Shown piece after piece: positions 1 through 64,000 of a DNA stretch of 64,000 bases. The notes under the pieces were generated by a model, which was given only the letters and a program-made list of their open reading frames with translations, searched no databases and was not told the origin of the DNA. Position numbers and translations under genes: made by a program. This DNA comes from an uncultured Desulfomonile sp. (GTDB lineage Bacteria > Desulfobacterota > Desulfomonilia > Desulfomonilales > Desulfomonilaceae), in NCBI GenBank assembly GCA_903952205.1, contig CAJBEZ010000037.1, positions 1-64,000 on the forward strand, read 5' to 3'. The first letter of the stretch is position 1; each line of letters begins with the position of its first letter.

Positions 1-193
1 CATGATATTGTCTTTCTCAGCTTCACTGGCGTCTCCTGTGATAAAGAGTCTTTTTGCAAAAACACTATACCATGGGTCTGTCCGTGAAGCTCATTTATTA
101 CAAACTCTTAGCCTCTGAAAAAACACTTTTGCAAGAGACTCGATAAATAACAACTTAATGGACTGAAGTTATCCGATTTAATAATTGTTTCTA

Positions 194-223
194 TTGACAA
201 AACCACAACCAGGGTCTAGTTAT
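194..223 (+). promoter_or_regulatory. possible sigma-70 promoter for the PRC-barrel gene
   Basis: A perfect TTGACA box at 194-199 is followed after 17 bases by a weak -10 candidate (TAGTTA, 217-222). It lies about 45 bases upstream of the ATG at 268. The -35 box and spacing are good but the -10 box is poor, so this is only a suggestion. The window bases before it (1-193) contain no gene I can support. Confidence 0.3.
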
Positions 224-267
224 CTGAGGATTTTAAAATTAATGTGTTGCTCAGAAAAGGAGAACCA

Positions 268-708
268 ATGAAGAAACTGCTTTTGATAGCCTTAGGTACG
301 GCGATGATAATGGCATCATTAAGTTACGCCGCTGAAGAACCTGCGAAGGCTCCTGCTGCTACCGCAGCCCCTGCGACTCCCGTAGCAGGCTCTGAAGTCA
401 TCGCCGTAGGCGTAACAGTTACAGAGTTAACAAACGTGGTCAACGGTTGGAGTGTCAAGAAAAAGGTCTTAGGTAAGCCCGTCTACAATGATAAGAAAGA
501 AAAAGTTGGAAAGGTAGATGATATTATCATCGCTCCCGACAAGGTTGTTAGTTATGCGATAATTGGGGCTGGCGGATTCCTCGGAATTGACAAGCATGAC
601 GTAGCTATTCCCATTAAGCAGTTTAAAGAAGTAGATGGCAAGTTTATACTGCCTGGAGCAACAAAAGACGCAATCAAGAAAATGCCGCCCTTCAAATATG
701 AAAAATAG
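268..708 (+). CDS. secreted PRC-barrel domain protein
   Basis: A 146-residue protein with a clear Sec signal peptide (MKKLLLIALG followed by a hydrophobic stretch ending near SYA-AEE), then an Ala/Pro-rich linker. The C-terminal half is a PRC-barrel: the segment starting VLGKPVYNDK, followed by KVGKVDDIII and VVSYAIIGAGGFLG, has the beta-rich pattern of that fold. PRC-barrels occur in RimM, photosynthetic reaction centre H subunits and many small periplasmic proteins; the function here is unknown. I chose the ATG at 268 rather than the in-frame GTG at 244 because AGGAG lies 5-9 bases before it and the signal peptide then begins at residue 1. It appears to be a single-gene unit, followed by a hairpin at 759-792. 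Confidence 0.85.
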   Translation: MKKLLLIALGTAMIMASLSYAAEEPAKAPAATAAPATPVAGSEVIAVGVTVTELTNVVNGWSVKKKVLGKPVYNDKKEKVGKVDDIIIAPDKVVSYAIIGAGGFLGIDKHDVAIPIKQFKEVDGKFILPGATKDAIKKMPPFKYEK

Positions 709-758
709 TATTCATCCGACCAATTTTTAGTACTAAAATCTCACAGAAATTTCGATAT

Positions 759-792
759 GAGCCAGACTGTATCACTACGATATGTCTGGCTC
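759..792 (+). terminator. 9-bp perfect hairpin after the PRC-barrel gene
   Basis: GAGCCAGAC (759-767) and GTCTGGCTC (784-792) form a perfect 9-bp stem with a 16-base loop, about 50 bases after the stop codon at 708. A pyrimidine run (CCTCCC) follows instead of a T tract. It may be a transcript-end or stabilising hairpin rather than a classic intrinsic terminator. Confidence 0.45.
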
Positions 793-947
793 CCTCCCAT
801 TACAGATTGACAGACTCTTAGCAAATTGACTCAAACGGTTGGATAGCCATTTAACAAAGCATGAGGATATCCGATGAGATTTTCCTACTTATTCTTTGAC
901 ACTAATGGAGGTCCAATGAACTGTTAGAGAAGTCAATACATTAACCG

Positions 948-1253
948 TCAATAAATCCCGGAGTAATTCAACAATTCCTGAACTGGCTGATTCGGTTCTG
1001 GTATTACCTTTCCCATGAGCCGCCTATGCCACTCAATAGGAAATTCTTCGCTAATTTGATTAACCTTACCGCAACTATGACACCAACTGAAGAATATTGT
1101 AGGACTTTGACTGGAACGTATGAGAACTCTCTTGACCTCGACAAAAGAACCTCCACAGTGACTACAGGTATGGACTACTGGACCTATAGAGTTGACTACC
1201 AATCTCTTAGATTCGTCCAGCAATTCAATTCCATCCAAATATACAGTCAGCAT
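948..1253 (-). CDS. small zinc-ribbon-like hypothetical protein
   Basis: A 101-residue protein with two CxxC knuckles (C30-C33 in CSHC, C58-C61 in CHSC) about 25 residues apart, the arrangement of a zinc ribbon. An AGGA ribosome-binding site lies a suitable distance before the ATG at 1253 on the minus strand. I do not recognise a specific family. The overlapping plus-strand frame (1026-1268) has no family signature and looks like its shadow. The gene stands alone between non-coding stretches. Confidence 0.5.
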   Translation of the reverse strand: MLTVYLDGIELLDESKRLVVNSIGPVVHTCSHCGGSFVEVKRVLIRSSQSPTIFFSWCHSCGKVNQISEEFPIEWHRRLMGKVIPEPNQPVQELLNYSGIY

Positions 1254-2040
1254 ACATCATTCCTGTAAATAGTCTTCTGACGAAAGGTTTTCATAGATTT
1301 TATGTTATAAATATAGACCAAACCCCTATGCTATTTTTAAAGGCATTAATTTCTGAAGTCAAATTTAAAAGTAGGGATATTTTCTATTGACCTTATCATC
1401 GGTTGTGATTATTACTCTCTGAAAATTAGGGAACAGCCACCGATTGCTGTTTCCTATGGGCATATACCCGGTCACTCTGTGAACTTGAAGATAGCGCGTC
1501 CACGTCATATTTCCTATCCCAAATCAACACCACGCGTTTTTATTTAATCTCTTATAGTTTCGATAACCTATACACAATAGCTGAAAAGAAGTATAATGGA
1601 ACCTATGAAATGGTGGGGTCCGATTTTTTAAATTCTTTTGTAATTAAAAAACGGACGGCGGTGGCCGCAAGCCAGGACCGTCACAGGTGGGCGAGGTTAT
1701 GGCTGTTATCTGTTCAGAACAGCCGGCAGGAAACAATTCATGGAATATAAACCTGACTGTTAGACACACCATTAGCGCAAAATCGCTTTTTGGTCGAGCG
1801 GCCGTCAACGCAACATTGTAGGCTCGTAAACCAAATTGATTTTCTTTCTCGAGAACGGGGCAATTTAATCATTGCTTGTTAAAAAATCATTTTCAAACTC
1901 TTGTTAGCCCTATTTGACCCTGAAAAAAATAATATCTGTTATAATGTTGCGGGATTCGGGTAGTGAGCATAGAGTAATTTGAAACAGTTCCATAAGATTT
2001 TTCTCATTTCAGATCGTCATAGAGACGGAACCGGAGGACG
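1254..2040. other. 0.8-kb region without a recognisable gene
   Basis: No open frame here resembles a protein I know. The central part (1619-1724) carries three inverted repeats, described separately. The region ends in the leader of the PAS-domain gene, with a good ribosome-binding site (GGAGG at 2033-2037) before the ATG at 2041. It may hold a non-coding RNA or the remains of a lost gene; the sequence does not decide. Confidence 0.5.
1619..1724. ncRNA. putative structured RNA or regulatory element
   Basis: Three consecutive stems are visible. Stem 1 pairs 1619-1634 with 1642-1655 (TCCG/CGGA ends around an A/T core, one bulge on each side). Stem 2 pairs GACGG (1654-1658) with CCGTC (1678-1682) and encloses TGGC-CGCAA-GCCA (1662-1674). 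Stem 3 pairs GGCTGTT (1701-1707) with AACAGCC (1718-1724). Stem 3 also contains a 13-bp palindrome, CTGTTC-A-GAACAG (1710-1722), which could instead be a protein operator. Stems 1 and 2 share two bases, so they could be alternatives. It matches no riboswitch class I can recall, and its orientation is unknown. Confidence 0.35.
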
Positions 2041-2550
2041 ATGGACATCCGGGGTATGGAAAGAGTAGACAACCAGAAAGACAACTATTTCCATGCAAGG
2101 GGGACAATATTGAAAAAGTCCGAAGCAATTGTAAAGGCAAACCCCTCACATCATTCAGGGCGTCCGGAATCCACTGCCATCACTTGTGATAACAAGTCTT
2201 CAGTCCAAAGCGCAGGAGATTCCAATAGCTGTGGTTTATCGTGCAGACTTCCGCTGGATTCCATTCTTGATCCGATGTGCCTCGTGAATCATGAGGGTCG
2301 TGTCATTGAGTGCAATTCCCCAGCCTGCAGTCTTTTAGGCCTGAAAAGAAACCATCTACTATCCTCTGTTCTGCCGGCTCTGGCTTCAAACGCTATTTCC
2401 GACAAATCAAAAAATATATTTGTCGATATCATCGAACATTTAAAAACGTCTCAGAAATTTTTTTATTTCAATGGCCGAAAGTATCAAATCACATATATTC
2501 CGGTAGCGACCACCAGCGATAAAATTGATTGTGTTTCCGTAGTTTGTTAG
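2041..2550 (+). CDS. N-terminal PAS part of a regulator cut off by an in-frame TAG
   Basis: A 169-residue fragment starting at an ATG with a strong GGAGG site. From about residue 75 it reads as a PAS domain (LDSILDPMCLVNHEGRVIEC and onward) and stops at VVC-TAG, exactly where a PAC motif would continue. The next codons, in the same frame, read DITDN, the classic PAS C-terminal motif, and the frame stays open to 4554. The fragment and the next CDS are therefore parts of one ancestral gene of about 837 codons. Without read-through this fragment is unlikely to act alone. Confidence 0.75.
   Translation: MDIRGMERVDNQKDNYFHARGTILKKSEAIVKANPSHHSGRPESTAITCDNKSSVQSAGDSNSCGLSCRLPLDSILDPMCLVNHEGRVIECNSPACSLLGLKRNHLLSSVLPALASNAISDKSKNIFVDIIEHLKTSQKFFYFNGRKYQITYIPVATTSDKIDCVSVVC
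2548..2550 (+). other. in-frame amber codon inside the PAS/sigma-54 regulator gene
   Basis: The TAG lies in the same frame as both flanking open frames (2041-2547 and 2551-4554) and interrupts a PAS domain between VVC and DITD. No frameshift is needed to join them. Possible meanings are a nonsense mutation (young pseudogene), a sequencing or assembly error, or amber decoding. Pyrrolysine decoding is known in some Desulfobacterota, but nothing in this window supports it. Confidence 0.8.
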
Positions 2551-2664
2551 GATATTACCGACAATAGGGAGGACGATAGACTTTTTAGTAACAATTACGA
2601 TGAACTTGATCCTGCGGTCAAAGGCCTGACTCTTAAACTCGAAGAGGCCAAACGCTTACTGGAG

Positions 2665-4554
2665 TTGGAGATAGCTGAACGATTACGGGTGGAGAATCAG
2701 CTGAAACATGTTAATAGCCTTTACCGGACAGTTGTTGAAACGTCAAAAGACGTAATCTCTACCATGACGCTTGATTTAAAGTACACGTATGTGAGTTCGT
2801 CCGTGATAAACGCCCTTGGTTATACGCCGGACGAAATGTTGAAACTCAATGCGCTTGAGATAATGACCCCTGAATCCAGACACAAGATAGTGACGTCTCT
2901 CAAGAACTGGCTGGTGAAAGGTGTGTCAGGGGTGGACTCTGCTCAGAATTCACGAACAGAAGAAGCTGAGCAATACAAAAAAGACGGCCAAATCAGGTGG
3001 GCGGAAATAACAGGGACCTTTTTAAGGGACGAAAATGGAAAACCGTACGGAATAATGACCACGTCGAGAGACATCACCGACAGGAAACAGCTCGAGAGCG
3101 AATTACAAGACTCATTTAGGCTTCTGGAACAGAGAGTGAGGGAGAGGACAGCCGACCTTGAATCAATAAATGAGAAGCTCATGCAGGAGATTAGCCAGCG
3201 GAGAGCAACAGAACAAAAACTACTTGATAGTGAAAAGAGATTTGAGGCCATATTTCAGGGAGCGTTAGATTGTGTGGTTCTTAAGGACACAAATCTTAAA
3301 TACACTCATGTTAACCCAGCAACGCTGGAACTTACCAGGAAACCGTTATCGACATTCATTGGTAAGACATTTGAAGAGGTTTTTGGATCGGATAGAGCTG
3401 AAAGCGTGAGAGCGGCGGATCAGAAAACCTTAACTGGAGAAACAATTGAAACAGAGTTTTCAACCAAGATATCCGACAGATTAATCACATTCAGTTCCGT
3501 TCGTTTTCCGATCAGGAACCGTGAGGGCAATGTGGTGGGAATATGTGGAATTCTTCGGGATATAACAGAGAGAAAAGCTCAGGCCAAAAAGAAGGTTCAG
3601 TTCCCATCCAAATCATCTTCGCCGATTTTTCAGGACACTCTGCGTCAGTTGGCGTTAGTGGCCGGTACAGACAGCACGGTGTTATTCCTCGGCGAAAGTG
3701 GTGTTGGCAAAGACTATCTAGCGAAATTCCTGCACGAGAAATCAAGGAGGGTGGGAAGCCCGTTCTTTGCTGTCAATTGCGCCGCATTGCCTCTGAGTCT
3801 TGCAGAATCTGAGTTGTTCGGCCACGAACAGGGTTCTTTCACAGGATCCCTATCGAGGAAACGCGGACTGCTTGAATTAGCTGAATCAGGGACCCTTCTG
3901 CTTAACGAGATTGGAGACCTTGCTCCCAGCCTTCAGGCAAAGCTGCTAACTTTTATGGACACGCAATCATTTACTCGTGTGGGCGGTGAGAAACACATAA
4001 AAATTAATGCCCGTATTTTGGCGGCAACCAACAAAAATCTTGCTGATGAGGTTGAATCCGGTAATTTCAGAACAGATCTTTTCTTTCGATTAAATGTCTT
4101 TACAATAGTGGTTCCTCCTCTCAGGGATAGGCTTGAGGACTTACCACTACTATGTAAAGAGTTAATCATGAACCTATCGCAGAAACTTGGATTGTCTCGA
4201 ATACCTGCCATTGAGTCTAGCGCCGTGAAAATGCTGGAACGATACGACTGGCCGGGAAACGTGAGGGAACTCAGAAACATTCTTGAAAGATCGATTATTA
4301 TATCTGAACAAGGCGACATCACGGAAGACCATATAATTGTGGTACAATCTGGGTTAAAATCGATTCAGACCGCCGCAGTTCAGGGCTCAAGAGAAAAGAT
4401 TGAAAAGACATCAATGAGTCATGCGATAAATGATTTGAAAAAATCGTTAATTGAAGCGGCCTTGCTCAAATATAATGGGAATGTAACCAAGGCTGCCGAA
4501 TCGTTGGGAATGACCAGGGACTCTCTGAAACATCACATAAAAAAAACACATTAA
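2665..4554 (+). CDS. PAS-PAS-AAA+-Fis sigma-54-type regulator, C-terminal part
   Basis: The 629-residue portion after the amber codon holds two PAS/PAC domains (about residues 15-140 and 190-305, each ending in a DIT motif) joined by a coiled coil, an AAA+ sigma-54 interaction domain (about 315-550) and a Fis-type helix-turn-helix (GNVTKAAESLGMTRDSLKHH). Such proteins use ATP to remodel sigma-54 RNA polymerase. Walker A is GESGVGKD (343-350). Two key motifs deviate: the GAFTGA loop reads GSFTGS (390-395), and Walker B reads LLLNEIGD, with Asn414 where Asp is usual. WPGNVREL is intact. The listed TTG start (2665) has no convincing ribosome site and the frame is open upstream to the TAG, so the true 5' end is the ATG at 2041. 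It may be a decaying gene. Confidence 0.75.
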   Translation: MEIAERLRVENQLKHVNSLYRTVVETSKDVISTMTLDLKYTYVSSSVINALGYTPDEMLKLNALEIMTPESRHKIVTSLKNWLVKGVSGVDSAQNSRTEEAEQYKKDGQIRWAEITGTFLRDENGKPYGIMTTSRDITDRKQLESELQDSFRLLEQRVRERTADLESINEKLMQEISQRRATEQKLLDSEKRFEAIFQGALDCVVLKDTNLKYTHVNPATLELTRKPLSTFIGKTFEEVFGSDRAESVRAADQKTLTGETIETEFSTKISDRLITFSSVRFPIRNREGNVVGICGILRDITERKAQAKKKVQFPSKSSSPIFQDTLRQLALVAGTDSTVLFLGESGVGKDYLAKFLHEKSRRVGSPFFAVNCAALPLSLAESELFGHEQGSFTGSLSRKRGLLELAESGTLLLNEIGDLAPSLQAKLLTFMDTQSFTRVGGEKHIKINARILAATNKNLADEVESGNFRTDLFFRLNVFTIVVPPLRDRLEDLPLLCKELIMNLSQKLGLSRIPAIESSAVKMLERYDWPGNVRELRNILERSIIISEQGDITEDHIIVVQSGLKSIQTAAVQGSREKIEKTSMSHAINDLKKSLIEAALLKYNGNVTKAAESLGMTRDSLKHHIKKTH

Positions 4555-4653
4555 ACACGAAGAACTAAGATATGCGGGATCATATCATCCGTTTGTTCGA
4601 TTTACGGACATAGTTTCACTTTTAAATCGGGTCTTGATCTGATTGTCAGTCTC

Positions 4654-4675
4654 GTCAAGGATTTGATGTCTTGAC
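4654..4675. repeat. small inverted repeat upstream of the diguanylate cyclase
   Basis: GTCAAG (4654-4659) and CTTGAC (4670-4675) form a 6-bp stem in the 196-base gap between the regulator and the GGDEF gene. It could be an operator or a weak hairpin. No T tract follows. Confidence 0.25.
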
Positions 4676-4750
4676 AAAGAGAATGAAGAAACGAACCTGT
4701 AAAAATCGACCGAATCTTTTGATCAAACCAACTTAAGGGGCGGCAAGAAA

Positions 4751-5770
4751 TTGGACTCAAAACACAATGATTCATCATTTCATAATTTACTTTCAGGAGA
4801 AGACTCTGTTGATCCGGTATTCTGTGATCTTGTCAGAGTTCTAGACTTTGTGGTCATGGAACCCAACGATGGCACGCAATTCAGGATTCTAGGGCAAATC
4901 CCGCACTGGTTCGCTGGAATTGTTGAGAAAAGCGCTGATTCTGGTCCGTTTATAATTTTAGAAGAACTTTACCATTTTGCAGAAGGTTTCATCCCCCTGG
5001 CGGAATCATTGTGGGCCGAAAAACAGGACGGAACCTTGAAATCAGGACCATGGACTGAAACTGATTCCGTGGGGAATGAGCGCCACCTGGAGTTATGCGC
5101 TATCAGTCTTAACGGAAGAAAGATACTCCTTCTACAGCTTCTTGGAGAGGCCTATCAAGAAAAAAGAAATATTTTACAAAGTTGCAGAGAACAGGGACTA
5201 GATTATGAAATTCTCTTCAAGACTCAACAGGCTCTTAATAAAGCTCATGACCTGCTCAAGACGCAGGCGGATCAATTGAAGGAACTCGCCCTGGTGGATG
5301 AATTGACAGGACTTAATAACCGCCGCGGATTCATGACCTTGGCGGAACAGCAAATCAAGATAGCGAATAGAAATAAATCGCCCCTCACGTTAGTCTATTT
5401 TGATCTGGACAACTTCAAGACCATTAATGACACTCTCGGTCACGCAGAGGGAGACAGGGTCCTTGTCCTTGCGGCCGATCTTTTAAGAGACACATTTCGA
5501 CAGTCCGATATTCTTGGACGGATGGGAGGTGATGAGTTTGTAGCTCTTATAACTGACGAGGATAATCCTGGTCAAGAATCTGTGAGCGAGCGGCTTGAAG
5601 AAAATCTGAACAAGTTTAATTCTCAGTCTGAATTGAATTATGAGCTTTCAACAAGTATTGGGATCGCTGTTCGCAGACCGGAAGCCCCATGTTCACTAAA
5701 CGAACTCCTGGCTCAATCGGACACGGCCATGTTTGAAGACAAAACCAGAAAGAAACTCAAACGTCGTTAA
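4751..5770 (+). CDS. GGDEF diguanylate cyclase
   Basis: A 339-residue protein whose C-terminal domain (about 175-335) is a GGDEF domain that makes cyclic di-GMP from two GTP. It has the entry motif LVDELTGLNNRRGF, an intact GGDEF active site (259-263) and an RQSD inhibitory I-site (250-253) placed five residues before it, so it should be active and product-inhibited. The N-terminal 150 residues are soluble and look like a degenerate sensory domain that I cannot name, followed by a short helix. No membrane segments are seen. The TTG at 4751 follows AAGGGG; an internal ATG at 4856 is possible but would cut the sensor. PilZ and polysaccharide genes lie elsewhere in the window as possible targets. 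Confidence 0.88.
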   Translation: MDSKHNDSSFHNLLSGEDSVDPVFCDLVRVLDFVVMEPNDGTQFRILGQIPHWFAGIVEKSADSGPFIILEELYHFAEGFIPLAESLWAEKQDGTLKSGPWTETDSVGNERHLELCAISLNGRKILLLQLLGEAYQEKRNILQSCREQGLDYEILFKTQQALNKAHDLLKTQADQLKELALVDELTGLNNRRGFMTLAEQQIKIANRNKSPLTLVYFDLDNFKTINDTLGHAEGDRVLVLAADLLRDTFRQSDILGRMGGDEFVALITDEDNPGQESVSERLEENLNKFNSQSELNYELSTSIGIAVRRPEAPCSLNELLAQSDTAMFEDKTRKKLKRR

Positions 5771-5932
5771 TCCAGCCGCGCTGTAAAACAGTCCTTTCCT
5801 TTCTAAGAGTAGGTCTGGTTATTTTGACCACTCAAAAAAGGTTGGTTTGAATTCAGTAGAACGTCCTGCTACTATCTTTTAAGCGCCGGATAGGAAACTT
5901 GCGTTTAGAAAGTGTGACTAACCTAGTAATAG

Positions 5933-7138
5933 ATGTTCCCGGAGACACCAACCTTGAAAAAAATCGGAGTCGGACTGGTCGTTATTTTTGCAATCGCGTC
6001 TGTTTACCTGATTTTCTTGCATTCGTCTGACAACAAACCTCAATCAACTTATGTGACCGTACCAGTTGAAGAGGGGACGTTAAGGGCGGAGATAAATTCA
6101 ACCGGAACTATAAAACCAAGGGTGGAAGTTCAGGTGGGAAGCCAGGTGTCCGGTACCATCAAGCAATTGTACGCTGATTTTGAATCAGTGGTCAAAGCCG
6201 GAGAATTGATAGCGCTTATCGACCCGGACACATATTCGGCCAAAGTCAACCAGGCCAAGGCCAATCTTCAATCAGCCGACGCGAGGCTTCTAAAGTCGGA
6301 AGTTGCGGTAATTGATCAGGTCAGGACCCTTAACCGGAAAATTGAACTCATGAAATCCAGTGCGATCAGCCAGCAGGATTATGACACAGCGGAAACGAAT
6401 CTTGACGCCGCAAAGGCGCAGGTCGAGGTAGATAAGGCTTCAGTGGCTCAAATGAAGGCCAACCTTCAAGAAGCGGAACTCCAGTTGAAATACACGAAGA
6501 TAATTGCGCCTGTGAATGGAGTCGTGTCAGCAAGAAACATGGATGTAGGACAAACCGTCACAGCAAGCTTTCAGACCCCTGTGTTGTTCAGAATAGCCGA
6601 GGATCTTACCAGAATGCAAGTGTACACAAGCGTGGATGAGGCCGACATAGGTCGGATTCGGAAAGGACAATCGGCTACATTTACGGTTCCAGCGTTTCCC
6701 GATGATTATTTCAACGCTTCGGTTACACAGATTAGAAACGATCCGCAAATTCAGCAGAACGTAGTCACTTACAATGTCATTCTGGATGTTGATAACGACG
6801 ATCTGAAGCTTAGACCCGGCATGACCACCACTGTCCAAATCTTGATCAGTGAAATTCATAATGCCGTCACTGTCCCGGAACAGGCTTTTCACTTTGCGCC
6901 GAAGGACAGGACAAAAGTCACGACCGAACTGGCGCCTCTGAAAACAGGTCAACGTCGTTTATGGAAACTTGAACGAGGGGATCAAATAATTCCTGTCAAT
7001 GTAGGAATTGGAGTTGTTGGAACAGAACGCACTCAGATCATTTCCGACCAACTCAAACCGGGCGATAAAGTCGTGGTCGAAGAAGTATCTATAAAAAAGG
7101 ATGCTCAGCGATCTTCAGCCCTCAAGTTCAGATTTTGA
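5933..7138 (+). CDS. periplasmic adaptor (membrane fusion protein), MacA-like
   Basis: A 401-residue membrane fusion protein with an N-terminal membrane anchor (about residues 12-30), a biotinyl-lipoyl-like half (GTIKPRVEVQVGSQVSGTIK, then VVKAGELIALIDPDTY), a helical hairpin rich in Ala/Gln/Lys (about 100-190), and beta-barrel and membrane-proximal domains. Adaptors of this type link an inner-membrane ABC or RND pump to an outer-membrane channel. The adjacent permease, 6 bases downstream by its TTG and 21 by its ATG, points to a MacAB-type exporter. The start is either the ATG at 5933 or the TTG at 5954; neither has a perfect ribosome site. Confidence 0.85.
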   Translation: MFPETPTLKKIGVGLVVIFAIASVYLIFLHSSDNKPQSTYVTVPVEEGTLRAEINSTGTIKPRVEVQVGSQVSGTIKQLYADFESVVKAGELIALIDPDTYSAKVNQAKANLQSADARLLKSEVAVIDQVRTLNRKIELMKSSAISQQDYDTAETNLDAAKAQVEVDKASVAQMKANLQEAELQLKYTKIIAPVNGVVSARNMDVGQTVTASFQTPVLFRIAEDLTRMQVYTSVDEADIGRIRKGQSATFTVPAFPDDYFNASVTQIRNDPQIQQNVVTYNVILDVDNDDLKLRPGMTTTVQILISEIHNAVTVPEQAFHFAPKDRTKVTTELAPLKTGQRRLWKLERGDQIIPVNVGIGVVGTERTQIISDQLKPGDKVVVEEVSIKKDAQRSSALKFRF

Positions 7139-7159
7139 AAAAAATTGTCGGGTTATTCC

Positions 7160-8389
7160 ATGATCAACTTTGTTGATGGGGTAAAAATAGCGGTTGGAGC
7201 GTTGAAGGTGAACGTAATGCGTTCACTGCTGACAATGCTAGGTATAGTAATTGGTGTCGGAGCGGTCATTGTAATGGTTGCGGTGGGCGCAGGAGCTAGG
7301 GAAATGATTGGAGATCAAATCCGCTCCATAGGCAGCAACCTGATACTCGTCATCCCCGGCGCCACCATTTCAAGTGGGGTTCGTTTGGGGTCAGGATCTG
7401 TTCACACTCTTAAAGCGTCCGACGCCGACGCCATAGCCAAAGAATGCCCAGCAGTGAAGATCACCGCTCCAAACTGGGGAGAAGTAACACAGGTGGTTCA
7501 TGGGAACAAGAACTGGAAGACCCGAGTTAGCGGGACCAATGAAAACAGCTTTTTGATTAGGGATTGGCCTATACGCTACGGAAGAATGTTTACCCGGGAG
7601 GAAGAAAAAAGAGCCGCTAAGGTCGCGATAGTGGGTCAGACAGTTGTTGAAAATATCTTTGGAGACACTTATCCGCTGGGAAAGGTTATAAGGATTAAAA
7701 GTGTTCCGTTTACCATAATTGGTGTGTTGGAACGAAAAGGCCAGTCACCGAGAGGCGACGATCAGGACGACGCTGTTTTTGTTCCTCTTAGAACGTCTCA
7801 ATACAGGCTTTTTGGAACACCTTTCGCTGATGAAGTTCAAGCGATTATTGTGCAGGCTAAAGATATTTCACTGATACACGAAGCTCAGAAACAAATTGAT
7901 GAGCTTTTGACTCGCCGTCACAAAATTGGACGAAATCAGGAAAAAGACTTCACTGTTCGAAATTTGACTGAAATCCTTGAAACCGCCCAAAGAAGTCTCA
8001 ACATAATGACCACACTCCTGGGGGCGATTGCCGCCATATCTCTCCTCGTCGGTGGAATTGGAATCATGAACATCATGATGGTTTCCGTCACTGAAAGAAC
8101 ACGCGAAATAGGTATACGAATGGCTGTTGGAGCAAGATCATCGGACATTATGCGGCAGTTTCTCGTGGAAGCGGTGGTTTTAACGGTGAACGGCGGTTTA
8201 ATTGGGACCGCCATAGGTATACTTGGCGCCTATATTTTTGCTCGAACAAGTGGCTGGCCGGCGGCTATAGATCCCTTTACCGTCATAACCGCAATTTTGT
8301 TTTCTGCCGCAGTTGGGGTATTCTTCGGTTTTTATCCTGCGTACAAGGCGTCTAGACTTCACCCGATAGAAGCGCTAAGACACGAATGA
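7160..8389 (+). CDS. MacB-like ABC transporter permease (no ATPase domain)
   Basis: A 409-residue permease of the MacB/FtsX type. An N-terminal membrane helix (SLLTMLGIVIGVGAVIVMVA) is followed by a large periplasmic MacB-core domain (about 40-270) and three C-terminal helices with the signature NIMMVSVTERTREIGIRMAVGA. E. coli MacB carries its ATPase in the same chain, and many relatives have a separate ATPase gene between adaptor and permease. Here neither is present: the permease follows the adaptor directly and an unrelated minus-strand gene comes next. The ATPase must be encoded elsewhere or the transporter is incomplete. I prefer the ATG at 7160; a TTG at 7145 would add five residues. 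Confidence 0.85.
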   Translation: MINFVDGVKIAVGALKVNVMRSLLTMLGIVIGVGAVIVMVAVGAGAREMIGDQIRSIGSNLILVIPGATISSGVRLGSGSVHTLKASDADAIAKECPAVKITAPNWGEVTQVVHGNKNWKTRVSGTNENSFLIRDWPIRYGRMFTREEEKRAAKVAIVGQTVVENIFGDTYPLGKVIRIKSVPFTIIGVLERKGQSPRGDDQDDAVFVPLRTSQYRLFGTPFADEVQAIIVQAKDISLIHEAQKQIDELLTRRHKIGRNQEKDFTVRNLTEILETAQRSLNIMTTLLGAIAAISLLVGGIGIMNIMMVSVTERTREIGIRMAVGARSSDIMRQFLVEAVVLTVNGGLIGTAIGILGAYIFARTSGWPAAIDPFTVITAILFSAAVGVFFGFYPAYKASRLHPIEALRHE

Positions 8390-8443
8390 TTTGACATTAT
8401 TTTGAACAACCTGTCGGCAGTTCCCATGGAAACGTCCAAGCGA

Positions 8444-9151
8444 TCACTTTTTCAGCTTTCCCAGCATCGCAAGTAACCATCTGTGAATAGGCGCCATATC
8501 CTCAAAGCTCTTGAAACAATAATCGATGATATCCTTTGAGTAAAAAGCTTCCGGTATGGGGGTTTCATAAAAAGCTACCAGTCCCCCATACAGTAATAGG
8601 TCCGAGTTTTTGTGATCTTTTTCGAATCCCCTTGGAGTTTTTTTGTATTTTTTCACTCCGATTTCATACTTTGCTTTGACCTGAATTTCCTCCAGGGCTT
8701 TCCTCAAGTCTTCGCCAAGCTTCGGATCAACAACGCAGTCCCTGTAAAGTTCCAGAATCTCTTTTGAGAAACAGTGATTCCCTACTCCCAACATCAGATT
8801 TGGCGGCTCCAGGTGGAAATAGTAACCGGGACAATCCATTTTGGGCAGATGGCCCTCCCAAAAAAAGACACCCAGATGAGTCTTGTAAGGACTCTTGTCT
8901 TTACTGAATCTTATATCGCGAAATGGACGAAATATTGATCGGTTATATCTGGTGTCAGCAACTATGGCCGGGGATATTTTCCTGAGTTCCTTGCCCATTT
9001 CTTTCACGAATAGGCGCGCCGGTTCCATAACATATTTCTCAGAATCAGTTTTGTGTTCTTCGAACCATGCCTTGGAATTATTGTCTCGCAATTGGTTATA
9101 GAACTCTACGCTTTCTACGGAAAAACCTTTAAAGTCATCGTCAAAAGCCAT
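8444..9151 (-). CDS. DUF2461 / TIGR02453 family protein
   Basis: A 235-residue soluble protein of the DUF2461 family, recognised by the opening FSVESVEFYNQLRDNNSKAW, by RDIRFSKDKSPYKTHLGVFF and by the GGYYFHLEP-like segment (here PGYYFHLEPPN). Its length is normal for the family. The biochemical function is not established. I chose the ATG at 9151 (MAFDDDF) because AAGGAGA lies about 9 bases upstream; an in-frame ATG at 9172 lacks such a site. It is a single gene converging on the permease gene. Confidence 0.8.
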   Translation of the reverse strand: MAFDDDFKGFSVESVEFYNQLRDNNSKAWFEEHKTDSEKYVMEPARLFVKEMGKELRKISPAIVADTRYNRSIFRPFRDIRFSKDKSPYKTHLGVFFWEGHLPKMDCPGYYFHLEPPNLMLGVGNHCFSKEILELYRDCVVDPKLGEDLRKALEEIQVKAKYEIGVKKYKKTPRGFEKDHKNSDLLLYGGLVAFYETPIPEAFYSKDIIDYCFKSFEDMAPIHRWLLAMLGKLKK

Positions 9152-9470
9152 CGATATCGTTCTCCTTTTCAAACTCTACAGGTATTTAAAAAGTAAAAAT
9201 TGTCTGGTGCGGGAAATCGTGACCACAATAAATATAGTTAAATTAAGCAACTGCTATTATAACATGATAACATTTATATATTTTAGATAGTTACATGTAT
9301 AAATCGTAACCATAATTTCTTAGAAAGCTTGACATATATTTCTCAAAAGTTTAAAAGGGCTTTTCGCTGTGATGCCATCGACATTTTGGCGAAGAGGGAT
9401 CCCTAGCCCTCAATCTTTCAAAGGACTCGGCCTATCGTGCCAAACAACGTTTACCAAAGATTGGAGTTTT
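9152..9470. promoter_or_regulatory. A/T-rich divergent intergenic region with a promoter
   Basis: A very A/T-rich gap between divergent genes. On the plus strand TTGACA (9329-9334) is followed after 17 bases by TAAAAG (9352-9357), a plausible sigma-70 promoter about 115 bases before the start at 9471. Nothing else is recognisable. Confidence 0.45.
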
Positions 9471-10082
9471 ATGCGATTATTAAAGATATTGATTTTGATG
9501 GTCATCCCTACTGTTTGTTCCGCTACAAATCACCAGGAATATTTTGACACATACCTCAAAGATCTCACAAAAAAACTAAATTCAAAAGAATATCCGGGAC
9601 CATTAGGCAAAGAAGTCGCTAAAGTCGCCCTGGCCAGACAATCGTTGGAGGATGGTATCAGCAGAAGTTGCAACGTGAGTATTCCCGGGATCTCTACAGG
9701 TGGTTTTAATAAGGAAATAGTAGACAACACCATATCAGACAGCGGTCTTTCTGTGAGTCACGCTTTTGATTCAGATGGAGGCCGTTTTTACGTTTTTAAG
9801 GGGAATCAGGCTAACATTTATTCAGCATTATGCATAAGCAAACTTTTCAATTACTATGTGAAAAAGTTTCTTTCGAAAGACCACAAGGATTGGTTGCAGG
9901 CGAAAGAAGTATCCAGAGCCATATCTATGGATCCTGATTCATTTGAACTGAACCACCGGTTTTTTATTCAACTAAAACCGGATCAGATAATTAAGAAGGC
10001 AAATAGGTTGTACGGCCCAAAACACGATTCTGTTATCGGAATTGCGAATCAGTTCGGATCCAGAGATATTAATCTGAACTGA
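9471..10082 (+). CDS. hypothetical secreted protein
   Basis: A 203-residue protein beginning MRLLKILILMVIPTVCSA, a typical signal peptide, with a mature part that I do not recognise. The mature region is mixed alpha/beta by eye, with two cysteines (in SRSCNVS and ALCISK) that could form a disulfide. I chose the ATG at 9471 because GGAG precedes it by 5 bases and the signal peptide then starts at residue 1; an upstream GTG at 9369 would bury it. The next gene begins 14 bases after the stop, so the two are probably co-transcribed. Confidence 0.65.
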   Translation: MRLLKILILMVIPTVCSATNHQEYFDTYLKDLTKKLNSKEYPGPLGKEVAKVALARQSLEDGISRSCNVSIPGISTGGFNKEIVDNTISDSGLSVSHAFDSDGGRFYVFKGNQANIYSALCISKLFNYYVKKFLSKDHKDWLQAKEVSRAISMDPDSFELNHRFFIQLKPDQIIKKANRLYGPKHDSVIGIANQFGSRDINLN

Positions 10083-10096
10083 TTGGAGAAGAAAAA

Positions 10097-11002
10097 ATGA
10101 AGATCCTGATAAGCGGCGGTAGCGGATTTGTCGGATCGAACCTCACTAATCTCCTTCTCGATAAAGGGTACGAGGTTACTGTCATGTCGCGCAATCCTGG
10201 CAAAGGGTCGAATTTGCCTCCTCAGGTCAAGACACTTGCCGCTGACGCGATGAAGCCCGGACCATGGCAGGCGCAGTTGGCGCTCCATGACGCTGTTGTA
10301 AACCTTGCTGGAGTATCCGTAAATAAGCGGTGGGATGAAAATCACAAGAAAATGTTGCGAGATAGCCGGATTATGACGACACGCAATGTTGTCAACGCAT
10401 TATCCAGCGAAAAGAACCGCGTAACAACGTTAATCAACGCCTCAGGTGTGGGGTTTTACGGATACACAAAAGACGAACAGCTTACAGAAAAAGCTCCTCC
10501 CGGTAGATCTGATTTTCTGTCGGGGCTGGCTCAGGATTGGGAGAATGAAGCCATTAAGACCAAGGACTATGGAGTCAGACTGGTAATAGCCAGAATTGGC
10601 ATAGTCCTAGGAAAGGATGGCGGCGCACTGGCCGAAATGACCCGACCCTTCCGCTTTTTCGTTGGAGGCCCTTTAGGAAACGGGAAGCAATGGTTTCCGT
10701 GGATTCACGTAAAAGACCTGTGCCGGGCAATTCTGTTCTCGATAGAGAACGCGACTATGTCAGGTCCCATGAATTGTGTCGCTCCAAACCCGGTTAGAAA
10801 CGCGGACCTGGCAAAAGCTATAGGCAAGGCGCTGGGCAGGCCGTCGTTCTTTCCGGCCCCTGCGTTCATGATCAGATTGATCCTAGGGGAGTTTGGATCG
10901 GTAATCCTGGAAGGTCAAAGGGCTATTCCTCAAGCGCTTCTCGCCGGTGGGTTTAAATTCGAATTCAGGGATATTGACGCAGCTCTTAGGGATATTTTGT
11001 GA
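10097..11002 (+). CDS. TIGR01777 family NAD(P)-binding epimerase/reductase
   Basis: A 301-residue extended short-chain dehydrogenase of the TIGR01777 family (E. coli YfcH-like). The N-terminal Rossmann motif is GGSGFVGSNL (residues 7-16); ASGVGFYGYTKDE holds the usual catalytic region; the C-terminal DUF1731 part includes RAILFSIENATMSGPMN and VILEGQRAIPQALLAGGFKF. The substrate is unknown; relatives have been linked loosely to cell division and nucleotide-sugar chemistry. AGAAGAA lies just before the ATG. It follows the small secreted protein in the same direction. Confidence 0.88.
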   Translation: MKILISGGSGFVGSNLTNLLLDKGYEVTVMSRNPGKGSNLPPQVKTLAADAMKPGPWQAQLALHDAVVNLAGVSVNKRWDENHKKMLRDSRIMTTRNVVNALSSEKNRVTTLINASGVGFYGYTKDEQLTEKAPPGRSDFLSGLAQDWENEAIKTKDYGVRLVIARIGIVLGKDGGALAEMTRPFRFFVGGPLGNGKQWFPWIHVKDLCRAILFSIENATMSGPMNCVAPNPVRNADLAKAIGKALGRPSFFPAPAFMIRLILGEFGSVILEGQRAIPQALLAGGFKFEFRDIDAALRDIL

Positions 11003-11063
11003 AATGGTCGTCATCGGTGAGGCATAAGCGGCCGTAATACCCCATTATCCTAGTGGATGCGCA

Positions 11064-11540
11064 TCAGTTCAGCCGCCAGACCATGAAGTTTAGAACCGCT
11101 GCAATGCTCGCCCAAAGCAGATAGGGGACCATCAACACACCTGCGGTTAGTGATATTCTCCAGAAACTGATCAATGTCATGAGAATTGCTATCCATAAAA
11201 AAATGATTTCAACGAGGGCAAGCCCCGGGCTTCGTAGACCAAAAAAAAGAAACGACCAACCGGCGTTCAAAAAAAGCTGGACAGCATAAATCCCCAGTGG
11301 ACGTCGCTGTTCAATTAGGCCGCCACTTAACCATACAGTCCATGCGGCTATTGCCATTGTGGCGTACAAAATTGTCCACACCAACGCTATAGTGGCCCCG
11401 GAAGGAGTCCAGGTTGGTTTGCTCAGGGAAGGGTACCAAGCTGCAAGGGACATGTTAGTAAAAAAACTACCCAGCCAGGCCACAGAGTAGACTAATCCCA
11501 GGCTCACCACAAGTCCCAGTATTTGTTTGGTTTTACTCAT
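11064..11540 (-). CDS. TspO/MBR family membrane protein
   Basis: A 158-residue Trp-rich protein with five predicted membrane helices, typical of TspO (translocator protein/benzodiazepine-receptor homologue). Marker segments are WYPSLSKPTWTPSG, VWTILYATMAIAAW and LFLNAGWSFLFFGLRSPG. Bacterial TspO proteins bind porphyrins and can affect tetrapyrrole handling or stress responses. I chose the ATG at 11540, which gives the usual family length; an upstream in-frame start at 11672 would add a 44-residue polar extension not typical of the family. It is divergent from nuoA, with 276 bases between the two starts. Confidence 0.88.
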   Translation of the reverse strand: MSKTKQILGLVVSLGLVYSVAWLGSFFTNMSLAAWYPSLSKPTWTPSGATIALVWTILYATMAIAAWTVWLSGGLIEQRRPLGIYAVQLFLNAGWSFLFFGLRSPGLALVEIIFLWIAILMTLISFWRISLTAGVLMVPYLLWASIAAVLNFMVWRLN

Positions 11541-11816
11541 TTTGTCTTGGCTCTTTCTGCTACAATTCCATTCAATCTTTAAACTTAGCATTTCGGATAC
11601 GAATTGACGCCAATTCAATGTAACAGAATTTCTGTAATAAACAGCATGCGCAAATCTTTTTTCTTGCGGCATTTTTTGTCCCCTTTAGATACAAATCACA
11701 AAATCAGTTACAGTTATGGCATTGCGATCTGGCTCGATTGGTGATTCGGCGGCTAAGAAATCATCTTAACAAATTAATTTCGGAAATTTTCTGTTTTGTT
11801 GTTATATTGAACAATC

Positions 11817-12224
11817 GTGGGGATCATCTTGGGACAACAATATGGAGACCTGATTTTGTTGAATACCGCCTTGTGGCCTTTGGCCCTCTATTTCTTTTCC
11901 GCCATTGCCCTTGCAGTTATAATAATTGGGTTTTCCTACCTTTTAGGGGAGAGCCACAAAGAGAGAACTACCGGCGATCCCTATGAGTCCGGCATCGTTG
12001 TGACAGGAAGCTCGCATGTTCGTCTCAATGCGCCCTTCTATTTGATAGCGGTTTTCTTTGTAATTTTCGATCTAGAGACTCTTTTTGTTATTTCCTGGGC
12101 AGTGGCGATTCGCGAATTGGGGTGGCCAGGGTACATTGAAATGTTGATCTTCATTAGCGTTCTTTTTGTTTCTCTCATCTATCTTTGGCGTTTGGGGGCG
12201 CTGGATTTGCGCAAACACAGTTGA
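11817..12224 (+). CDS. nuoA: NADH-quinone oxidoreductase subunit A
   Basis: A 135-residue membrane subunit of complex I with three helices. DPYESGIVVTGSSHVRLNAP and FVIFDLETLFVISWAV are the diagnostic conserved segments. It sits in the membrane arm next to NuoH/J/K. It is the first gene of the 13-gene nuo operon. The start is uncertain: GTG at 11817 gives the longest frame, and a TTG at 11829 is preceded by GGGGATC. No clear promoter was found immediately upstream, although TTATATTG lies about 15 bases before the GTG. Confidence 0.93.
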   Translation: MGIILGQQYGDLILLNTALWPLALYFFSAIALAVIIIGFSYLLGESHKERTTGDPYESGIVVTGSSHVRLNAPFYLIAVFFVIFDLETLFVISWAVAIRELGWPGYIEMLIFISVLFVSLIYLWRLGALDLRKHS

Positions 12225-12233
12225 AAGGATTCC

Positions 12234-12890
12234 ATGGACAGAAAAGAAGACGCCATGCGTCGGCGTCTGACAAAACTGAATCCGGATGGGGCCCAAGAAG
12301 CTGGAACCTCGCTTGAAGAAGCCGTAAAGGCTAGTGTTATCCTTACAAAGTTACAGGATCTGGTCGCATGGGGCCGTAAATACTCGATTTGGCCTTTTAA
12401 CTTCGGCCTGTCATGTTGCTACGTTGAGATGGCTACTTCCTTTACAAGCAGGTACGACGTTGCCAGATTCGGATCAGAAGTCATTCGAGGGACTCCCCGT
12501 GAAGCGGATTTGATGGTAATCGCCGGGACCGTCTTCATCAAGATGGCCCCCATTATCAGAAGAATGTACCAGCAAATGATGGAGCCCCGCTGGGTAATTT
12601 CCATGGGGTCTTGCGCCAATTCCGGAGGGATGTATGATATTTACAGCGTTGTTCAGGGCGTGGACAAATTCCTTCCTGTAGATGTTTATGTGCCCGGTTG
12701 CCCTCCTCGGCCAGACGCTTTTCTGGAGGGATTAACGCTTTTGCAAGACGCAGTGGGTGAAGAGCGCCGCCCTCTTAGCAGATTCGTCGGGCCTCAGAAT
12801 ATAGTCCGTCCGCAAAGACCGTCAATGCGGGATCTCAAGAGAGACGCGAGGAATCGCATGACAACGCTTCCGTCCCCTGATGAGCTTTAG
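12234..12890 (+). CDS. nuoB: NADH-quinone oxidoreductase subunit B
   Basis: A 218-residue peripheral-arm subunit holding the terminal cluster N2, which passes electrons to quinone. The four cluster cysteines are present: the tandem pair C61-C62 (GLSCCYVEM), C127 (GSCANSGG) and C156 (VPGCPPRPD). AAGGA precedes the ATG. It begins 9 bases after nuoA and its last 11 bases overlap the longest possible nuoCD frame. The N-terminal 35 residues are polar and longer than in most homologues. Confidence 0.96.
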
Positions 12891-14658
12891 GAGGCTTTTC
12901 CCAAATCTCATGGATCAAAATACGGACATACTACAGGAATTACGACTAAAGTTTGGCGAACTAACATTTACGCCCCAGGTTACTCTTGATAATGTTCCCA
13001 CTATCTGGGCGCCCCAGGAAAAAGTTTGTGATGTCCTGCGCTTCTTGAAAAACGAAATTCCCAGTCCATACAGAATGCTCTACGATATGACCGCCATCGA
13101 CGAGAGACTTCGTATACACAAGGCCGGCCATCCGAACAGCGATTTTACGATTGTCTATCATCTGCTGTCATTTGAACGTAACGCCGACATCCGGATCAAG
13201 ACGCCTCTCACTGGAGAAAACCCTTCCCTCGGTAGTATTGTGGATATCTGGCAATCAGCCAACTGGTACGAGCGAGAAATCTGGGATCTTTTCGGAATCC
13301 GCTTTGAAGGACACCCACATCTCAGGCGAATTCTTATGCCACCAACATGGGAAGGCCATCCACTGCGCAAGGAACATCCAGCAAGAGCGACAGAATTGGG
13401 GCCTTTTGAGTTGCCCGAGGACAAAGCTGAATTTCTGGAAAACGCTTTACAGTTCCACCCAGAGGAATGGGGCATGAAACTTGGCGCCGAAGACACTGAT
13501 TTCATGTTTCTGAATTTGGGTCCTCAACATCCAGGCACTCATGGGTTACTTCGAATAATTCTTGCGCTGGACGGCGAGGAAATAGCGGACTCGGCTTTGG
13601 ACATAGGCTACCATCACAGGGGCGCGGAGAAGATGGGTGAACGGCAATCATGGCATACATTCATCCCGTATACAGACAGGATAGACTATCTTGGCGGGGT
13701 GATGAACAATTTCGCCTACGTTCAGGCTGTCGAGGCTCTTGCCGGGATTAACGCGCCTGAAAAAGCGCAGATGATCCGAATCATGATGGCTGAATTTTTC
13801 CGTATTGCGAGTCACCTCGTTTGGTACGGCACATTTGCGCAAGATTTAGGCGCGATGTCACCGGTTTTTTATATGTTCAATGACCGGGAACGTGTATTCG
13901 ACATCGTTTCCGCTATTACAGGCGGTCGGATGCACCCGGCCTGGTTTCGAATTGGGGGAGTTTCTCAAGACTTGCCCAAGGGTTGGGATACACTGGTTAA
14001 AGAGTTCATCGACTATTTTCCTGCGAGGTTGGCAGAGTACGACAAGTTGGTCATGCAAAACCGGATCTTTAAGGCACGGACTCAAGGTGTCGGCGCCTAC
14101 AGTCTGGATGAAGCGATAGATTGGGGCGTAACGGGCCCGGGTTTACGGGCGTGCGGGCTTGACTGGGATTTTCGGAAAAAAAGACCCTATTCAGGATACG
14201 ATCAGATCGAATTCGATGTGCCGACGGCTCAAAAGGGTGATAGTTACGATCGCGCGGTTGTAAGAGTGGAGGAACTGAGACAGAGCCTCAGAATCATCGA
14301 ACAATGCGTAAAAAACATGCCCGCCGGCCCTTACAAGTCAGACCATCCTCTCACGACTCCACCTCGTAAAGAGCGTACGATGAAGGACATCGAAACACTA
14401 ATCACGCATTTTCTAAGTGTAAGCTGGGGGCCGGTTATTCCACCCGGCGAGGCGTGTTTCAGAATCGAAGCCACCAAAGGGGCCAATAGTTACTATCTGA
14501 TCAGTGATGGAAACACTATGGCGTACCGTGTTAGAATAAGAACCCCATCTTTCGCCCATCTCCAGATGATCCCTTCCATCACCAAAGGATTAACAATAGC
14601 TGATCTCATCGCAATCCTTGGGAGTGTGGATTACGTATTGGCGGATGTGGACCGGTAA
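12880..14658 (+). CDS. nuoCD: fused NADH-quinone oxidoreductase subunits C and D
   Basis: A 592-residue fusion of NuoC (about 1-190; motif [22 protein letters not shown]) and NuoD (about 205-592; [28 protein letters not shown]), the 49-kDa subunit that forms the quinone pocket with NuoB. The fusion and length match the E. coli type (about 600 residues) rather than the separate genes of most bacteria. Two starts are possible: ATG 12880, overlapping nuoB, or ATG 12910, 15 bases after AGGAGG (12889-12894). The second would give 582 residues. Confidence 0.95.
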
Positions 14659-14660
14659 AA

Positions 14661-15131
14661 ATGGAAATGCTTTCCGACGAGATAAAATCCGAGATACAAT
14701 GCGGAACTGGCGCATGCCCTACAAGACGATGCGCGATTCTTGAAGCCCTTGAAATAGTTCAGAGGCGTCACGGATGGGTCTCTGATGAAAGGCTCAAGGC
14801 GGTAGCTGATTTTCTGAACTTAACCGTTGAAGAGGTAGACGGGGTCGCCACTTTCTACAACCGGATTTTCCGAAGACCCGTAGGACGCCATGTAATTCTC
14901 GTTTGTGACAGCGTAAGCTGCTGGATAATGGGGTTTGAAAACATTCTTGTTCATATAACCAAGAGATTGGGTATAGGGTTCGGGGAAACGACGCCGGATG
15001 GTCGTTTTACTTTGTTGCCGATTCAGTGTCTTGGAGCGTGCGAGCAGGCTCCGGCCATAATGATTGACGGAACTTTGCATGGCGACCTCACCCCCGACAA
15101 AATTGATGAAATACTCAAAGGGTACGAATAG
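14661..15131 (+). CDS. nuoE: NADH-quinone oxidoreductase subunit E
   Basis: A 156-residue thioredoxin-like [2Fe-2S] subunit (cluster N1a). Ligands are the CDSVSC pair and the CLGAC pair near the C-terminus; the helical N-terminal domain contains AILEALEIVQRRHGWVSDE. It works with NuoF and NuoG in the NADH-oxidising module at the tip of the peripheral arm. It starts two bases after the nuoCD stop. Confidence 0.95.
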   Translation: MEMLSDEIKSEIQCGTGACPTRRCAILEALEIVQRRHGWVSDERLKAVADFLNLTVEEVDGVATFYNRIFRRPVGRHVILVCDSVSCWIMGFENILVHITKRLGIGFGETTPDGRFTLLPIQCLGACEQAPAIMIDGTLHGDLTPDKIDEILKGYE

Positions 15132-15139
15132 ACAGACAG

Positions 15140-16414
15140 ATGGAACGACCTCTCACCAATCATATAGATAAGGGAAGAGAGCCTCTCAACCTGGCTGAAT
15201 ATGAGAGAGTAGGCGGATATAAGGCCTTGCGTGAATCTCTCACATCCCTAACCCAGGAAAATATTCTGCAACTGGTCAAGGATTCGAACCTTCGGGGAAG
15301 AGGCGGGGCCGGTTTCCCCACCGGTCTGAAGTGGAGTTCCATGCCGTCTTCGTCAAATAGCCCGAGGCCCAGGTACGTGATAGTCGATGCGGATGAAATG
15401 GAGCCAGGCGCATTCAAGGACAGAATATTAATAGAGGGAAACCCGCATCAATTGATTGAAGGGATGATAATATGCGCATACGTGGTCGATAGTGAAATCG
15501 GGTACATCTTCATAAGATCTGAATACACCCTGGCCGCAAAGCGACTTAAGAGGGCTATCGCCGAAGCATATGAGAAGGGTTACCTGGGATTCAACATTCT
15601 TGGATCAGGCTTCAATTTTGAATTAAGGTTGCACATAAGTTCAGGCAGGTACATTTGCGGTGAAGGGACAGCTTTGACGAATTCTCTTGAAGGCAACAGA
15701 GCTGTTCCCAGACATAAAACGCCCCGTCAAACTGAGTCCGGGCTCTGGGGTATGCCGACGCTGTTAAACAACGTTGAAACTCTTTGCAATATTCCGCACA
15801 TTGTCGATAAGGGGGCCGAGTGGTTCAAAAGCCTCAGCAAATGTAAGGACGGTGGGACCAAAATCTTCGGCGTAAGCGGAAAAGTAAAAAAGCCCGGAGC
15901 GTGGGAACTCCCAATGGGAACAACCATCAGGGAAATCCTGGAAGAACACGCCGGCGGCATGCGCGATGGGGTGAGATTTCGGGGGGTCCTTCCCGGAGGA
16001 GGTTCGACAGAATTCCTTGTTGAACAACACCTTGATGTTCAGATGGATTATGATTCAGTCCAAAAAGCCGGGAGCCGATTCGGCACGGGAACAATGATAG
16101 CGCTGGACGATCATACATGCCCGGTTGGAATGGTTCATAACCTGGAAAGCTTTTTCGCCAGGGAATCCTGTGGATGGTGCACGCCCTGCAGGGAAGGATT
16201 GCCTTGGACCGCACGGATTCTCAAGGCCATTGAAGACGGTCGTGGCGAACCTGATGATCTGAAGGTCCTTGAATCTCATACAAAATTGCTCGGGCCCGGT
16301 CGAACTTTTTGCGCTCTTGCGCCAGGAGCCATGGAGCCGTTGCAAAGCGCATTGAAATTTTTCAGAGAAGACTTTGAACGACATATAACGGATAAGCGTT
16401 GTCCCTGGAGATAA
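15140..16414 (+). CDS. nuoF: NADH-quinone oxidoreductase subunit F (NADH/FMN)
   Basis: A 424-residue flavoprotein that binds FMN, NADH and cluster N3. The glycine-rich GRGGAGFPTGLKW (53-65), the VDADEMEPGAFKDR segment and the N3 ligands (ESCGWCTPCREG plus the later Cys in GRTFCALAPG) are intact, and the sequence tracks the E. coli type closely. The family motif CGEET reads CGEGT here (173-177): Gly176 (codon GGG, 15665-15667) replaces the second Glu, and the usual KPPFPA that follows is KTPRQT. In well-studied complex I this Glu lies by the adenosine ribose of NADH and disfavours NADPH, so nucleotide preference may be altered. Confidence 0.95.
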   Translation: MERPLTNHIDKGREPLNLAEYERVGGYKALRESLTSLTQENILQLVKDSNLRGRGGAGFPTGLKWSSMPSSSNSPRPRYVIVDADEMEPGAFKDRILIEGNPHQLIEGMIICAYVVDSEIGYIFIRSEYTLAAKRLKRAIAEAYEKGYLGFNILGSGFNFELRLHISSGRYICGEGTALTNSLEGNRAVPRHKTPRQTESGLWGMPTLLNNVETLCNIPHIVDKGAEWFKSLSKCKDGGTKIFGVSGKVKKPGAWELPMGTTIREILEEHAGGMRDGVRFRGVLPGGGSTEFLVEQHLDVQMDYDSVQKAGSRFGTGTMIALDDHTCPVGMVHNLESFFARESCGWCTPCREGLPWTARILKAIEDGRGEPDDLKVLESHTKLLGPGRTFCALAPGAMEPLQSALKFFREDFERHITDKRCPWR

Positions 16415-16417
16415 GAC

Positions 16418-19138
16418 TTGGCCAGAATTTATATAGACAATGTCCAGTATGAAGTTCCTGAAGGACAGAATATCCTCAGCGCATGCCTCTCCCTGGGCTT
16501 CGACATCCCGTATTTCTGTTGGCATCCAGCGTTGCGCTCCGTCGGATCCTGCCGGATGTGCGCAGTAAAGCAATTCCGTGATGAAAATGACGCCCGCGGC
16601 CACATTGTCATGTCCTGTATGACCCCTGCGGACGACGGAACAAGGATTTCTATCGATGACAACGATGTCAGGGAGTTTCGAGCCGGGGTTATTGAATGGC
16701 TTATGATAAACCATCCCCATGATTGCCCGGTCTGTGACGAGGGCGGGGAATGCCATCTCCAGGACATGACGGTAATGTCCGGTCATGTCTATCGCCGATA
16801 TCGGTTCAAAAAAAGGACATATCTAAATCAGAATTTAGGACCTTTTATCAATCACGAGATGAACCGCTGCATCCAGTGCTACCGGTGCGTCAGGTTTTAT
16901 AGGGATTACGCCGGAGGAAGAGACTTTAACGTCTTTGGGATAAACAACCGGATTTATTTCGGTAGATGTAATGATGGGACCCTTGAAAACGAATTCAGTG
17001 GAAATCTGGTTGAAGTATGTCCTACCGGGGTATTCACAGACAAAACATTGAGGAAACATTATGCCCGTAAATGGGACATGCAAACAGCCCCTTCAATTTG
17101 TCCACATTGCGGGTTGGGCTGCAACATCATTGTCGGCGAAAGATATGGCTCATTGCGCAGAATCCTTAATAAATACAATCATGACGTGAATGGTTATTTC
17201 CTTTGTGATCGTGGCCGGTTCGGATATGAATTTGTAGACGGTCCATCCCGAATCCGGCAACCACTCTCAAGACATGATGGTGACCGCTCCGACGGCTCGT
17301 TGAAGGCTGTTGAGAAGAAAGAAGCTCTCGACCTGTTCAAAGGAATCTCGATGGATAGCGCCCGAACACTGGGGATAGGTTCTCCCAGGGCCACACTGGA
17401 AGCGAATTTCTCTTTAAGACAGCTTGTAGGGGCGGAGAATTTTTGCTGCGGCATGTCCGAGCATGAGGAGAGGCTGGTCTCATCAATAATCGACATTCTT
17501 CGGAATGGGCCTACCTATTCACCTTCACTCCGGGACGTGGAAATGTGCGACGCCGTTCTGATTCTAGGTGAGGACGTTACCAATGTCGCGCCACGGATGG
17601 CTCTGTCCTTGCGTCAGTCGGTTCGCGAAAAACCAATGGAAATAGCCGACAGTTTAAGGATCCCACGGTGGGCCGACGCATCTGTTCGTCAGGCTGTTCA
17701 AGACGAGAAGGGACCTTTGTTCATTGTGAGTCCCATGGGCTCCGGACTGGATGATATTGCGGCAAGAACACTTCATATCGCCCCTGATGATATTGCCAGG
17801 CTGGGGTTTCAGGTCGCGCACGAAATTGACCCAGACTCCCCACCAGTATTAGACCTGCCAGATGAACTCGGAAGATTTGCCGCTCACATTAGCGCCGCCC
17901 TTAAAAGCTCAAGGCGACCATTGATAGTTTCCGGGACAAGTTGCGGAACCCTATCCGTAATTCAGGCTGCGGCTAACATAGCCTGGTCGTTGAGCAGAAC
18001 TGAAAGGATAGCCGCATTATCTTACACATTGCCTGAATGCAATACTTTGGGGCTACGCCTTATTGGCGGGCTGAGCATGACGGATTGCTTTCAAAAAGTC
18101 CTTTCGGGCGAGGTCGATAGCCTGATTATCCTTGAGAATGATCTCTACCGGCGGGCGGAAGCCCTGTTGGTCAAGGGTGTTTTGGCAAAATGCAAACACG
18201 TTATAGTGATAGACCACATCTTGAACCGAACCGGCAAAGAATCAGACCTGATATTGCCTGCAGGGACCTTTGCCGAGACCACGGGCACACTGGTAAGCAG
18301 TGAGGGAAGATGTCAGCGTCAATTCAGCGTTATGCCACCGGCAGGCCAGACTCAGGAAAGCCGAATCTGGATATCGGATGTAATGGCAGCGCTCGGTAAA
18401 GATTCTGCCGTTAATTATTCCACTATTGAAAATATAGCGTCAGAGATTGCAAGAGAATTTCCTGTCTTTAAAGACCTGACAGAGGTATCTCCACCGGTGA
18501 ATTTCCGGGTGTTTGGGCAGAAAATACCCCGCCAGGCCCATCGTTACAGTGGACGGACTGCGATGCCGGCTAATGTTACCGTCCATGAACCTAAACCACC
18601 TGACGACCCTGAATCGCCTCTGTCGTTTTCTATGGAAGGTTACTCCGGTATTCCTCCAGCTTCTGTTACCCCTCGGTTTTGGGCCCCCTCATGGAACTCA
18701 TGCCAGGCTGTGAACAAGTTTCAGAAGGAAATTGCAGGGGTTTCTACGGGAGGAGATTCTGGTAAGCGCCTAATTGAACCATTGACAACCGAAAACGGGG
18801 TTTATTTCAGTGAACTTCCAGAGGCGTTCAACTTTGACAATACCAAATGGGTCGTAATCCAGTCGTTTCACATATTCGGCTCCGAAGAACTCAGTTCGCT
18901 TGGGGATTCTGTCTCACAGAGAATTCCGAATCCTTATATCGGCCTGAACGGTGATGACGCAGCGTCTTTAGGCAAGGATAATGGATGCATGGCGCAACTA
19001 ATCATAGGAAATGTTTCGCTGAAGCTTCCCGTAAGAATCATCCCGACGCTTTGCAGTGGGCTGATTGCGCTGCCGGTCGGGATTCCCGGTCTGGAAGGTG
19101 TAAATCTGCCTGCCATGGGAAAAATAATGGAAGACTGA
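16418..19138 (+). CDS. nuoG: NADH-quinone oxidoreductase subunit G
   Basis: A 906-residue iron-sulfur subunit, the same size as the E. coli protein. Ligands seen are N1b (C34, C45, C48, C67), N5 (H99, C103, C106, C112), N4 (C151, C154, C157, C201) and the extra cluster N7 (C228, C231, C235, C263), which is found only in some bacteria. The rest is a molybdopterin-oxidoreductase-like domain without an expected cofactor role. The start is a TTG with GGAG seven bases upstream (16407-16410), three bases after nuoF. Residues about 680-740 form a Pro-rich, probably flexible linker before the C-terminal domain. Confidence 0.95.
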
Positions 19139-19139
19139 A

Positions 19140-20093
19140 ATGAACGAACCGGAGCAATCAATTATACTTTTGTACCTGATACTCGTTGGAGTCCTGCTGA
19201 CAGCCGCAGGGTTGATATGGCTAGAACGGCGCTTGCTTGGACTGTGGCAGGATCGATATGGTCCGAACCGCGCGGGTCGATTTGGGTCATTACAGGTTGC
19301 GGCCGATATGATCAAAATATTCACGAAGGAGGACTGGATACCGCCGTTTGCGGACAAACCTGTTTTTGTAATAGCCCCCGCGATTATAGTTATAACTACG
19401 CTCCTATCCTTTGCAGTCATTCCGTTTGCGCCGGAAATTGAGATTGTAAATCTGAATATCGGGCTCCTTTTCTTTCTTGCAATGTCGTCGTTAAGTGTTT
19501 ATAGCGTGGCGCTGGCAGGATGGGCTTCCAACAACAAGTATTCATTGCTCGGCGGCTTGAGGGCCGCAGCCCAGATGCTCGGTTACGAAGTATTCATGGG
19601 ACTGTCCCTCGCAGGAGTCATCATGCTCGCAGGTTCTTTTAACCTTCGTGAAATAGTGGAAGCGCAACGCAATGTCTGGTTTTTTATCCCCCAATTTCCC
19701 GGTTTTGTCATCTTTGTAATCGCAGGCCTTGCCGAAACGAGGCGAATTCCGTTCGACCTTCCTGAGGCCGAGAACGAACTTATAGCAGGATTTCACACTG
19801 AATATTCCGGAATGAAATTCGGCATGTTTTTCGTCGGGGAATACATGGGAGTTACTCTGATCAGCGCCCTGATAGCCACACTTTTCTTTGGTGGCTGGAT
19901 GGGGCCGCTGCTGCCGCCTCTATGTTGGATGATAATTAAAACTTTTATCTTCATATGTGGTTTCATACTGGTACGAGCCTCTCTACCCAGGCTCAGGTAC
20001 GATCAGTTGCTTTCGTTCGGCTGGAAGTTGATGCTTCCTCTGGCGCTCCTTAATGTTGTGGTAACCGGGGCCATCATTCTCGCAGCAAGTTGA
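19140..20093 (+). CDS. nuoH: NADH-quinone oxidoreductase subunit H
   Basis: A 317-residue membrane subunit with about eight helices that joins the peripheral arm to the membrane arm and helps form the quinone channel. Diagnostic segments are [35 protein letters not shown] and [20 protein letters not shown]. It starts one base after the nuoG stop codon. Confidence 0.96.
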
Positions 20094-20105
20094 TGCAGGA
20101 TAAAA

Positions 20106-20621
20106 ATGCTTAGTTTAGTTAAGGGAATCTGGACTGTCTTCAAACACTCAATTAGAAAAAGGGAGACAGTTCTCTATCCGGAAGAAAAGCCGAGTTTGCA
20201 TCCCAGATGGAGAGGCAGGATCATCTTGTCTCGTGATCCGGATGGAGAGGAACGTTGTGTGGCGTGCTATCTTTGCGCCGCCGCGTGTCCGGCGGATTGC
20301 ATTGCCTTACAGGCTACTCAGGACGAACATGGAAGACGTTATCCAGAATTTTTCCGAATCAATTTTTCACGTTGCATTTTCTGTGGATTCTGTGAAGAAG
20401 CGTGTCCCACTTATGCGATCCAGCTTACAAATGATTTTGAAATGGGCGAATATCACCGCCACAATTTCGTATATGAGAAAGAACATCTATTGATAAACGG
20501 CTCAGGAAAACACCCAGAGTACAATTTCTACCGGGTCTCAGGCGTTTCTGTTGGCGCCAAGGACAGTGGCGAGGGTGAAAACGAAGAGCCGCCTGTGGAT
20601 ATTCATAGTTTGATGCCCTAG
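20106..20621 (+). CDS. nuoI: NADH-quinone oxidoreductase subunit I
   Basis: A 171-residue 8Fe ferredoxin-like subunit carrying clusters N6a and N6b. Two CxxCxxCxxxC motifs are intact: C51-C54-C57-C61 and C90-C93-C96-C100. AGGAT precedes the ATG, 12 bases after nuoH. It hands electrons from NuoG to NuoB. Confidence 0.96.
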
Positions 20622-20646
20622 AACAATTTATCTTGAGGACATGCTT

Positions 20647-21174
20647 ATGAACACCGTTTTTTATGTGTCCGCTTTAGTCGCTATTTTGTCTACCGTATTG
20701 GTAATTACACGGGTAAACGTAGTGCATGCTCTCCTGTACCTGATAGTTTCATTTTTTTCTTTGGCGTTAATCTTTTTTGCCCTTGGAGCCCCTTTCGTAG
20801 CCGCTCTGGAGATAATCATTTACGCCGGAGCAATCATGGTGCTTTTCGTGTTTGTGATCATGATGCTTAATCTTGGCCAAAGATCTAGAGAAGAGGAAAG
20901 GTTGTCGCTGGAGCCCAAAATGTGGATCGGGCCGTCTCTGCTTGCAGGAGTCCTCTTTTCGGAATTGATATACTTGATAGTTTATACAGGAAACACTGCG
21001 GTTTCCTCTGCGGTGGAAATTACCCCCAAGCAAGTCGGTATAGCTCTTTTCGGCCCTTACGCTATCGGCGTTGAACTGGCATCCATGCTGCTTCTTGCCG
21101 GTTTGGTCGGCGCTTACCACCTCGGCGCCGGACGAACAGGCAATTCATCTTCAGTAACAGGGGACAAAACATGA
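20647..21174 (+). CDS. nuoJ: NADH-quinone oxidoreductase subunit J
   Basis: A 175-residue membrane subunit with five helices, including the conserved [24 protein letters not shown] (20635-20638) is eight bases before the ATG at 20647 but only two before the ATG at 20641, so I prefer 20647. Its stop codon overlaps the nuoK start by four bases (ATGA), indicating translational coupling. Confidence 0.93.
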
Positions 21175-21482
21175 CAGCGACCGTTCCCATGGAACACGCG
21201 TTGATCGTCGCTGCTGCGCTTTTCGCATTGGGTCTTGTCGGGGTGCTTATCCGCAGAAATCTTATCTTCATGCTTATGTCCGTCGAAATAATGTTGAACG
21301 CCGCCGGGTTGGCTTTTGTGGTGGCTGGTTCAAAATGGGGGCAGGCCGATGGACAGGTAATGTTCATTTTTATTCTATCCATGGCGGCGGCGGAGGTTGC
21401 AGTGGGCCTGTCTCTGGCAATTCAGTTTTATCATCGTTTCAGGACATTGGACACAGACGAGGCAAGAAAGGCACGAGGGTAG
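21171..21482 (+). CDS. nuoK: NADH-quinone oxidoreductase subunit K
   Basis: A 103-residue, three-helix membrane subunit. Both conserved membrane glutamates of the proton path are present ([11 protein letters not shown] and [13 protein letters not shown]). The start overlaps nuoJ by ATGA; nuoL starts one base after its stop. Confidence 0.95.
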
Positions 21483-21483
21483 G

Positions 21484-23376
21484 ATGCTCGATCTCTTGTG
21501 GCTGATTCCGGCGTTACCGATTTTGGGGTTCCTAATCCTCGCTCTGGCGGGTTCGAGATTGTCACGAAAAGTTCAATCCTGTGTGGGTGTCGGGTCAGTC
21601 GGGTTCGCCGCGGTCCTAAGTTCAGCCATCTCGATAAGTTTCATCGTGTTTCCCCCTCCTCATTACCAATATGATCAAACGCTCTGGAACTGGATAAGTA
21701 TAGGCAATTTCTCCCCGACAATCGGATTCCACCTGGACGCTCTCTCTGTATGCATGATCCTCGTGGTTACAGTAGTCGGCTTTCTGATTCATCTTTATTC
21801 TGTGGAATACATGGCCGATGATGAAGGATTTAGCCGATTTTTCGCTTATATGAACCTCTTTGTGGCCTCAATGCTGGTTTTGACGCTGGCGGACAACCTT
21901 CTCCTGCTTTATCTGGGATGGGAAGGTGTGGGGTTGTGCAGCTTTTTGCTCATTGGATTCTGGTACAAGGAACCGGATAATATAAAAGCCGCCACCAAAG
22001 CTTTCGTCATTACGCGAATCGGGGACACGTCAATGGCGATCGGGCTGTTTCTCCTGTTTAACGAATTGGGGACCCTTCAAATACAGGAGTTGAGTGTTAG
22101 GGCGGCTCAGCAATGGGTTGTCGGATCCACTACGCCAATGATTGCAGCAGCTTTGCTTCTAGGCGGCGCTCTTGGTAAGTCGGCTCAGCTTCCGCTCCAA
22201 ACCTGGTTGCCGGACGCAATGGCCGGACCAACTCCGGTAAGCGCTCTTATACACGCTGCTACGATGGTTACGGCGGGTGTATACCTTATAGCCCGGATGA
22301 ACGTTTTATTTACTCTTGCTCCGATGGTCCAATCAGCCGTAGCCATCATCGGCTTGGCTACTTTGCTCCTCGCAGGTTTTAGCGCTCTGGCCCAGAATGA
22401 TATCAAACGGGTTCTGGCATACTCCACTATAAGCCAGGTCGGGTACATGTTTTTAGGGCTCGGGGTAGGAGCTTGGTCGGCCGCAATTTTTCATTTCGTC
22501 ACGCACGCGTGTTTTAAGGCCCTTTTGTTCCTGGCCGCCGGTTCAATCATTCTGGCGTCAGGACATGAACAGAACATGTTCAAGCTTGGAGGAGTTCGAA
22601 GTAAATTGCCCGTTACTTTTTGGACTTTTTTAATTGGAGCGTCATCCTTGGCTTCGATACCGCTTGTCACTGACGGTTTTTACAGCAAGGACATGATTCT
22701 GTGGCAGGTTTGGTCGTCGCCTACCGGTGGTTTCTGGCTGTGGTTGGGAGGAGTATTCGGCGCCTTGCTCACTTCTCTCTACGCCTTTCGCATGGTTTTT
22801 ACGGCTTGTTTTGGCCCCGCAAAAACGCAGCTAAAACACCGTTCAAGTAATATAATTCATATTCCTTTGATAATACTGGCTATATTGTCCATAGTGGTCG
22901 GTTTTGTCGAGCTGCCTCATAATATCGGTAATTTTCACTTATTCTCTGATTTCCTTAATTCGGCTTTGCCGTCTTTCCAAGCTGATAAAATCGACACTAA
23001 TAATGAGCTTGCTCTTGAAATCATTGCGGGGATCTCTTGTTTTCTGGGTATTCTGATTTCCTATGTATTTTACTTTAAACGCCCTGAATATCCGGAAAGG
23101 TTTTTTGGAGGTTGTGTATCCCAAAAAATCCATTCCCTGTGGCAATCAGGTTGGGGGTTTGACTGGATCTATGACAGCGTTTTCGTTCGCCCTTTTGTGC
23201 GAATTACGAGACTAAATCGTAACGATTTTATCGATTCTTTTTATGCGCTTGTCTCTTTTGTGACAACATCGCTTCACAAGGGCTTGAGCCTCACACAAAC
23301 CGGCAGGCTGAGACAATACGCTCTGGGGATATCAATAGGAGCGGTTTTGGTCCTATTGATATTGGTGTGGCTATGA
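21484..23376 (+). CDS. nuoL: NADH-quinone oxidoreductase subunit L
   Basis: A 630-residue antiporter-like membrane subunit with about 16 helices. The conserved Glu (LYLGWEGVGLCSFLLIGFWY) and Lys (GKSAQLPLQTWLPDAMAGPT) of the proton channel are intact. I placed the start at the ATG at 21484, one base after nuoK, where the protein begins MLDLLWLIPALPILGF as in the family. The stop overlaps the nuoM start by ATGA. The C-terminal part carries the long lateral helix of this subunit. Confidence 0.95.
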   Translation: MLDLLWLIPALPILGFLILALAGSRLSRKVQSCVGVGSVGFAAVLSSAISISFIVFPPPHYQYDQTLWNWISIGNFSPTIGFHLDALSVCMILVVTVVGFLIHLYSVEYMADDEGFSRFFAYMNLFVASMLVLTLADNLLLLYLGWEGVGLCSFLLIGFWYKEPDNIKAATKAFVITRIGDTSMAIGLFLLFNELGTLQIQELSVRAAQQWVVGSTTPMIAAALLLGGALGKSAQLPLQTWLPDAMAGPTPVSALIHAATMVTAGVYLIARMNVLFTLAPMVQSAVAIIGLATLLLAGFSALAQNDIKRVLAYSTISQVGYMFLGLGVGAWSAAIFHFVTHACFKALLFLAAGSIILASGHEQNMFKLGGVRSKLPVTFWTFLIGASSLASIPLVTDGFYSKDMILWQVWSSPTGGFWLWLGGVFGALLTSLYAFRMVFTACFGPAKTQLKHRSSNIIHIPLIILAILSIVVGFVELPHNIGNFHLFSDFLNSALPSFQADKIDTNNELALEIIAGISCFLGILISYVFYFKRPEYPERFFGGCVSQKIHSLWQSGWGFDWIYDSVFVRPFVRITRLNRNDFIDSFYALVSFVTTSLHKGLSLTQTGRLRQYALGISIGAVLVLLILVWL

Positions 23377-24956
23377 CACTTGTTTACCTTATCATAATTC
23401 CCTTGATCGCAGGCATAGTCTCATGGGTTTCGGCCCGAAAAAACCCTGTATGGCCTCGTTGGATTGCTCTGTCAGCGCTTTTTGCGCAAATGTTGATCAT
23501 CATCTCTTTGTGGATTGGTCACTCGATCGAACTGAATTCGGCTCATAATGGTGTTTGGATAGCGTCCGTAGATCTGACTTGGATACCTCAATTGGGGATA
23601 GGTTTCCGGCTCGCCATGGATGGACTGAGTCTTCTGATGGTAGCCCTGACATCTATACTGGGGATGGCCGCTGTTATTTGTTCCTGGACTGAGATTAAGG
23701 ATGGTGTTGGGTTTTTCCATTTTAACCTCATGGCGTGCCTGTCTGGTATAGTCGGAGTTTTTCTGGCCATGGATCTGATCCTGTTTTACTTTTTCTGGGA
23801 AGTGATGTTGGTTCCAATGTATTTCCTGATCGGAATCTGGGGCCATGAAAACAGGATCTACGCCTCAATCAAGTTTTTCATATTTACACAGGCGGGCGGC
23901 CTATTAATGCTGATGGCCATACTGGGTTTGTATTTTATCCATGGAAGTATAACTGGCGCATATACTTTTAATTACTTTGAGCTCTTGGAAACTCCCTTGT
24001 CGGCGTGGTCATCCATGTTGTTAATGTTGGGTTTTTTTGCGGCATTTGCTGTTAAGATCCCTGTTGTTCCTTTTCACACCTGGTTGCCTGACGCACATAC
24101 GGAAGCTCCAACTGCCGGAAGCGTTATACTTGCGGGTTTGTTGTTGAAAACAGGAGCTTATGGGCTGATACGCTTCATTTTGCCGTTGTTTCCCTCGGCG
24201 GCCCACACTGTGGCTCCCGTAGCCATGATGTTGGGAGTGATCGGAATAATTTACGGCGCATTGCTGGCTTTTGCTCAGACCGATCTGAAAAGACTTGTAG
24301 CGTATAGTAGTGTTAGCCATCTTGGATTTGTGCTTTTGGGAGTATTCGCGTTCAACGAGTTGGCTTTGCAGGGCGCTGTAATGCAAATGATTTGTCATGG
24401 CATAAGCACCGGAGCGCTGTTCATAATCGTTGGAGCGCTTCAGGAAAGGATAGGCTCTCGTGATCTAAATCGTATGGGAGGACTATGGGCGTCGATTCCA
24501 CGAATAAGCGCCGTTGGGCTGGTTTTTGCTCTAGCTTCTCTTGGCCTTCCTGGGCTGGGCAATTTTGTTGGAGAATTTCTCGTTCTGTTGGGCGTTTACA
24601 GTGTGAGCCCATGGATGACTGTTCCTGCGGCAATGGGCCTTGTCCTGGCGGTTATTTACTCACTAAGGATCGTGGGAAAAGCCTTCTATGGTTGTTCGGA
24701 TGATCGCAGTAGGATTCAGGATCTTTGGCCCAGGGAAGCTTTGCTTATGGCAGGCATGATCCTGGCAATTCTGTGGTTGGGGCTATTTCCTCAGGCAGTT
24801 CTAAACACAGTTGAACCAGCGCTGAAAGCGATACAGGAAAAAGCCGGCTCGATGTCTTACAAGTCTGGGCAGGCTGCTGTCTATACCGATATTCTGTCAT
24901 ATTTTCAAACATCACAGGTCGTCACGGAGACCCAAAGGAACGGGCAAAACAGATGA
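23373..24956 (+). CDS. nuoM: NADH-quinone oxidoreductase subunit M
   Basis: A 527-residue antiporter-like subunit with about 14 helices. Key residues are in FFWEVMLVPMYFLIGIWG (Glu) and KIPVVPFHTWLPDAHTEAPT (Lys). The ATG at 23373 overlaps the nuoL stop (ATGA); a GTG at 23367 would add two residues. The stop overlaps nuoN the same way. Confidence 0.95.
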   Translation: MTLVYLIIIPLIAGIVSWVSARKNPVWPRWIALSALFAQMLIIISLWIGHSIELNSAHNGVWIASVDLTWIPQLGIGFRLAMDGLSLLMVALTSILGMAAVICSWTEIKDGVGFFHFNLMACLSGIVGVFLAMDLILFYFFWEVMLVPMYFLIGIWGHENRIYASIKFFIFTQAGGLLMLMAILGLYFIHGSITGAYTFNYFELLETPLSAWSSMLLMLGFFAAFAVKIPVVPFHTWLPDAHTEAPTAGSVILAGLLLKTGAYGLIRFILPLFPSAAHTVAPVAMMLGVIGIIYGALLAFAQTDLKRLVAYSSVSHLGFVLLGVFAFNELALQGAVMQMICHGISTGALFIIVGALQERIGSRDLNRMGGLWASIPRISAVGLVFALASLGLPGLGNFVGEFLVLLGVYSVSPWMTVPAAMGLVLAVIYSLRIVGKAFYGCSDDRSRIQDLWPREALLMAGMILAILWLGLFPQAVLNTVEPALKAIQEKAGSMSYKSGQAAVYTDILSYFQTSQVVTETQRNGQNR

Positions 24957-26392
24957 AGATTTCCGATCTGCTCCCGTTATTACCCATACTGTTGATATCT
25001 GGCGTCGTAGTGTTGAATTTGCTTATCATAGCATTTTACAGGAATCATCTCCTAACGGCAGCCTTAACCGGCGCAGGGTTGATCGGGGCTTGCGTATCAA
25101 CTGTAGCGGTTTATTCTTTTGCCCCTCGTCAGGTAACACATCTAATCATCATTGACGGTTATTCTATTTTCTATATGGCGCTTGTTTTTGCCGCCGGCTT
25201 TGTGGTCACTCTGCTGTCTTATCGCTACCTGGAACTGCTGGAGGATGATCAGGAGGAATATTACGTTCTGTTGTTGTTAGGGACTCTCGGTTCATCTGTC
25301 ATAGTTGCGAGCAGCCATTTCGCTTCGTTTTTCCTGGGCTTGGAGATCCTCAGTGTTTCGCTTTATGCGCTTATTGCCTACAATCGCAATGATCCTTTGG
25401 GAATAGAGGCGGGAGTCAAGTATCTGGTTTTGGCCGCCACATCTGACGCTTTCCTTCTTTTTGGGATTGCGCTGATATACGCGGATACCGGTTTTCTGGA
25501 TTTCACACAGATTGCAAAATCGGCGGGCTCGGGGCATGTTGGTCTTATAATTCCCGGAACCGGACTTTTGATCGTGGGACTCGGATTCAAGTTATCTTTA
25601 GTCCCATTTCACATGTGGACGCCCGATGTTTACGAGGGCGCTCCTACGCCAATTACGGGCTTTCTCGCTTCTGTCTCCAAGGGAGCGGTTTTTGCGCTTA
25701 TGCTACGTTACTTCACCAAGGTAGACATTCACACGAATAATTCTCTGGTTCTCGTGTTCACCGTTATTGCGGTAGCTTCCATGTTCGGGGGAAATCTACT
25801 TGCGCTTTTACAAAATCACGTGAAGAGAGTATTGGCCTATTCTTCAATTGCGCATTTCGGTTATTTACTCACCGCCTTTCTGGCAAGCGGCAGTCTGGCT
25901 GTTACTGCCACGAGCTATTATCTAGTCGCCTATTTTGTGACCATTCTTGGGGCATTCGGCGTAATAGCCGCGCTATCCGGATGCAGAGGCGAACCTGATC
26001 TTCTAAGCTCTTATAGAGGCCTATTTTGGACTCGACCCATGTTAGGGGGAGTTCTTGCGGCCATGCTGTTGTCCTTGGCCGGAATTCCTTTGACAGCGGG
26101 TTTTGTGGGTAAGTTTTACGTTATGGCCGCCGGGATTGGTTCGCATTTGTGGTTTTTGGTGGCATGTATCACAATGAGTAGCGTAATAGGGTTATTTTAT
26201 TACCTACGGATCATTTCCGTTATGTTTTCTAAAATTCCGGAAGATTTTGAAGAAACCGGACTCCCAGACGTTTCCGGAATTGCGGCGGCAGGTTTGGCGT
26301 TGACAGTGCTCACGCTGTTTCTCGTCTGGTTGGGAATCTATCCGTCTAGTCTCATAGAAGTGATCCACAAAATGATGTCAAGCTGCGCCTGA
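24953..26392 (+). CDS. nuoN: NADH-quinone oxidoreductase subunit N
   Basis: A 479-residue antiporter-like subunit with about 14 helices, the last gene of the nuo operon. FLGLEILSVSLYALIAYNR and KLSLVPFHMWTPDVYEGAPT are the conserved Glu and Lys channel segments. The start overlaps nuoM by four bases. It converges with the minus-strand flavoprotein gene. Confidence 0.95.
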   Translation: MKISDLLPLLPILLISGVVVLNLLIIAFYRNHLLTAALTGAGLIGACVSTVAVYSFAPRQVTHLIIIDGYSIFYMALVFAAGFVVTLLSYRYLELLEDDQEEYYVLLLLGTLGSSVIVASSHFASFFLGLEILSVSLYALIAYNRNDPLGIEAGVKYLVLAATSDAFLLFGIALIYADTGFLDFTQIAKSAGSGHVGLIIPGTGLLIVGLGFKLSLVPFHMWTPDVYEGAPTPITGFLASVSKGAVFALMLRYFTKVDIHTNNSLVLVFTVIAVASMFGGNLLALLQNHVKRVLAYSSIAHFGYLLTAFLASGSLAVTATSYYLVAYFVTILGAFGVIAALSGCRGEPDLLSSYRGLFWTRPMLGGVLAAMLLSLAGIPLTAGFVGKFYVMAAGIGSHLWFLVACITMSSVIGLFYYLRIISVMFSKIPEDFEETGLPDVSGIAAAGLALTVLTLFLVWLGIYPSSLIEVIHKMMSSCA

Positions 26393-26423
26393 CACTTTTT
26401 CTCAACCAATCCTACGTAATATT

Positions 26424-26449
26424 GTCGCTAAGTGGCTTTTTGAAGCGAC
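26424..26449. terminator. weak hairpin between nuoN and the convergent gene
   Basis: GTCGCT (26424-26429) pairs with AGCGAC (26444-26449) in the 101-base convergent gap. No T tract follows, so it may be only a minor transcript-end structure. Confidence 0.3.
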
Positions 26450-26493
26450 TGAGTCGGCAATCATCGTATTCCCAAAATTGGAGTCAAAGGGAC

Positions 26494-27921
26494 TCACAAA
26501 ACATCACGGAGGGCCCGTTTGGCTGCAAGATGTCCGCACATCCCGTGTACTCCCGCCCCAGGGGGCATTGAAGATGAACAAATGTATATGCCTTTTACTG
26601 GGGTGGAATAAGGTTGCCACCGACCCAGCGGTCGTATGAAAATTTGTTCAAAACTTTGAGATCCGCCGGCAATATCTCCCCCGACATAATTTGGGTTGTA
26701 TGACTCCATGTCCTTAGTTGACATCGAATGTCTGGAGAGAATTGAATCCCGGAATCCTGGGGCAAATCGTTCGATCTGATCTTCAATTGCATTGCTCATG
26801 TCCAGGGGACATCCATTGGGAACATGGCAGTACGCCCAGGCCGTTTGCATTCCTTCTGGGGCACGGGATGGATCAAAAAGACTCGGTTGTGATAATAACA
26901 CGAACGGTTTTTCCGGAATTATTCCTTTCCCCACGTCACCCTCCGCTCTTGCTATTTCCTCCAAACTACCCCCGATGTGAAGAGTTCCAGCGAGATAACA
27001 GGCTGGGTCTTTCCAGGGTATAGGACCAGCCAAAGCCCAATCCATCTTGAAGACTCCCGGACCGTGAATGTGCGAAATAAGTCGCTTTTGATAAGAGCTT
27101 GGCAATTTTGACCCGGCAATCCTGGCCAACTGTCTTGGTGTTACGTCGAACAAAATGGCGCGCGCATCAGGAAGATCATTCAACGATGAAACTGTTTTCC
27201 CAAGATTCATTTCACACCCAAGACTCTCTAAAAGATTCGCCATGGAATCAGCGATAGCCTGAGACCCACCTCTTGCCATCGGCCATCCAACGGCATGTCC
27301 TAGAGTAGGTAGCAGCAAGCCAAACGCTGCGCTTGACCAATGTTCCAGTGGGAGTATCGAATGAGCGGCGTTACCCGCAAACAGAGCCTGCGCTCTCCTG
27401 GTTTTAAATTTTCCCAGAGCCAAATGTTTAGCGGACTGTATCGCCTTTGGCCCAAATCTCATGAGGGCAAGAGGGTGTTTGGGAACCCCAAGAGGTTTTA
27501 GGAGGTCGTCGACCAGTTTGCGCCAGTCTTTCAACAGAGAAGAATAGAGTTTATGGTATCGTCTGGAGTCAGTGCCTAGTCCTTCCGCTGTAGCGTTAAT
27601 GGATCTGTCAAGCAGCACAGCGCCTTCGTTGTCGAGTGGGTGAGCCAGTGGAACAGGCGAATGAATCCATTCGAGGCCTCGATCTGAAAGATCAACTGAT
27701 CTGAAAAAAGGCGAGGCAAGCGCCAGTGGATGTATTGCGGAACAAACGTCATGTCTAAATCCAGGGAGGGTTAGTTCCTGAGTGCGTGTGCCTCCGCCCA
27801 AAGTCGCTTTTTCTTCGAGGACGAGAACCGAACGTTTCTTTTGCGCTATAGTTAATGCGGCTGCCAGCCCATTAGGACCTGATCCTACGATGACTGCGTC
27901 ATATTTTGTTCTAATCGCCAT
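26494..27921 (-). CDS. phytoene-dehydrogenase-like FAD oxidoreductase
   Basis: A 475-residue flavoprotein of the COG1233/PYROXD2-like group. It opens with the dinucleotide fold AVIVGSGPNGLAAALTIAQK and the LGGGTRT motif; the C-terminal FAD-binding signature is PVKGIYICSSSMPPGAGVHG. Relatives are carotenoid desaturases and isomerases, but substrates vary widely and the real one is unknown. I chose the start MAIRTKYD at 27921, which overlaps the end of the upstream gene by 11 bases; an in-frame ATG at 27978 would overlap by 68. It is the last gene of a four-gene minus-strand cluster. Confidence 0.85.
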   Translation of the reverse strand: MAIRTKYDAVIVGSGPNGLAAALTIAQKKRSVLVLEEKATLGGGTRTQELTLPGFRHDVCSAIHPLALASPFFRSVDLSDRGLEWIHSPVPLAHPLDNEGAVLLDRSINATAEGLGTDSRRYHKLYSSLLKDWRKLVDDLLKPLGVPKHPLALMRFGPKAIQSAKHLALGKFKTRRAQALFAGNAAHSILPLEHWSSAAFGLLLPTLGHAVGWPMARGGSQAIADSMANLLESLGCEMNLGKTVSSLNDLPDARAILFDVTPRQLARIAGSKLPSSYQKRLISHIHGPGVFKMDWALAGPIPWKDPACYLAGTLHIGGSLEEIARAEGDVGKGIIPEKPFVLLSQPSLFDPSRAPEGMQTAWAYCHVPNGCPLDMSNAIEDQIERFAPGFRDSILSRHSMSTKDMESYNPNYVGGDIAGGSQSFEQIFIRPLGRWQPYSTPVKGIYICSSSMPPGAGVHGMCGHLAAKRALRDVL

Positions 27922-30583
27922 TGGCGCTTTTCTGACCAAATCTCTTCCGGGCTCTCCCATACAACCACCTGGGTTCATTGATTAATGTTCGTATTTGGGA
28001 ATTGAGCCAGATGTTACTTATAAACGACCATTGCATATTATTGTCGACACAGTTTGAGTTGACAGCTATCTCTGATGGTACACCCAGATCAGCGGCCAAT
28101 GATTTCAGAACGTGCGTCCATATCCCTATCTGTATCCTGGAACCTACAAGGTGGAATGCAAGCTCAAAAACCGGATCGTTTGATCTGGTGAGCCCATAAA
28201 TTTGTACAACTGTTCTGTCTTCCTCCCTGTATGAGCTGAAAGTTACCCAACCAGCTTCGGGGTGTCCTTGTGGGGTAGCGAAAGTGAATGACAGTTCATC
28301 GGCGTACATTATCATGACACCGGTAGATACCGGTCCACCTGGAGTTATAGAATCAATTAGGACTATTTCTCCAGGTTTGATGCCCGCAGAAGACGGGAAA
28401 AAATGATTGAACGACGGCTGGAAATCAGTGAATTTAGCTTTAAGCGTGGAGACCAAATCTTCCGGACTGTAGCTCGAATCCTTTATAAACAACCTGTAAG
28501 TTTTCTCCCACATTTGACCGAAACCACTTACAGGGCTACCTGTTTTCAACCCGTCAACGTTAAGATTGCGAGCGCCCTCAGGATGAAAAGCCACAGTCAG
28601 GTAAGGCTTCAGATTGGCCCAGTTGGATGAGTCAACTTCTGCAGGTTCCGACTCACCCTCATTAATAGACCCTGCAGGCTGTTCAGCTGATTGAGCTGCG
28701 GCAAGAGCCTCTTTCCGGGTCGCAAACAATTGTACTACCCGATCAAGTTCAGTCAATTTCATGACATCATGGAAGCCTGGGGCTAATCCATAACCGAGAA
28801 GCGCCTGTCTGTCGCGGGCTGCAATGGCGCTCACTTTGGCGAGCATCGAAACGCCCAGTCCATTCATCATCCGGACTTGTGAGAAATTTAATATGTAGCT
28901 CCGTAAATCCACCTTTCCCTTTTGTCCGCAAACCCATAGAAACGGTCTCTCATCGAAATCCGTAAGTTCCCCCGGTAAATCTACAACACATACGGTAGAG
29001 CTCAAGAATGAGGCTTTGGCATGGATACTCCCACAACCTGGCGGTTGAGGTTCAACGACCACATCAAGTGTGGCCTTTTTGACAGAAGACAATTCATGTT
29101 CCGTTTCAGCAAGCCTATCGCGGGCAAGATTAAGGCGATTGGAAAATCCGGGTAATAGCGCCAGTCCTAATTTCACAAAAATAGATTCCCTCATTTTGTC
29201 AAGGAAGACCAACTGGGAAACCCGTCCTACAAGGGCTTGGGCATACGTCGGGTAAGCGTGGGTAACAGAATGAAATCGGCTCAAGGGTTTGTTGAGGGCT
29301 TTTAGAACTTGAACTTCATGAATGACTTCAGCCGCGGCTTCCCCGAGAATGTGGGCGCCAACAATCCGGCCCCGTCGATCACACAGGAATTTGGCCATCC
29401 CTGTAGTGTGTCCGTCTATCATTGCTCTGCGCATATTTGAGTAACTGAACCTATAGGTTCTCAGACTATGGCCGTACTTCTTCAACGCGCTTCCCTCTGT
29501 CAATCCAATGAAGGCCAGAGTTGGTTCTGTAAATATAACGTACACATTGTTACTGTAATTCACCTTTTGCTTGAACGGAGAAAAGGCGTTGGAGGCAGCG
29601 ATGATTCCTTGATACTCAGCCATTGACGCCAGTTGATAAGGCCCGATTATATCTCCACATGCGTATATGTTCGGAGCGGAAGTTTGCAGCTTACTATTTG
29701 CTAAAACCCCCCGCGCGTTAAAATCGACACCAGCTTTTTCCAGGGCAAGATCCTCAAGATCGGGTTTTCTGCCGATAGCCACCAGAACCTTGTCTGCCTG
29801 GATCTTTCCTACATGCTTGTCTGTCGTCCGTTCATATTCTAAAATTACCTTGCTATTTTGGTGGGTCAGTCCGATTGCTTTTGTTCCTGTAAGAATCTGA
29901 ATACCATCCGCTTCCAGCGTCGCTACCAGGAGACTTGTGAGTTCAGGGTCAGTCATAGGCAGCAGCCTTGAGCCCATTTCCACTATGGTGGTTTCAACCC
30001 CCAGCCTGCCAAAAGCCGAAGCGTATTCCAAGCCGTCTACCCCTCCACCCAGGATGATGATGGATTTGGGCAGTTCCCCTAGTTCGTAGAGATTTTCATT
30101 GGTCAGGTAATCAATGTCGCTAAGTCCTTTGATTGGAGGAACCAAAGGACTGGTACCCGTAGCTATAACAATTTTTTCGGCTGAAATTACTCTGCCGCCC
30201 ACTTCTATCCTGTGGCGGTCAACAAAAGAAGCAATTCCTGACAATACATTTATTCCAATTCGTTCGAATGTTTCAGGTAGATCTTTTTCATAGGCTTTTT
30301 GGACGATGGACCGGATGTGAGGCATTACCATTTTGCCGTCGATTTCGGGAGCGGGACCTGAGAAAATACCCATACGGTGAAAATGCGCTATATCTTTACT
30401 CACATGGGCGAGTCGAATCAGGGACTTGCTTGGTACACATGTGAAATTTGTACAGTTGCCACCAACTTTCTTCTTCTCAATCACGGCTACTTTTTTACCA
30501 ATGCCGTTAGCTGTCACGGCGGCGACAAAACCGGCGATCCCCGCTCCTATAACCATCAGATCATAGTCATGAGATTTTGACAT
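27911..30583 (-). CDS. disulfide oxidoreductase fused to STAS and DUF1990-like domains
   Basis: An 890-residue protein in three parts. Residues 1-470 are a class I pyridine nucleotide-disulfide oxidoreductase (mercuric reductase / dihydrolipoamide dehydrogenase type): FAD motif GAGIAG, redox pair C44/C49 in GGNCTNFTC, NAD motif GGGVDGLEYA and the C-terminal HAYPTYAQ, where the family has HPT-SE. Residues about 520-632 resemble a STAS domain (MNGLGVSMLAKVSAIAARDR, then VMKLTELDRVVQLFATRKEA), known for anti-sigma antagonists and protein binding. Residues about 680-830 resemble DUF1990 (FTFATPQGHPEAGWVTF, then ELAFHLVGSRIQIG). I know no characterised protein with this order. It starts 26 bases after the radical SAM gene. 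Confidence 0.85.
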   Translation of the reverse strand: MSKSHDYDLMVIGAGIAGFVAAVTANGIGKKVAVIEKKKVGGNCTNFTCVPSKSLIRLAHVSKDIAHFHRMGIFSGPAPEIDGKMVMPHIRSIVQKAYEKDLPETFERIGINVLSGIASFVDRHRIEVGGRVISAEKIVIATGTSPLVPPIKGLSDIDYLTNENLYELGELPKSIIILGGGVDGLEYASAFGRLGVETTIVEMGSRLLPMTDPELTSLLVATLEADGIQILTGTKAIGLTHQNSKVILEYERTTDKHVGKIQADKVLVAIGRKPDLEDLALEKAGVDFNARGVLANSKLQTSAPNIYACGDIIGPYQLASMAEYQGIIAASNAFSPFKQKVNYSNNVYVIFTEPTLAFIGLTEGSALKKYGHSLRTYRFSYSNMRRAMIDGHTTGMAKFLCDRRGRIVGAHILGEAAAEVIHEVQVLKALNKPLSRFHSVTHAYPTYAQALVGRVSQLVFLDKMRESIFVKLGLALLPGFSNRLNLARDRLAETEHELSSVKKATLDVVVEPQPPGCGSIHAKASFLSSTVCVVDLPGELTDFDERPFLWVCGQKGKVDLRSYILNFSQVRMMNGLGVSMLAKVSAIAARDRQALLGYGLAPGFHDVMKLTELDRVVQLFATRKEALAAAQSAEQPAGSINEGESEPAEVDSSNWANLKPYLTVAFHPEGARNLNVDGLKTGSPVSGFGQMWEKTYRLFIKDSSYSPEDLVSTLKAKFTDFQPSFNHFFPSSAGIKPGEIVLIDSITPGGPVSTGVMIMYADELSFTFATPQGHPEAGWVTFSSYREEDRTVVQIYGLTRSNDPVFELAFHLVGSRIQIGIWTHVLKSLAADLGVPSEIAVNSNCVDNNMQWSFISNIWLNSQIRTLINEPRWLYGRARKRFGQKSANGD

Positions 30584-30609
30584 CTTCTGTTGTCACTCCG
30601 GATAGAAAT

Positions 30610-32049
30610 TTAAAGATTGAAACGAGCGGCAAGCCGTCTGGCTTTCTTGTTTATCTTCCTTCCAATCATCTTCGTCAGGACGAATGGCACACTTGTCAAA
30701 AGCGCAGGAACATTTTTCGAAGTAAACAATTTTATTGTAAATAATTTTCTCATGATAGCGATCAATTGCTTTGGCGTGTAAAAATTACGTGTTATTTTGT
30801 GACTTATCCGTTTTAGTCCTGGACGACCAACGCCTTCCCTGTATACTATTCTGTCGTCTCCTACATAATACCCTGGGGTAGATTCCACCAATTCCCTTAA
30901 AGGCGAATATCTGTCGACTCGTAATTTCTGATAAGTTATCGAGTCGAGACCCAATTCTCTTGCAAATACGGGAATATTCATCATCTCTTCATCCGTCTCC
31001 GTCACATTCCCGTAAATGAAATAGCCGTGGTAATAAAATGGGTGTTTTCTGAACTCCTCAAACGCTTTTCTCAACCTGCACGTGTCAAAGCCCTTGTTTA
31101 ATTGTTCAAGTATTCTGTCAGTAGGTGACTCAATCCCCAGGAGAAATATTTTTATTCCTGCCTTGGCGGCGGCGTCCAGTACATCAGGCCGTTCAAAAAT
31201 TTCAATACGGGCCTGAACCAGAAATCTTTTTTTGCTGCCTTTCGCTATCAACCTCTCACAAATTTCTTTTGCCCTGTTTGGATTCACAAAAAAGTTTTCA
31301 TCGGCTATCAGGACTATTCCGGCCTCAATTTGGTCAAACTCCTTCATGACTTCGTCAACAGATCGGACTGAATAACGACGTTTGTGCGTCCAGGGATTCA
31401 GACTAAAAGTGCAAAATTTACAATTATAAGGACAGCCTCTCGACGTTAGAATCATGTCAAAAGATTCGACTGGGAGGGCATATCCAGCCACGTTCATATT
31501 ATAATCCTGATGCCTGAGCTTTCTGTCGGGGGGGGCGTAATGATCTATGTCGCCTAGAACCCTGTTGGTGTTGTGAATGACCTGGATTCCCTGCCTGAAA
31601 GATATGCCAGAAATATCTTTCAGTGGAACGCCTTGCGCTATTTCGGCAATAGCGTCTTCTCCTTCTCCTCTAACAAGAATATCAACTCCCGGGCAGAGCT
31701 CGAAAATTTCCTCAACACTGTCAGTTGCCTGTTGCCCTCCGACCACTGTTGTAATGTGTTGTGGCAAACTGTTTACAAGTTCACAAACTTCTTTGAAATG
31801 ATATTCCCAGTTTATGCTTATGCACAACAGGTCTACTTTCTCATTTGTAAAATCAACAAGTTTCTTGATGTCTCTGAAAGGACCTGGAAGACGTAGATCC
31901 AAAAAAGTGATCTCTTGGACATGGGGTTTTAAAGCCGCCACAATGTACTCTAAGCCGATAGGAGGGAAAATTGCCAATCCTAAAGATCCGGCATGGCTGT
32001 CACTCATATAAGGGTGGATACACATCGCATGTTTAAAAATTGTATTCAA
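30610..32049 (-). CDS. B12-binding-domain radical SAM protein
   Basis: A 479-residue enzyme with an N-terminal cobalamin-binding-like domain (about 25-140; VVGGQQATDSVEEI, VDILVRGEGEDAI) and a radical SAM domain with the cluster motif CPYNCKFC (C206, C210, C213). Members of this class methylate unactivated carbons or build lipids, hopanoids, tetrapyrroles and natural products; the sequence does not show which. The C-terminal 100 residues are basic and amphipathic, which could favour membrane contact. It lies 53 bases after the bi-domain oxidoreductase and just before the three-domain flavoprotein. Confidence 0.87.
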   Translation of the reverse strand: MNTIFKHAMCIHPYMSDSHAGSLGLAIFPPIGLEYIVAALKPHVQEITFLDLRLPGPFRDIKKLVDFTNEKVDLLCISINWEYHFKEVCELVNSLPQHITTVVGGQQATDSVEEIFELCPGVDILVRGEGEDAIAEIAQGVPLKDISGISFRQGIQVIHNTNRVLGDIDHYAPPDRKLRHQDYNMNVAGYALPVESFDMILTSRGCPYNCKFCTFSLNPWTHKRRYSVRSVDEVMKEFDQIEAGIVLIADENFFVNPNRAKEICERLIAKGSKKRFLVQARIEIFERPDVLDAAAKAGIKIFLLGIESPTDRILEQLNKGFDTCRLRKAFEEFRKHPFYYHGYFIYGNVTETDEEMMNIPVFARELGLDSITYQKLRVDRYSPLRELVESTPGYYVGDDRIVYREGVGRPGLKRISHKITRNFYTPKQLIAIMRKLFTIKLFTSKNVPALLTSVPFVLTKMIGRKINKKARRLAARFNL

Positions 32050-32102
32050 TATCTTGTTACCTTTGTATTAACTGAAACAGTGTTTTCTCCAAACCTGATA
32101 AT

Positions 32103-34292
32103 TCATTGTTTGATCGTAACGTCTGAAGCATGTTTTACTATGTCGAATGTCACCTTTGTGATTTCAAGAATTTCTTCGAAAGGAATTGGTGGTTTTTCCC
32201 GGTTTTGAACCGCTTCCAAAAATCTTCTTATGGATTCCTTGTGACCTTTATCCTGCCTCCAAAGATTCATCTTTTTGAATCCGGGCCAATCATATCCCTT
32301 AAGGTTTTGAAAATTGTCCAACTGAAGAATACGACTTTCACAAAAGATCTCGATTCTCTCCTTTGGAAAAGATTTGGACCCGTTGGCAAGGTAGTGAACA
32401 GTTCCAACAGATCCATTCTCAAATGTAATTGTGAAACTCATCTTGTCATCTGTGACGAAGACTCCCGGGGCCTCTCCAATTTTGGCTGCGCAAAAGGAGA
32501 CCGGCCTTGATCCTGTGAGGAAGAACAGTAGATCTACAAAATGGCATCCTTCACCAATAATCCTGCCTCCTCCTACGTACGGGTCTTGTGTCCAGTCATT
32601 GGGGGGGACCTCTCCAGCATTAACAGTTATGATTATGGACAATGGCTGTTTGATCAGACGCAAAAGCTGACTGATTTTTTGCATCTGGGGGGCGAAACGT
32701 CTATTAAAACCTATCATTAAAATGGGAGGGACATCAAAATGTCTTGATGACGAATAAGCCTGCCGAATTAGTTCAAGTTGTTCGGGAAAAATTGCCAATG
32801 GTTTTTCCACGTAGACATTCTGTCCATTTTCCAATGCCTTGCAAACCATGTCCGAGTGCGTGTTATGCCTCGTCAATACAAACACCGTGTTAATTTCCGG
32901 ATCGCTAAAAATGCCGGCAGTATCGGTCGTCGCAAAGCTAAAACCGAATTTTTTCCCCGCATACGCCCCACTTACACCGGTAGAAGTTGATATGGTCTTG
33001 AGTCTTGCGCCAGTAGCCTTCAAAGCTGGGAGAAATGTTCTCAGACCATAATTCCCGGCCCCTATGACCCCTATTACAGGAACTACTTTAGCTCCCGCAT
33101 GGGTATTGGTTGCAATTGAATTTGAACCCGATTTTCCAATTATTTCTACAGTTTGTTTTGTAAGTTTTTCCTCAGAAGAATCTTCAAAATCATATTCAAG
33201 CATGATGCCTAAAGAAGGCTCTTTAGTTGCCAACAGATCGTAGGCCGACGCCACCTTATCAAATTTGAATCGGTGAGATATCAGAGGACCTACAAGCAGC
33301 TTTCCTCCAGCCAAAAGCTCTAGGGCCGCTTCGAAATTGCGTTGTTCCGTCCACCTGACAAACCCGAAAGGATAGTCATGGCCTCGTTCCTCATATTGCG
33401 GGTCGTATCGTCCAGGGCCATAGGAACATGAGACCTGAAAAGTCAATTCTTTCTCATAAAATAAAGATCTGTCGAGATTAAGTCCAGTTACCCCTACTAG
33501 AATGATTCGACCGCGTTTACGGCATATTTTAGCCGCCTGACGCATTGGTTCATCACTTTCGGTCGCTGCGGCAATAATGACTCCGTCTACACCTAGATCA
33601 TCGGAAAATACGGAGGCGCATCTTAACAAATCTTGGCCTAAACCTGGGTTGATTGTTTGAATACCCAGTCTGTCGGCCATAGCAATTTTCCCGGGATCCA
33701 GATCAATCCCCATAACGCTGCATCCATTCGCTTTAAGCGTCTGTGCGGCAATCAAGCCGATGAGGCCCAGCCCAATGACCACGAATTTCTCCCCAAGGGT
33801 CGGATTTGCGAGTCTTATCCCCTGAATTGCGATTGCGCTCAGTACCGTGAAAACAGCCTGTTCGTAGGATACCGCATCAGGGATTCTTGCGCAGAGGTTT
33901 TTAGGTACGAGAACAATTTCCGCATGAGGCCCATTGGAGACTACTCGGTCTCCTGGCTTAAACTTTTCAGCGCCTGAGCCAACTTCCAGCACTACACCCA
34001 CGTTGCTGTATCCCATTACAATAGGATGATCCAGTTTGTCCCGCACAGCGTCAATTGTTTGAAACAGGCCCTCATTCCGGACCTTTTCCAGGACCTCAAA
34101 AACTTTCTCCGGTTGCTTGCGAGCCTTTTGCAGCAGGCTGGCCTGTCCCAATTCAACTACGCTGCGCTCGGTGCCAGAAGATACAAGACTCAACACGGTT
34201 TTGATCAGTAAATGATTTGCCCTAACTTTTGGAGCGGGAACATCAATCAGCTCCGCCCGTCCATTTCCCAAATTCTGTAAAACTTGTTTCAT
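32103..34292 (-). CDS. bi-domain oxidoreductase: MDR dehydrogenase plus Gfo/Idh/MocA
   Basis: A 729-residue protein. The N-terminal part (about 1-365) is a medium-chain dehydrogenase/reductase (VVSNGPHAEIVLVPKNLCAR and the NAD fold FVVIGLGLIGLIAAQTLK); the C-terminal part (about 395-729) is a Gfo/Idh/MocA oxidoreductase (VIGVIGAGNYGLRTFLPALK, then NVYVEKPLAI). Fusions of this kind are known, often in polysaccharide or sugar-modification loci. It is the first gene of the minus-strand cluster 34292-26494 and probably supplies an oxidised or epimerised sugar-like intermediate, but that role is inferred. Confidence 0.88.
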   Translation of the reverse strand: MKQVLQNLGNGRAELIDVPAPKVRANHLLIKTVLSLVSSGTERSVVELGQASLLQKARKQPEKVFEVLEKVRNEGLFQTIDAVRDKLDHPIVMGYSNVGVVLEVGSGAEKFKPGDRVVSNGPHAEIVLVPKNLCARIPDAVSYEQAVFTVLSAIAIQGIRLANPTLGEKFVVIGLGLIGLIAAQTLKANGCSVMGIDLDPGKIAMADRLGIQTINPGLGQDLLRCASVFSDDLGVDGVIIAAATESDEPMRQAAKICRKRGRIILVGVTGLNLDRSLFYEKELTFQVSCSYGPGRYDPQYEERGHDYPFGFVRWTEQRNFEAALELLAGGKLLVGPLISHRFKFDKVASAYDLLATKEPSLGIMLEYDFEDSSEEKLTKQTVEIIGKSGSNSIATNTHAGAKVVPVIGVIGAGNYGLRTFLPALKATGARLKTISTSTGVSGAYAGKKFGFSFATTDTAGIFSDPEINTVFVLTRHNTHSDMVCKALENGQNVYVEKPLAIFPEQLELIRQAYSSSRHFDVPPILMIGFNRRFAPQMQKISQLLRLIKQPLSIIITVNAGEVPPNDWTQDPYVGGGRIIGEGCHFVDLLFFLTGSRPVSFCAAKIGEAPGVFVTDDKMSFTITFENGSVGTVHYLANGSKSFPKERIEIFCESRILQLDNFQNLKGYDWPGFKKMNLWRQDKGHKESIRRFLEAVQNREKPPIPFEEILEITKVTFDIVKHASDVTIKQ

Positions 34293-34376
34293 TTATGGCT
34301 CCAACCGGCTTGCCGCATGGTTTGGCGCTAAAAACTTTTGTTGCCAATCTTATGAAGTTGCAATAATATGTAAGCA

Positions 34377-34649
34377 ATGTCATATAGAGAGGACCCGGGC
34401 TTGGAAGATCATACTATAATTGCGACTGAAGAGAATTTTGGCGCTGTTTCAGTTTGCCCGGGAGGAATAGTTCACGTTAATCTGCTCCACTTGACACTGA
34501 AACTTACTCCATCTGACTTTGAAAAATTTTCCGACCTTATAGCAAAAGCAAGACTTAATTTTTCTAGGCCCAAGCGAACCGAAGGCAAACCCCGCCTGCA
34601 GGTAGTGACATCCGAAACTTCATCAGATGATGACACTAAAAACACTTAA
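34377..34649 (+). CDS. hypothetical small protein
   Basis: A 90-residue protein with a central amphipathic segment (IVHVNLLHLTLKLTPSDFEK) and a charged, disordered-looking tail ending in acidic residues. I do not recognise a family. It is transcribed divergently from the bi-domain oxidoreductase, with about 85 bases between starts, and the ribosome-binding site is weak. Its codon usage looks like that of neighbouring genes. Confidence 0.6.
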   Translation: MSYREDPGLEDHTIIATEENFGAVSVCPGGIVHVNLLHLTLKLTPSDFEKFSDLIAKARLNFSRPKRTEGKPRLQVVTSETSSDDDTKNT

Positions 34650-34717
34650 ACAGGCCGTGCCCATGGCCGATTGGTAATTTATTTGATGAATCCCTCCGAA
34701 TGGGTCTTGAAAGATCT

Positions 34718-35071
34718 TTATCCTGGAGTTGAGAATTCATTTTCTATGGCCTTCAACTCGTCAGTCAGAATGTTCATCTCAGTCTCCAAAAGCTTGACAA
34801 CATCTTGAGCCCCGGTCAATTCCTGGTTCCTGCCCATATTTTCGAGAGAAAATGCGGCCTGAAACACATCTTGAGCGGCAAAATTACCTACGGAGCCTTT
34901 AAAAGTATGAGCCGATCTTTGGAGGTCCTCGGCTGAGCCGCGTTCTATTGAATCTTTAATATCCGCCAACATTTCAGGTCCAAGTTCTTTAAAGAGCTGA
35001 ATGAGCTCCACAAGGAGTTCGGGACTGTGTCCAACCCGTTCCATTAGAGTTTCCCTGTCAATTACCGACAA
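34718..35071 (-). CDS. Hpt (histidine phosphotransfer) domain protein
   Basis: A 117-residue single-domain Hpt protein. The phosphoacceptor is His55 in the motif SAHTFKGSVGNF, in a four-helix bundle that relays phosphate from a hybrid kinase to a response regulator. No kinase or receiver gene is adjacent, so its partners are elsewhere. It lies 45 bases after the NAD(P)HX repair gene, in the same direction, probably in one transcript. Confidence 0.85.
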   Translation of the reverse strand: MSVIDRETLMERVGHSPELLVELIQLFKELGPEMLADIKDSIERGSAEDLQRSAHTFKGSVGNFAAQDVFQAAFSLENMGRNQELTGAQDVVKLLETEMNILTDELKAIENEFSTPG

Positions 35072-35116
35072 TTTGTTTCCTCCCGATTTCCTGGATAGCG
35101 CATCCCATAAATCACC

Positions 35117-36679
35117 TCAAACTTCAACAAGATTCCTTAAAGCTTCCGGGATCTCAGATATTATGTCTGTAGCCAAAATTGGACTTTCGCCTTTTTTCTC
35201 GATGATGCCGTCAGCCACGAATCCATGTAACCATACGCCCAACGGTATGGCGTCATCGAGAGGAAACTTCTGTCCTATCAAACCCGCCAGAATGCCCGTG
35301 AGTACGTCTCCCTGTCCTCCCGAAGACATCCAAGGATTACCTGTGGTGTTAATGAAGGATCCTCCATAGGGGCTGAACGTAATCGTTGCCGCGCCTTTTA
35401 AAACCAGCCAACATTGGAATTCATCAGAAAACTTACGCCCTAATGCAAAGCGGTTTTCTTGAACTTCGGAAACTGAAACACCCAACAGGTTAGCCATTTC
35501 TCCAGGATGTGGGGTTAGCACAACCCTGGCCTGAGTTTGCAGCAATAGGCTTAAATCCTTGGAAAGACAATTTAACCCATCGGCGTCAATGACCAGTGCT
35601 CCTGAGTAATTACGAAGCAAAGTCTCGACGATTTTGATTGAACCCGCTTGAGTTGAAAGTCCAGGCCCTATCGCAACGCAACTCATGCCACTGCACAGTT
35701 CCAGAATATTGCCGGCTGCGGACGCATCAAAGTATCCTGAGACATCAGGAAACGGTTCGGTCATTTCTTCAGTAAGCTTGTTTTCTAAAACAGAATTCAG
35801 AGATTCTGGAACCGCAACCGTAACAAGCCCAGCCCCAATTCGCGATGCTGCTCGTGCGGACATGGCGGCCGCGCCTGTTTTACCGCGAGTTCCTCCGATA
35901 ATCAAAATTTTACCGAAAGTAGCTTTATAGGCCGTTGGGTCAGATCGCAAGAGAAAATAATCCGTTAAATCCGGATCCTTGTACAGTTTTACTAGGGGAG
36001 TCCGACTGTCTACGGCAATTTGGGGGATACTTATGTCAACCACCTTTATCTGACCGCATAGGCTGCGGCCTGGATACATTGCCATACCAAGCTTTTGAAA
36101 CCCGTAAGTAACAGTAAGATCGGCTTCAATGGCTACGCCTCGGATGTTGCCTGTGTCAGAGTCAAGTCCGGATGGAAGGTCCACCGCTAATACAAAAGCA
36201 TCAAGTGAGTTGATTTTTTCTATGGCCTCTTTGTAGGGAGACCGCACATCCTGTTTAAGACCCGTGCCAAGAATGGCGTCAATAATTATTGAACTATCAG
36301 CCCAGATTTCTTCAGCTTGCTCAAGCTCATCGACAGTTTCGATCTCCCATATTCTGGCTCCGATTCTCTCCAGGATATCCAGATTTGCTTTTGCGTCTCC
36401 GCGTATCTTTTCCCGAGGGCTCAAAATAAAAGTGTCGACTTCAACGCCGAGATTCACAAGGTAGCGAGCAATCACATAACCATCTCCCCCATTGTTGCCG
36501 GGCCCCGCCACAACCGAAATATTGACATCACCCAGATCATCCTCAAGGATCTCGTTAAGGATCTCAAAAGTGGATCGTCCAGCATTCTCCATCAGGACTA
36601 TCCCCGGTATTCCAAACTCTTGAATGGTTACCGAATCAAATTCCCGCATTTCTTCCGCTGTAACTAAATATCGATTCAC
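35117..36679 (-). CDS. nnr: bifunctional NAD(P)HX epimerase / ADP-dependent dehydratase
   Basis: A 520-residue enzyme that repairs hydrated NADH and NADPH. The N-terminal YjeF domain (about 1-215; GPGNNGGDGYVIARYL) is the epimerase; the C-terminal carbohydrate-kinase-like domain (about 230-510; VLTPHPGEMANLLG and SSGGQGDVLTGILAGL) is the ADP-dependent dehydratase. I chose the GTG at 36679 because AGAGGAAG lies about 7 bases upstream and the protein then begins at the family N-terminus (VNRYLVTAEEMREFD). An ATG at 36775 would overlap the upstream protease gene. Confidence 0.9.
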   Translation of the reverse strand: MNRYLVTAEEMREFDSVTIQEFGIPGIVLMENAGRSTFEILNEILEDDLGDVNISVVAGPGNNGGDGYVIARYLVNLGVEVDTFILSPREKIRGDAKANLDILERIGARIWEIETVDELEQAEEIWADSSIIIDAILGTGLKQDVRSPYKEAIEKINSLDAFVLAVDLPSGLDSDTGNIRGVAIEADLTVTYGFQKLGMAMYPGRSLCGQIKVVDISIPQIAVDSRTPLVKLYKDPDLTDYFLLRSDPTAYKATFGKILIIGGTRGKTGAAAMSARAASRIGAGLVTVAVPESLNSVLENKLTEEMTEPFPDVSGYFDASAAGNILELCSGMSCVAIGPGLSTQAGSIKIVETLLRNYSGALVIDADGLNCLSKDLSLLLQTQARVVLTPHPGEMANLLGVSVSEVQENRFALGRKFSDEFQCWLVLKGAATITFSPYGGSFINTTGNPWMSSGGQGDVLTGILAGLIGQKFPLDDAIPLGVWLHGFVADGIIEKKGESPILATDIISEIPEALRNLVEV

Positions 36680-36746
36680 CGATTCTTCCTCTTTTTGGTT
36701 CCAGGACGAAGCGCCTATCCGTGAGAAACCTTTAAATTGTCGAAGG

Positions 36747-37847
36747 TCAAGCCTTGCTGGTCCCCATGAATTCACACGAGTAACCGCTGCAAAGCATATT
36801 GTAACGCCCTATTTGTTCCAGTGTGATAAGCCCTTTCAGGTCTGCGCCGTTCATAATAGGTATCGCCTTGCTGCCGCTGGCTTGCATTTTCTGAAGAATA
36901 TCGGTCAGAGGAGTTTGTTCACTGGCCGTAGGAAAATCACGGATCATTGATTCAGATATCAGCGTAGTCGGTCCCTTTTTGTGGAGTGTTTCGACGATGG
37001 CGTCTCTGGTTATCAATCCAACAAGTCGACGACCGTCCATGACAGGGAAATCTCCCTGAAAACTCCGACAGAAGTGTTCCGCGGCGTCCCCCACCGTCTG
37101 GTGAGGTGTTAGGGTTTCAATGTCGCGAATCATTGCAGATTCGGCCGCAACTCCACCGAGCGCAACCATCAAGCCCATCTGGCGTTCTTCAGCTTCAGCC
37201 CCGAGATAAACAAAGAGGGCTATGAGAAGCAAAAAGATGTTTCCTGAGAAAAAACCCCAGAAGAACATGAAAATGGCAAATCCCTGTCCGATCCCAACAG
37301 CTATTCTTGTGGCTTTATAAGCATCCAGATACATCGCTAACGCGCCACGGAGAACGCGTCCCCCATCCATGGGAAATGCAGGAATCAGGTTGAATATCCC
37401 CAGTATCAGATTGACCGCTGTCAATTCGGCAAGTATCCCTCCCTTAACCGAGAAATCACTTATTGTGACTCCTGTTCCAAAAAGATCGGCTATAAACCAG
37501 AGCAGAAACGCGAGCAAAAAACTTGCGGCAGGCCCGGCTATGGCAATCAGGACTTCTTGCAAAGGTTTTTCAGGAGTCTCCGTCATTCTGGCCACTCCTC
37601 CAATGGGAAGAAGGGTAATATCCGTGACGTTGATTCCAAAATGTCTGGCTACCATTGAGTGGCTAAGTTCGTGAAAAACAACCGAGGCAAAAACAAGCAG
37701 CACAAATATTACGCCGGAGACGCCCCCCGCTCCTATGACTGATCCCCCAACAAAATAAATTAATATTAACAGAAGGATGAATGTTATGTGAAGGTTGACA
37801 GGTATGCCAAATATCGACCCGATTTTAAAAGACCACTTCATGGTCAA
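36747..37847 (-). CDS. site-2-type metalloprotease (M50) with CBS pair
   Basis: A 366-residue membrane protein with six hydrophobic segments and the zinc-protease motif HELSH (59-63), plus the second ligand region FNLIPAFPMDGGRV with Asp161. Two CBS domains occupy about residues 235-355 and probably bind adenosyl ligands to regulate the protease. Site-2 proteases cut membrane-anchored regulators; the substrate is unknown. AGGAGG is close before the ATG. It appears to head a short minus-strand unit with the NAD(P)HX repair enzyme and Hpt protein. Confidence 0.92.
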   Translation of the reverse strand: MTMKWSFKIGSIFGIPVNLHITFILLLILIYFVGGSVIGAGGVSGVIFVLLVFASVVFHELSHSMVARHFGINVTDITLLPIGGVARMTETPEKPLQEVLIAIAGPAASFLLAFLLWFIADLFGTGVTISDFSVKGGILAELTAVNLILGIFNLIPAFPMDGGRVLRGALAMYLDAYKATRIAVGIGQGFAIFMFFWGFFSGNIFLLLIALFVYLGAEAEERQMGLMVALGGVAAESAMIRDIETLTPHQTVGDAAEHFCRSFQGDFPVMDGRRLVGLITRDAIVETLHKKGPTTLISESMIRDFPTASEQTPLTDILQKMQASGSKAIPIMNGADLKGLITLEQIGRYNMLCSGYSCEFMGTSKA

Positions 37848-38002
37848 TGCCTCCTGACTGTGTATATTTATGCTAACTAAGTATACTCTATCGAAAAAGA
37901 GGTTGGACTGTTACTGAACATTTTACTAACAATTTCCAAGGTTCGCAAGAACTGCGATAAAACCGGGAAAAACCATTAAATGGCTTCAGGGGTTTAACTG
38001 GA

Positions 38003-38623
38003 ATGGGAAATTATTCATCTGATATTACTGCTATATTGTTGGCTGGTGGCACGTCAAGTCGAATGGGCGGACAAAACAAGGCTCTATTGGAAATAGACGG
38101 CAAGAAAATAATCCAGAGGGAAGTGGAAATACTTGAGGGCTTGTTCAAAGAAATAATCGTTATTACAAATACTTTTGACCAGTACGATTTTCTGGGAAAA
38201 CCCATGTTTGCAGACGTCAGACCCGGATATGGTTCCCTAGGCGGACTTTATACCGGGCTTGTCAATTGTTCTAATGAATACGGTTTTGTCTTGCCCTGTG
38301 ACATGCCTTTTCTAAATGACAGAGTAATTAATTATGTTTGTCAGAGGAGCTTTGGCCATGATGTGACCGTACCCAAGATAGGCGTACACTATGAACCGTT
38401 GCATGCGGTTTATTCCCGTCGGTGCGTTCCCCACATGGAAGCTCTTATGGGTCGTGGAAAACTCAGAATATTTGATTTTTTTAATGATGTGGATGTCCTG
38501 GAGATTCAGGAGGAAGAGCTAAGGATAATAGACCCTAATCTCAAATTTACTCTTAACGTAAATTCTCCAACTGATTTTACTTCAGCTATAAGCATAGCTA
38601 AAACCGTTATATCCGTGTGTTGA
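38003..38623 (+). CDS. mobA: molybdenum cofactor guanylyltransferase
   Basis: A 206-residue nucleotidyltransferase that attaches GMP to molybdopterin to make the dinucleotide cofactor used by formate dehydrogenases and similar enzymes. The nucleotide-binding N-terminus AILLAGGTSSRMGGQNKALL and the VLPCDMPFLN motif (metal-binding Asp) are intact. The length matches the family. It is a single plus-strand gene, divergent from the protease and convergent with the dGTPase gene. Confidence 0.9.
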   Translation: MGNYSSDITAILLAGGTSSRMGGQNKALLEIDGKKIIQREVEILEGLFKEIIVITNTFDQYDFLGKPMFADVRPGYGSLGGLYTGLVNCSNEYGFVLPCDMPFLNDRVINYVCQRSFGHDVTVPKIGVHYEPLHAVYSRRCVPHMEALMGRGKLRIFDFFNDVDVLEIQEEELRIIDPNLKFTLNVNSPTDFTSAISIAKTVISVC

Positions 38624-38642
38624 CCACAGAAGCAACCCGACC

Positions 38643-39809
38643 CTAGTACTCATATGGCAGAAAAAGCTTACGGTGTTCATTCAATGCAAACCGGTCCGTC
38701 ATGCCGGCTATGTAATCGCAGACGATCCGTTCCAGACAGTCCTCTCCCTTCTCAATACGACGCTGAACCCCGGGGGGCAACTGAAAAGGCCTATGCGAAT
38801 ATTCAGCGAAGAGATCTGATAACAACCTGTCTGCTTTATACTGCATCCTCATTATTTTGTAGTGAGTGTAAAACTTGTTGTACAAAAAAACATCCAACTG
38901 GGCCTTCAGGTCATTCATGCGCCTCGAAAAAGATACCGTCGCCTGATCGGCTTCCATGACCTGTTTCGAACCAATAACATCGTGCATTTCCAACAGTTGT
39001 TCAGTCTGATCAACAAGATCTCTGATGAAAAGATCTATAAGAAACCGTATGCATTGATAAATGAACGTGTCTTTATCAATTAAATTGAGTTTCTCTTTAA
39101 CAAGCCTGGTTACTTCTTCCCACATACCGAGTTCAGCAAGATCATGTTCATTAAAAAAACCTGATCTCAGTCCATCTTCGATATCGTGGCAACTGTAAGC
39201 GACTTCGTCGGCAATGTTTACTATTTGAGCTTCCAAAGAAGGTTGCGGGGTCGTCATGAATTGCGAAAGCATTTCCTCTGGGGCCTGATCATACCGCGTC
39301 GTATGCCTAATAATCCCGGCTCTTGTTTCAAAGGTCAGATTAAGTCCGGGGAAGTCAGGATATCGGGTTTCCAGTAAGTCAACAACTCTCAATGATTGTC
39401 GGTTATGTTCAAATCCTCCAAAATCTTCCATCAGCCTGTGTAATGACTTCTCACCCGCATGGCCGAACGGCGTATGTCCCAGGTCGTGAGCCAGCGCAAT
39501 GGCATGAGTCAAGTCTTCATTGGCTCCAATATATTGAGCAATACTCCTGGCGATTTGCGCTACTTCCAGCGTATGCGTCAACCTGGTCCTATAATGGTCT
39601 CCTTCGTAGTATGCGAAGACTTGTGTCTTGTACTCGAGTCTACGAAAGGCCTTAGAATGAATGACTCTATCTCGATCTCTCTGAAAAGCGGTCCTGTATT
39701 TACATTCCGTTTCGTTCCATTTACGCCCTGCGCTATTCTGTGAAAGAAAAGCATAGGGAGCTAAGTATTCACGCTCTCTCTTTTCCTGGATATTTCTATC
39801 AATTATCAT
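38643..39809 (-). CDS. dgt: deoxyguanosinetriphosphate triphosphohydrolase-like HD protein
   Basis: A 388-residue HD-domain hydrolase that splits dNTPs to nucleoside and triphosphate. The metal ligands are visible: RTRLTHTLEVAQIAR (His79) and IALAHDLGHTPFGHAGE (His108-Asp109). The opening RDRDRVIHSKAFRRLEYKTQ is family-typical. It is the type common in non-enteric bacteria, shorter than E. coli Dgt. The gene stands alone. Confidence 0.9.
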   Translation of the reverse strand: MIIDRNIQEKREREYLAPYAFLSQNSAGRKWNETECKYRTAFQRDRDRVIHSKAFRRLEYKTQVFAYYEGDHYRTRLTHTLEVAQIARSIAQYIGANEDLTHAIALAHDLGHTPFGHAGEKSLHRLMEDFGGFEHNRQSLRVVDLLETRYPDFPGLNLTFETRAGIIRHTTRYDQAPEEMLSQFMTTPQPSLEAQIVNIADEVAYSCHDIEDGLRSGFFNEHDLAELGMWEEVTRLVKEKLNLIDKDTFIYQCIRFLIDLFIRDLVDQTEQLLEMHDVIGSKQVMEADQATVSFSRRMNDLKAQLDVFLYNKFYTHYKIMRMQYKADRLLSDLFAEYSHRPFQLPPGVQRRIEKGEDCLERIVCDYIAGMTDRFALNEHRKLFLPYEY

Positions 39810-39938
39810 TGCAACTCTCTCAGGTTGTTACAACATCCTTTGGCGAGTGAGGACATGTTGGGGAATCATTACATCAAACAATGTCTGTTTTGAATACGAA
39901 GAAATTAACCCCCCAGTATTCTGTAGAATCTCTTTTGT

Positions 39939-40427
39939 TCAATTGTGTTTCTGACCTGTCAAATCGGATATATGTTCCACAGAGGCTGGCGGCGGCCCTG
40001 GCAGAATGATGTTGACCAAAGTCGCGAAAACAGCGATGACCAGAATGGAGACCACCCCCAATACTATCATTCTGGGCCTGAAGCTCCATGTTGGTCCGCG
40101 GTCTGACGGTGAATCCCCCTCGACTGGAAAACGAAACTCCCGAAAAGCATCCTCGGGCATCGTCATTTCGTGAGGGTTTCCTGAGAGCAAATTCACTGCG
40201 GAAGGACCAGCGGGTTTAATATTAGGCACGCCATTATCGACCGAAGTGGGCAAAGCCTGCTGATGATCCGACAGCAGGCCGGCGGTGCCATCATCCTCAA
40301 TTGTAGACATCTCCAGCAAACCCTCGGCCCCGCATTTTGGACAGCGAACGCTTGAGTCGGACCCTTCAGTCATCTTCTCTGCGTCCAATCTCAATAAGGT
40401 TTTGCAATCAGAACATTTAACTACCAT
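39939..40427 (-). CDS. zinc-ribbon protein with one C-terminal membrane helix
   Basis: A 162-residue protein with an MJ0042-like zinc finger at the N-terminus (C5, C8, C29, C32), a long Pro/Asp-rich disordered middle, and one membrane helix at about 120-142. Similar proteins are common in this phylum, but their function is not known. It lies 13 bases after the SelW-like selenoprotein gene in the same direction, probably in one transcript. Confidence 0.7.
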   Translation of the reverse strand: MVVKCSDCKTLLRLDAEKMTEGSDSSVRCPKCGAEGLLEMSTIEDDGTAGLLSDHQQALPTSVDNGVPNIKPAGPSAVNLLSGNPHEMTMPEDAFREFRFPVEGDSPSDRGPTWSFRPRMIVLGVVSILVIAVFATLVNIILPGPPPASVEHISDLTGQKHN

Positions 40428-40440
40428 TGTTGTAAGCCAC

Positions 40441-40671
40441 CTATTTTCTCCCCTTGATTAAATTCAAGATTTCCCCAATATCTGGAAAACGTCCGACTTC
40501 TTTCTTTGAAAAAATCAGTTCGTTTTCATATTCAACTTCAAAGACCCCGCCACTGGACATTACAAGTTCAGGTTCGATGGCGAGTTCCCTATGAATTTCT
40601 TCCGCCAGACTAGCGGCTTTTGGGCGATAGCTTCAACTACCGCAATAAGTTATCCTGCATTTTTGTGACAT
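40441..40671 (-). CDS. SelW-like Rdx selenoprotein with CxxU motif
   Basis: Reading the UGA at 40635-40633 as selenocysteine gives a 76-residue protein of the SelT/SelW/SelH (Rdx) family. It starts MSQKCRITYCGSUSYRPKAA, with the redox motif CGSU at residues 10-13, followed by the family pattern LAEEIHREL, SSGGVFEV and GRFPDIGEIL. A GGAGG site lies 8 bases before the ATG (40671). A possible bacterial SECIS follows the UGA: CCGC (40616-40613) pairs with GCGG (40605-40602) around a 7-base loop containing GU, at the usual distance. These thioredoxin-like proteins are thought to act in thiol redox chemistry. Ordinary gene finders would miss it because of the internal TGA. Confidence 0.85.
40602..40616 (-). 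promoter_or_regulatory. candidate bacterial SECIS hairpin
   Basis: A 4-bp stem (CCGC/GCGG on the minus strand) with loop TAGTCTG sits 16-33 bases after the UGA of the SelW-like gene, inside the coding sequence, as bacterial SECIS elements do. The loop contains the expected GU. A competing pairing of CGCC (codons 16-17) with GGCG could extend the stem. The structure was judged by eye only. Confidence 0.5.
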
Positions 40672-40754
40672 TCGAATTTCCTCCATTTAACAAGTTCGAA
40701 CATGCCGAAGCCCATTATATTACCTCAATTCGCGATTGCAAGTCAGACAGAAAT

Positions 40755-42260
40755 TCATCTGTAATCTAGAGATTTGATCCTGACTTTACCCATCATTTTG
40801 AGAACGGAACTTTGATCATCTTCTCGCCTTGAGGCCAGTTTGATGTGCGTGGCGTCCGATGGCGCTTGTTTCAAGGTTGGATCGACAGACAGCCACCCCT
40901 TAACGTAAGATTCGGCCCATGCGTGGTACAAAAAACCGAGATTCTCTGAATAAACAAGTCCTGTGACGATACGTGTAGGAATGCCAAGCGATCTGGCCAG
41001 GGCAGTATACAGTTGGGAATGGGACTGGCATTCTCCCTGTTTGGATCGCAACACCTCCAGGGCGGAAAAGGAATCTTTCATTTCGCCTTTGATATTGTCC
41101 GCTGTCCAGTTAACAAGTTTTATGACTTTGTCCATGTCCGTCGATTCTTTTGTCACAATCTTCAGAGCCTGGTCCCTTATCTCTGTGTGCCCTACCTGGA
41201 TGGTCGGTGTTGAGAGCAGATATTTGCTCAAGCTGTCGATGTTTTCATGAGAAGTCGACCCCAAGCCTTCAGAAAAGCGTTGTATGTTTTCTGTGTTTAC
41301 CTCGACATCAAAACCTTCCTCTGGCCGTCCATTTTCTGGAACGTTGACTTTTTGGCGATTGTCTTTAGCGATTAGGTCTGGATGAATCCCTTCAAGTCTA
41401 ACTTTGAGAAATTTGGCCTGGCCCGGTTTCACAATTTTTGTTGGGGTCTTAACCAGACTGAAGTCCAGGATCAAGTCTTTTTGCTTTGCCTTTTTTTCCA
41501 TGAACTGTCTTGCTGATTCCTGATCCTCCAGTATGGTTATCAAAGAACCATCCAGTCCTTTCTCCAGAACAACCAGCCCCTTGGAATTCGCCCATGAATT
41601 TACCAAAGATTGTCCATAATTGTTTGTGATCTTCCAAACCGCATCCGATGGACCTGGGGAACCTTTGACTTGAGAAATTTCCTGTTCAACTTGCTCTACA
41701 GATTGACGCTCAACGTTGAATACGTCGAACGAATATTTTGCTCCATCTCGTAGGCCTTTAAGGGCAGGCATCAAAGAGATGGCGCTAGTATGATATATTT
41801 TCCCTTGGGTGGGAAAATCTCTGTCAATTATCTCGTTTTCAGCGTTCATTTTCAGGACAAGTTTTTTTGAGTTCACATTGCCTTCAACGCGGAGGTTCTT
41901 TTGATTCATTTGCACGTTGGAATCAAAAGAGATTAGAGAAAGATCAGGCGCCGCCGTGATTTTTTCGGTCATCTTAATCTCATTGGTTTTTTTCATCGCC
42001 GTAAGCCTCATGATTGAGTCGCTTTCGATGATAAAATTTTTTCCAGATGGCAATATCTTAAAATGGCTGTATCCTATTTTATCTTCCTGAAAATAAATTC
42101 CGTACCAGGCTTCCTTGAATGGAAAATCTGATAGTGACTGGTAACCTTTGGCCGAATCCGTGGAATGTTCTGAATCCGGATTGAAGGACTTGACTATACA
42201 GCCACTGCTAATAAGTGTTAATTGAACGCATAGTAGATATAATGTAAATCGTATTATCAT
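40755..42260 (-). CDS. transglutaminase-like lipoprotein
   Basis: A 501-residue protein with a lipoprotein signal (lipobox LISSGC, Cys21) and a C-terminal transglutaminase/protease-like domain. Its probable catalytic triad is Cys411 (KQGECQSHSQLYTALARSLG), His446 (FLYHAWAES) and Asp460 (LSVDPT). The long N-terminal region (about 40-340) is beta-rich and not recognised. Such proteins are envelope-associated, with peptidase or structural roles. It heads a probable minus-strand unit with the selenoprotein and zinc-ribbon genes. Confidence 0.85.
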   Translation of the reverse strand: MIIRFTLYLLCVQLTLISSGCIVKSFNPDSEHSTDSAKGYQSLSDFPFKEAWYGIYFQEDKIGYSHFKILPSGKNFIIESDSIMRLTAMKKTNEIKMTEKITAAPDLSLISFDSNVQMNQKNLRVEGNVNSKKLVLKMNAENEIIDRDFPTQGKIYHTSAISLMPALKGLRDGAKYSFDVFNVERQSVEQVEQEISQVKGSPGPSDAVWKITNNYGQSLVNSWANSKGLVVLEKGLDGSLITILEDQESARQFMEKKAKQKDLILDFSLVKTPTKIVKPGQAKFLKVRLEGIHPDLIAKDNRQKVNVPENGRPEEGFDVEVNTENIQRFSEGLGSTSHENIDSLSKYLLSTPTIQVGHTEIRDQALKIVTKESTDMDKVIKLVNWTADNIKGEMKDSFSALEVLRSKQGECQSHSQLYTALARSLGIPTRIVTGLVYSENLGFLYHAWAESYVKGWLSVDPTLKQAPSDATHIKLASRREDDQSSVLKMMGKVRIKSLDYR

Positions 42261-42438
42261 TGTTATTAGTTAACACCCTGTTTTGAATTATACTAATTGT
42301 GACCTAATTACTCAACTATCTTCCAGTGGTTTTTAATTGACTTTAAAAGCCGGATCATTGATTTTAAAAGATTGTATCATTACTGGTTAGGCAATTGGCA
42401 GGTTGAAGCCCTAGCCCTAACCTTCGGAGGACATGTTA

Positions 42439-45234
42439 ATGGATTACAAGGATACTCTCAATCTCCCGAAAACCAACTTTCCCATGCGCGCCAATCTACC
42501 AAAAAGGGAACCTGAAACGTTACGGCATTGGGAAGAAACAGGCATATACGACAAGATCATTCAAACGGCCCAAGGTAGGCCAAAATACATCCTACATGAT
42601 GGTCCCCCATATGCAAATGGGCACATTCACCTTGGAACAGCGCTTAATAAGATACTCAAGGACATGATTGTCAAGTCGAGGTTCATGGCAGGCTATAATT
42701 CCGACTATGTTCCCGGTTGGGATTGTCATGGTTTACCGATAGAGCACCAGGTCGACAAGGAATTAGGTAAAGCAAAGGCCCAAATGACGGAGGTTGAGGT
42801 TAGAAAAAAATGCAGGGAATACGCTACAGGGTTCATCGATATTCAGCGTAAGGAATTCCAGAGACTTGGCGTCTTCGGTGAATGGCAAGACCCATATCTT
42901 ACGATGAATTACAAATATCAGGCGACCATTGTGAGAGAATTGGGACACTTTTTCGAATCCGGGGCTGTTTATAGGGGAAAGAAGCCGGTTTACTGGTGTT
43001 CATCATGTGTCACAGCCTTGGCTGAGGCTGAGGTTGAATACGCTGATTCTTCCACTCCTTCGATTTACGTCAAGTTTAGCGCTGTAGATGACTTTTCGTT
43101 AAGGATTCCAGAGCTTAAAGGTGAAAAAGTCAATGTGGTGATTTGGACCACAACACCCTGGACCATTCCCGCAAACCTGGCCATCGCCGCACACCCCTCC
43201 GAGCGTTATGCGGCTGTAAAGGCCGGAGATGAAGTCTATATTCTCGCTCAAAGGTTAGTCCCAATCGCCATGGAAATATTTGGTAAAACCGATTTCCGGG
43301 TGTTGGCCGAATTTCCTGGGAAAACGCTGGAGGGCATGAAATGCGCTCACCCAATCTATGACAGGACTTCACAGCTAATTCTTGCCGATTTTGTAACGCT
43401 GGATACCGGAACAGGCTGTGTCCACATAGCGCCCGGTCATGGTCAGGAAGATTATGAAGTCAGTCGTCTTTACAACATAGATGTTTACGCGCCTGTCGAT
43501 GATCGAGGTCGATTCACTGAAGAAGTAGATTTTTTCGCCGGTAAATTTGTTTTTAGCGCCAATCATGAAATCATTGCCAAACTCTCGGAGCTTGGGGCTC
43601 TAATGGCCTCAGAGGAAATGAACCATAGTTATCCGCATTGTTGGCGATGCAAGAAACCGGTAATTTTCAGAGCCACACACCAATGGTTCATTTCCATGGA
43701 TCGGACGGGGCTTAGGGAGTCGGCTTTAAAAGCCATAGATACGGTGAAGTGGATTCCCAAGTGGGGAAGAGACAGAATTTACGGAATGATTGAGCACAGA
43801 CCTGATTGGTGTATCTCAAGGCAGCGCAGTTGGGGTGTTCCCATTACAGCCCTTAGGTGCTCGGATTGTGATTCGGTGGTGGCGCCTCCTGAATTGTTTG
43901 AAAAGACCGCAAAGCTTTTCGAAGAAAAAGGCGCTGACGTCTGGTTTGAATCCGAGGCGTCAGACCTGGCGCCCGAAGGTCTCAAATGTCCAAAATGTGG
44001 AAGTTCCTCGTTTATAAAGGAACGAGATATTCTGGACGTCTGGTTTGACTCAGGCGTTAGTTGGGCCGCCGTACTAGAGGCCAGACAGTCACTTGCCTAT
44101 CCCGCCGACATGTACCTTGAGGGGAGTGACCAGCACAGAGGCTGGTTTCATAGCGCTATGCTCACTTCTGTCGGTACAAGGCGAAAGGCGCCTTATGCAA
44201 ACGTCCTTACTCATGGGTTTGTAGTTGACGGCCAGGGTAAGAAGATGTCGAAATCTCTGGGGAACGTTATTCAACCGTCTCAAATTGTTGATAAATATGG
44301 CGCTGATATCCTCCGCCTATGGGTATCCGCCGAGGATTATCGTGACGACATCAGGATCTCAACCGAAATTTTAGACAGGCTCTCCGAGGCGTATCGCCGG
44401 ATCCGAAATACTTGCCGTTTTCTCTTGGGAAACCTTGCTGATTTTAATGTAAGCGAACAGGTCCCGCCTCAAGACATGACGGCGCTGGACCGGTTTGCCT
44501 TAAACAGACTCAACGGCATTATATTAAGGGTTAGAAAAGCCTACGAGGACTTTGATTTTCACGTCGTTTTCCATACACTGTACAATTATTGCACGGTGGA
44601 TTTGTCTTCTTTATATCTGGACATTCTTAAAGACCGTCTTTATGTGGAAAAGGGCAACGGAAAGCTGAGAAGATCGGCTCAGACAGCCTTATACCATATA
44701 GTCTCGTCCTTGATCAGGCTCATGGCGCCCGTGCTGGCATTCACAGCAGAGGAAGTCTGGGGTGAGTTCAATAGCCGAGAAAACAACGAACCTAGTGTTC
44801 ACCTGACTTCTTTTCCTGAAACTGTGCGAGGTGTGGAATTGACCGACGAAGAGAAGTTGGCCTGGACCAGCGTTCTTGCTCTCAGGCAGGAGGCTTCCAA
44901 AGTTCTTGAGGAGGCCAGAGGGACAAAGTTGATTGGTTCTTCTCTCGAAGCGAGGTTGATAGTAAGTGGGCCGCCTGAATTCATTCAAAACATTAAGGAC
45001 ATGGAAGATCCTGAAGGTTTCTTCATCGTTTCTCAGCTACAACTCAATGACATTCCCCTGGCATGCGGGTCCAATGACGAGGTCAATCCCTTGTCGGGGG
45101 TAAAAATCGAAGTTGAGCGCGCTCAAGGCCAGAAATGTCCCCGTTGCTGGATATGGAGTTCGGCCATTGGTTCTGATTCGGAATTTCCGGAAGTTTGTCC
45201 GCGGTGCGCTGGAGTCCTTAAAAGCGCCGACTGA
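42439..45234 (+). CDS. ileS: isoleucyl-tRNA synthetase
   Basis: A 931-residue class I synthetase that charges tRNA-Ile. The HIGH motif ([16 protein letters not shown]), the KMSKS motif ([10 protein letters not shown]) and the C-terminal zinc site (CPRCW and CPRC) are present, with a CP1 editing domain in between ([16 protein letters not shown]). GGAGG (42426-42430) is eight bases before the ATG at 42439 but only two before the ATG at 42433, so I prefer 42439. lspA follows 29 bases downstream, a common pairing. Confidence 0.96.
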
Positions 45235-45263
45235 CAAGTGAGCCCATTATTGGTTGTTTCCTG

Positions 45264-45758
45264 ATGTATGAGAACAAAAAAAGGATCTTGGTTTTCTTCT
45301 TTATTGTGTCGGCCATTGTTATCATGGCCGACCAGTTAACAAAATCCATGGTTTCAGAATTCATTCCCCTAGGCGCTTCAGAAACTGTCTTGCCGGGATT
45401 TTTAAATCTAGTTCACGTTAGAAATTCCGGAGCGGCGTTTGGTGTGTTCGCAGATAGAGGCAATTTAACCAGCCGCGCAATCTTATCTGCAATTTCGTTT
45501 CTTGCGTTGTCGGCGATTCTATGGATAGTGATTTCTCAGCCGTTGGAAAGGTATTCTCTGATTGGGTTTGCATTATTTTTTGGGGGCGCTGCGGGGAATT
45601 TTCTGGACAGAATTATTTATGGAGAAGTGACGGATTTTATAGACATACAATTTCGAGGATTTCACTGGCCCGCCTTTAATGTAGCCGATGCGGCCCTTAC
45701 ACTGGGGGCCATTATTTTCTGCGTCAGAATCCTTCTTGCGAACAGGGAATCAACCTGA
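45264..45758 (+). CDS. lspA: lipoprotein signal peptidase (SPase II)
   Basis: A 164-residue membrane aspartic protease with four helices that removes signal peptides from lipoproteins. The catalytic Asp residues are in GNFLDRIIYGEVTDF (Asp115) and FNVADAALTLG (Asp142), and NSGAAFGVF is the conserved loop. It lies downstream of ileS and serves lipoproteins such as the transglutaminase-like and Wza-like proteins in this window. Confidence 0.95.
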   Translation: MYENKKRILVFFFIVSAIVIMADQLTKSMVSEFIPLGASETVLPGFLNLVHVRNSGAAFGVFADRGNLTSRAILSAISFLALSAILWIVISQPLERYSLIGFALFFGGAAGNFLDRIIYGEVTDFIDIQFRGFHWPAFNVADAALTLGAIIFCVRILLANREST

Positions 45759-45799
45759 AACAACCAACGCTGGACGAGACATTTTCGCTTATCTGCAGA

Positions 45800-46039
45800 G
45801 TGACGCCTGGTTGTTCTTCCAGTTCAATCCTTCGTGGATCGGACGGCAGGATAAATTTTAGACTGACATGCCCCCCAGTGGAAGGGAAAGCCAACAAAGA
45901 ACTCATAAAGCTTGTTTCAAAAAAATTGAGAATTCCTCAATCAGATGTGACTATTACCAGAGGACAACGATCGAGGGACAAAAATCTCTTGATTCGTGGA
46001 ATATCCGAGGAAAAAGCGGAGAAGTGTCTCTTGAGTTAG
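45800..46039 (+). CDS. DUF167 / YggU family protein
   Basis: At least 79 residues of a small YggU-type protein: INFRLTCPPVEGKANKELIK and VTITRGQRSRDKNLLIRG are characteristic. The GTG at 45800 is the first recognisable start, but the frame is open upstream and continues the family's first strand (TFSLICRVTPG), so the true start probably lies nearer 45760, or overlaps lspA, using a rare start codon. The function is unknown. Its stop codon overlaps that of the convergent YkgJ-family gene. Confidence 0.75.
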   Translation: MTPGCSSSSILRGSDGRINFRLTCPPVEGKANKELIKLVSKKLRIPQSDVTITRGQRSRDKNLLIRGISEEKAEKCLLS

Positions 46040-46623
46040 CCGGCCAGGATTTCAGCTATGGTAAGGCTCTGTGTTCTTCTACCTTGGGTATTGATTGTCT
46101 CGATTTCCAATTCGGCCAGTTTTCTATAAAATGGTGTTCGGTCAATCTTTTCAAAAGAACTGTTGTCGCAGGCGTTAAGTTCGAAACGATCGCAACCCGG
46201 TCCAAAGACCCTCGTAGAATTGGGTTTGTCTATGAAGTGTGGAATTCCGGCCAGTCTGCATATCATGGGCCGATAATCGTATATTTTGCATTTCCCTTCA
46301 AAATTAGCGGCGCAAATGGCGTTTCTGTATTCTCCAAGAGAATCGAGCCTTTTGAGTTCAACGACTTGTTTGCTTCGTTTCTTAATTTCCAGCCTTGTTG
46401 GCCGATTCAGGGCGCCTAGCCCCCGTCTCATGTAAAGCATCTCAGCAAAGGTGTGAACAATCAAATCCACAGTACAGCATTTAGCCCCATCACAACCATA
46501 ACAGCTAAACGCAGATTGAACGGCCGCCTTTCTGTAAATATAATCTATTTGTTCGTAAAGCTCTTTGAGACGGGCGCTAATATCAATTCCCGGTCGAAAA
46601 CCGACATCATTTACGGAATCCAT
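46036..46623 (-). CDS. YkgJ family cysteine-cluster protein
   Basis: A 195-residue protein with many Cys residues in the pattern of the zinc/iron-chelating UPF0153/YkgJ family: SCYGCDGAKCC near residue 40, CAANFEGKCKIYDYRPMICR and a further Cys in FGPGCDRF. The function is unclear; metal binding is assumed from the spacing. The stop codon overlaps the DUF167 gene on the other strand by four bases. Confidence 0.85.
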   Translation of the reverse strand: MDSVNDVGFRPGIDISARLKELYEQIDYIYRKAAVQSAFSCYGCDGAKCCTVDLIVHTFAEMLYMRRGLGALNRPTRLEIKKRSKQVVELKRLDSLGEYRNAICAANFEGKCKIYDYRPMICRLAGIPHFIDKPNSTRVFGPGCDRFELNACDNSSFEKIDRTPFYRKLAELEIETINTQGRRTQSLTIAEILAG

Positions 46624-46691
46624 TTTGTGGCGCCTAATAATCTGTAGCTTTCAGCATAAACTACTTACACGATCAAATGCGCGTCTGGAAA

Positions 46692-46886
46692 TTATTCCTG
46701 CCAGGAAATCGCCTCTTCAGGGCAAGTATCGATGGCTTCTTGAACTTCGTCCTCAGAACACGCGCTCTGATCAACCACATAAGCCTTATCGGTCTCATCG
46801 CTTACAGCAAAACAATCTTCCGCAATAGCCGCGCAAGTTCCGCAACCACTGCAAGCCTCTTGATCGATAACTAGAGTTTTAGCCAT
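46692..46886 (-). CDS. [4Fe-4S] ferredoxin
   Basis: A 64-residue monocluster ferredoxin of the Desulfovibrio type. Cluster ligands are C12, C15, C18 (ACSGCGTCAAI) and C54 (DTCPEEAI); C25 and C43 are extra and could form a disulfide, as in Desulfovibrio ferredoxins. It is very acidic. AGGAGG lies close before the ATG at 46886; the longer frame to 46934 has no such site. Electron partners probably include anaerobic oxidoreductases elsewhere. Confidence 0.9.
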   Translation of the reverse strand: MAKTLVIDQEACSGCGTCAAIAEDCFAVSDETDKAYVVDQSACSEDEVQEAIDTCPEEAISWQE

Positions 46887-46945
46887 TTTTCCTCCTTTGT
46901 CTGTCAGGATATGATTTGATAGGTTTGGAAACATTCAATACCTGA

Positions 46946-46974
46946 CCTTTACATGTACGCGTTTTTTCAGTCAA
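46946..46974 (-). promoter_or_regulatory. possible promoter of the ferredoxin gene
   Basis: On the minus strand TTGACT (46974-46969) is followed after 17 bases by TAAAGG (46951-46946), about 60 bases before the ferredoxin ATG. The -35 box is good and the -10 box moderate. Confidence 0.35.
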
Positions 46975-47233
46975 CCGTTATTGTGATTGGATTCCTTCTG
47001 AATCTGATATTTTTGTCGGCCGGCCAATATGTTTCCGCCCATGTTTCCACATTAATGACGTATTAAAGATAATCTAAACGCTATGTTATATAAAATAATC
47101 AACGTGGTGAATTATGCATTCTCGCACAATCACGCCGGACGTTGATGGTCCTCAAAGTAAGTCGGAATGTCCACAAATCGTTTAATAAGAGCTAGGAACC
47201 GTTATCTTGAGAGCCAAGAAAAATACTATTTGC
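46975..47233. other. A/T-rich divergent intergenic stretch
   Basis: This is the middle of the 430-base gap between the ferredoxin and HU genes. I see no gene or strong structure; it separates two divergent promoters. Confidence 0.4.
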
Positions 47234-47263
47234 TTGACACTTGACGTTTTACGGTCGTATAGA
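47234..47263 (+). promoter_or_regulatory. sigma-70 promoter of the HU gene
   Basis: A perfect TTGACA (47234-47239) is followed after 18 bases by TATAGA (47258-47263). A second copy of the -35 type (TTGACG) begins at 47241. It lies about 60 bases before the HU start and suits a highly expressed gene. Confidence 0.6.
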
Positions 47264-47319
47264 ATCAACATTGATATTTATTTACTAAATTTGGAGTTGA
47301 TTGAGAGGGAGGAGCGGAA

Positions 47320-47592
47320 ATGACAAAAGCGGAATTTGTGGACAAACTGGCCGATAAGGGCCAAACGACTAAGAAGCATGCGTCAGAAGCCATCGAGTTG
47401 GTTTTTTCCACAATCGCCGACGCGTTGGTCGCGGGACAGGAAGTATCAGTCCCTGGTTTCGGCAAGTTCTCTGTTGTGCTGAGGAAGGCGCGTTCCGGTA
47501 TAAACCCACGCACCAAAGAGAAAATAAGCATTAAAGAGGCCAAGGCCCCGAAGTTTTCACCGGCGAAGGCTTTGAAAGAATCCATAAAGTAA
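47320..47592 (+). CDS. HU-family DNA-binding protein
   Basis: A 90-residue nucleoid protein of the HU/IHF family. It starts MTKAEFVDKLADKG and contains SVPGFGKFSVVLRKARSGIN and PRTKEKISI, the DNA-binding arm. It bends and compacts DNA as a dimer. GGGAGGAG lies before the ATG, with a strong promoter upstream and a hairpin terminator downstream (47708-47725). HU and IHF subunits are not distinguished with certainty, but the sequence is HU-like. Confidence 0.95.
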   Translation: MTKAEFVDKLADKGQTTKKHASEAIELVFSTIADALVAGQEVSVPGFGKFSVVLRKARSGINPRTKEKISIKEAKAPKFSPAKALKESIK

Positions 47593-47707
47593 TTATTGTA
47601 AATGTTATATTTTTTCTAATTTAAGTGGTTTGAATTGCGTATCTTGATGAAACGCGATACTTTTTTGCTACTGGCGATATGTAACGCCTCATAGCTTTGA
47701 TTTCATA

Positions 47708-47725
47708 GCGCCCTTGGGCGCTTTT
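47708..47725 (+). terminator. intrinsic terminator after the HU gene
   Basis: GCGCC (47708-47712) and GGCGC (47717-47721) pair around a CTTG loop, followed directly by TTTT. A larger outer pairing (CATAGC/GCTATG) surrounds it. It lies about 115 bases after the HU stop. Confidence 0.6.
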
Positions 47726-47750
47726 GATTTTGTGGGCTATGCAAAAATAT

Positions 47751-47788
47751 TGGGAGTGAAAGTCCCGACGGACTCGGTTTCGAGTCTA
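47751..47788. other. two small stems in the YggT leader
   Basis: Upstream of yggT, GGGA...TCCC (about 47751-47765) is followed by a perfect stem GACTCG-GTTT-CGAGTC (about 47771-47786). The segment GGGAGTGAAAGTCCC resembles small stems seen in some mobile introns, but no intron is present. It could be a leader structure; I cannot name a class. Confidence 0.25.
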
Positions 47789-47833
47789 GGATACGGTAGT
47801 GTCAGGGACCTTTATCACTAGAAGAGGAAAAAC

Positions 47834-48133
47834 ATGTTCATAGTCGGAAATCTGGTTTACGCCCTGGCTCATGTGGTCGACATCACCTTGTCAATTTATA
47901 TGTGGGTAGTCATTATATCAGCTTTGATCTCATGGGTTAATCCGGATCCCTACAATCCAATCGTTCGATTTCTTTATGGGATTACAGAACCCGTTTTTGC
48001 CTTTGTACGGCGGTACCTCCCAATACTTCCAATGGGATTAGATTTGTCTCCTCTGATTGTCTTGCTGGCCATAGTATTTCTACAGCAATTTCTGGTAAAA
48101 ACACTCATTCAGTTAGCTGAAGCCCTGCGCTAG
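47834..48133 (+). CDS. YggT family membrane protein
   Basis: A 99-residue membrane protein with two helices per repeat, recognised by WVVIISALISWVNPDPYNPI, the proline-rich VRRYLPILPMGLDLSPLIVL and the final QFLVKTLIQLA. YggT proteins are often near cell-division genes; their function is not settled. GAAGAGGAA precedes the ATG. A strong terminator follows. Confidence 0.9.
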   Translation: MFIVGNLVYALAHVVDITLSIYMWVVIISALISWVNPDPYNPIVRFLYGITEPVFAFVRRYLPILPMGLDLSPLIVLLAIVFLQQFLVKTLIQLAEALR

Positions 48134-48163
48134 GCCTTCAAGTCCAATAAGCCTCATAAAACC

Positions 48164-48200
48164 AAAACGACCGGTTCACTCAGGCGCCCGGTCGTTTTTT
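48164..48200 (+). terminator. strong intrinsic terminator after yggT
   Basis: AAAACGACCGG (48164-48174) pairs with CCGGTCGTTTT (48188-48198), followed by more T. The A-rich left side means it can also serve the minus-strand gene ending at 48220. Confidence 0.85.
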
Positions 48201-48219
48201 GTCTGTACAATATATGAGA

Positions 48220-48399
48220 TCAGAAGTCGTCGAAGTCTATCGTCAATTCGTCGTCGAGAAATTCTCCGTCGGCTTCAAGGGAGGATAATAGGTCCACTGG
48301 ACCACCCTCTAGGGGATCTTCAAAATCGGCAAGCGCTTCGGCAAGTGATTCTTCTTTCACTCTGCCGATGTAATAATCAATATTGTGGGAATGAGGCAT
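48220..48399 (-). CDS. small acidic hypothetical protein
   Basis: A 59-residue, strongly acidic protein ending in many Asp/Glu/Phe residues. I chose the ATG at 48399 (MPHSHNIDYYIG) because GGGAGGA lies about 8 bases upstream; a start at 48477 has none. No family is recognised. Confidence 0.6.
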   Translation of the reverse strand: MPHSHNIDYYIGRVKEESLAEALADFEDPLEGGPVDLLSSLEADGEFLDDELTIDFDDF

Positions 48400-48561
48400 G
48401 CTTGATCCTCCCGGCTTCGATAAATACCGTTGCAACGCAACTGAAATAAATAAAGCATAACAATTAGATATTGTCAATATTTAAAGTGATACATTAATAA
48501 AAACGCCAGGATTCACAACTCCCTACCCCATGAGATCTGGTCCCTCCCAACTATCAGTGTC

Positions 48562-49086
48562 CTATAATTCTATCTTGGTGATTTCAGAAAAACTCTTGCC
48601 GTAATCCCGGTATCTGGCTGAATTAATCAAATGGAATTCTCGCTCTGCCTGAGTGCAATCTCTTACAGGACGAGCCGGCGCCCCAATCGCCACCTTGTTG
48701 GCCGGAATGACGCTTCCCGGACTGACGACTGAACCAGCCGCAACTATGGCCCCTTCCTCTACTACACTGCCGTCAAGGACCAGAGCTCCTATCCCCACCA
48801 GAGCTTTATCGTGAATTGAGCATCCGTGGAGAACAGCTCTATGGCCTACTATAACTTCGTTTCCGATAATCAGCGGGAATTTGCCGGTGGTCACGTGCAA
48901 CGCGCAGTGGTCCTGAATGTTAGTCTGTCTACCGATCCTAATAAAATTAACGTCTGCCCTAGCAACAGTGTAAAACCAAATGTTGCTGTAATCGCCTATC
49001 TCTATGTCACCCAACAGGACCACTCCAGGCGCAAGAAATACGTGTTCTCCCAATCTAGCCTTTATCCCTCTGTATTCTATGATCAT
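48562..49086 (-). CDS. gamma-carbonic anhydrase family protein
   Basis: A 174-residue left-handed beta-helix protein of the YrdA/PaaY/gamma-CA type, made of hexapeptide repeats. The three metal-binding His residues are H64 (CALHVTTGK), H82 and H87 (VGHRAVLHGCS). It forms a trimer with zinc or iron between subunits. Whether it hydrates CO2 cannot be told from sequence, since many relatives lack activity. Confidence 0.9.
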   Translation of the reverse strand: MIIEYRGIKARLGEHVFLAPGVVLLGDIEIGDYSNIWFYTVARADVNFIRIGRQTNIQDHCALHVTTGKFPLIIGNEVIVGHRAVLHGCSIHDKALVGIGALVLDGSVVEEGAIVAAGSVVSPGSVIPANKVAIGAPARPVRDCTQAEREFHLINSARYRDYGKSFSEITKIEL

Positions 49087-49139
49087 TTTAATCTCCTGCC
49101 AGTTGGCCGGGGGCTGATTGTGTGATTGACAATTTTTAG

Positions 49140-50327
49140 CTACAGAGTCCCCGTTTCCGAAACTTCCCTGAAGAAGTCGTATGAGATCGACCTCTGTCGT
49201 TGAGGATTGAAATCTGAATCTATCCGTCTCATCTTTTCGAGAGAAACAGGGCTATTGAAAACTCGGTAGAATTCGTATCTCAAAACCAATACTTTGCCCG
49301 CTATTGAACCCGATGTCTCAGCATGTTCCCGAACATGTTCAAGATCAAATTTTTCATCATTGTACAGGGCTTTGCACAAGTACGAGGGGTCCTCAAAAGA
49401 CCATCTTTTTATGCGAGCCTCACCAACTGCCCCAAGCCGGTTAACGTAAAATAGAATCGGTAAGCCACGACGAATTTTCTGAAACCCGGTTGGAAACGTG
49501 TAAGCCAGGTCCCTGCCCAGCCATGTGGAACCAATGTTTTCCCTGTTGAACAAGTCGTCATAAGTTGTTTCCGTCTGAGGCAATTCTATCATTGCCGAGG
49601 CCCTTTTCCTGTCGATAGTGACTAGTAGGGGGGTCTCATCCCGACATCTTACTACAAGTGGAAAAAAGAGTGTTTCCAACTCATAAGCTTCCAGAGGGCG
49701 CGCTGGTGGACTGATAATAATTTGGTCCCCAAGTAAGTTGATCCTGTGCCATACCACGGAAAAAAATGGCGACATATATTCGGGTTTCATTCTATAAGTT
49801 AACCCATCTTGCTCTTTTCTGACCTCGTATCCCCATGAGATGAACAGATTTCCCAAAAACTGGATTGAGTCTTCATAGTTGATCGCTTCATAAACCAGTT
49901 TCTTGTAAAACCTTAAACCTATTTCGGCATTTCGATTTCCCGGCCAGCACGCGCCGTCACCTATGAATCCGCATGTTCTGAATATATTTGCCGGACCGCC
50001 AGATTCAGATTCGGGAATAGTTAGACTGATTTTAGAAACCTTGAGCTTTGCCCAAGCCATTAATTCCCGTTTTAACAATTCAACTCCGAATCCGGACTGA
50101 GTAGCATCGTGAGACAACGTAAAGCCAAGCAATTTTATCTCATCTGAGGAAACAACCTCCCATAATGAAACTCCTTCTAATGCTCCCTGAGTTTCCAGGA
50201 CTGATAGATGAAATCTGTTGGAACCCAGGGCGGTTTTAATTGGCAGGTTTTCCAAGGTCCAATTCCCAAGCATGACCTCAATTTGAATGAGGTCTCTCTC
50301 GGTTGCCGGTCTGATAACGGTTCTCAT
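49140..50327 (-). CDS. GNAT acetyltransferase fused to a PUA-like (ASCH/EVE-type) domain
   Basis: A 395-residue protein. The N-terminal 150 residues look like a GNAT acetyltransferase (MRTVIRPATERDL start; KLLGFTLSHDATQSGFGVEL and FRTCGFIGDG). The C-terminal 200 residues resemble PUA-like nucleic-acid-binding domains (GLPILFYVNRLGAVGEARIK, then EFYRVFNSPVSLEKMRR). Both assignments are by pattern only. The combination suggests acetylation of an RNA- or protein-linked target. I prefer the ATG at 50327 (AGGA 6 bases upstream) over the ATG at 50405. Confidence 0.6.
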   Translation of the reverse strand: MRTVIRPATERDLIQIEVMLGNWTLENLPIKTALGSNRFHLSVLETQGALEGVSLWEVVSSDEIKLLGFTLSHDATQSGFGVELLKRELMAWAKLKVSKISLTIPESESGGPANIFRTCGFIGDGACWPGNRNAEIGLRFYKKLVYEAINYEDSIQFLGNLFISWGYEVRKEQDGLTYRMKPEYMSPFFSVVWHRINLLGDQIIISPPARPLEAYELETLFFPLVVRCRDETPLLVTIDRKRASAMIELPQTETTYDDLFNRENIGSTWLGRDLAYTFPTGFQKIRRGLPILFYVNRLGAVGEARIKRWSFEDPSYLCKALYNDEKFDLEHVREHAETSGSIAGKVLVLRYEFYRVFNSPVSLEKMRRIDSDFNPQRQRSISYDFFREVSETGTL

Positions 50328-50547
50328 CTGTTTCCTTGCCCGTAAGACGGGAAGAATGTCATAATCAGTGGGAAGATTAAACAAGCAGGATAATAATTTC
50401 ATCATATTTGAATAATCCCGACAGTTTAATCAAGAAATATTTTCTATATCGTCATGCGTCTGATATGCAGGACGCCGGGACAAACTCTTGAGTAAATTCG
50501 CTCGGGATGAAATGGAAAATTGGTTGTGAAAAATCTTGGAGGAGTTA

Positions 50548-51414
50548 ATGGATGAGTTTGCTGCTCCCTGTCTTGTGATAGGAGCGAAGGGAATGCTTGG
50601 TAGGGATTTGTGCTCTGCAATGAGGCTGGCGAAAATCCGACTTGTTGAGATGGATATTGACGAAATTGACATTTCAAGTATGCCTTCCGTCTTGGGGGCT
50701 TTTCGCAAAGCAAAGCCCCGGATGGTAATCAATCTGGCAGCGGTGACAGACGTTGACGGGTGCGAGTTCAAGCAGGACTTGGCCTTCAGTGTCAACGCTT
50801 TGGGGGCTGAAAATCTCGCGATAGCTTCCAGAGAATTTGGATCATTTCTGATTCACATGAGCACTGATTATGTATTCGATGGTTCGAGCGACAAGCCTTA
50901 TAGAGAGAACGATTTGCCTAATCCGCTCGGAGTTTACGGTAAGACCAAATTTGAAGGAGAAATAAGAATTCAAGAAGCCCTCCCGATGAATCATCTTATT
51001 GTTAGAACCCAGTGGCTGTACGGAGAGCACGGAAAGAATTTTGTAGACACCATAATCAAGGCAGGCAGGCAGAACAAGAAATTGAGAATAGTTAACGACC
51101 AGCATGGCGCACCGACTTACACCGTTGATCTGGCCGAGGCCATTATTGAACTTGGCGGCCTAAGACTTTCCGGAATTGTTCATTGCACAAATTCGGAAAA
51201 TACTACCTGGAGTGGTTTTGCGTCTAGAATACTCGGGATGGTTGGGTTGACTGATGTAGAAATCGAGGAGATCAATACGGAGGAGCTTGGCAGACCTGCG
51301 CCACGTCCTCTGAATTCTGTTCTTGACACTTCGAAATTTGAGAGATTGACAGGCATGAAACTCCGCTGTTGGGAGAACGCGCTTCAAGAATATTTATCCA
51401 AAAGGAATTTCTGA
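50548..51414 (+). CDS. rfbD: dTDP-4-dehydrorhamnose reductase-like protein
   Basis: A 288-residue extended SDR of the RmlD type, which makes dTDP-rhamnose for surface polysaccharides. The Rossmann motif is GAKGMLGRD (12-20), the STDYVFDG segment and YGKTKFEGE hold the catalytic Ser/Tyr/Lys, and LNSVLDTSKFERLTG is the family C-terminus. rmlA, B and C are not present here, so the substrate could differ. GGAGGAG lies before the ATG at 50548. The next gene begins 3 bases after the stop. Confidence 0.8.
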   Translation: MDEFAAPCLVIGAKGMLGRDLCSAMRLAKIRLVEMDIDEIDISSMPSVLGAFRKAKPRMVINLAAVTDVDGCEFKQDLAFSVNALGAENLAIASREFGSFLIHMSTDYVFDGSSDKPYRENDLPNPLGVYGKTKFEGEIRIQEALPMNHLIVRTQWLYGEHGKNFVDTIIKAGRQNKKLRIVNDQHGAPTYTVDLAEAIIELGGLRLSGIVHCTNSENTTWSGFASRILGMVGLTDVEIEEINTEELGRPAPRPLNSVLDTSKFERLTGMKLRCWENALQEYLSKRNF

Positions 51415-51417
51415 GAA

Positions 51418-52677
51418 ATGGGAATGACAATCACAGAGAAGATTCTAGCTTCACATGCTGGTCTGGATCAAGTTCGACCCGGACAACTAATCGAGGCGAA
51501 TGTTGATATTGCGTTAGCCAATGACATCACATTGCCATTGGCCCTGAAACCTTTCAAAGAGGCAGGGGGGACGCAAGTTTTTGACAGGGAAAAAGTCGTT
51601 GTCGTGATGGACCATTTTAACCCTGCTCAAAACATAGACTCTGCGATGATGCATCTAAAATCGCGTGAATTCGCTGAAGAAATGCAATTGGTCAATTTTT
51701 TCGATGTCGGTTCTATGGGGATTGAGCACGCGTTGCTTCCGGAACTCGGAATAGTTCGGCCGGGCGACCTTGTGATTGGCGCTGATAGCCATACGTGCAC
51801 ATATGGAGCTCTATCCGCTTTCTCCACCGGCGTTGGTAGTACCGATTTCGCCGCTGCGATGCTCACGGGAAAAAGCTGGTTCAAGGTCCCGGAGTCCATG
51901 AGAATAAGGCTCTCGGGAACATTTGGCCGTTGGGTTGGTGGGAAGGACCTCATCCTTAGAATTATTGGAAATATTGGAGTTGATGGGGCCTTGTACAAGG
52001 CGATGGAATTTTCAGGAGAGGGAGTCTCAAGTTTAAGCATGGCGGACAGGTTTACTGTTGCAAACATGGCGATAGAGGCAGGAGCCAAGAACGGAATTTT
52101 CCCGTTCGACGTATCAACCAAACTATATGCTGATGAACATGGGACGCGTCCTTATTCTATTTACCAGGCTGATGATGACGCACAGTATTTGTCTGAACTC
52201 GATGTATCGCTTGACGCGCTTGAACCATTGGTCGCAATGCCTTTCTCGCCTGAAAATGTTAGACCAGCGTCGGAGATCAAGAACATGAAAATTGATCAGG
52301 TGGTTATCGGTTCTTGCACCAACGGTCGAATTGAAGATCTTCGAATTGCGGCGTCGATCCTCAAAGGAAGGAAGGCCGCCAAACATTTGAGACTAATAGT
52401 GATCCCCGCCACACAGAATATCATGCTACAGGCGATCCGCGAGGGAATTGTCGAAATTTTCATAGAAGCTGGTGGAGCTGTTTCTACCCCAACTTGCGGA
52501 CCGTGTTTAGGCGGGCACATGGGTATACTGGCGCGTGGGGAACGCGCCTTATCGACCACCAACAGGAATTTCGTGGGACGTATGGGACATCCTGAAAGCG
52601 AGGTAATTCTTGGTTCCCCTGCCGTTGCGGCGGCTACAGCGGTTACTGGTATTGTTACGGACCCTAGGAATTTGTAA
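51418..52677 (+). CDS. 3-isopropylmalate/homoaconitate dehydratase large subunit family
   Basis: A 419-residue aconitase-family large subunit. [4Fe-4S] ligands are in SCTNGR and the CGPCLGGH pair, and [20 protein letters not shown] is diagnostic. The size fits the LeuC-2/HacA type used for isopropylmalate, homoaconitate or related diacids. The small subunit (LeuD), which should be adjacent, is absent from the window. It appears coupled to the RmlD-like gene (3 bases apart), an unexpected pairing. Confidence 0.88.
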
Positions 52678-52987
52678 GTTAAATATTGGAAATCTTGATT
52701 CTGATGTTTTATTGGAATTCCATGGTTGAAATTTTGCAGTTGGTGGGATAAGATTTTTCATCACAAGACGTAAAAAATGATATGGACAAAAAAAAACTTT
52801 TTCAGCATAATTTTTTGTGCTAACATCATCATAGTAGCTTAAGGGCAGAGTGGATCGGGAAAAAATGTCTTGACTTCTCGAAACCATTCTGATAATCAGA
52901 GTATCAAATAACTTTTCTTCGTCTATAATTCCACATTTGGTTCCGCTCTTTTCTTTTTGTGGAGCCTAATAAAAGGAGGATTTGGGT
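52678..52987 (+). promoter_or_regulatory. 310-base intergenic region with promoter elements
   Basis: Contains a perfect -10 box TATAAT (52924-52929) with only a weak -35, and a separate TTGACT-17-TAATCA pair starting at 52870. Both could serve the secreted protein gene. No gene is seen in this gap. Confidence 0.4.
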
Positions 52988-53449
52988 ATGGTTAAAAGAA
53001 TGATTGTTCTGCTAAGCGCAATGGCCATTATGGCAAGTTTGGTGGTCGTAGCTGAGGCGCAGGTTTCAGGTATGCCTATCATGTCGAACACTGGGGACAT
53101 GATCATGATCCCTATGAAAGTTAAGACCACTTTTTCAAAAGCGACTTCAGGCACAGCCGGTGGCGACAGCACCCTAATGTTGGGTGGCTGTGAGCAGTAT
53201 ACAGCTGGCTTCCGTCCCTGGGGCGTATGGAGAGGCACAACCTGCACAGAAAAAGTTCAGGTTATACCTCCGAAGTGTGTTGCTCCGGCATGCGGTGGTC
53301 CCATCGGTTGGGGCGCTCCCCCGGCTCTTCCTCCGAATTCATGTCTCGTCAGCAACGTTGAGAAATACACTGTTAAGTCCCCCGGTTGCAATCCCTGTGT
53401 AACACCTGGATTGGGCTACGAAATGGTGAAGAAGCAGGAAGTTAAGTAG
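52988..53449 (+). CDS. cysteine-rich secreted protein of unknown function
   Basis: A 153-residue protein with a signal peptide (MVKRMIVLLSAMAIMASL, cleaved near AEA-QVS) and seven cysteines at residues 68, 86, 97, 102, 119, 134 and 137 in a Pro/Gly-rich mature region. Disulfides are likely, with one Cys left over or used for a partner. AGGAGG lies 7 bases before the ATG. It has its own promoter region and a very strong terminator, which suggests an abundant monocistronic transcript. No family is recognised. Confidence 0.75.
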   Translation: MVKRMIVLLSAMAIMASLVVVAEAQVSGMPIMSNTGDMIMIPMKVKTTFSKATSGTAGGDSTLMLGGCEQYTAGFRPWGVWRGTTCTEKVQVIPPKCVAPACGGPIGWGAPPALPPNSCLVSNVEKYTVKSPGCNPCVTPGLGYEMVKKQEVK

Positions 53450-53476
53450 AACCGAGTTAGACAATAGATTGTTTTT

Positions 53477-53504
53477 AAAGACCGGAGGCTTCTCCGGTCT
53501 TTTT
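53477..53504 (+). terminator. strong intrinsic terminator of the secreted protein gene
   Basis: AAAGACCGGAG (53477-53487) pairs perfectly with CTCCGGTCTTT (53492-53502) around a GCTT loop and is followed by T residues. It lies 28 bases after the stop codon. Confidence 0.9.
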
Positions 53505-53655
53505 CGTTCTGGTTATTAAAAAGTCAGGCCATAAAACGATCGGGTTAATCCAGATAAGCTCATGCGACTGTTCCCGAATTCCTTCAGCAATGACATGCTT
53601 TGGGAATAAAGTTTCTCATGATAGTCTCATACTAGTTCACTAACGAGGTATCTCC

Positions 53656-55206
53656 GTGATTCATGATTCGTATGTTTTGATATTGGATTATGGTTCCCAG
53701 TACACTCAACTTATCGCAAGACGAGTAAGAGAAGCCGGAATATATTCTGAAATCCACCCTTACTATCGCTCTTTGGAAATACTTGCCGCGAGGCCGCCGG
53801 CTGGAATCATTCTATCAGGTGGACCGGCCAGCATATATGATCCAGATTCTCCCAAGCTCGAAAGAGCTATACTTGATTCCAACATACCCGTGCTCGGAAT
53901 TTGCTACGGTCTCCAGGCTCTGGCTCATATCCTTGGAGGTAAGGTTGATAGGGCCACAGAGAGAGAGTATGGACGCGCCGTGCTGTCTTACATAGATCCC
54001 AATTCGCGTTTATTTCAGGAAATTCCCCTCGATGAAACCCCTGTCTGGATGAGTCACGGAGACAAGGTGATTGAGCCACCCCCGGGTTTCAGAGTCATCG
54101 CTTCCACTTCGGACACGCCCGTGGCTGCTATCGAGAAAGTGGACGGCTCCATCTGTGGAGTCCAGTTCCACCCAGAAGTTGCGCACACGCCCAATGGAAA
54201 ACAAATGTTGGAGAACTTTCTTTTTAAGGTGGCTGGGATTGCGCCTTCCTGGTCCATGTCATCGTTCATCGAAAGCTCCATAGACGAAATTCGGAGGCGG
54301 GTAGGGGACGGACACGTTGTGGCTGCGCTTTCGGGTGGAGTTGATTCTTCTGTAATGGTTGCCCTTGTCCATAGGGCAATTGGCGCCCAGTTACATCCGA
54401 TTTTCGTTGATAATGGTCTTTTGAGGAAGGACGAAGCCCAGGAGGTCCATCTCTCTTTGGAAGAACGGCTTGGGATAAAGGTTGACAGAGTTGATGCGTC
54501 CGAACGCTTCCTGGAAAAGCTTCAAGGAGTCATTGACCCTGAAGAAAAGAGAAAGATCATAGGCGCTGAGTTTATCCATGTGTTCGAAGAAGAAGCTCAA
54601 ATGTTTCCGAATGTCCACTTTCTTGCCCAAGGAACTTTATATCCCGATGTCATTGAGAGTATTTCGTTCAAGGGTGGTCCATCCGTTACAATTAAGAGCC
54701 ATCACAATGTTGGAGGACTCCCTGACATCATGAGATTGGAACTCATAGAGCCCCTGCGAGAACTGTTTAAGGATGAGGTCAGAGAACTGGGGATTGCCCT
54801 GGGTCTGGATGAAACTCTAGTATGGCGGCACCCGTTTCCAGGACCTGGGCTTGCGGTTAGAATTCTTGGAGAAGTGACAAGGGAACGGCTCGAATTACTG
54901 AGAGAAGCGGATGCCATAGCCATCGAGGAAATCAGAAGAGCCCGGCTTTACAGAGACATCTGGCAGGCCTTTGTCGTACTGCTGCCGGTAAGGTCGGTCG
55001 GGGTCATGGGCGATGAAAGGACCTACGAGCATGTCGCGGCGTTCAGGGCTGTTGATTCTACGGATGGTATGACTGCCGACTGGTTTAGGGTACCTCACGA
55101 AACCCTGGCATTGATCTCAAACAGAATCATCAATGAAGTTAGAGGCATAAATCGTATGGTTTACGATATATCTTCAAAGCCGCCCAGCACCATTGAATGG
55201 GAATAA
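53656..55206 (+). CDS. guaA: GMP synthase (glutamine-hydrolysing)
   Basis: A 516-residue enzyme that converts XMP to GMP. The N-terminal glutaminase has Cys83 (GICYGLQ), His172 and Glu174 (QFHPEVAHT); the ATP-pyrophosphatase has the P-loop SGGVDSS (226-232). The C-terminal dimer domain ends in the family's [17 protein letters not shown]. The start is a GTG. It appears monocistronic. Confidence 0.96.
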
Positions 55207-55322
55207 GAACCGGATTTAAAGTTTGAAGTAGAACCTTGCCCCTAAAATGATGTTAAAGCTCGCCGGATGCAATAAACGTGAGGGCTCTGGCAAACACAAT
55301 TCGAGTCTCGTGTGAATCATCG

Positions 55323-55487
55323 CTAGGATGTTTCTTCAAGACTCTTTATGTATTTTTTGAGATCTACAAGCTTTTCCGATGGAAACTCTTTTATTAGAGC
55401 CCTTATCCTATCAAACTTGGGATCATCCCTTAATGGTTTGTATGGCGTAGGCTTAGTCTCCTGAACCGACGTTTCCAGCATTTGCAT
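55323..55487 (-). CDS. small hypothetical protein
   Basis: A 54-residue, lysine/glutamate-rich protein with a probable C-terminal helix (KLVDLKKYIKSLEETS). I chose the ATG at 55487 because GGAG lies about 8 bases upstream. No family is recognised, and the gene could be spurious, though the ribosome site favours it. Confidence 0.4.
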   Translation of the reverse strand: MQMLETSVQETKPTPYKPLRDDPKFDRIRALIKEFPSEKLVDLKKYIKSLEETS

Positions 55488-55508
55488 TGTGGGTCTCCTA
55501 CTGATCAA

Positions 55509-56194
55509 TTTTTCTGTTCAAATCTGATTAATTGAACCCGCTAATAATCCAACCGGTTCAGAATGTCAACCGAAATCCGTTGAATTGCGCCACCTACTTC
55601 TAATTTTATTATCTCGTGATATCAGCATGTTATTCTCGTGAGCGTGACAATATTCACTGTCTGCGCCTTCACGGGGAAGCCTCAATTTTATTGGCCCTAT
55701 GACCTGAAACATTTATGATTCCAAAGGGAGATTTAGGTCAACGGGAAGCAGTTTCAACAGCCTGAAAAAGAAGACCGTCTCCGGGAAAGTATCAAGGGGG
55801 GGGAGTCATGATACAAAAGAAGACGGCCTTACAATTATTAAATTAACTTGTTCAGTCCAAAAAGTCAACGCGAATGTGAACAGGCAAATTTAGAGATGCT
55901 CGAATAAATATTCAGGCTGAATTTAATTCAATGGTGATTCTCACATGATGGAAGTTTTTGATCACCAGGGAACATGTTGGACTTGACGCACAGAGGTCTA
56001 TCAGTTAGAAATTAACCTCAAGGCGTTAGATTTGAACAGATATTCTTATATCAGATCGATGTTCCCGGGTTTTCCATATATGGGGATGGTTGAGTCTTTC
56101 GGATTAATTATGGATACTTCCGGATTGGGCACGTCAACACAATGCCGACTAAACTTGGAATCGTTTCTAGGTCCACCCAATAAGGAGTCTTGAA
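55509..56194. other. 0.7-kb intergenic region
   Basis: No recognisable gene. It holds the 60-base hairpin at 55771-55830 and a second, weaker inverted repeat (GGTGAT 55933-55938 with ATCACC 55961-55966). It ends in the leader of the PilZ gene. Confidence 0.4.
55771..55830. repeat. 60-base two-part hairpin
   Basis: AAGACCGTCT (55771-55780) pairs with AGACGGCCTT (55821-55830), with one mismatch; inside it GTATCA (55789-55794) pairs with TGATAC (55809-55814) around a G-rich loop with eight consecutive G. It lacks a T tract, so it is not a normal terminator. It may be a small RNA, a palindromic repeat element or a protein site. Confidence 0.4.
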
Positions 56195-56572
56195 ATGGCA
56201 GAAGCTCGTGACGCTCGAAGGCATCCCAGGATAAGGGTCAGAGTTCCCAACTCGCTTCGGATAAGAGTCAAGGAAGGGGATTGCCTGGCCGACCTATTGG
56301 ACATCAGCCAGAGTGGTGTGGGGGTAGAATTCTTCGATTTGTTCGATGTGCTGATTTTTTCAGAGGGAGACGTGGTCAAACTCGAGTTTATGCTCAAACC
56401 GGAACACGTTGGAGAAAAGACGGCGTCAGACATTCTCAAATCGATACAGAAACATACAGGGGATTCAAAAGAGGAAGCCGAAGAGCCCGAGGGATCTCGG
56501 GAGGCCTTTGAAGTTGACGCAAAGATCGTGTGGACATATCTCAACAGATTGGGATTAGAGTTTGTCGAGTGA
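56195..56572 (+). CDS. PilZ domain protein (c-di-GMP binding)
   Basis: A 125-residue single-domain PilZ protein. The N-terminal c-di-GMP motif RRHPR (RxxxR type, residues 8-12) and the DISQSGVGVEF motif (D/NxSxxG) are both present, so binding is expected. A charged insertion (about 75-105, Glu-rich) separates two strands. The polysaccharide deacetylase gene follows 25 bases downstream, so the pair may link c-di-GMP to polysaccharide output. Confidence 0.85.
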   Translation: MAEARDARRHPRIRVRVPNSLRIRVKEGDCLADLLDISQSGVGVEFFDLFDVLIFSEGDVVKLEFMLKPEHVGEKTASDILKSIQKHTGDSKEEAEEPEGSREAFEVDAKIVWTYLNRLGLEFVE

Positions 56573-56597
56573 TAAACTGGAATGCAGGTAGTAGTTA

Positions 56598-57449
56598 TTG
56601 AACTTTCGCTGGTTTGTCAAACGCGGCCTGAAATGGGGCCTTGAATGGACCACCGAGCTTTCCGGGGCCGGGATACTTTACCGTGGATCTCAATATTTCA
56701 ACCACGGCTACCGAATACTTACCTATCACCATATCGCCAAAACTCCTCCAGATTCTCACAGCCTTAGTATAAGACATTTCCAGGAACACATTGCTTTTCT
56801 CAAAGACCACTATCCCATCGTAAGTCTTCCTCAGTTGGCGTCTGGCCTAAAGAATGAACTCGAACTGTCTAAAGGATCAGTGTGTATAACTTTTGACGAT
56901 GGATATTTCGAGGCGGTCGGCGCAGTTGGAGAAATCCTTCTAAAGCATAATGTGAATGCGTGTTTTTTTGTAATAACTGGTGTGCTCGATGGAACACAGA
57001 AACCCTACGGGACGCGCTATATGAACTGGGACGACGTCCGGAATTTAAAGAAATCGGGCTTTGGTGTTGGATCTCACACAGTGAGCCACAGAAGTCTCGG
57101 CAATCTGAATCCTGAGGAAATGGAACAGGAATTGAGAGATTCCTACAATCGCCTTTTTTACGAGTTACACACGCCTCCCGATGGTTTGTCTTATCCTTAT
57201 GGAACCTATCGTGATTTCTCAGACCTCTCGATAGCCACGGCGGTAAAGTGTGGATATCCTTACGCCGTAACAGCTATTCATGGTTTGAATCAGGCCGGCT
57301 GTGACCTGTTTCGGTTGAAACGGACTACCATAACAGCAGGAGACGGTTTAAAAACCATTAAGATGATCATGAAGGGCGATCTGGATGGTTGGCGATTTGT
57401 AGACGAATGGGCTTACAGATTTCAACGTACATCATCTTCCCTGGAATAA
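56598..57449 (+). CDS. polysaccharide deacetylase family protein
   Basis: A 283-residue NodB-type carbohydrate esterase (CE4). The metal/catalytic motifs are ITFDDGY (Asp100-Asp101) and GSHTVSHRSLG (His160, His164), with SYPYGTYRDF further on. It removes acetyl groups from a surface or export-associated polymer. No signal peptide is obvious, although the basic N-terminus (MNFRWFVKRGLKWG) is unusual. The start is a TTG without a strong ribosome site. It lies next to the export locus. Confidence 0.85.
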   Translation: MNFRWFVKRGLKWGLEWTTELSGAGILYRGSQYFNHGYRILTYHHIAKTPPDSHSLSIRHFQEHIAFLKDHYPIVSLPQLASGLKNELELSKGSVCITFDDGYFEAVGAVGEILLKHNVNACFFVITGVLDGTQKPYGTRYMNWDDVRNLKKSGFGVGSHTVSHRSLGNLNPEEMEQELRDSYNRLFYELHTPPDGLSYPYGTYRDFSDLSIATAVKCGYPYAVTAIHGLNQAGCDLFRLKRTTITAGDGLKTIKMIMKGDLDGWRFVDEWAYRFQRTSSSLE

Positions 57450-57478
57450 AAAAGGGCCGGAATTTCCGGCCCTTTTTT
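57448..57478. terminator. bidirectional intrinsic terminator
   Basis: A-rich AAAAAAGGGCCGGAA pairs with its complement TTCCGGCCCTTTTTT around a very short loop. It ends the deacetylase gene and, read on the other strand, the minus-strand export gene that ends at 57496. Confidence 0.9.
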
Positions 57479-57495
57479 ATCATACAAGCGCCTCT

Positions 57496-58554
57496 TTACC
57501 TTGAACTCGACCTACCTACTGTTGTTCCCATTCCGAGTGACCAACCGTTAAACAGCAGCAACTGCTTGATATTCTGGTCAACCCAGATATCGGCTCTCGA
57601 AATAAGGCTTCGTGGAACAAAAACCAGGTCATTCTTGTTGAGCAGATAATCTGTTGCGCCGGTAACTCGGCTAAGGTCAACAGTTTTGGGAACCATCTGT
57701 CCGTTGGCGTTTTTGTTTATCACCAGTACAGAGCGGGGCTCAGCCGCTGGTGTCGTCCCGTTGGCCATTGCTATCGCCTGCTGAACAGTGGTGGGGCCCT
57801 TCATGGTGAAGACACCGGGTTTTGCCACCTGTCCGTCAACAAAAACCAGGTTCCCTACGACATCCCTGAGCAGCACTGTGATATTCATATCACTAATCAG
57901 TTGCTGATAGGATTTGTTGAGATCAGCGGTCAATGCAGGTACCGTCAATCCTGCAGCCTGCACGTCCGGAATCATCGGTACTGATATGCGCCCATCAGGA
58001 CGGATCGTGACCAACCTCGCCTGTCCATAAGGGGCTGTGGCAAGCGCTTTTTGCAACTCGTCCAGCTTTGCGCCGAATTCTCTCACGGTGATTGTAATCT
58101 CCGGATCTTTCAGCAAATCAGAGTAGATTTCCTTTAGGGCTTGACCGACCTGCTCAGGTGTCTTACCGGCTACGGCCACGTCATTTTTGCGAGGTATGCT
58201 AATCCTGCCATCCGGACGAATTCGCACTGTACGATTCATTTCGGGATGGTAAGTAAACTCGACGTCTATTGAGTCTTTCACTTGAAGCCTGTATGGAGCG
58301 CCTGTTTCGTGAGGACGGGTCAGGTACATGACTTCCAGTGAATCCCCTTCTGAGAGTCTATAAAGGGCGCTGGGAAAATGATTTGTTATAGCTGAAGCTA
58401 TAGATCTACCCGGATGATCGATTTGGCCTACCGCGCGTTCTTTTGTAGCGACACACCCACCCATAATGATCGGCGCCAGGCAAAAAATCAGGGCAATGAG
58501 ACTCAGTTTTCCACCGACCTGATTTTTACTTACAAAATTCATGATTGTTCTCAT
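57496..58554 (-). CDS. Wza-type polysaccharide export lipoprotein
   Basis: A 352-residue outer-membrane export protein with a lipoprotein signal (IMGGC, Cys34), polysaccharide-export beta domains (RIRPDGRISIPRKNDVAVAG and VTIRPDGRISVPMIPDVQAA) and a SLBB-like domain (VFVDGQVAKPGVFTM). It should form the outer-membrane channel for an exopolysaccharide. The last of three minus-strand genes that start from the 61.3-61.5 kb divergent region. Confidence 0.9.
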   Translation of the reverse strand: MRTIMNFVSKNQVGGKLSLIALIFCLAPIIMGGCVATKERAVGQIDHPGRSIASAITNHFPSALYRLSEGDSLEVMYLTRPHETGAPYRLQVKDSIDVEFTYHPEMNRTVRIRPDGRISIPRKNDVAVAGKTPEQVGQALKEIYSDLLKDPEITITVREFGAKLDELQKALATAPYGQARLVTIRPDGRISVPMIPDVQAAGLTVPALTADLNKSYQQLISDMNITVLLRDVVGNLVFVDGQVAKPGVFTMKGPTTVQQAIAMANGTTPAAEPRSVLVINKNANGQMVPKTVDLSRVTGATDYLLNKNDLVFVPRSLISRADIWVDQNIKQLLLFNGWSLGMGTTVGRSSSR

Positions 58555-58622
58555 TTTAACACCACCATACCCTTGACCCTACGCCGTCTATGCACGTAGA
58601 GGAAACAGGAATTCGATCCTAA

Positions 58623-59639
58623 TTAAAAAATAGCCTCAAGGGAGCAAGTTAATCCGTCGCGTTTCAATTCCAGGACGCGTCCAGCCCGTGCCTGCCCGTC
58701 ATGGAAGATGCTTTCATGTTCGAATCCGAATTTTGCAGCCAAGAATCGCCTATCACAACCCGTAGGGCATGTCGTCAACTGTAAACCGGCCTGGACATCA
58801 ACGTAATTTAAGTAGCCGGGGTATAAACTGAAATTCATCCGGGTATACCCACCGAGTGTCATTTGGGGGAACATTTTACCGAAACCAAAGGGAAAAACAG
58901 CCTGCGCATGCGCCCCAAGACACGGTACCAACTCATCTAGGCTGATTATATTTGTTTGGTAGCCAATTTCATTGGCTCCGGTAATGGGGAATACGGGGGG
59001 GTTAGTGATCGTAGGAACTGCATAAGCGTCACGGTTACTAATAGTCACCCGTAAATCTATGTATCGCAACTCGCCCTGTAAACCGGCCGCGTGCCCTGGT
59101 CCAAGGACAAAGTCAAGGTCATACCCAAAGCCAAACTGTGCTGTACGCATCTGTGATTTAACAAGGGTCCCTGCAGGAAAAACGACCACACGATCGTTGG
59201 TTAATTGGCCAGCAGCTTGATTTTCCTTTCCCGAAGGCAGGTGCGTTAGCCTCAAGTCCCACTGAGGTCTTATGTCGCCTTGGTAGTATTCCGGTATAGT
59301 GCCAAAGACCCTTATCATGTGGTGTTCAAGTGGCCGCATGGTCGCGTAAATTCGGTAGGTTTGGTTAAAGTCAGGTAATCCCAGGTCAGTTTTAAGATTG
59401 TTCAGCGAGCCATAGCCGGTGCTTGTTTGATCAAACCCCATTTGTCCGTCAATCCAGCTATACATGCTCTCAAACCCTACGGACCAGGGTGACAGATAAT
59501 CCAATGCGTCCGCCCTTGCTTTCCCGGTTCCCGCGACCATAACCGAAAGGATGGAGAACACCAGAAAGATTCGGATGATCGATTTGGGACCGATCTTCGA
59601 TGCGATCAATTTTTTCTCCGTTTGGTTTTGAGAAGCCAT
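58623..59639 (-). CDS. predicted outer-membrane protein of the exopolysaccharide locus
   Basis: A 338-residue protein with an N-terminal signal (a hydrophobic stretch ending near GKARA-DALDY) and a mature region with alternating hydrophobic strands and a final Phe, as in outer-membrane barrels. I do not recognise a family. I chose the ATG at 59639 (MASQNQ), preceded by AGAGGATC; a TTG at 59684 would extend it. Its place between the Wza-like and Wzz-like genes suggests a secretion or assembly role. Confidence 0.7.
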   Translation of the reverse strand: MASQNQTEKKLIASKIGPKSIIRIFLVFSILSVMVAGTGKARADALDYLSPWSVGFESMYSWIDGQMGFDQTSTGYGSLNNLKTDLGLPDFNQTYRIYATMRPLEHHMIRVFGTIPEYYQGDIRPQWDLRLTHLPSGKENQAAGQLTNDRVVVFPAGTLVKSQMRTAQFGFGYDLDFVLGPGHAAGLQGELRYIDLRVTISNRDAYAVPTITNPPVFPITGANEIGYQTNIISLDELVPCLGAHAQAVFPFGFGKMFPQMTLGGYTRMNFSLYPGYLNYVDVQAGLQLTTCPTGCDRRFLAAKFGFEHESIFHDGQARAGRVLELKRDGLTCSLEAIF

Positions 59640-59720
59640 GGTGATCCTCTTTTCAGGCCGACTAAAGAACTTGTTGATTTTCAATGGTCATCCCCTCATG
59701 CCGGGGCTGAGTCTGAACAA

Positions 59721-61343
59721 TCAGCGTCTTGCGAATGGATTCGCATCACTGTGATAGAAGTTCGCAGACTGCCTTGAAACAGGGTCCAATGTAGGTCCTG
59801 CACGGAATGGAGGCGCTTCATATTGAGGGGGCGACGAACTCATACCGTATGTTCCATTCATATCCGCGCCGTAAGTGTATGCTCCGGATGGCCTGTTTCT
59901 TCCATTTCCGGGACTGAACAGACTGGCTATAAGCGCATCCTTTAAATCTTCAATCTTTCCGAGTAAAGGCTTTGATGAAACAAACGGGTTTTCGTTGATC
60001 ACCGAAAGGCCTTCATTGAGGAAGTACCATTTTGCGCCGCTAGCCAGCATACCCGAAGATTTACTCATGTCTTTTTTCTCTTCGGCTTCCGTGTTTTCCG
60101 CTTTACGTTGTGAACTGTTTTCAAGTTCAGTTTTTTGGGCCATGAGCATTTCTTTGTCTTTATCCAGGTATTTCACCTGCTCAATAATGTATTGATTTAA
60201 TAACCCCTTTACGCCGTCGATCTGATATTCCAATGACTTGATCTCTCGGCTTTGTGGGGTGAAACGCGTTTCAAGAGCGCCTCGTTCAATCTCGAGTTGA
60301 ATGATCTTGTCCTGAAATCTTGCAACCGTCGGGAATATGGGGCTGCTTGGATCCAAAGAAAACGAATTTGTCGATCCGTTATTTGACTCCAGAAGTTTCA
60401 TGGCCATGTGGTAATCACTCAGTAAGGTGTCAAGTTTCCTGATTCTTTCTTTGAGGTTTTCCAGATTTTTCAGATTTGCGGAATTTTCGGATGCTACAGC
60501 AGGAGCATGAGTACCTGACTTTTCCCTGGCTTTGGCGGAGATCATTCTTCTCATGTCCACATAAGAACTGACATAATCGACCAGAACCCCTTTCAGAAGT
60601 TGGGGATCAGCGCCAGTCAGCTTAATGGACACCCCGTTCTGACCGCCGTAGAAGTCAGGTTCAAAACTTATCGACCTGGAAAGCCATGATTCGAACTCGG
60701 CGGGCGTCCTGTAAAGGTCTTTCCTGACCGACATGGGGTTGACCGAAGTAGATTGTGAAAACAGATTGTCAATTGAGTTAGCGTCAACTTTGTTAAAAAT
60801 ATTCATAGGATCCATGATGTTGAAATATCGGCTCGAAAGGATCGAGCTGGTCTTGGGATTTTGCAGGAGGGAAAGTTCCCTCATTGGGGACCAGTTTTCT
60901 CTTTCGAGGGCCTTTCTGTCGGCAACGATGAACATCAACCTGGTTTCTACGGTGTAGGGTTGTTTTCCCAGAAGATGCAGGCCAATGATCAGAGCTAATA
61001 TCGCCAAGCCGGCGAAAATTAATTTATTGTATTTTTGAAGTGCTTGATAACGTTGGTAAATTGATAGGACTTTGCCGGTCTCAACCGAAGGTTGCGCCAC
61101 GACTGGACTTGACGGACTTTGAACACTTGGCGGCGTCTCAGGCTTTTGAGGCTTCTCCTGATTCTCCGGTGACTCAATGGAACTAGTCTCAAGTTCCGTC
61201 TCGCCAAACTCCAGATCGTCCAGAGGGCTGGTTAATTCAACCCTCTCCAGAACATCAGGAATCAATTCCCTTGCCCTGGCAGACTCTTCGTCGCCTGTGC
61301 GCCGTGGAGTGGCCATTTCGAGAGTCTTTTTTCTCGTTATCAT
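59721..61343 (-). CDS. Wzz-type chain-length / co-polymerase protein, one membrane helix
   Basis: A 540-residue protein with a long, Pro/Glu-rich cytoplasmic-type N-terminus (about 1-95), a single membrane helix (about 108-126), and a large coiled-coil-rich domain of the Wzz/GumC kind. Unlike normal co-polymerases it shows no second membrane helix near the C-terminus; instead it ends in a Tyr/Gly/Pro/Ser-rich low-complexity tail. It would control polymer length together with the ATPase encoded divergently at 61552. Confidence 0.8.
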   Translation of the reverse strand: MITRKKTLEMATPRRTGDEESARARELIPDVLERVELTSPLDDLEFGETELETSSIESPENQEKPQKPETPPSVQSPSSPVVAQPSVETGKVLSIYQRYQALQKYNKLIFAGLAILALIIGLHLLGKQPYTVETRLMFIVADRKALERENWSPMRELSLLQNPKTSSILSSRYFNIMDPMNIFNKVDANSIDNLFSQSTSVNPMSVRKDLYRTPAEFESWLSRSISFEPDFYGGQNGVSIKLTGADPQLLKGVLVDYVSSYVDMRRMISAKAREKSGTHAPAVASENSANLKNLENLKERIRKLDTLLSDYHMAMKLLESNNGSTNSFSLDPSSPIFPTVARFQDKIIQLEIERGALETRFTPQSREIKSLEYQIDGVKGLLNQYIIEQVKYLDKDKEMLMAQKTELENSSQRKAENTEAEEKKDMSKSSGMLASGAKWYFLNEGLSVINENPFVSSKPLLGKIEDLKDALIASLFSPGNGRNRPSGAYTYGADMNGTYGMSSSPPQYEAPPFRAGPTLDPVSRQSANFYHSDANPFARR

Positions 61344-61551
61344 TATTCGAATTCCTCAGAAACCGCCTGTCAACATTTTGATCAAGACAATTTCAGTTAA
61401 AGTCATTCGCATACGACTATGGCTCAATTATTACTAAAAACAACAAAATATGTCAATAGTTTATTCGATGTTTTTAATGTAATAAATTATATTGACTTTA
61501 TATCTTGCTGTAGTGTAACATTTTTTCTATCATTACCATAGTGAGGGCGAA
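61344..61551. promoter_or_regulatory. divergent promoter region of the exopolysaccharide locus
   Basis: A/T-rich gap between the Wzz-like (minus) and ATPase (plus) genes. On the plus strand TTGACT (61492-61497) is followed after 16 bases by TGTAAC (61514-61519), a plausible promoter. The minus-strand promoter is not clear. Confidence 0.45.
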
Positions 61552-62208
61552 ATGATTAAGTCGTTAGCTTCTTCCCACGCCGACCAGTTGCATAGACTGC
61601 AATGGGCACTGTTTCAGGCCGAACCCGTCAAGGAATCCTGGGTCGTTCAGGTGACGGCGTCGCGTTCTCGGGAAGGAGTTACAACGGTTACGCTTGCCCT
61701 GGCCAGTTCCATGGCGCGTTTGTTCGGACCTGATTCGACTGTAGTGGTAGAGGCAAATCTAAGATCTCCCTCATTTCATGAAATATTGGGAGTAGTTCCG
61801 AAAACTTCAGTTATTAACGTTCTGGAAAGCGGTTCCGGTTCTCTTGACGCTGTTATCAAGGTTGAGGATTATGGTTTTGGGGTGCTTTCCGCGGGGACCC
61901 AGCCCGTTGACAGCGCTTACAGGGGACCTGAGTTTTATCTGGAAAATATAGGCAAGCTTTTCGATGAGTTGAAATCTCAATACAAATTTGTACTAGTGGA
62001 TACTCCCCCGGTGGTTCCTTTTGTTGATAGTGACATTGTGGCCGGGTTCGCTGATTCGGTCGTGATCGTAGTTGAAGCCAACTCCACCAAGGCCGAGGTC
62101 CTGAATATCGCCATCAATCGTCTAAAAGCGGTGGAAGCGAAAATTGGCGGTCTAATCCTGAACAAGCGCGTTTTCTACATTCCCAAATGGTTGTACAGAT
62201 TTCTTTAA
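61552..62208 (+). CDS. BY-kinase-like ATPase lacking the Walker A lysine
   Basis: A 218-residue protein of the CpsD/CapB tyrosine-kinase fold. The Walker A loop, normally GEGKST, reads REGVTT (40-45), so the conserved Lys is Val43 (codon GTT, 61678-61680). Walker A' is VVVEANLRSP, with Glu67 and Asn69 for the usual Asp residues. Walker B FVLVDTPPV (146-154) is intact. The C-terminal tyrosine cluster that BY-kinases phosphorylate is absent. It is probably a pseudokinase or an altered ATPase partner of the Wzz-like protein. GAGGG lies before the ATG. Confidence 0.8.
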   Translation: MIKSLASSHADQLHRLQWALFQAEPVKESWVVQVTASRSREGVTTVTLALASSMARLFGPDSTVVVEANLRSPSFHEILGVVPKTSVINVLESGSGSLDAVIKVEDYGFGVLSAGTQPVDSAYRGPEFYLENIGKLFDELKSQYKFVLVDTPPVVPFVDSDIVAGFADSVVIVVEANSTKAEVLNIAINRLKAVEAKIGGLILNKRVFYIPKWLYRFL

Positions 62209-62227
62209 TCTTTTTTGATGGGGAAAC

Positions 62228-63430
62228 ATGAACGGGACGAAGCCTCGAATTCTTATGCTGACTAATAGCGTTTATTCACGAGATATCCGGGTGCGCCGTT
62301 ACGCTGAATATCTCGTAAACGACGGGTACCTGGTGGACATAATTTGCCTTGCATCCGAAGATGACGCCCCTCAATCGGAAGATATCAGGATAGGGGTATA
62401 TCCTGTCCCCATGAAAAGGCGTCGTAGAGAGAAAATCAGACATCTCATCGACTGGGGAATGTCAATCATCTTAATGTCCTGGTACGTAAATACACTCGAT
62501 CTCGAACATAAATATTCATTAATCCATATCCACAATATGCCGGATGTATTAGTGTTTTGCGCCACAATTCAAAAGTTTGGAGGAACCCCTATTCTACTGA
62601 ATGTTCACGACACCGTGCCGGAGATAACTCAATCAAAACTGCGGATAGGGCCGAACCATCCTATTGTTAAAATTCAGTGTATTCTTGAAAAGATATGCGT
62701 AAGATTTAGCGCGCACATAATTACGGCTACAGAATCTTTTAAGCGGAAGCTCGTTGAAAGGGGAACCCCTGAAGAGAAAATTACTGTAGTGACAAATTTT
62801 CCTGATGAACGGTTGTTTAATTCCCGTGAGTCTCTGCGCTGCAGGAGAGATGATGATGGTGCATTTATCCTACTTTACGTTGGGACCGTTGCGCTCAGAT
62901 ATGGACTCCAAACGGTTGTCGAGGCGCTTCCCTCTATAAGAGAAGAGATTCCCGGCGTCAAGCTTCAGGTTTTTACAAAAATAAAAGGGGAAGGCAAAGC
63001 TCTTTCAGATTGCGTGAAGTTGGCTATGGATCTTGGAGTCGGTGATATTTTTGAAGTCAACGACCCTGTTCCGCTGGAAAGAATGCCGTATATCATGGCA
63101 AACGCGGATATTGGATTGTACCCAGCGTTGAAAGACTGCCACATGGATAATGCCCTATCGCTCAAAATACCAGAGATGGTCAACATGGAGCTTCCAATTG
63201 TAGCTTCAAAAATTTCTGTTTTGGAGGAGCTTTACGGTTCCGACTCCATCGCCTTCGTGGAATCAGGCGTCGTTGAAGACTTGGCCCTGAAGATAGTTGA
63301 GCTCTACAAGTGTCCTGAGAAAAGGCGACTTTACGCAATGAACGCCAAGGCCAAGGGTTCCAAAATGTTGTGGAAGGATCAATATCCAATTTATCTGCGA
63401 TTGGTCAAGAAAATGATCGGCAGGGGTTAG
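62228..63430 (+). CDS. group 4 glycosyltransferase
   Basis: A 400-residue GT-B-fold glycosyltransferase. The N-terminal acceptor domain opens with ILMLTNSVYSRDIRVRRYAE; the donor domain has LLYVGTVALRYGLQTVVEAL and ADIGLYPALKDCH, with the conserved EMVNMELPIVAS near the C-terminus. It would add one sugar to a growing polymer repeat, but the sugar cannot be told. GGGGA precedes the ATG, 20 bases after the ATPase gene. Confidence 0.88.
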   Translation: MNGTKPRILMLTNSVYSRDIRVRRYAEYLVNDGYLVDIICLASEDDAPQSEDIRIGVYPVPMKRRRREKIRHLIDWGMSIILMSWYVNTLDLEHKYSLIHIHNMPDVLVFCATIQKFGGTPILLNVHDTVPEITQSKLRIGPNHPIVKIQCILEKICVRFSAHIITATESFKRKLVERGTPEEKITVVTNFPDERLFNSRESLRCRRDDDGAFILLYVGTVALRYGLQTVVEALPSIREEIPGVKLQVFTKIKGEGKALSDCVKLAMDLGVGDIFEVNDPVPLERMPYIMANADIGLYPALKDCHMDNALSLKIPEMVNMELPIVASKISVLEELYGSDSIAFVESGVVEDLALKIVELYKCPEKRRLYAMNAKAKGSKMLWKDQYPIYLRLVKKMIGRG

Positions 63431-63467
63431 TTCTTCTCTAGGGAATTGTATCTCCCGGTGGAGTCTG

Positions 63468-64000
63468 GTGAACCTAAATATTTGGAAATACCGCTACAGG
63501 CGTTTGAGGAGCCTAAAACTTGTTGATTTCACAAGACGTTGGGAAATTCGGTCGTGGCGCAAACAGATCCTGGATTACGTCACTCAGCATTCCGGTTACA
63601 TAACCTCCCCCTCTATCAATGCCTGGTTAAATCATATCCAGCCGTCGCCCGAAATGGCCACTCCCTACAACTTCGATATCAATGGCCGGCCGCCTGGGTT
63701 CCTTTGTGACCCCGATTTCTGGAAGACCTTTAGAAGACTCTATCCAGAAGAGACTGAACAGTTGCTGGATCTGGCCTCAGATGTCCTGAGAGGAAAAGTT
63801 CAGCTCTTTGGCTGGAATCCTGTCTCCTCTGCTGTCCCGTCGCTGGGGATTGAGAACGCTGAAACGATGGCGATTGTCGCGAATTGGGCCTCAACGAATT
63901 ATTGGGATATTAACTTCTATCACAGTAAAACCTCGCCGGATTTTGACATAAAATGGCTCTGGGAGTTACAGAGACTTCAATTCCTTCTATGGCTGGGAGC
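63468..64000 (+). CDS. heparinase II/III-like protein, partial at window end
   Basis: The frame is open from a GTG at 63468 (GGTGGAG upstream) to the window edge (177 codons). The N-terminus is basic, then reads FDINGRPPGFLCDPDF and FDIKWLWELQRLQFLLWLG, the entry pattern of heparinase II/III-like polysaccharide lyases and related proteins found in surface-polysaccharide loci. The rest lies beyond the window. The start is uncertain, as the ribosome site is only four bases away. Confidence 0.7.
   Translation, partial: MNLNIWKYRYRRLRSLKLVDFTRRWEIRSWRKQILDYVTQHSGYITSPSINAWLNHIQPSPEMATPYNFDINGRPPGFLCDPDFWKTFRRLYPEETEQLLDLASDVLRGKVQLFGWNPVSSAVPSLGIENAETMAIVANWASTNYWDINFYHSKTSPDFDIKWLWELQRLQFLLWLG

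Follow-up and report, generated by a model that had tools for sequence, protein, structure and literature searches.

What does a flavin disulfide reductase gain from carrying a STAS domain and a DUF1990-like domain on the same polypeptide, and is such a combination a genuine gene? The question was raised by a sequence-only reading of the window, the whole stretch of 64,000 nucleotides from an uncultured Desulfomonile sp. analysed here, which described an 890-residue frame made of these three parts, knew of no described protein with this order and supposed that the STAS part could link the reductase to a protein partner.

A single gene in ten genomes

The gene and its domains are located as follows.

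27911..30583, minus strand: triple-fusion gene, 890 aa, a single open reading frame with the same order in nine other genomes
29228..30583, minus strand: flavin disulfide reductase domain, residues 1-452 (FAD, NAD and dimerisation domains), by Pfam and PDB matches
28688..29050, minus strand: STAS domain, residues about 512-632, by a profile match to TM1442, a Foldseek match to SpoIIAA and other fusions that pass the cut-off
28064..28531, minus strand: DUF1990-family domain, predicted to fold like START/Bet v 1 proteins, about residues 685-840, by hhalign, a structure model and Foldseek

The reading frame runs uninterrupted from an ATG at 30583 to a TAG stop at 27913-27911, as had been read from the sequence, and Pfam, relatives, profile comparison and structure prediction agree on the order of the three parts. 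A survey brought the carriers of the triple fusion to ten genomes, the window's included. The nine others, which hold it in one frame with the same order and belong to three bacterial families, are seven further members of the window's family (two of these fusions end at contig ends inside the DUF1990 part) and two genomes of the phylum that fall in other families (L073 and L074); genomes G003 and G005 hold only pieces of the fusion, at contig ends. The same uninterrupted order in nine other genomes rules out a frameshift error or an assembly join of separate genes, which had been named as a possible refutation. We therefore regard it as confirmed that a complete flavin disulfide reductase, a STAS domain and a DUF1990 START-like domain are joined in one real gene. 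In a tree of 31 STAS-DUF1990 tails, those of the fusions group in a single clade (support 100/99), which suggests one fusion event. Within the limited literature covered, no protein of this description was found, in agreement with the earlier statement.

The reductase domain

Two short motifs characterize this part of the protein.

30437..30454, minus strand: redox-active C44-TNFT-C49 motif, both cysteines invariant in the ten fused proteins
29237..29254, minus strand: Y444...Q449 in place of the catalytic His and Glu of lipoamide and glutathione reductases, by alignments to dihydrolipoyl dehydrogenase (LPD) and mercuric reductase (MerA) chains

Pfam finds Pyr_redox_2 (7.8e-59, residues 7-326) and Pyr_redox_dim (3.2e-22, residues 349-452) in the 890-aa protein, and the nearest PDB chains are mercuric reductase and dihydrolipoyl dehydrogenase (1e-69). 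With FAD, NAD and dimerisation domains and a redox-active CxxxxC, the domain belongs to the class-I flavin disulfide reductases; the C44/C49 pair, correctly given in the sequence-only reading, is kept in all ten fusions together with the FAD motif, the NAD motif and E202. The likeness to MerA/LPD-type reductases thus covers the complete fold, the CxxxxC and both nucleotide motifs, whereas the differences lie in an identity of at most about 39% to the unfused relatives sampled in the phylum (no unfused reductase nearer than this was found in 247 genomes), in Tyr/Gln for His/Glu and in the C-terminal STAS-DUF1990 extension. Tyr occupies the Y444 position in all fused proteins and also in the sampled unfused MerA-like relatives. 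Since Y444 and Q449 stand where the LPD/glutathione reductase subgroup has its His-Glu pair, the domain was not filed as either of these enzymes, and it reaches none of the curated LPD, glutathione reductase and MerA models (for NCBIfam MerA, 351.6 bits against a cut-off of 454.45). In this fold an acidic residue that closes the second strand of the NAD domain, as E202 does, is a cue to nucleotide preference, and here it suggests that NADH is favoured over NADPH.

The STAS and DUF1990 domains

The HMM search proposed by the sequence-only reading found Pyr_redox_2 in the protein itself, but STAS (E 0.03, 14.5 bits, residues 560-626) and DUF1990 (E 0.14, residues 730-811) stay below the Pfam cut-offs there and pass them in relatives. 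For STAS, the cut-off of 22.6 bits is exceeded by two other triple fusions (29.9 and 34.4), and unfused relatives are matched at 1e-12 to 4e-15. Compared with the PDB, the tail profile matches the anti-sigma factor antagonist TM1442 at 5.9e-10 and also SpoIIAA, and the predicted model superimposes on SpoIIAA 1th8_B with a Foldseek TM of 0.83 by target length. STAS identity and a SpoIIAA-like predicted fold are established in this way, through relatives and the model.

The following site bears on how this domain may work.

28859..28864, minus strand: N574-G575, with Gly where STAS domains usually have the phospho-acceptor, from an alignment of about 30 relatives

Gly is found here in each of the ten fused proteins, in place of the phosphorylatable Ser/Thr of partner-switching STAS proteins (SpoIIAA/RsbR type), and because of this a phospho-switch role appears unlikely for the fused form. 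Loss of the phospho-site through the fusion was considered and rejected, as most unfused relatives in the same alignment are also without Ser/Thr there; Ser is kept in L029 and L030. The domain shares the STAS fold with SpoIIAA/MlaB-type proteins and differs from them in the Gly and in its place within a flavoenzyme.

The DUF1990 cut-off is passed by unfused family-f2 relatives in 10 genomes (best 34 bits). A tblastn search with the window's tail reached Deinococcus proteins annotated as DUF1990 (E = 3e-5), and hhalign against such Deinococcus proteins, themselves over the Pfam cut-off, gave 99% with E = 7e-18 across 153 columns, so that homology of the tail domain to DUF1990 (PF09348) is established at the level of sequence profiles. 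The other members of this family (plant Oep23/At2g17695 and the Deinococcus proteins) share the homologous domain, but they are short and have no STAS. Modelled alone from four sequences (pLDDT 79, pTM 0.78), the domain matched START/Bet v 1-like proteins in Foldseek with probability 1.00 and TM about 0.5-0.65, among them M. smegmatis CoxG (8uds), the ARO/CYC StfQ and norcoclaurine synthase. A START/Bet v 1-like pocket fold with helix-grip topology is accordingly what the model predicts, and the proposed structure-prediction check thus returned both a SpoIIAA-like STAS fold and a START-like DUF1990 fold. Residues of the PQGHPE region are strongly conserved.

The neighbouring genes

Two genes flank the fusion in the window.

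26494..27921, minus strand: CrtO/phytoene-desaturase-like FAD oxidoreductase gene, likely ATG at 27921, downstream in 29/29 loci
30610..32049, minus strand: B12-binding radical SAM protein gene (BchE/HpnJ-like), 26 nt upstream of the fusion

The likely start of the CrtO-like gene overlaps the end of the fusion by 11 nt. In every one of the 29 loci with enough DNA, the next gene downstream on that strand is of this kind, mostly at gaps of -23 to +31 nt, sometimes overlapping. In many genomes, and in most carriers, STAS-DUF1990 forms a separate protein of 340-420 aa without the reductase, and in 21 loci this pair of domains stands beside the CrtO-like gene with no fused reductase. A survey of 42 genomes of the class found the tail in 24 and the CrtO-like gene in 22: both in 21, the tail only in three (all cut at contig ends), the CrtO-like gene only in one and neither in 17. 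Across the phylum sample, 18 of 395 genomes have the tail. The partner genes of the fusions also group together in the CrtO tree (SH-aLRT 89). The tail is thus a conserved companion of the CrtO-like FAD gene, and the two make a near-obligate pair; genome G022 (L137) has the CrtO-like gene with no STAS-DUF1990 gene beside it, so the tail was dispensable at least once. The sequence-only reading had overlooked this partner gene, the predicted likeness of the DUF1990 part to START folds, and the fact that most carriers have the tail as a protein of its own.

The likeness of the partner to CrtO/phytoene desaturase is distant. In a curated-model search no carotenoid enzyme model was matched above its own cut-off (118.9 against 1000 bits for the NCBIfam CrtO ketolase), and no PDB chain was matched at E 1e-4.

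Upstream of the fusion, on the same strand, 30610-34292 of the window holds the B12 radical SAM gene and a bi-domain Zn-dehydrogenase/GFO oxidoreductase gene. A conserved wider operon was rejected, as these two genes adjoin the fusion within the genus only.

Several other arrangements were seen. In several f2 genomes a dikinase gene (PPDK_N + PEP-utilizers) adjoins the unfused STAS-DUF1990/CrtO-like pair (L077:4200-6494, with equivalents in L076, L079, L081 and L082, and on the other side in L080); its best PDB matches are 5hv1/5hv2/5fbs, deposited as phosphoenolpyruvate synthase, which we take to be rifampin phosphotransferases. No such dikinase gene was found beside the fused genes in the loci searched. 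In L031 (1633-5037) the two domains of the tail are separate genes: SpoIIE-HATPase, two standalone STAS and lone DUF1990 genes precede the CrtO-like gene, an order that would be compatible with a regulatory origin. A plasmid search with the tail returned Deinococcus DUF1990 proteins only, without a CrtO-like neighbour. In Deinococcus proteolyticus (L141:3968-6962) two adjacent DUF1990 genes adjoin hemG on the opposite strand, the gene of protoporphyrinogen oxidase, another FAD enzyme.

A proposed adaptor for the CrtO-like enzyme

The tail is found with the CrtO-like enzyme whether or not a reductase is fused to it, and its primary function is therefore most likely tied to this enzyme. The START-like fold and the hydrophobic substrates of CrtO-like enzymes both point to a hydrophobic ligand for the tail. 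Precedents exist for both halves of such an adaptor. One is a CoxG-like protein that binds the soluble FAD glycerol-3-phosphate dehydrogenase of its operon and anchors this enzyme to the membrane (PMC11962113); the other is MlaB, a STAS protein that docks on MlaF and stabilises it (PMC7367683). The CoxG-type adaptors (Sulfolobus acidocaldarius Saci_2031; M. smegmatis CoxG) can be likened to the tail by predicted START-like fold and by gene pairing, since a soluble FAD-dependent oxidoreductase is encoded in their operons too, but they have neither a STAS domain nor a fused reductase. From these precedents and the gene pairing we infer docking through the STAS part and contact with a ligand or membrane through the START-like part.

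The explanation that we tentatively put forward, and to which we give somewhat less than an even chance as a whole, is that the tail serves the CrtO-like enzyme and that the reductase was added in one clade. The STAS-START tail would be an adaptor dedicated to the adjoining FAD oxidoreductase. Its START-like pocket would bind a hydrophobic molecule (a quinone, or a substrate of isoprenoid or lipid nature) or fasten the pair to the membrane in the manner of CoxG-type proteins, and its STAS domain would dock it to the partner with no phosphorylation switch, in the way that MlaB attaches to MlaF. The N terminus of the adaptor would, in one clade, have acquired a dithiol flavin reductase that prefers NADH, and NADH-derived electrons or redox control could then reach the FAD enzyme or the ligand on the same scaffold. 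In short, what the fusion probably supplies to the CrtO-like enzyme and its hydrophobic substrate is NADH-linked redox chemistry. The earlier supposition that STAS links the reductase to a partner is strengthened by this candidate partner gene, with the contact itself read from gene order only. Membrane anchoring by the basic C-terminal tail has no clear support: this segment is not clearly amphipathic, with 7 of 29 tails exceeding shuffled sequences at p < 0.05.

A direct route would have the reductase recycle a flavin or thiol of the CrtO-like enzyme, with STAS and START-like parts as mere linkers and no hydrophobic ligand. The gene pair kept with or without the reductase and the redox cysteines invariant in the fusions fit this, yet the 21 loci in which STAS-START stands beside the CrtO-like gene without a fused reductase indicate that the pair has a job of its own, and START-like folds usually have a ligand pocket; we consider direct recycling fairly unlikely. 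The enzymes might instead work on a common small molecule of some biosynthetic pathway, with the DUF1990/START-like domain itself catalytic, as in polyketide aromatase/cyclases and norcoclaurine synthase. Foldseek matches to StfQ and norcoclaurine synthase, the rifampin phosphotransferase-like dikinase gene next to the pair in f2 genomes and the conserved PQGHPE region point that way, but the fold is common to binders and enzymes and the dikinase is missing beside the fused genes searched, which leaves a catalytic role unlikely. A redox sensor of the partner-switching type (RsbR/stressosome-like), in which STAS would read the reductase and regulate an anti-sigma factor or kinase, would suit the anti-sigma factor antagonists among the best STAS matches, the L031 gene order and the Ser of L029 and L030, but it is very unlikely given the acceptor Gly of ten fusions and the mostly non-Ser/Thr residues of unfused relatives, given that no SpoIIE/HATPase gene of the L031 type adjoins the fusion in the window or the other fused loci searched, and given that the constant neighbour is an FAD enzyme.

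Implications

The adaptor explanation can be carried further, to a claim that we hold as possible rather than probable: STAS-START and the CrtO-like protein would form a two-component redox system in which the former hands a hydrophobic substrate or quinone to the enzyme, and in one clade fusion to an NADH-driven disulfide reductase would have turned the adaptor into a single-polypeptide subunit for electron input and substrate delivery. If true, this system would be previously undescribed. For the little-studied DUF1990 family the analysis offers a predicted START-like fold, a conserved enzyme partner and a role that can be tested. The plant DUF1990 protein Oep23, for which a channel function in the chloroplast outer envelope has been reported (PMC4331141), might merit a fresh examination as a possible ligand binder, and the STAS domain is met here within a redox enzyme, outside transporters and phospho-switches.
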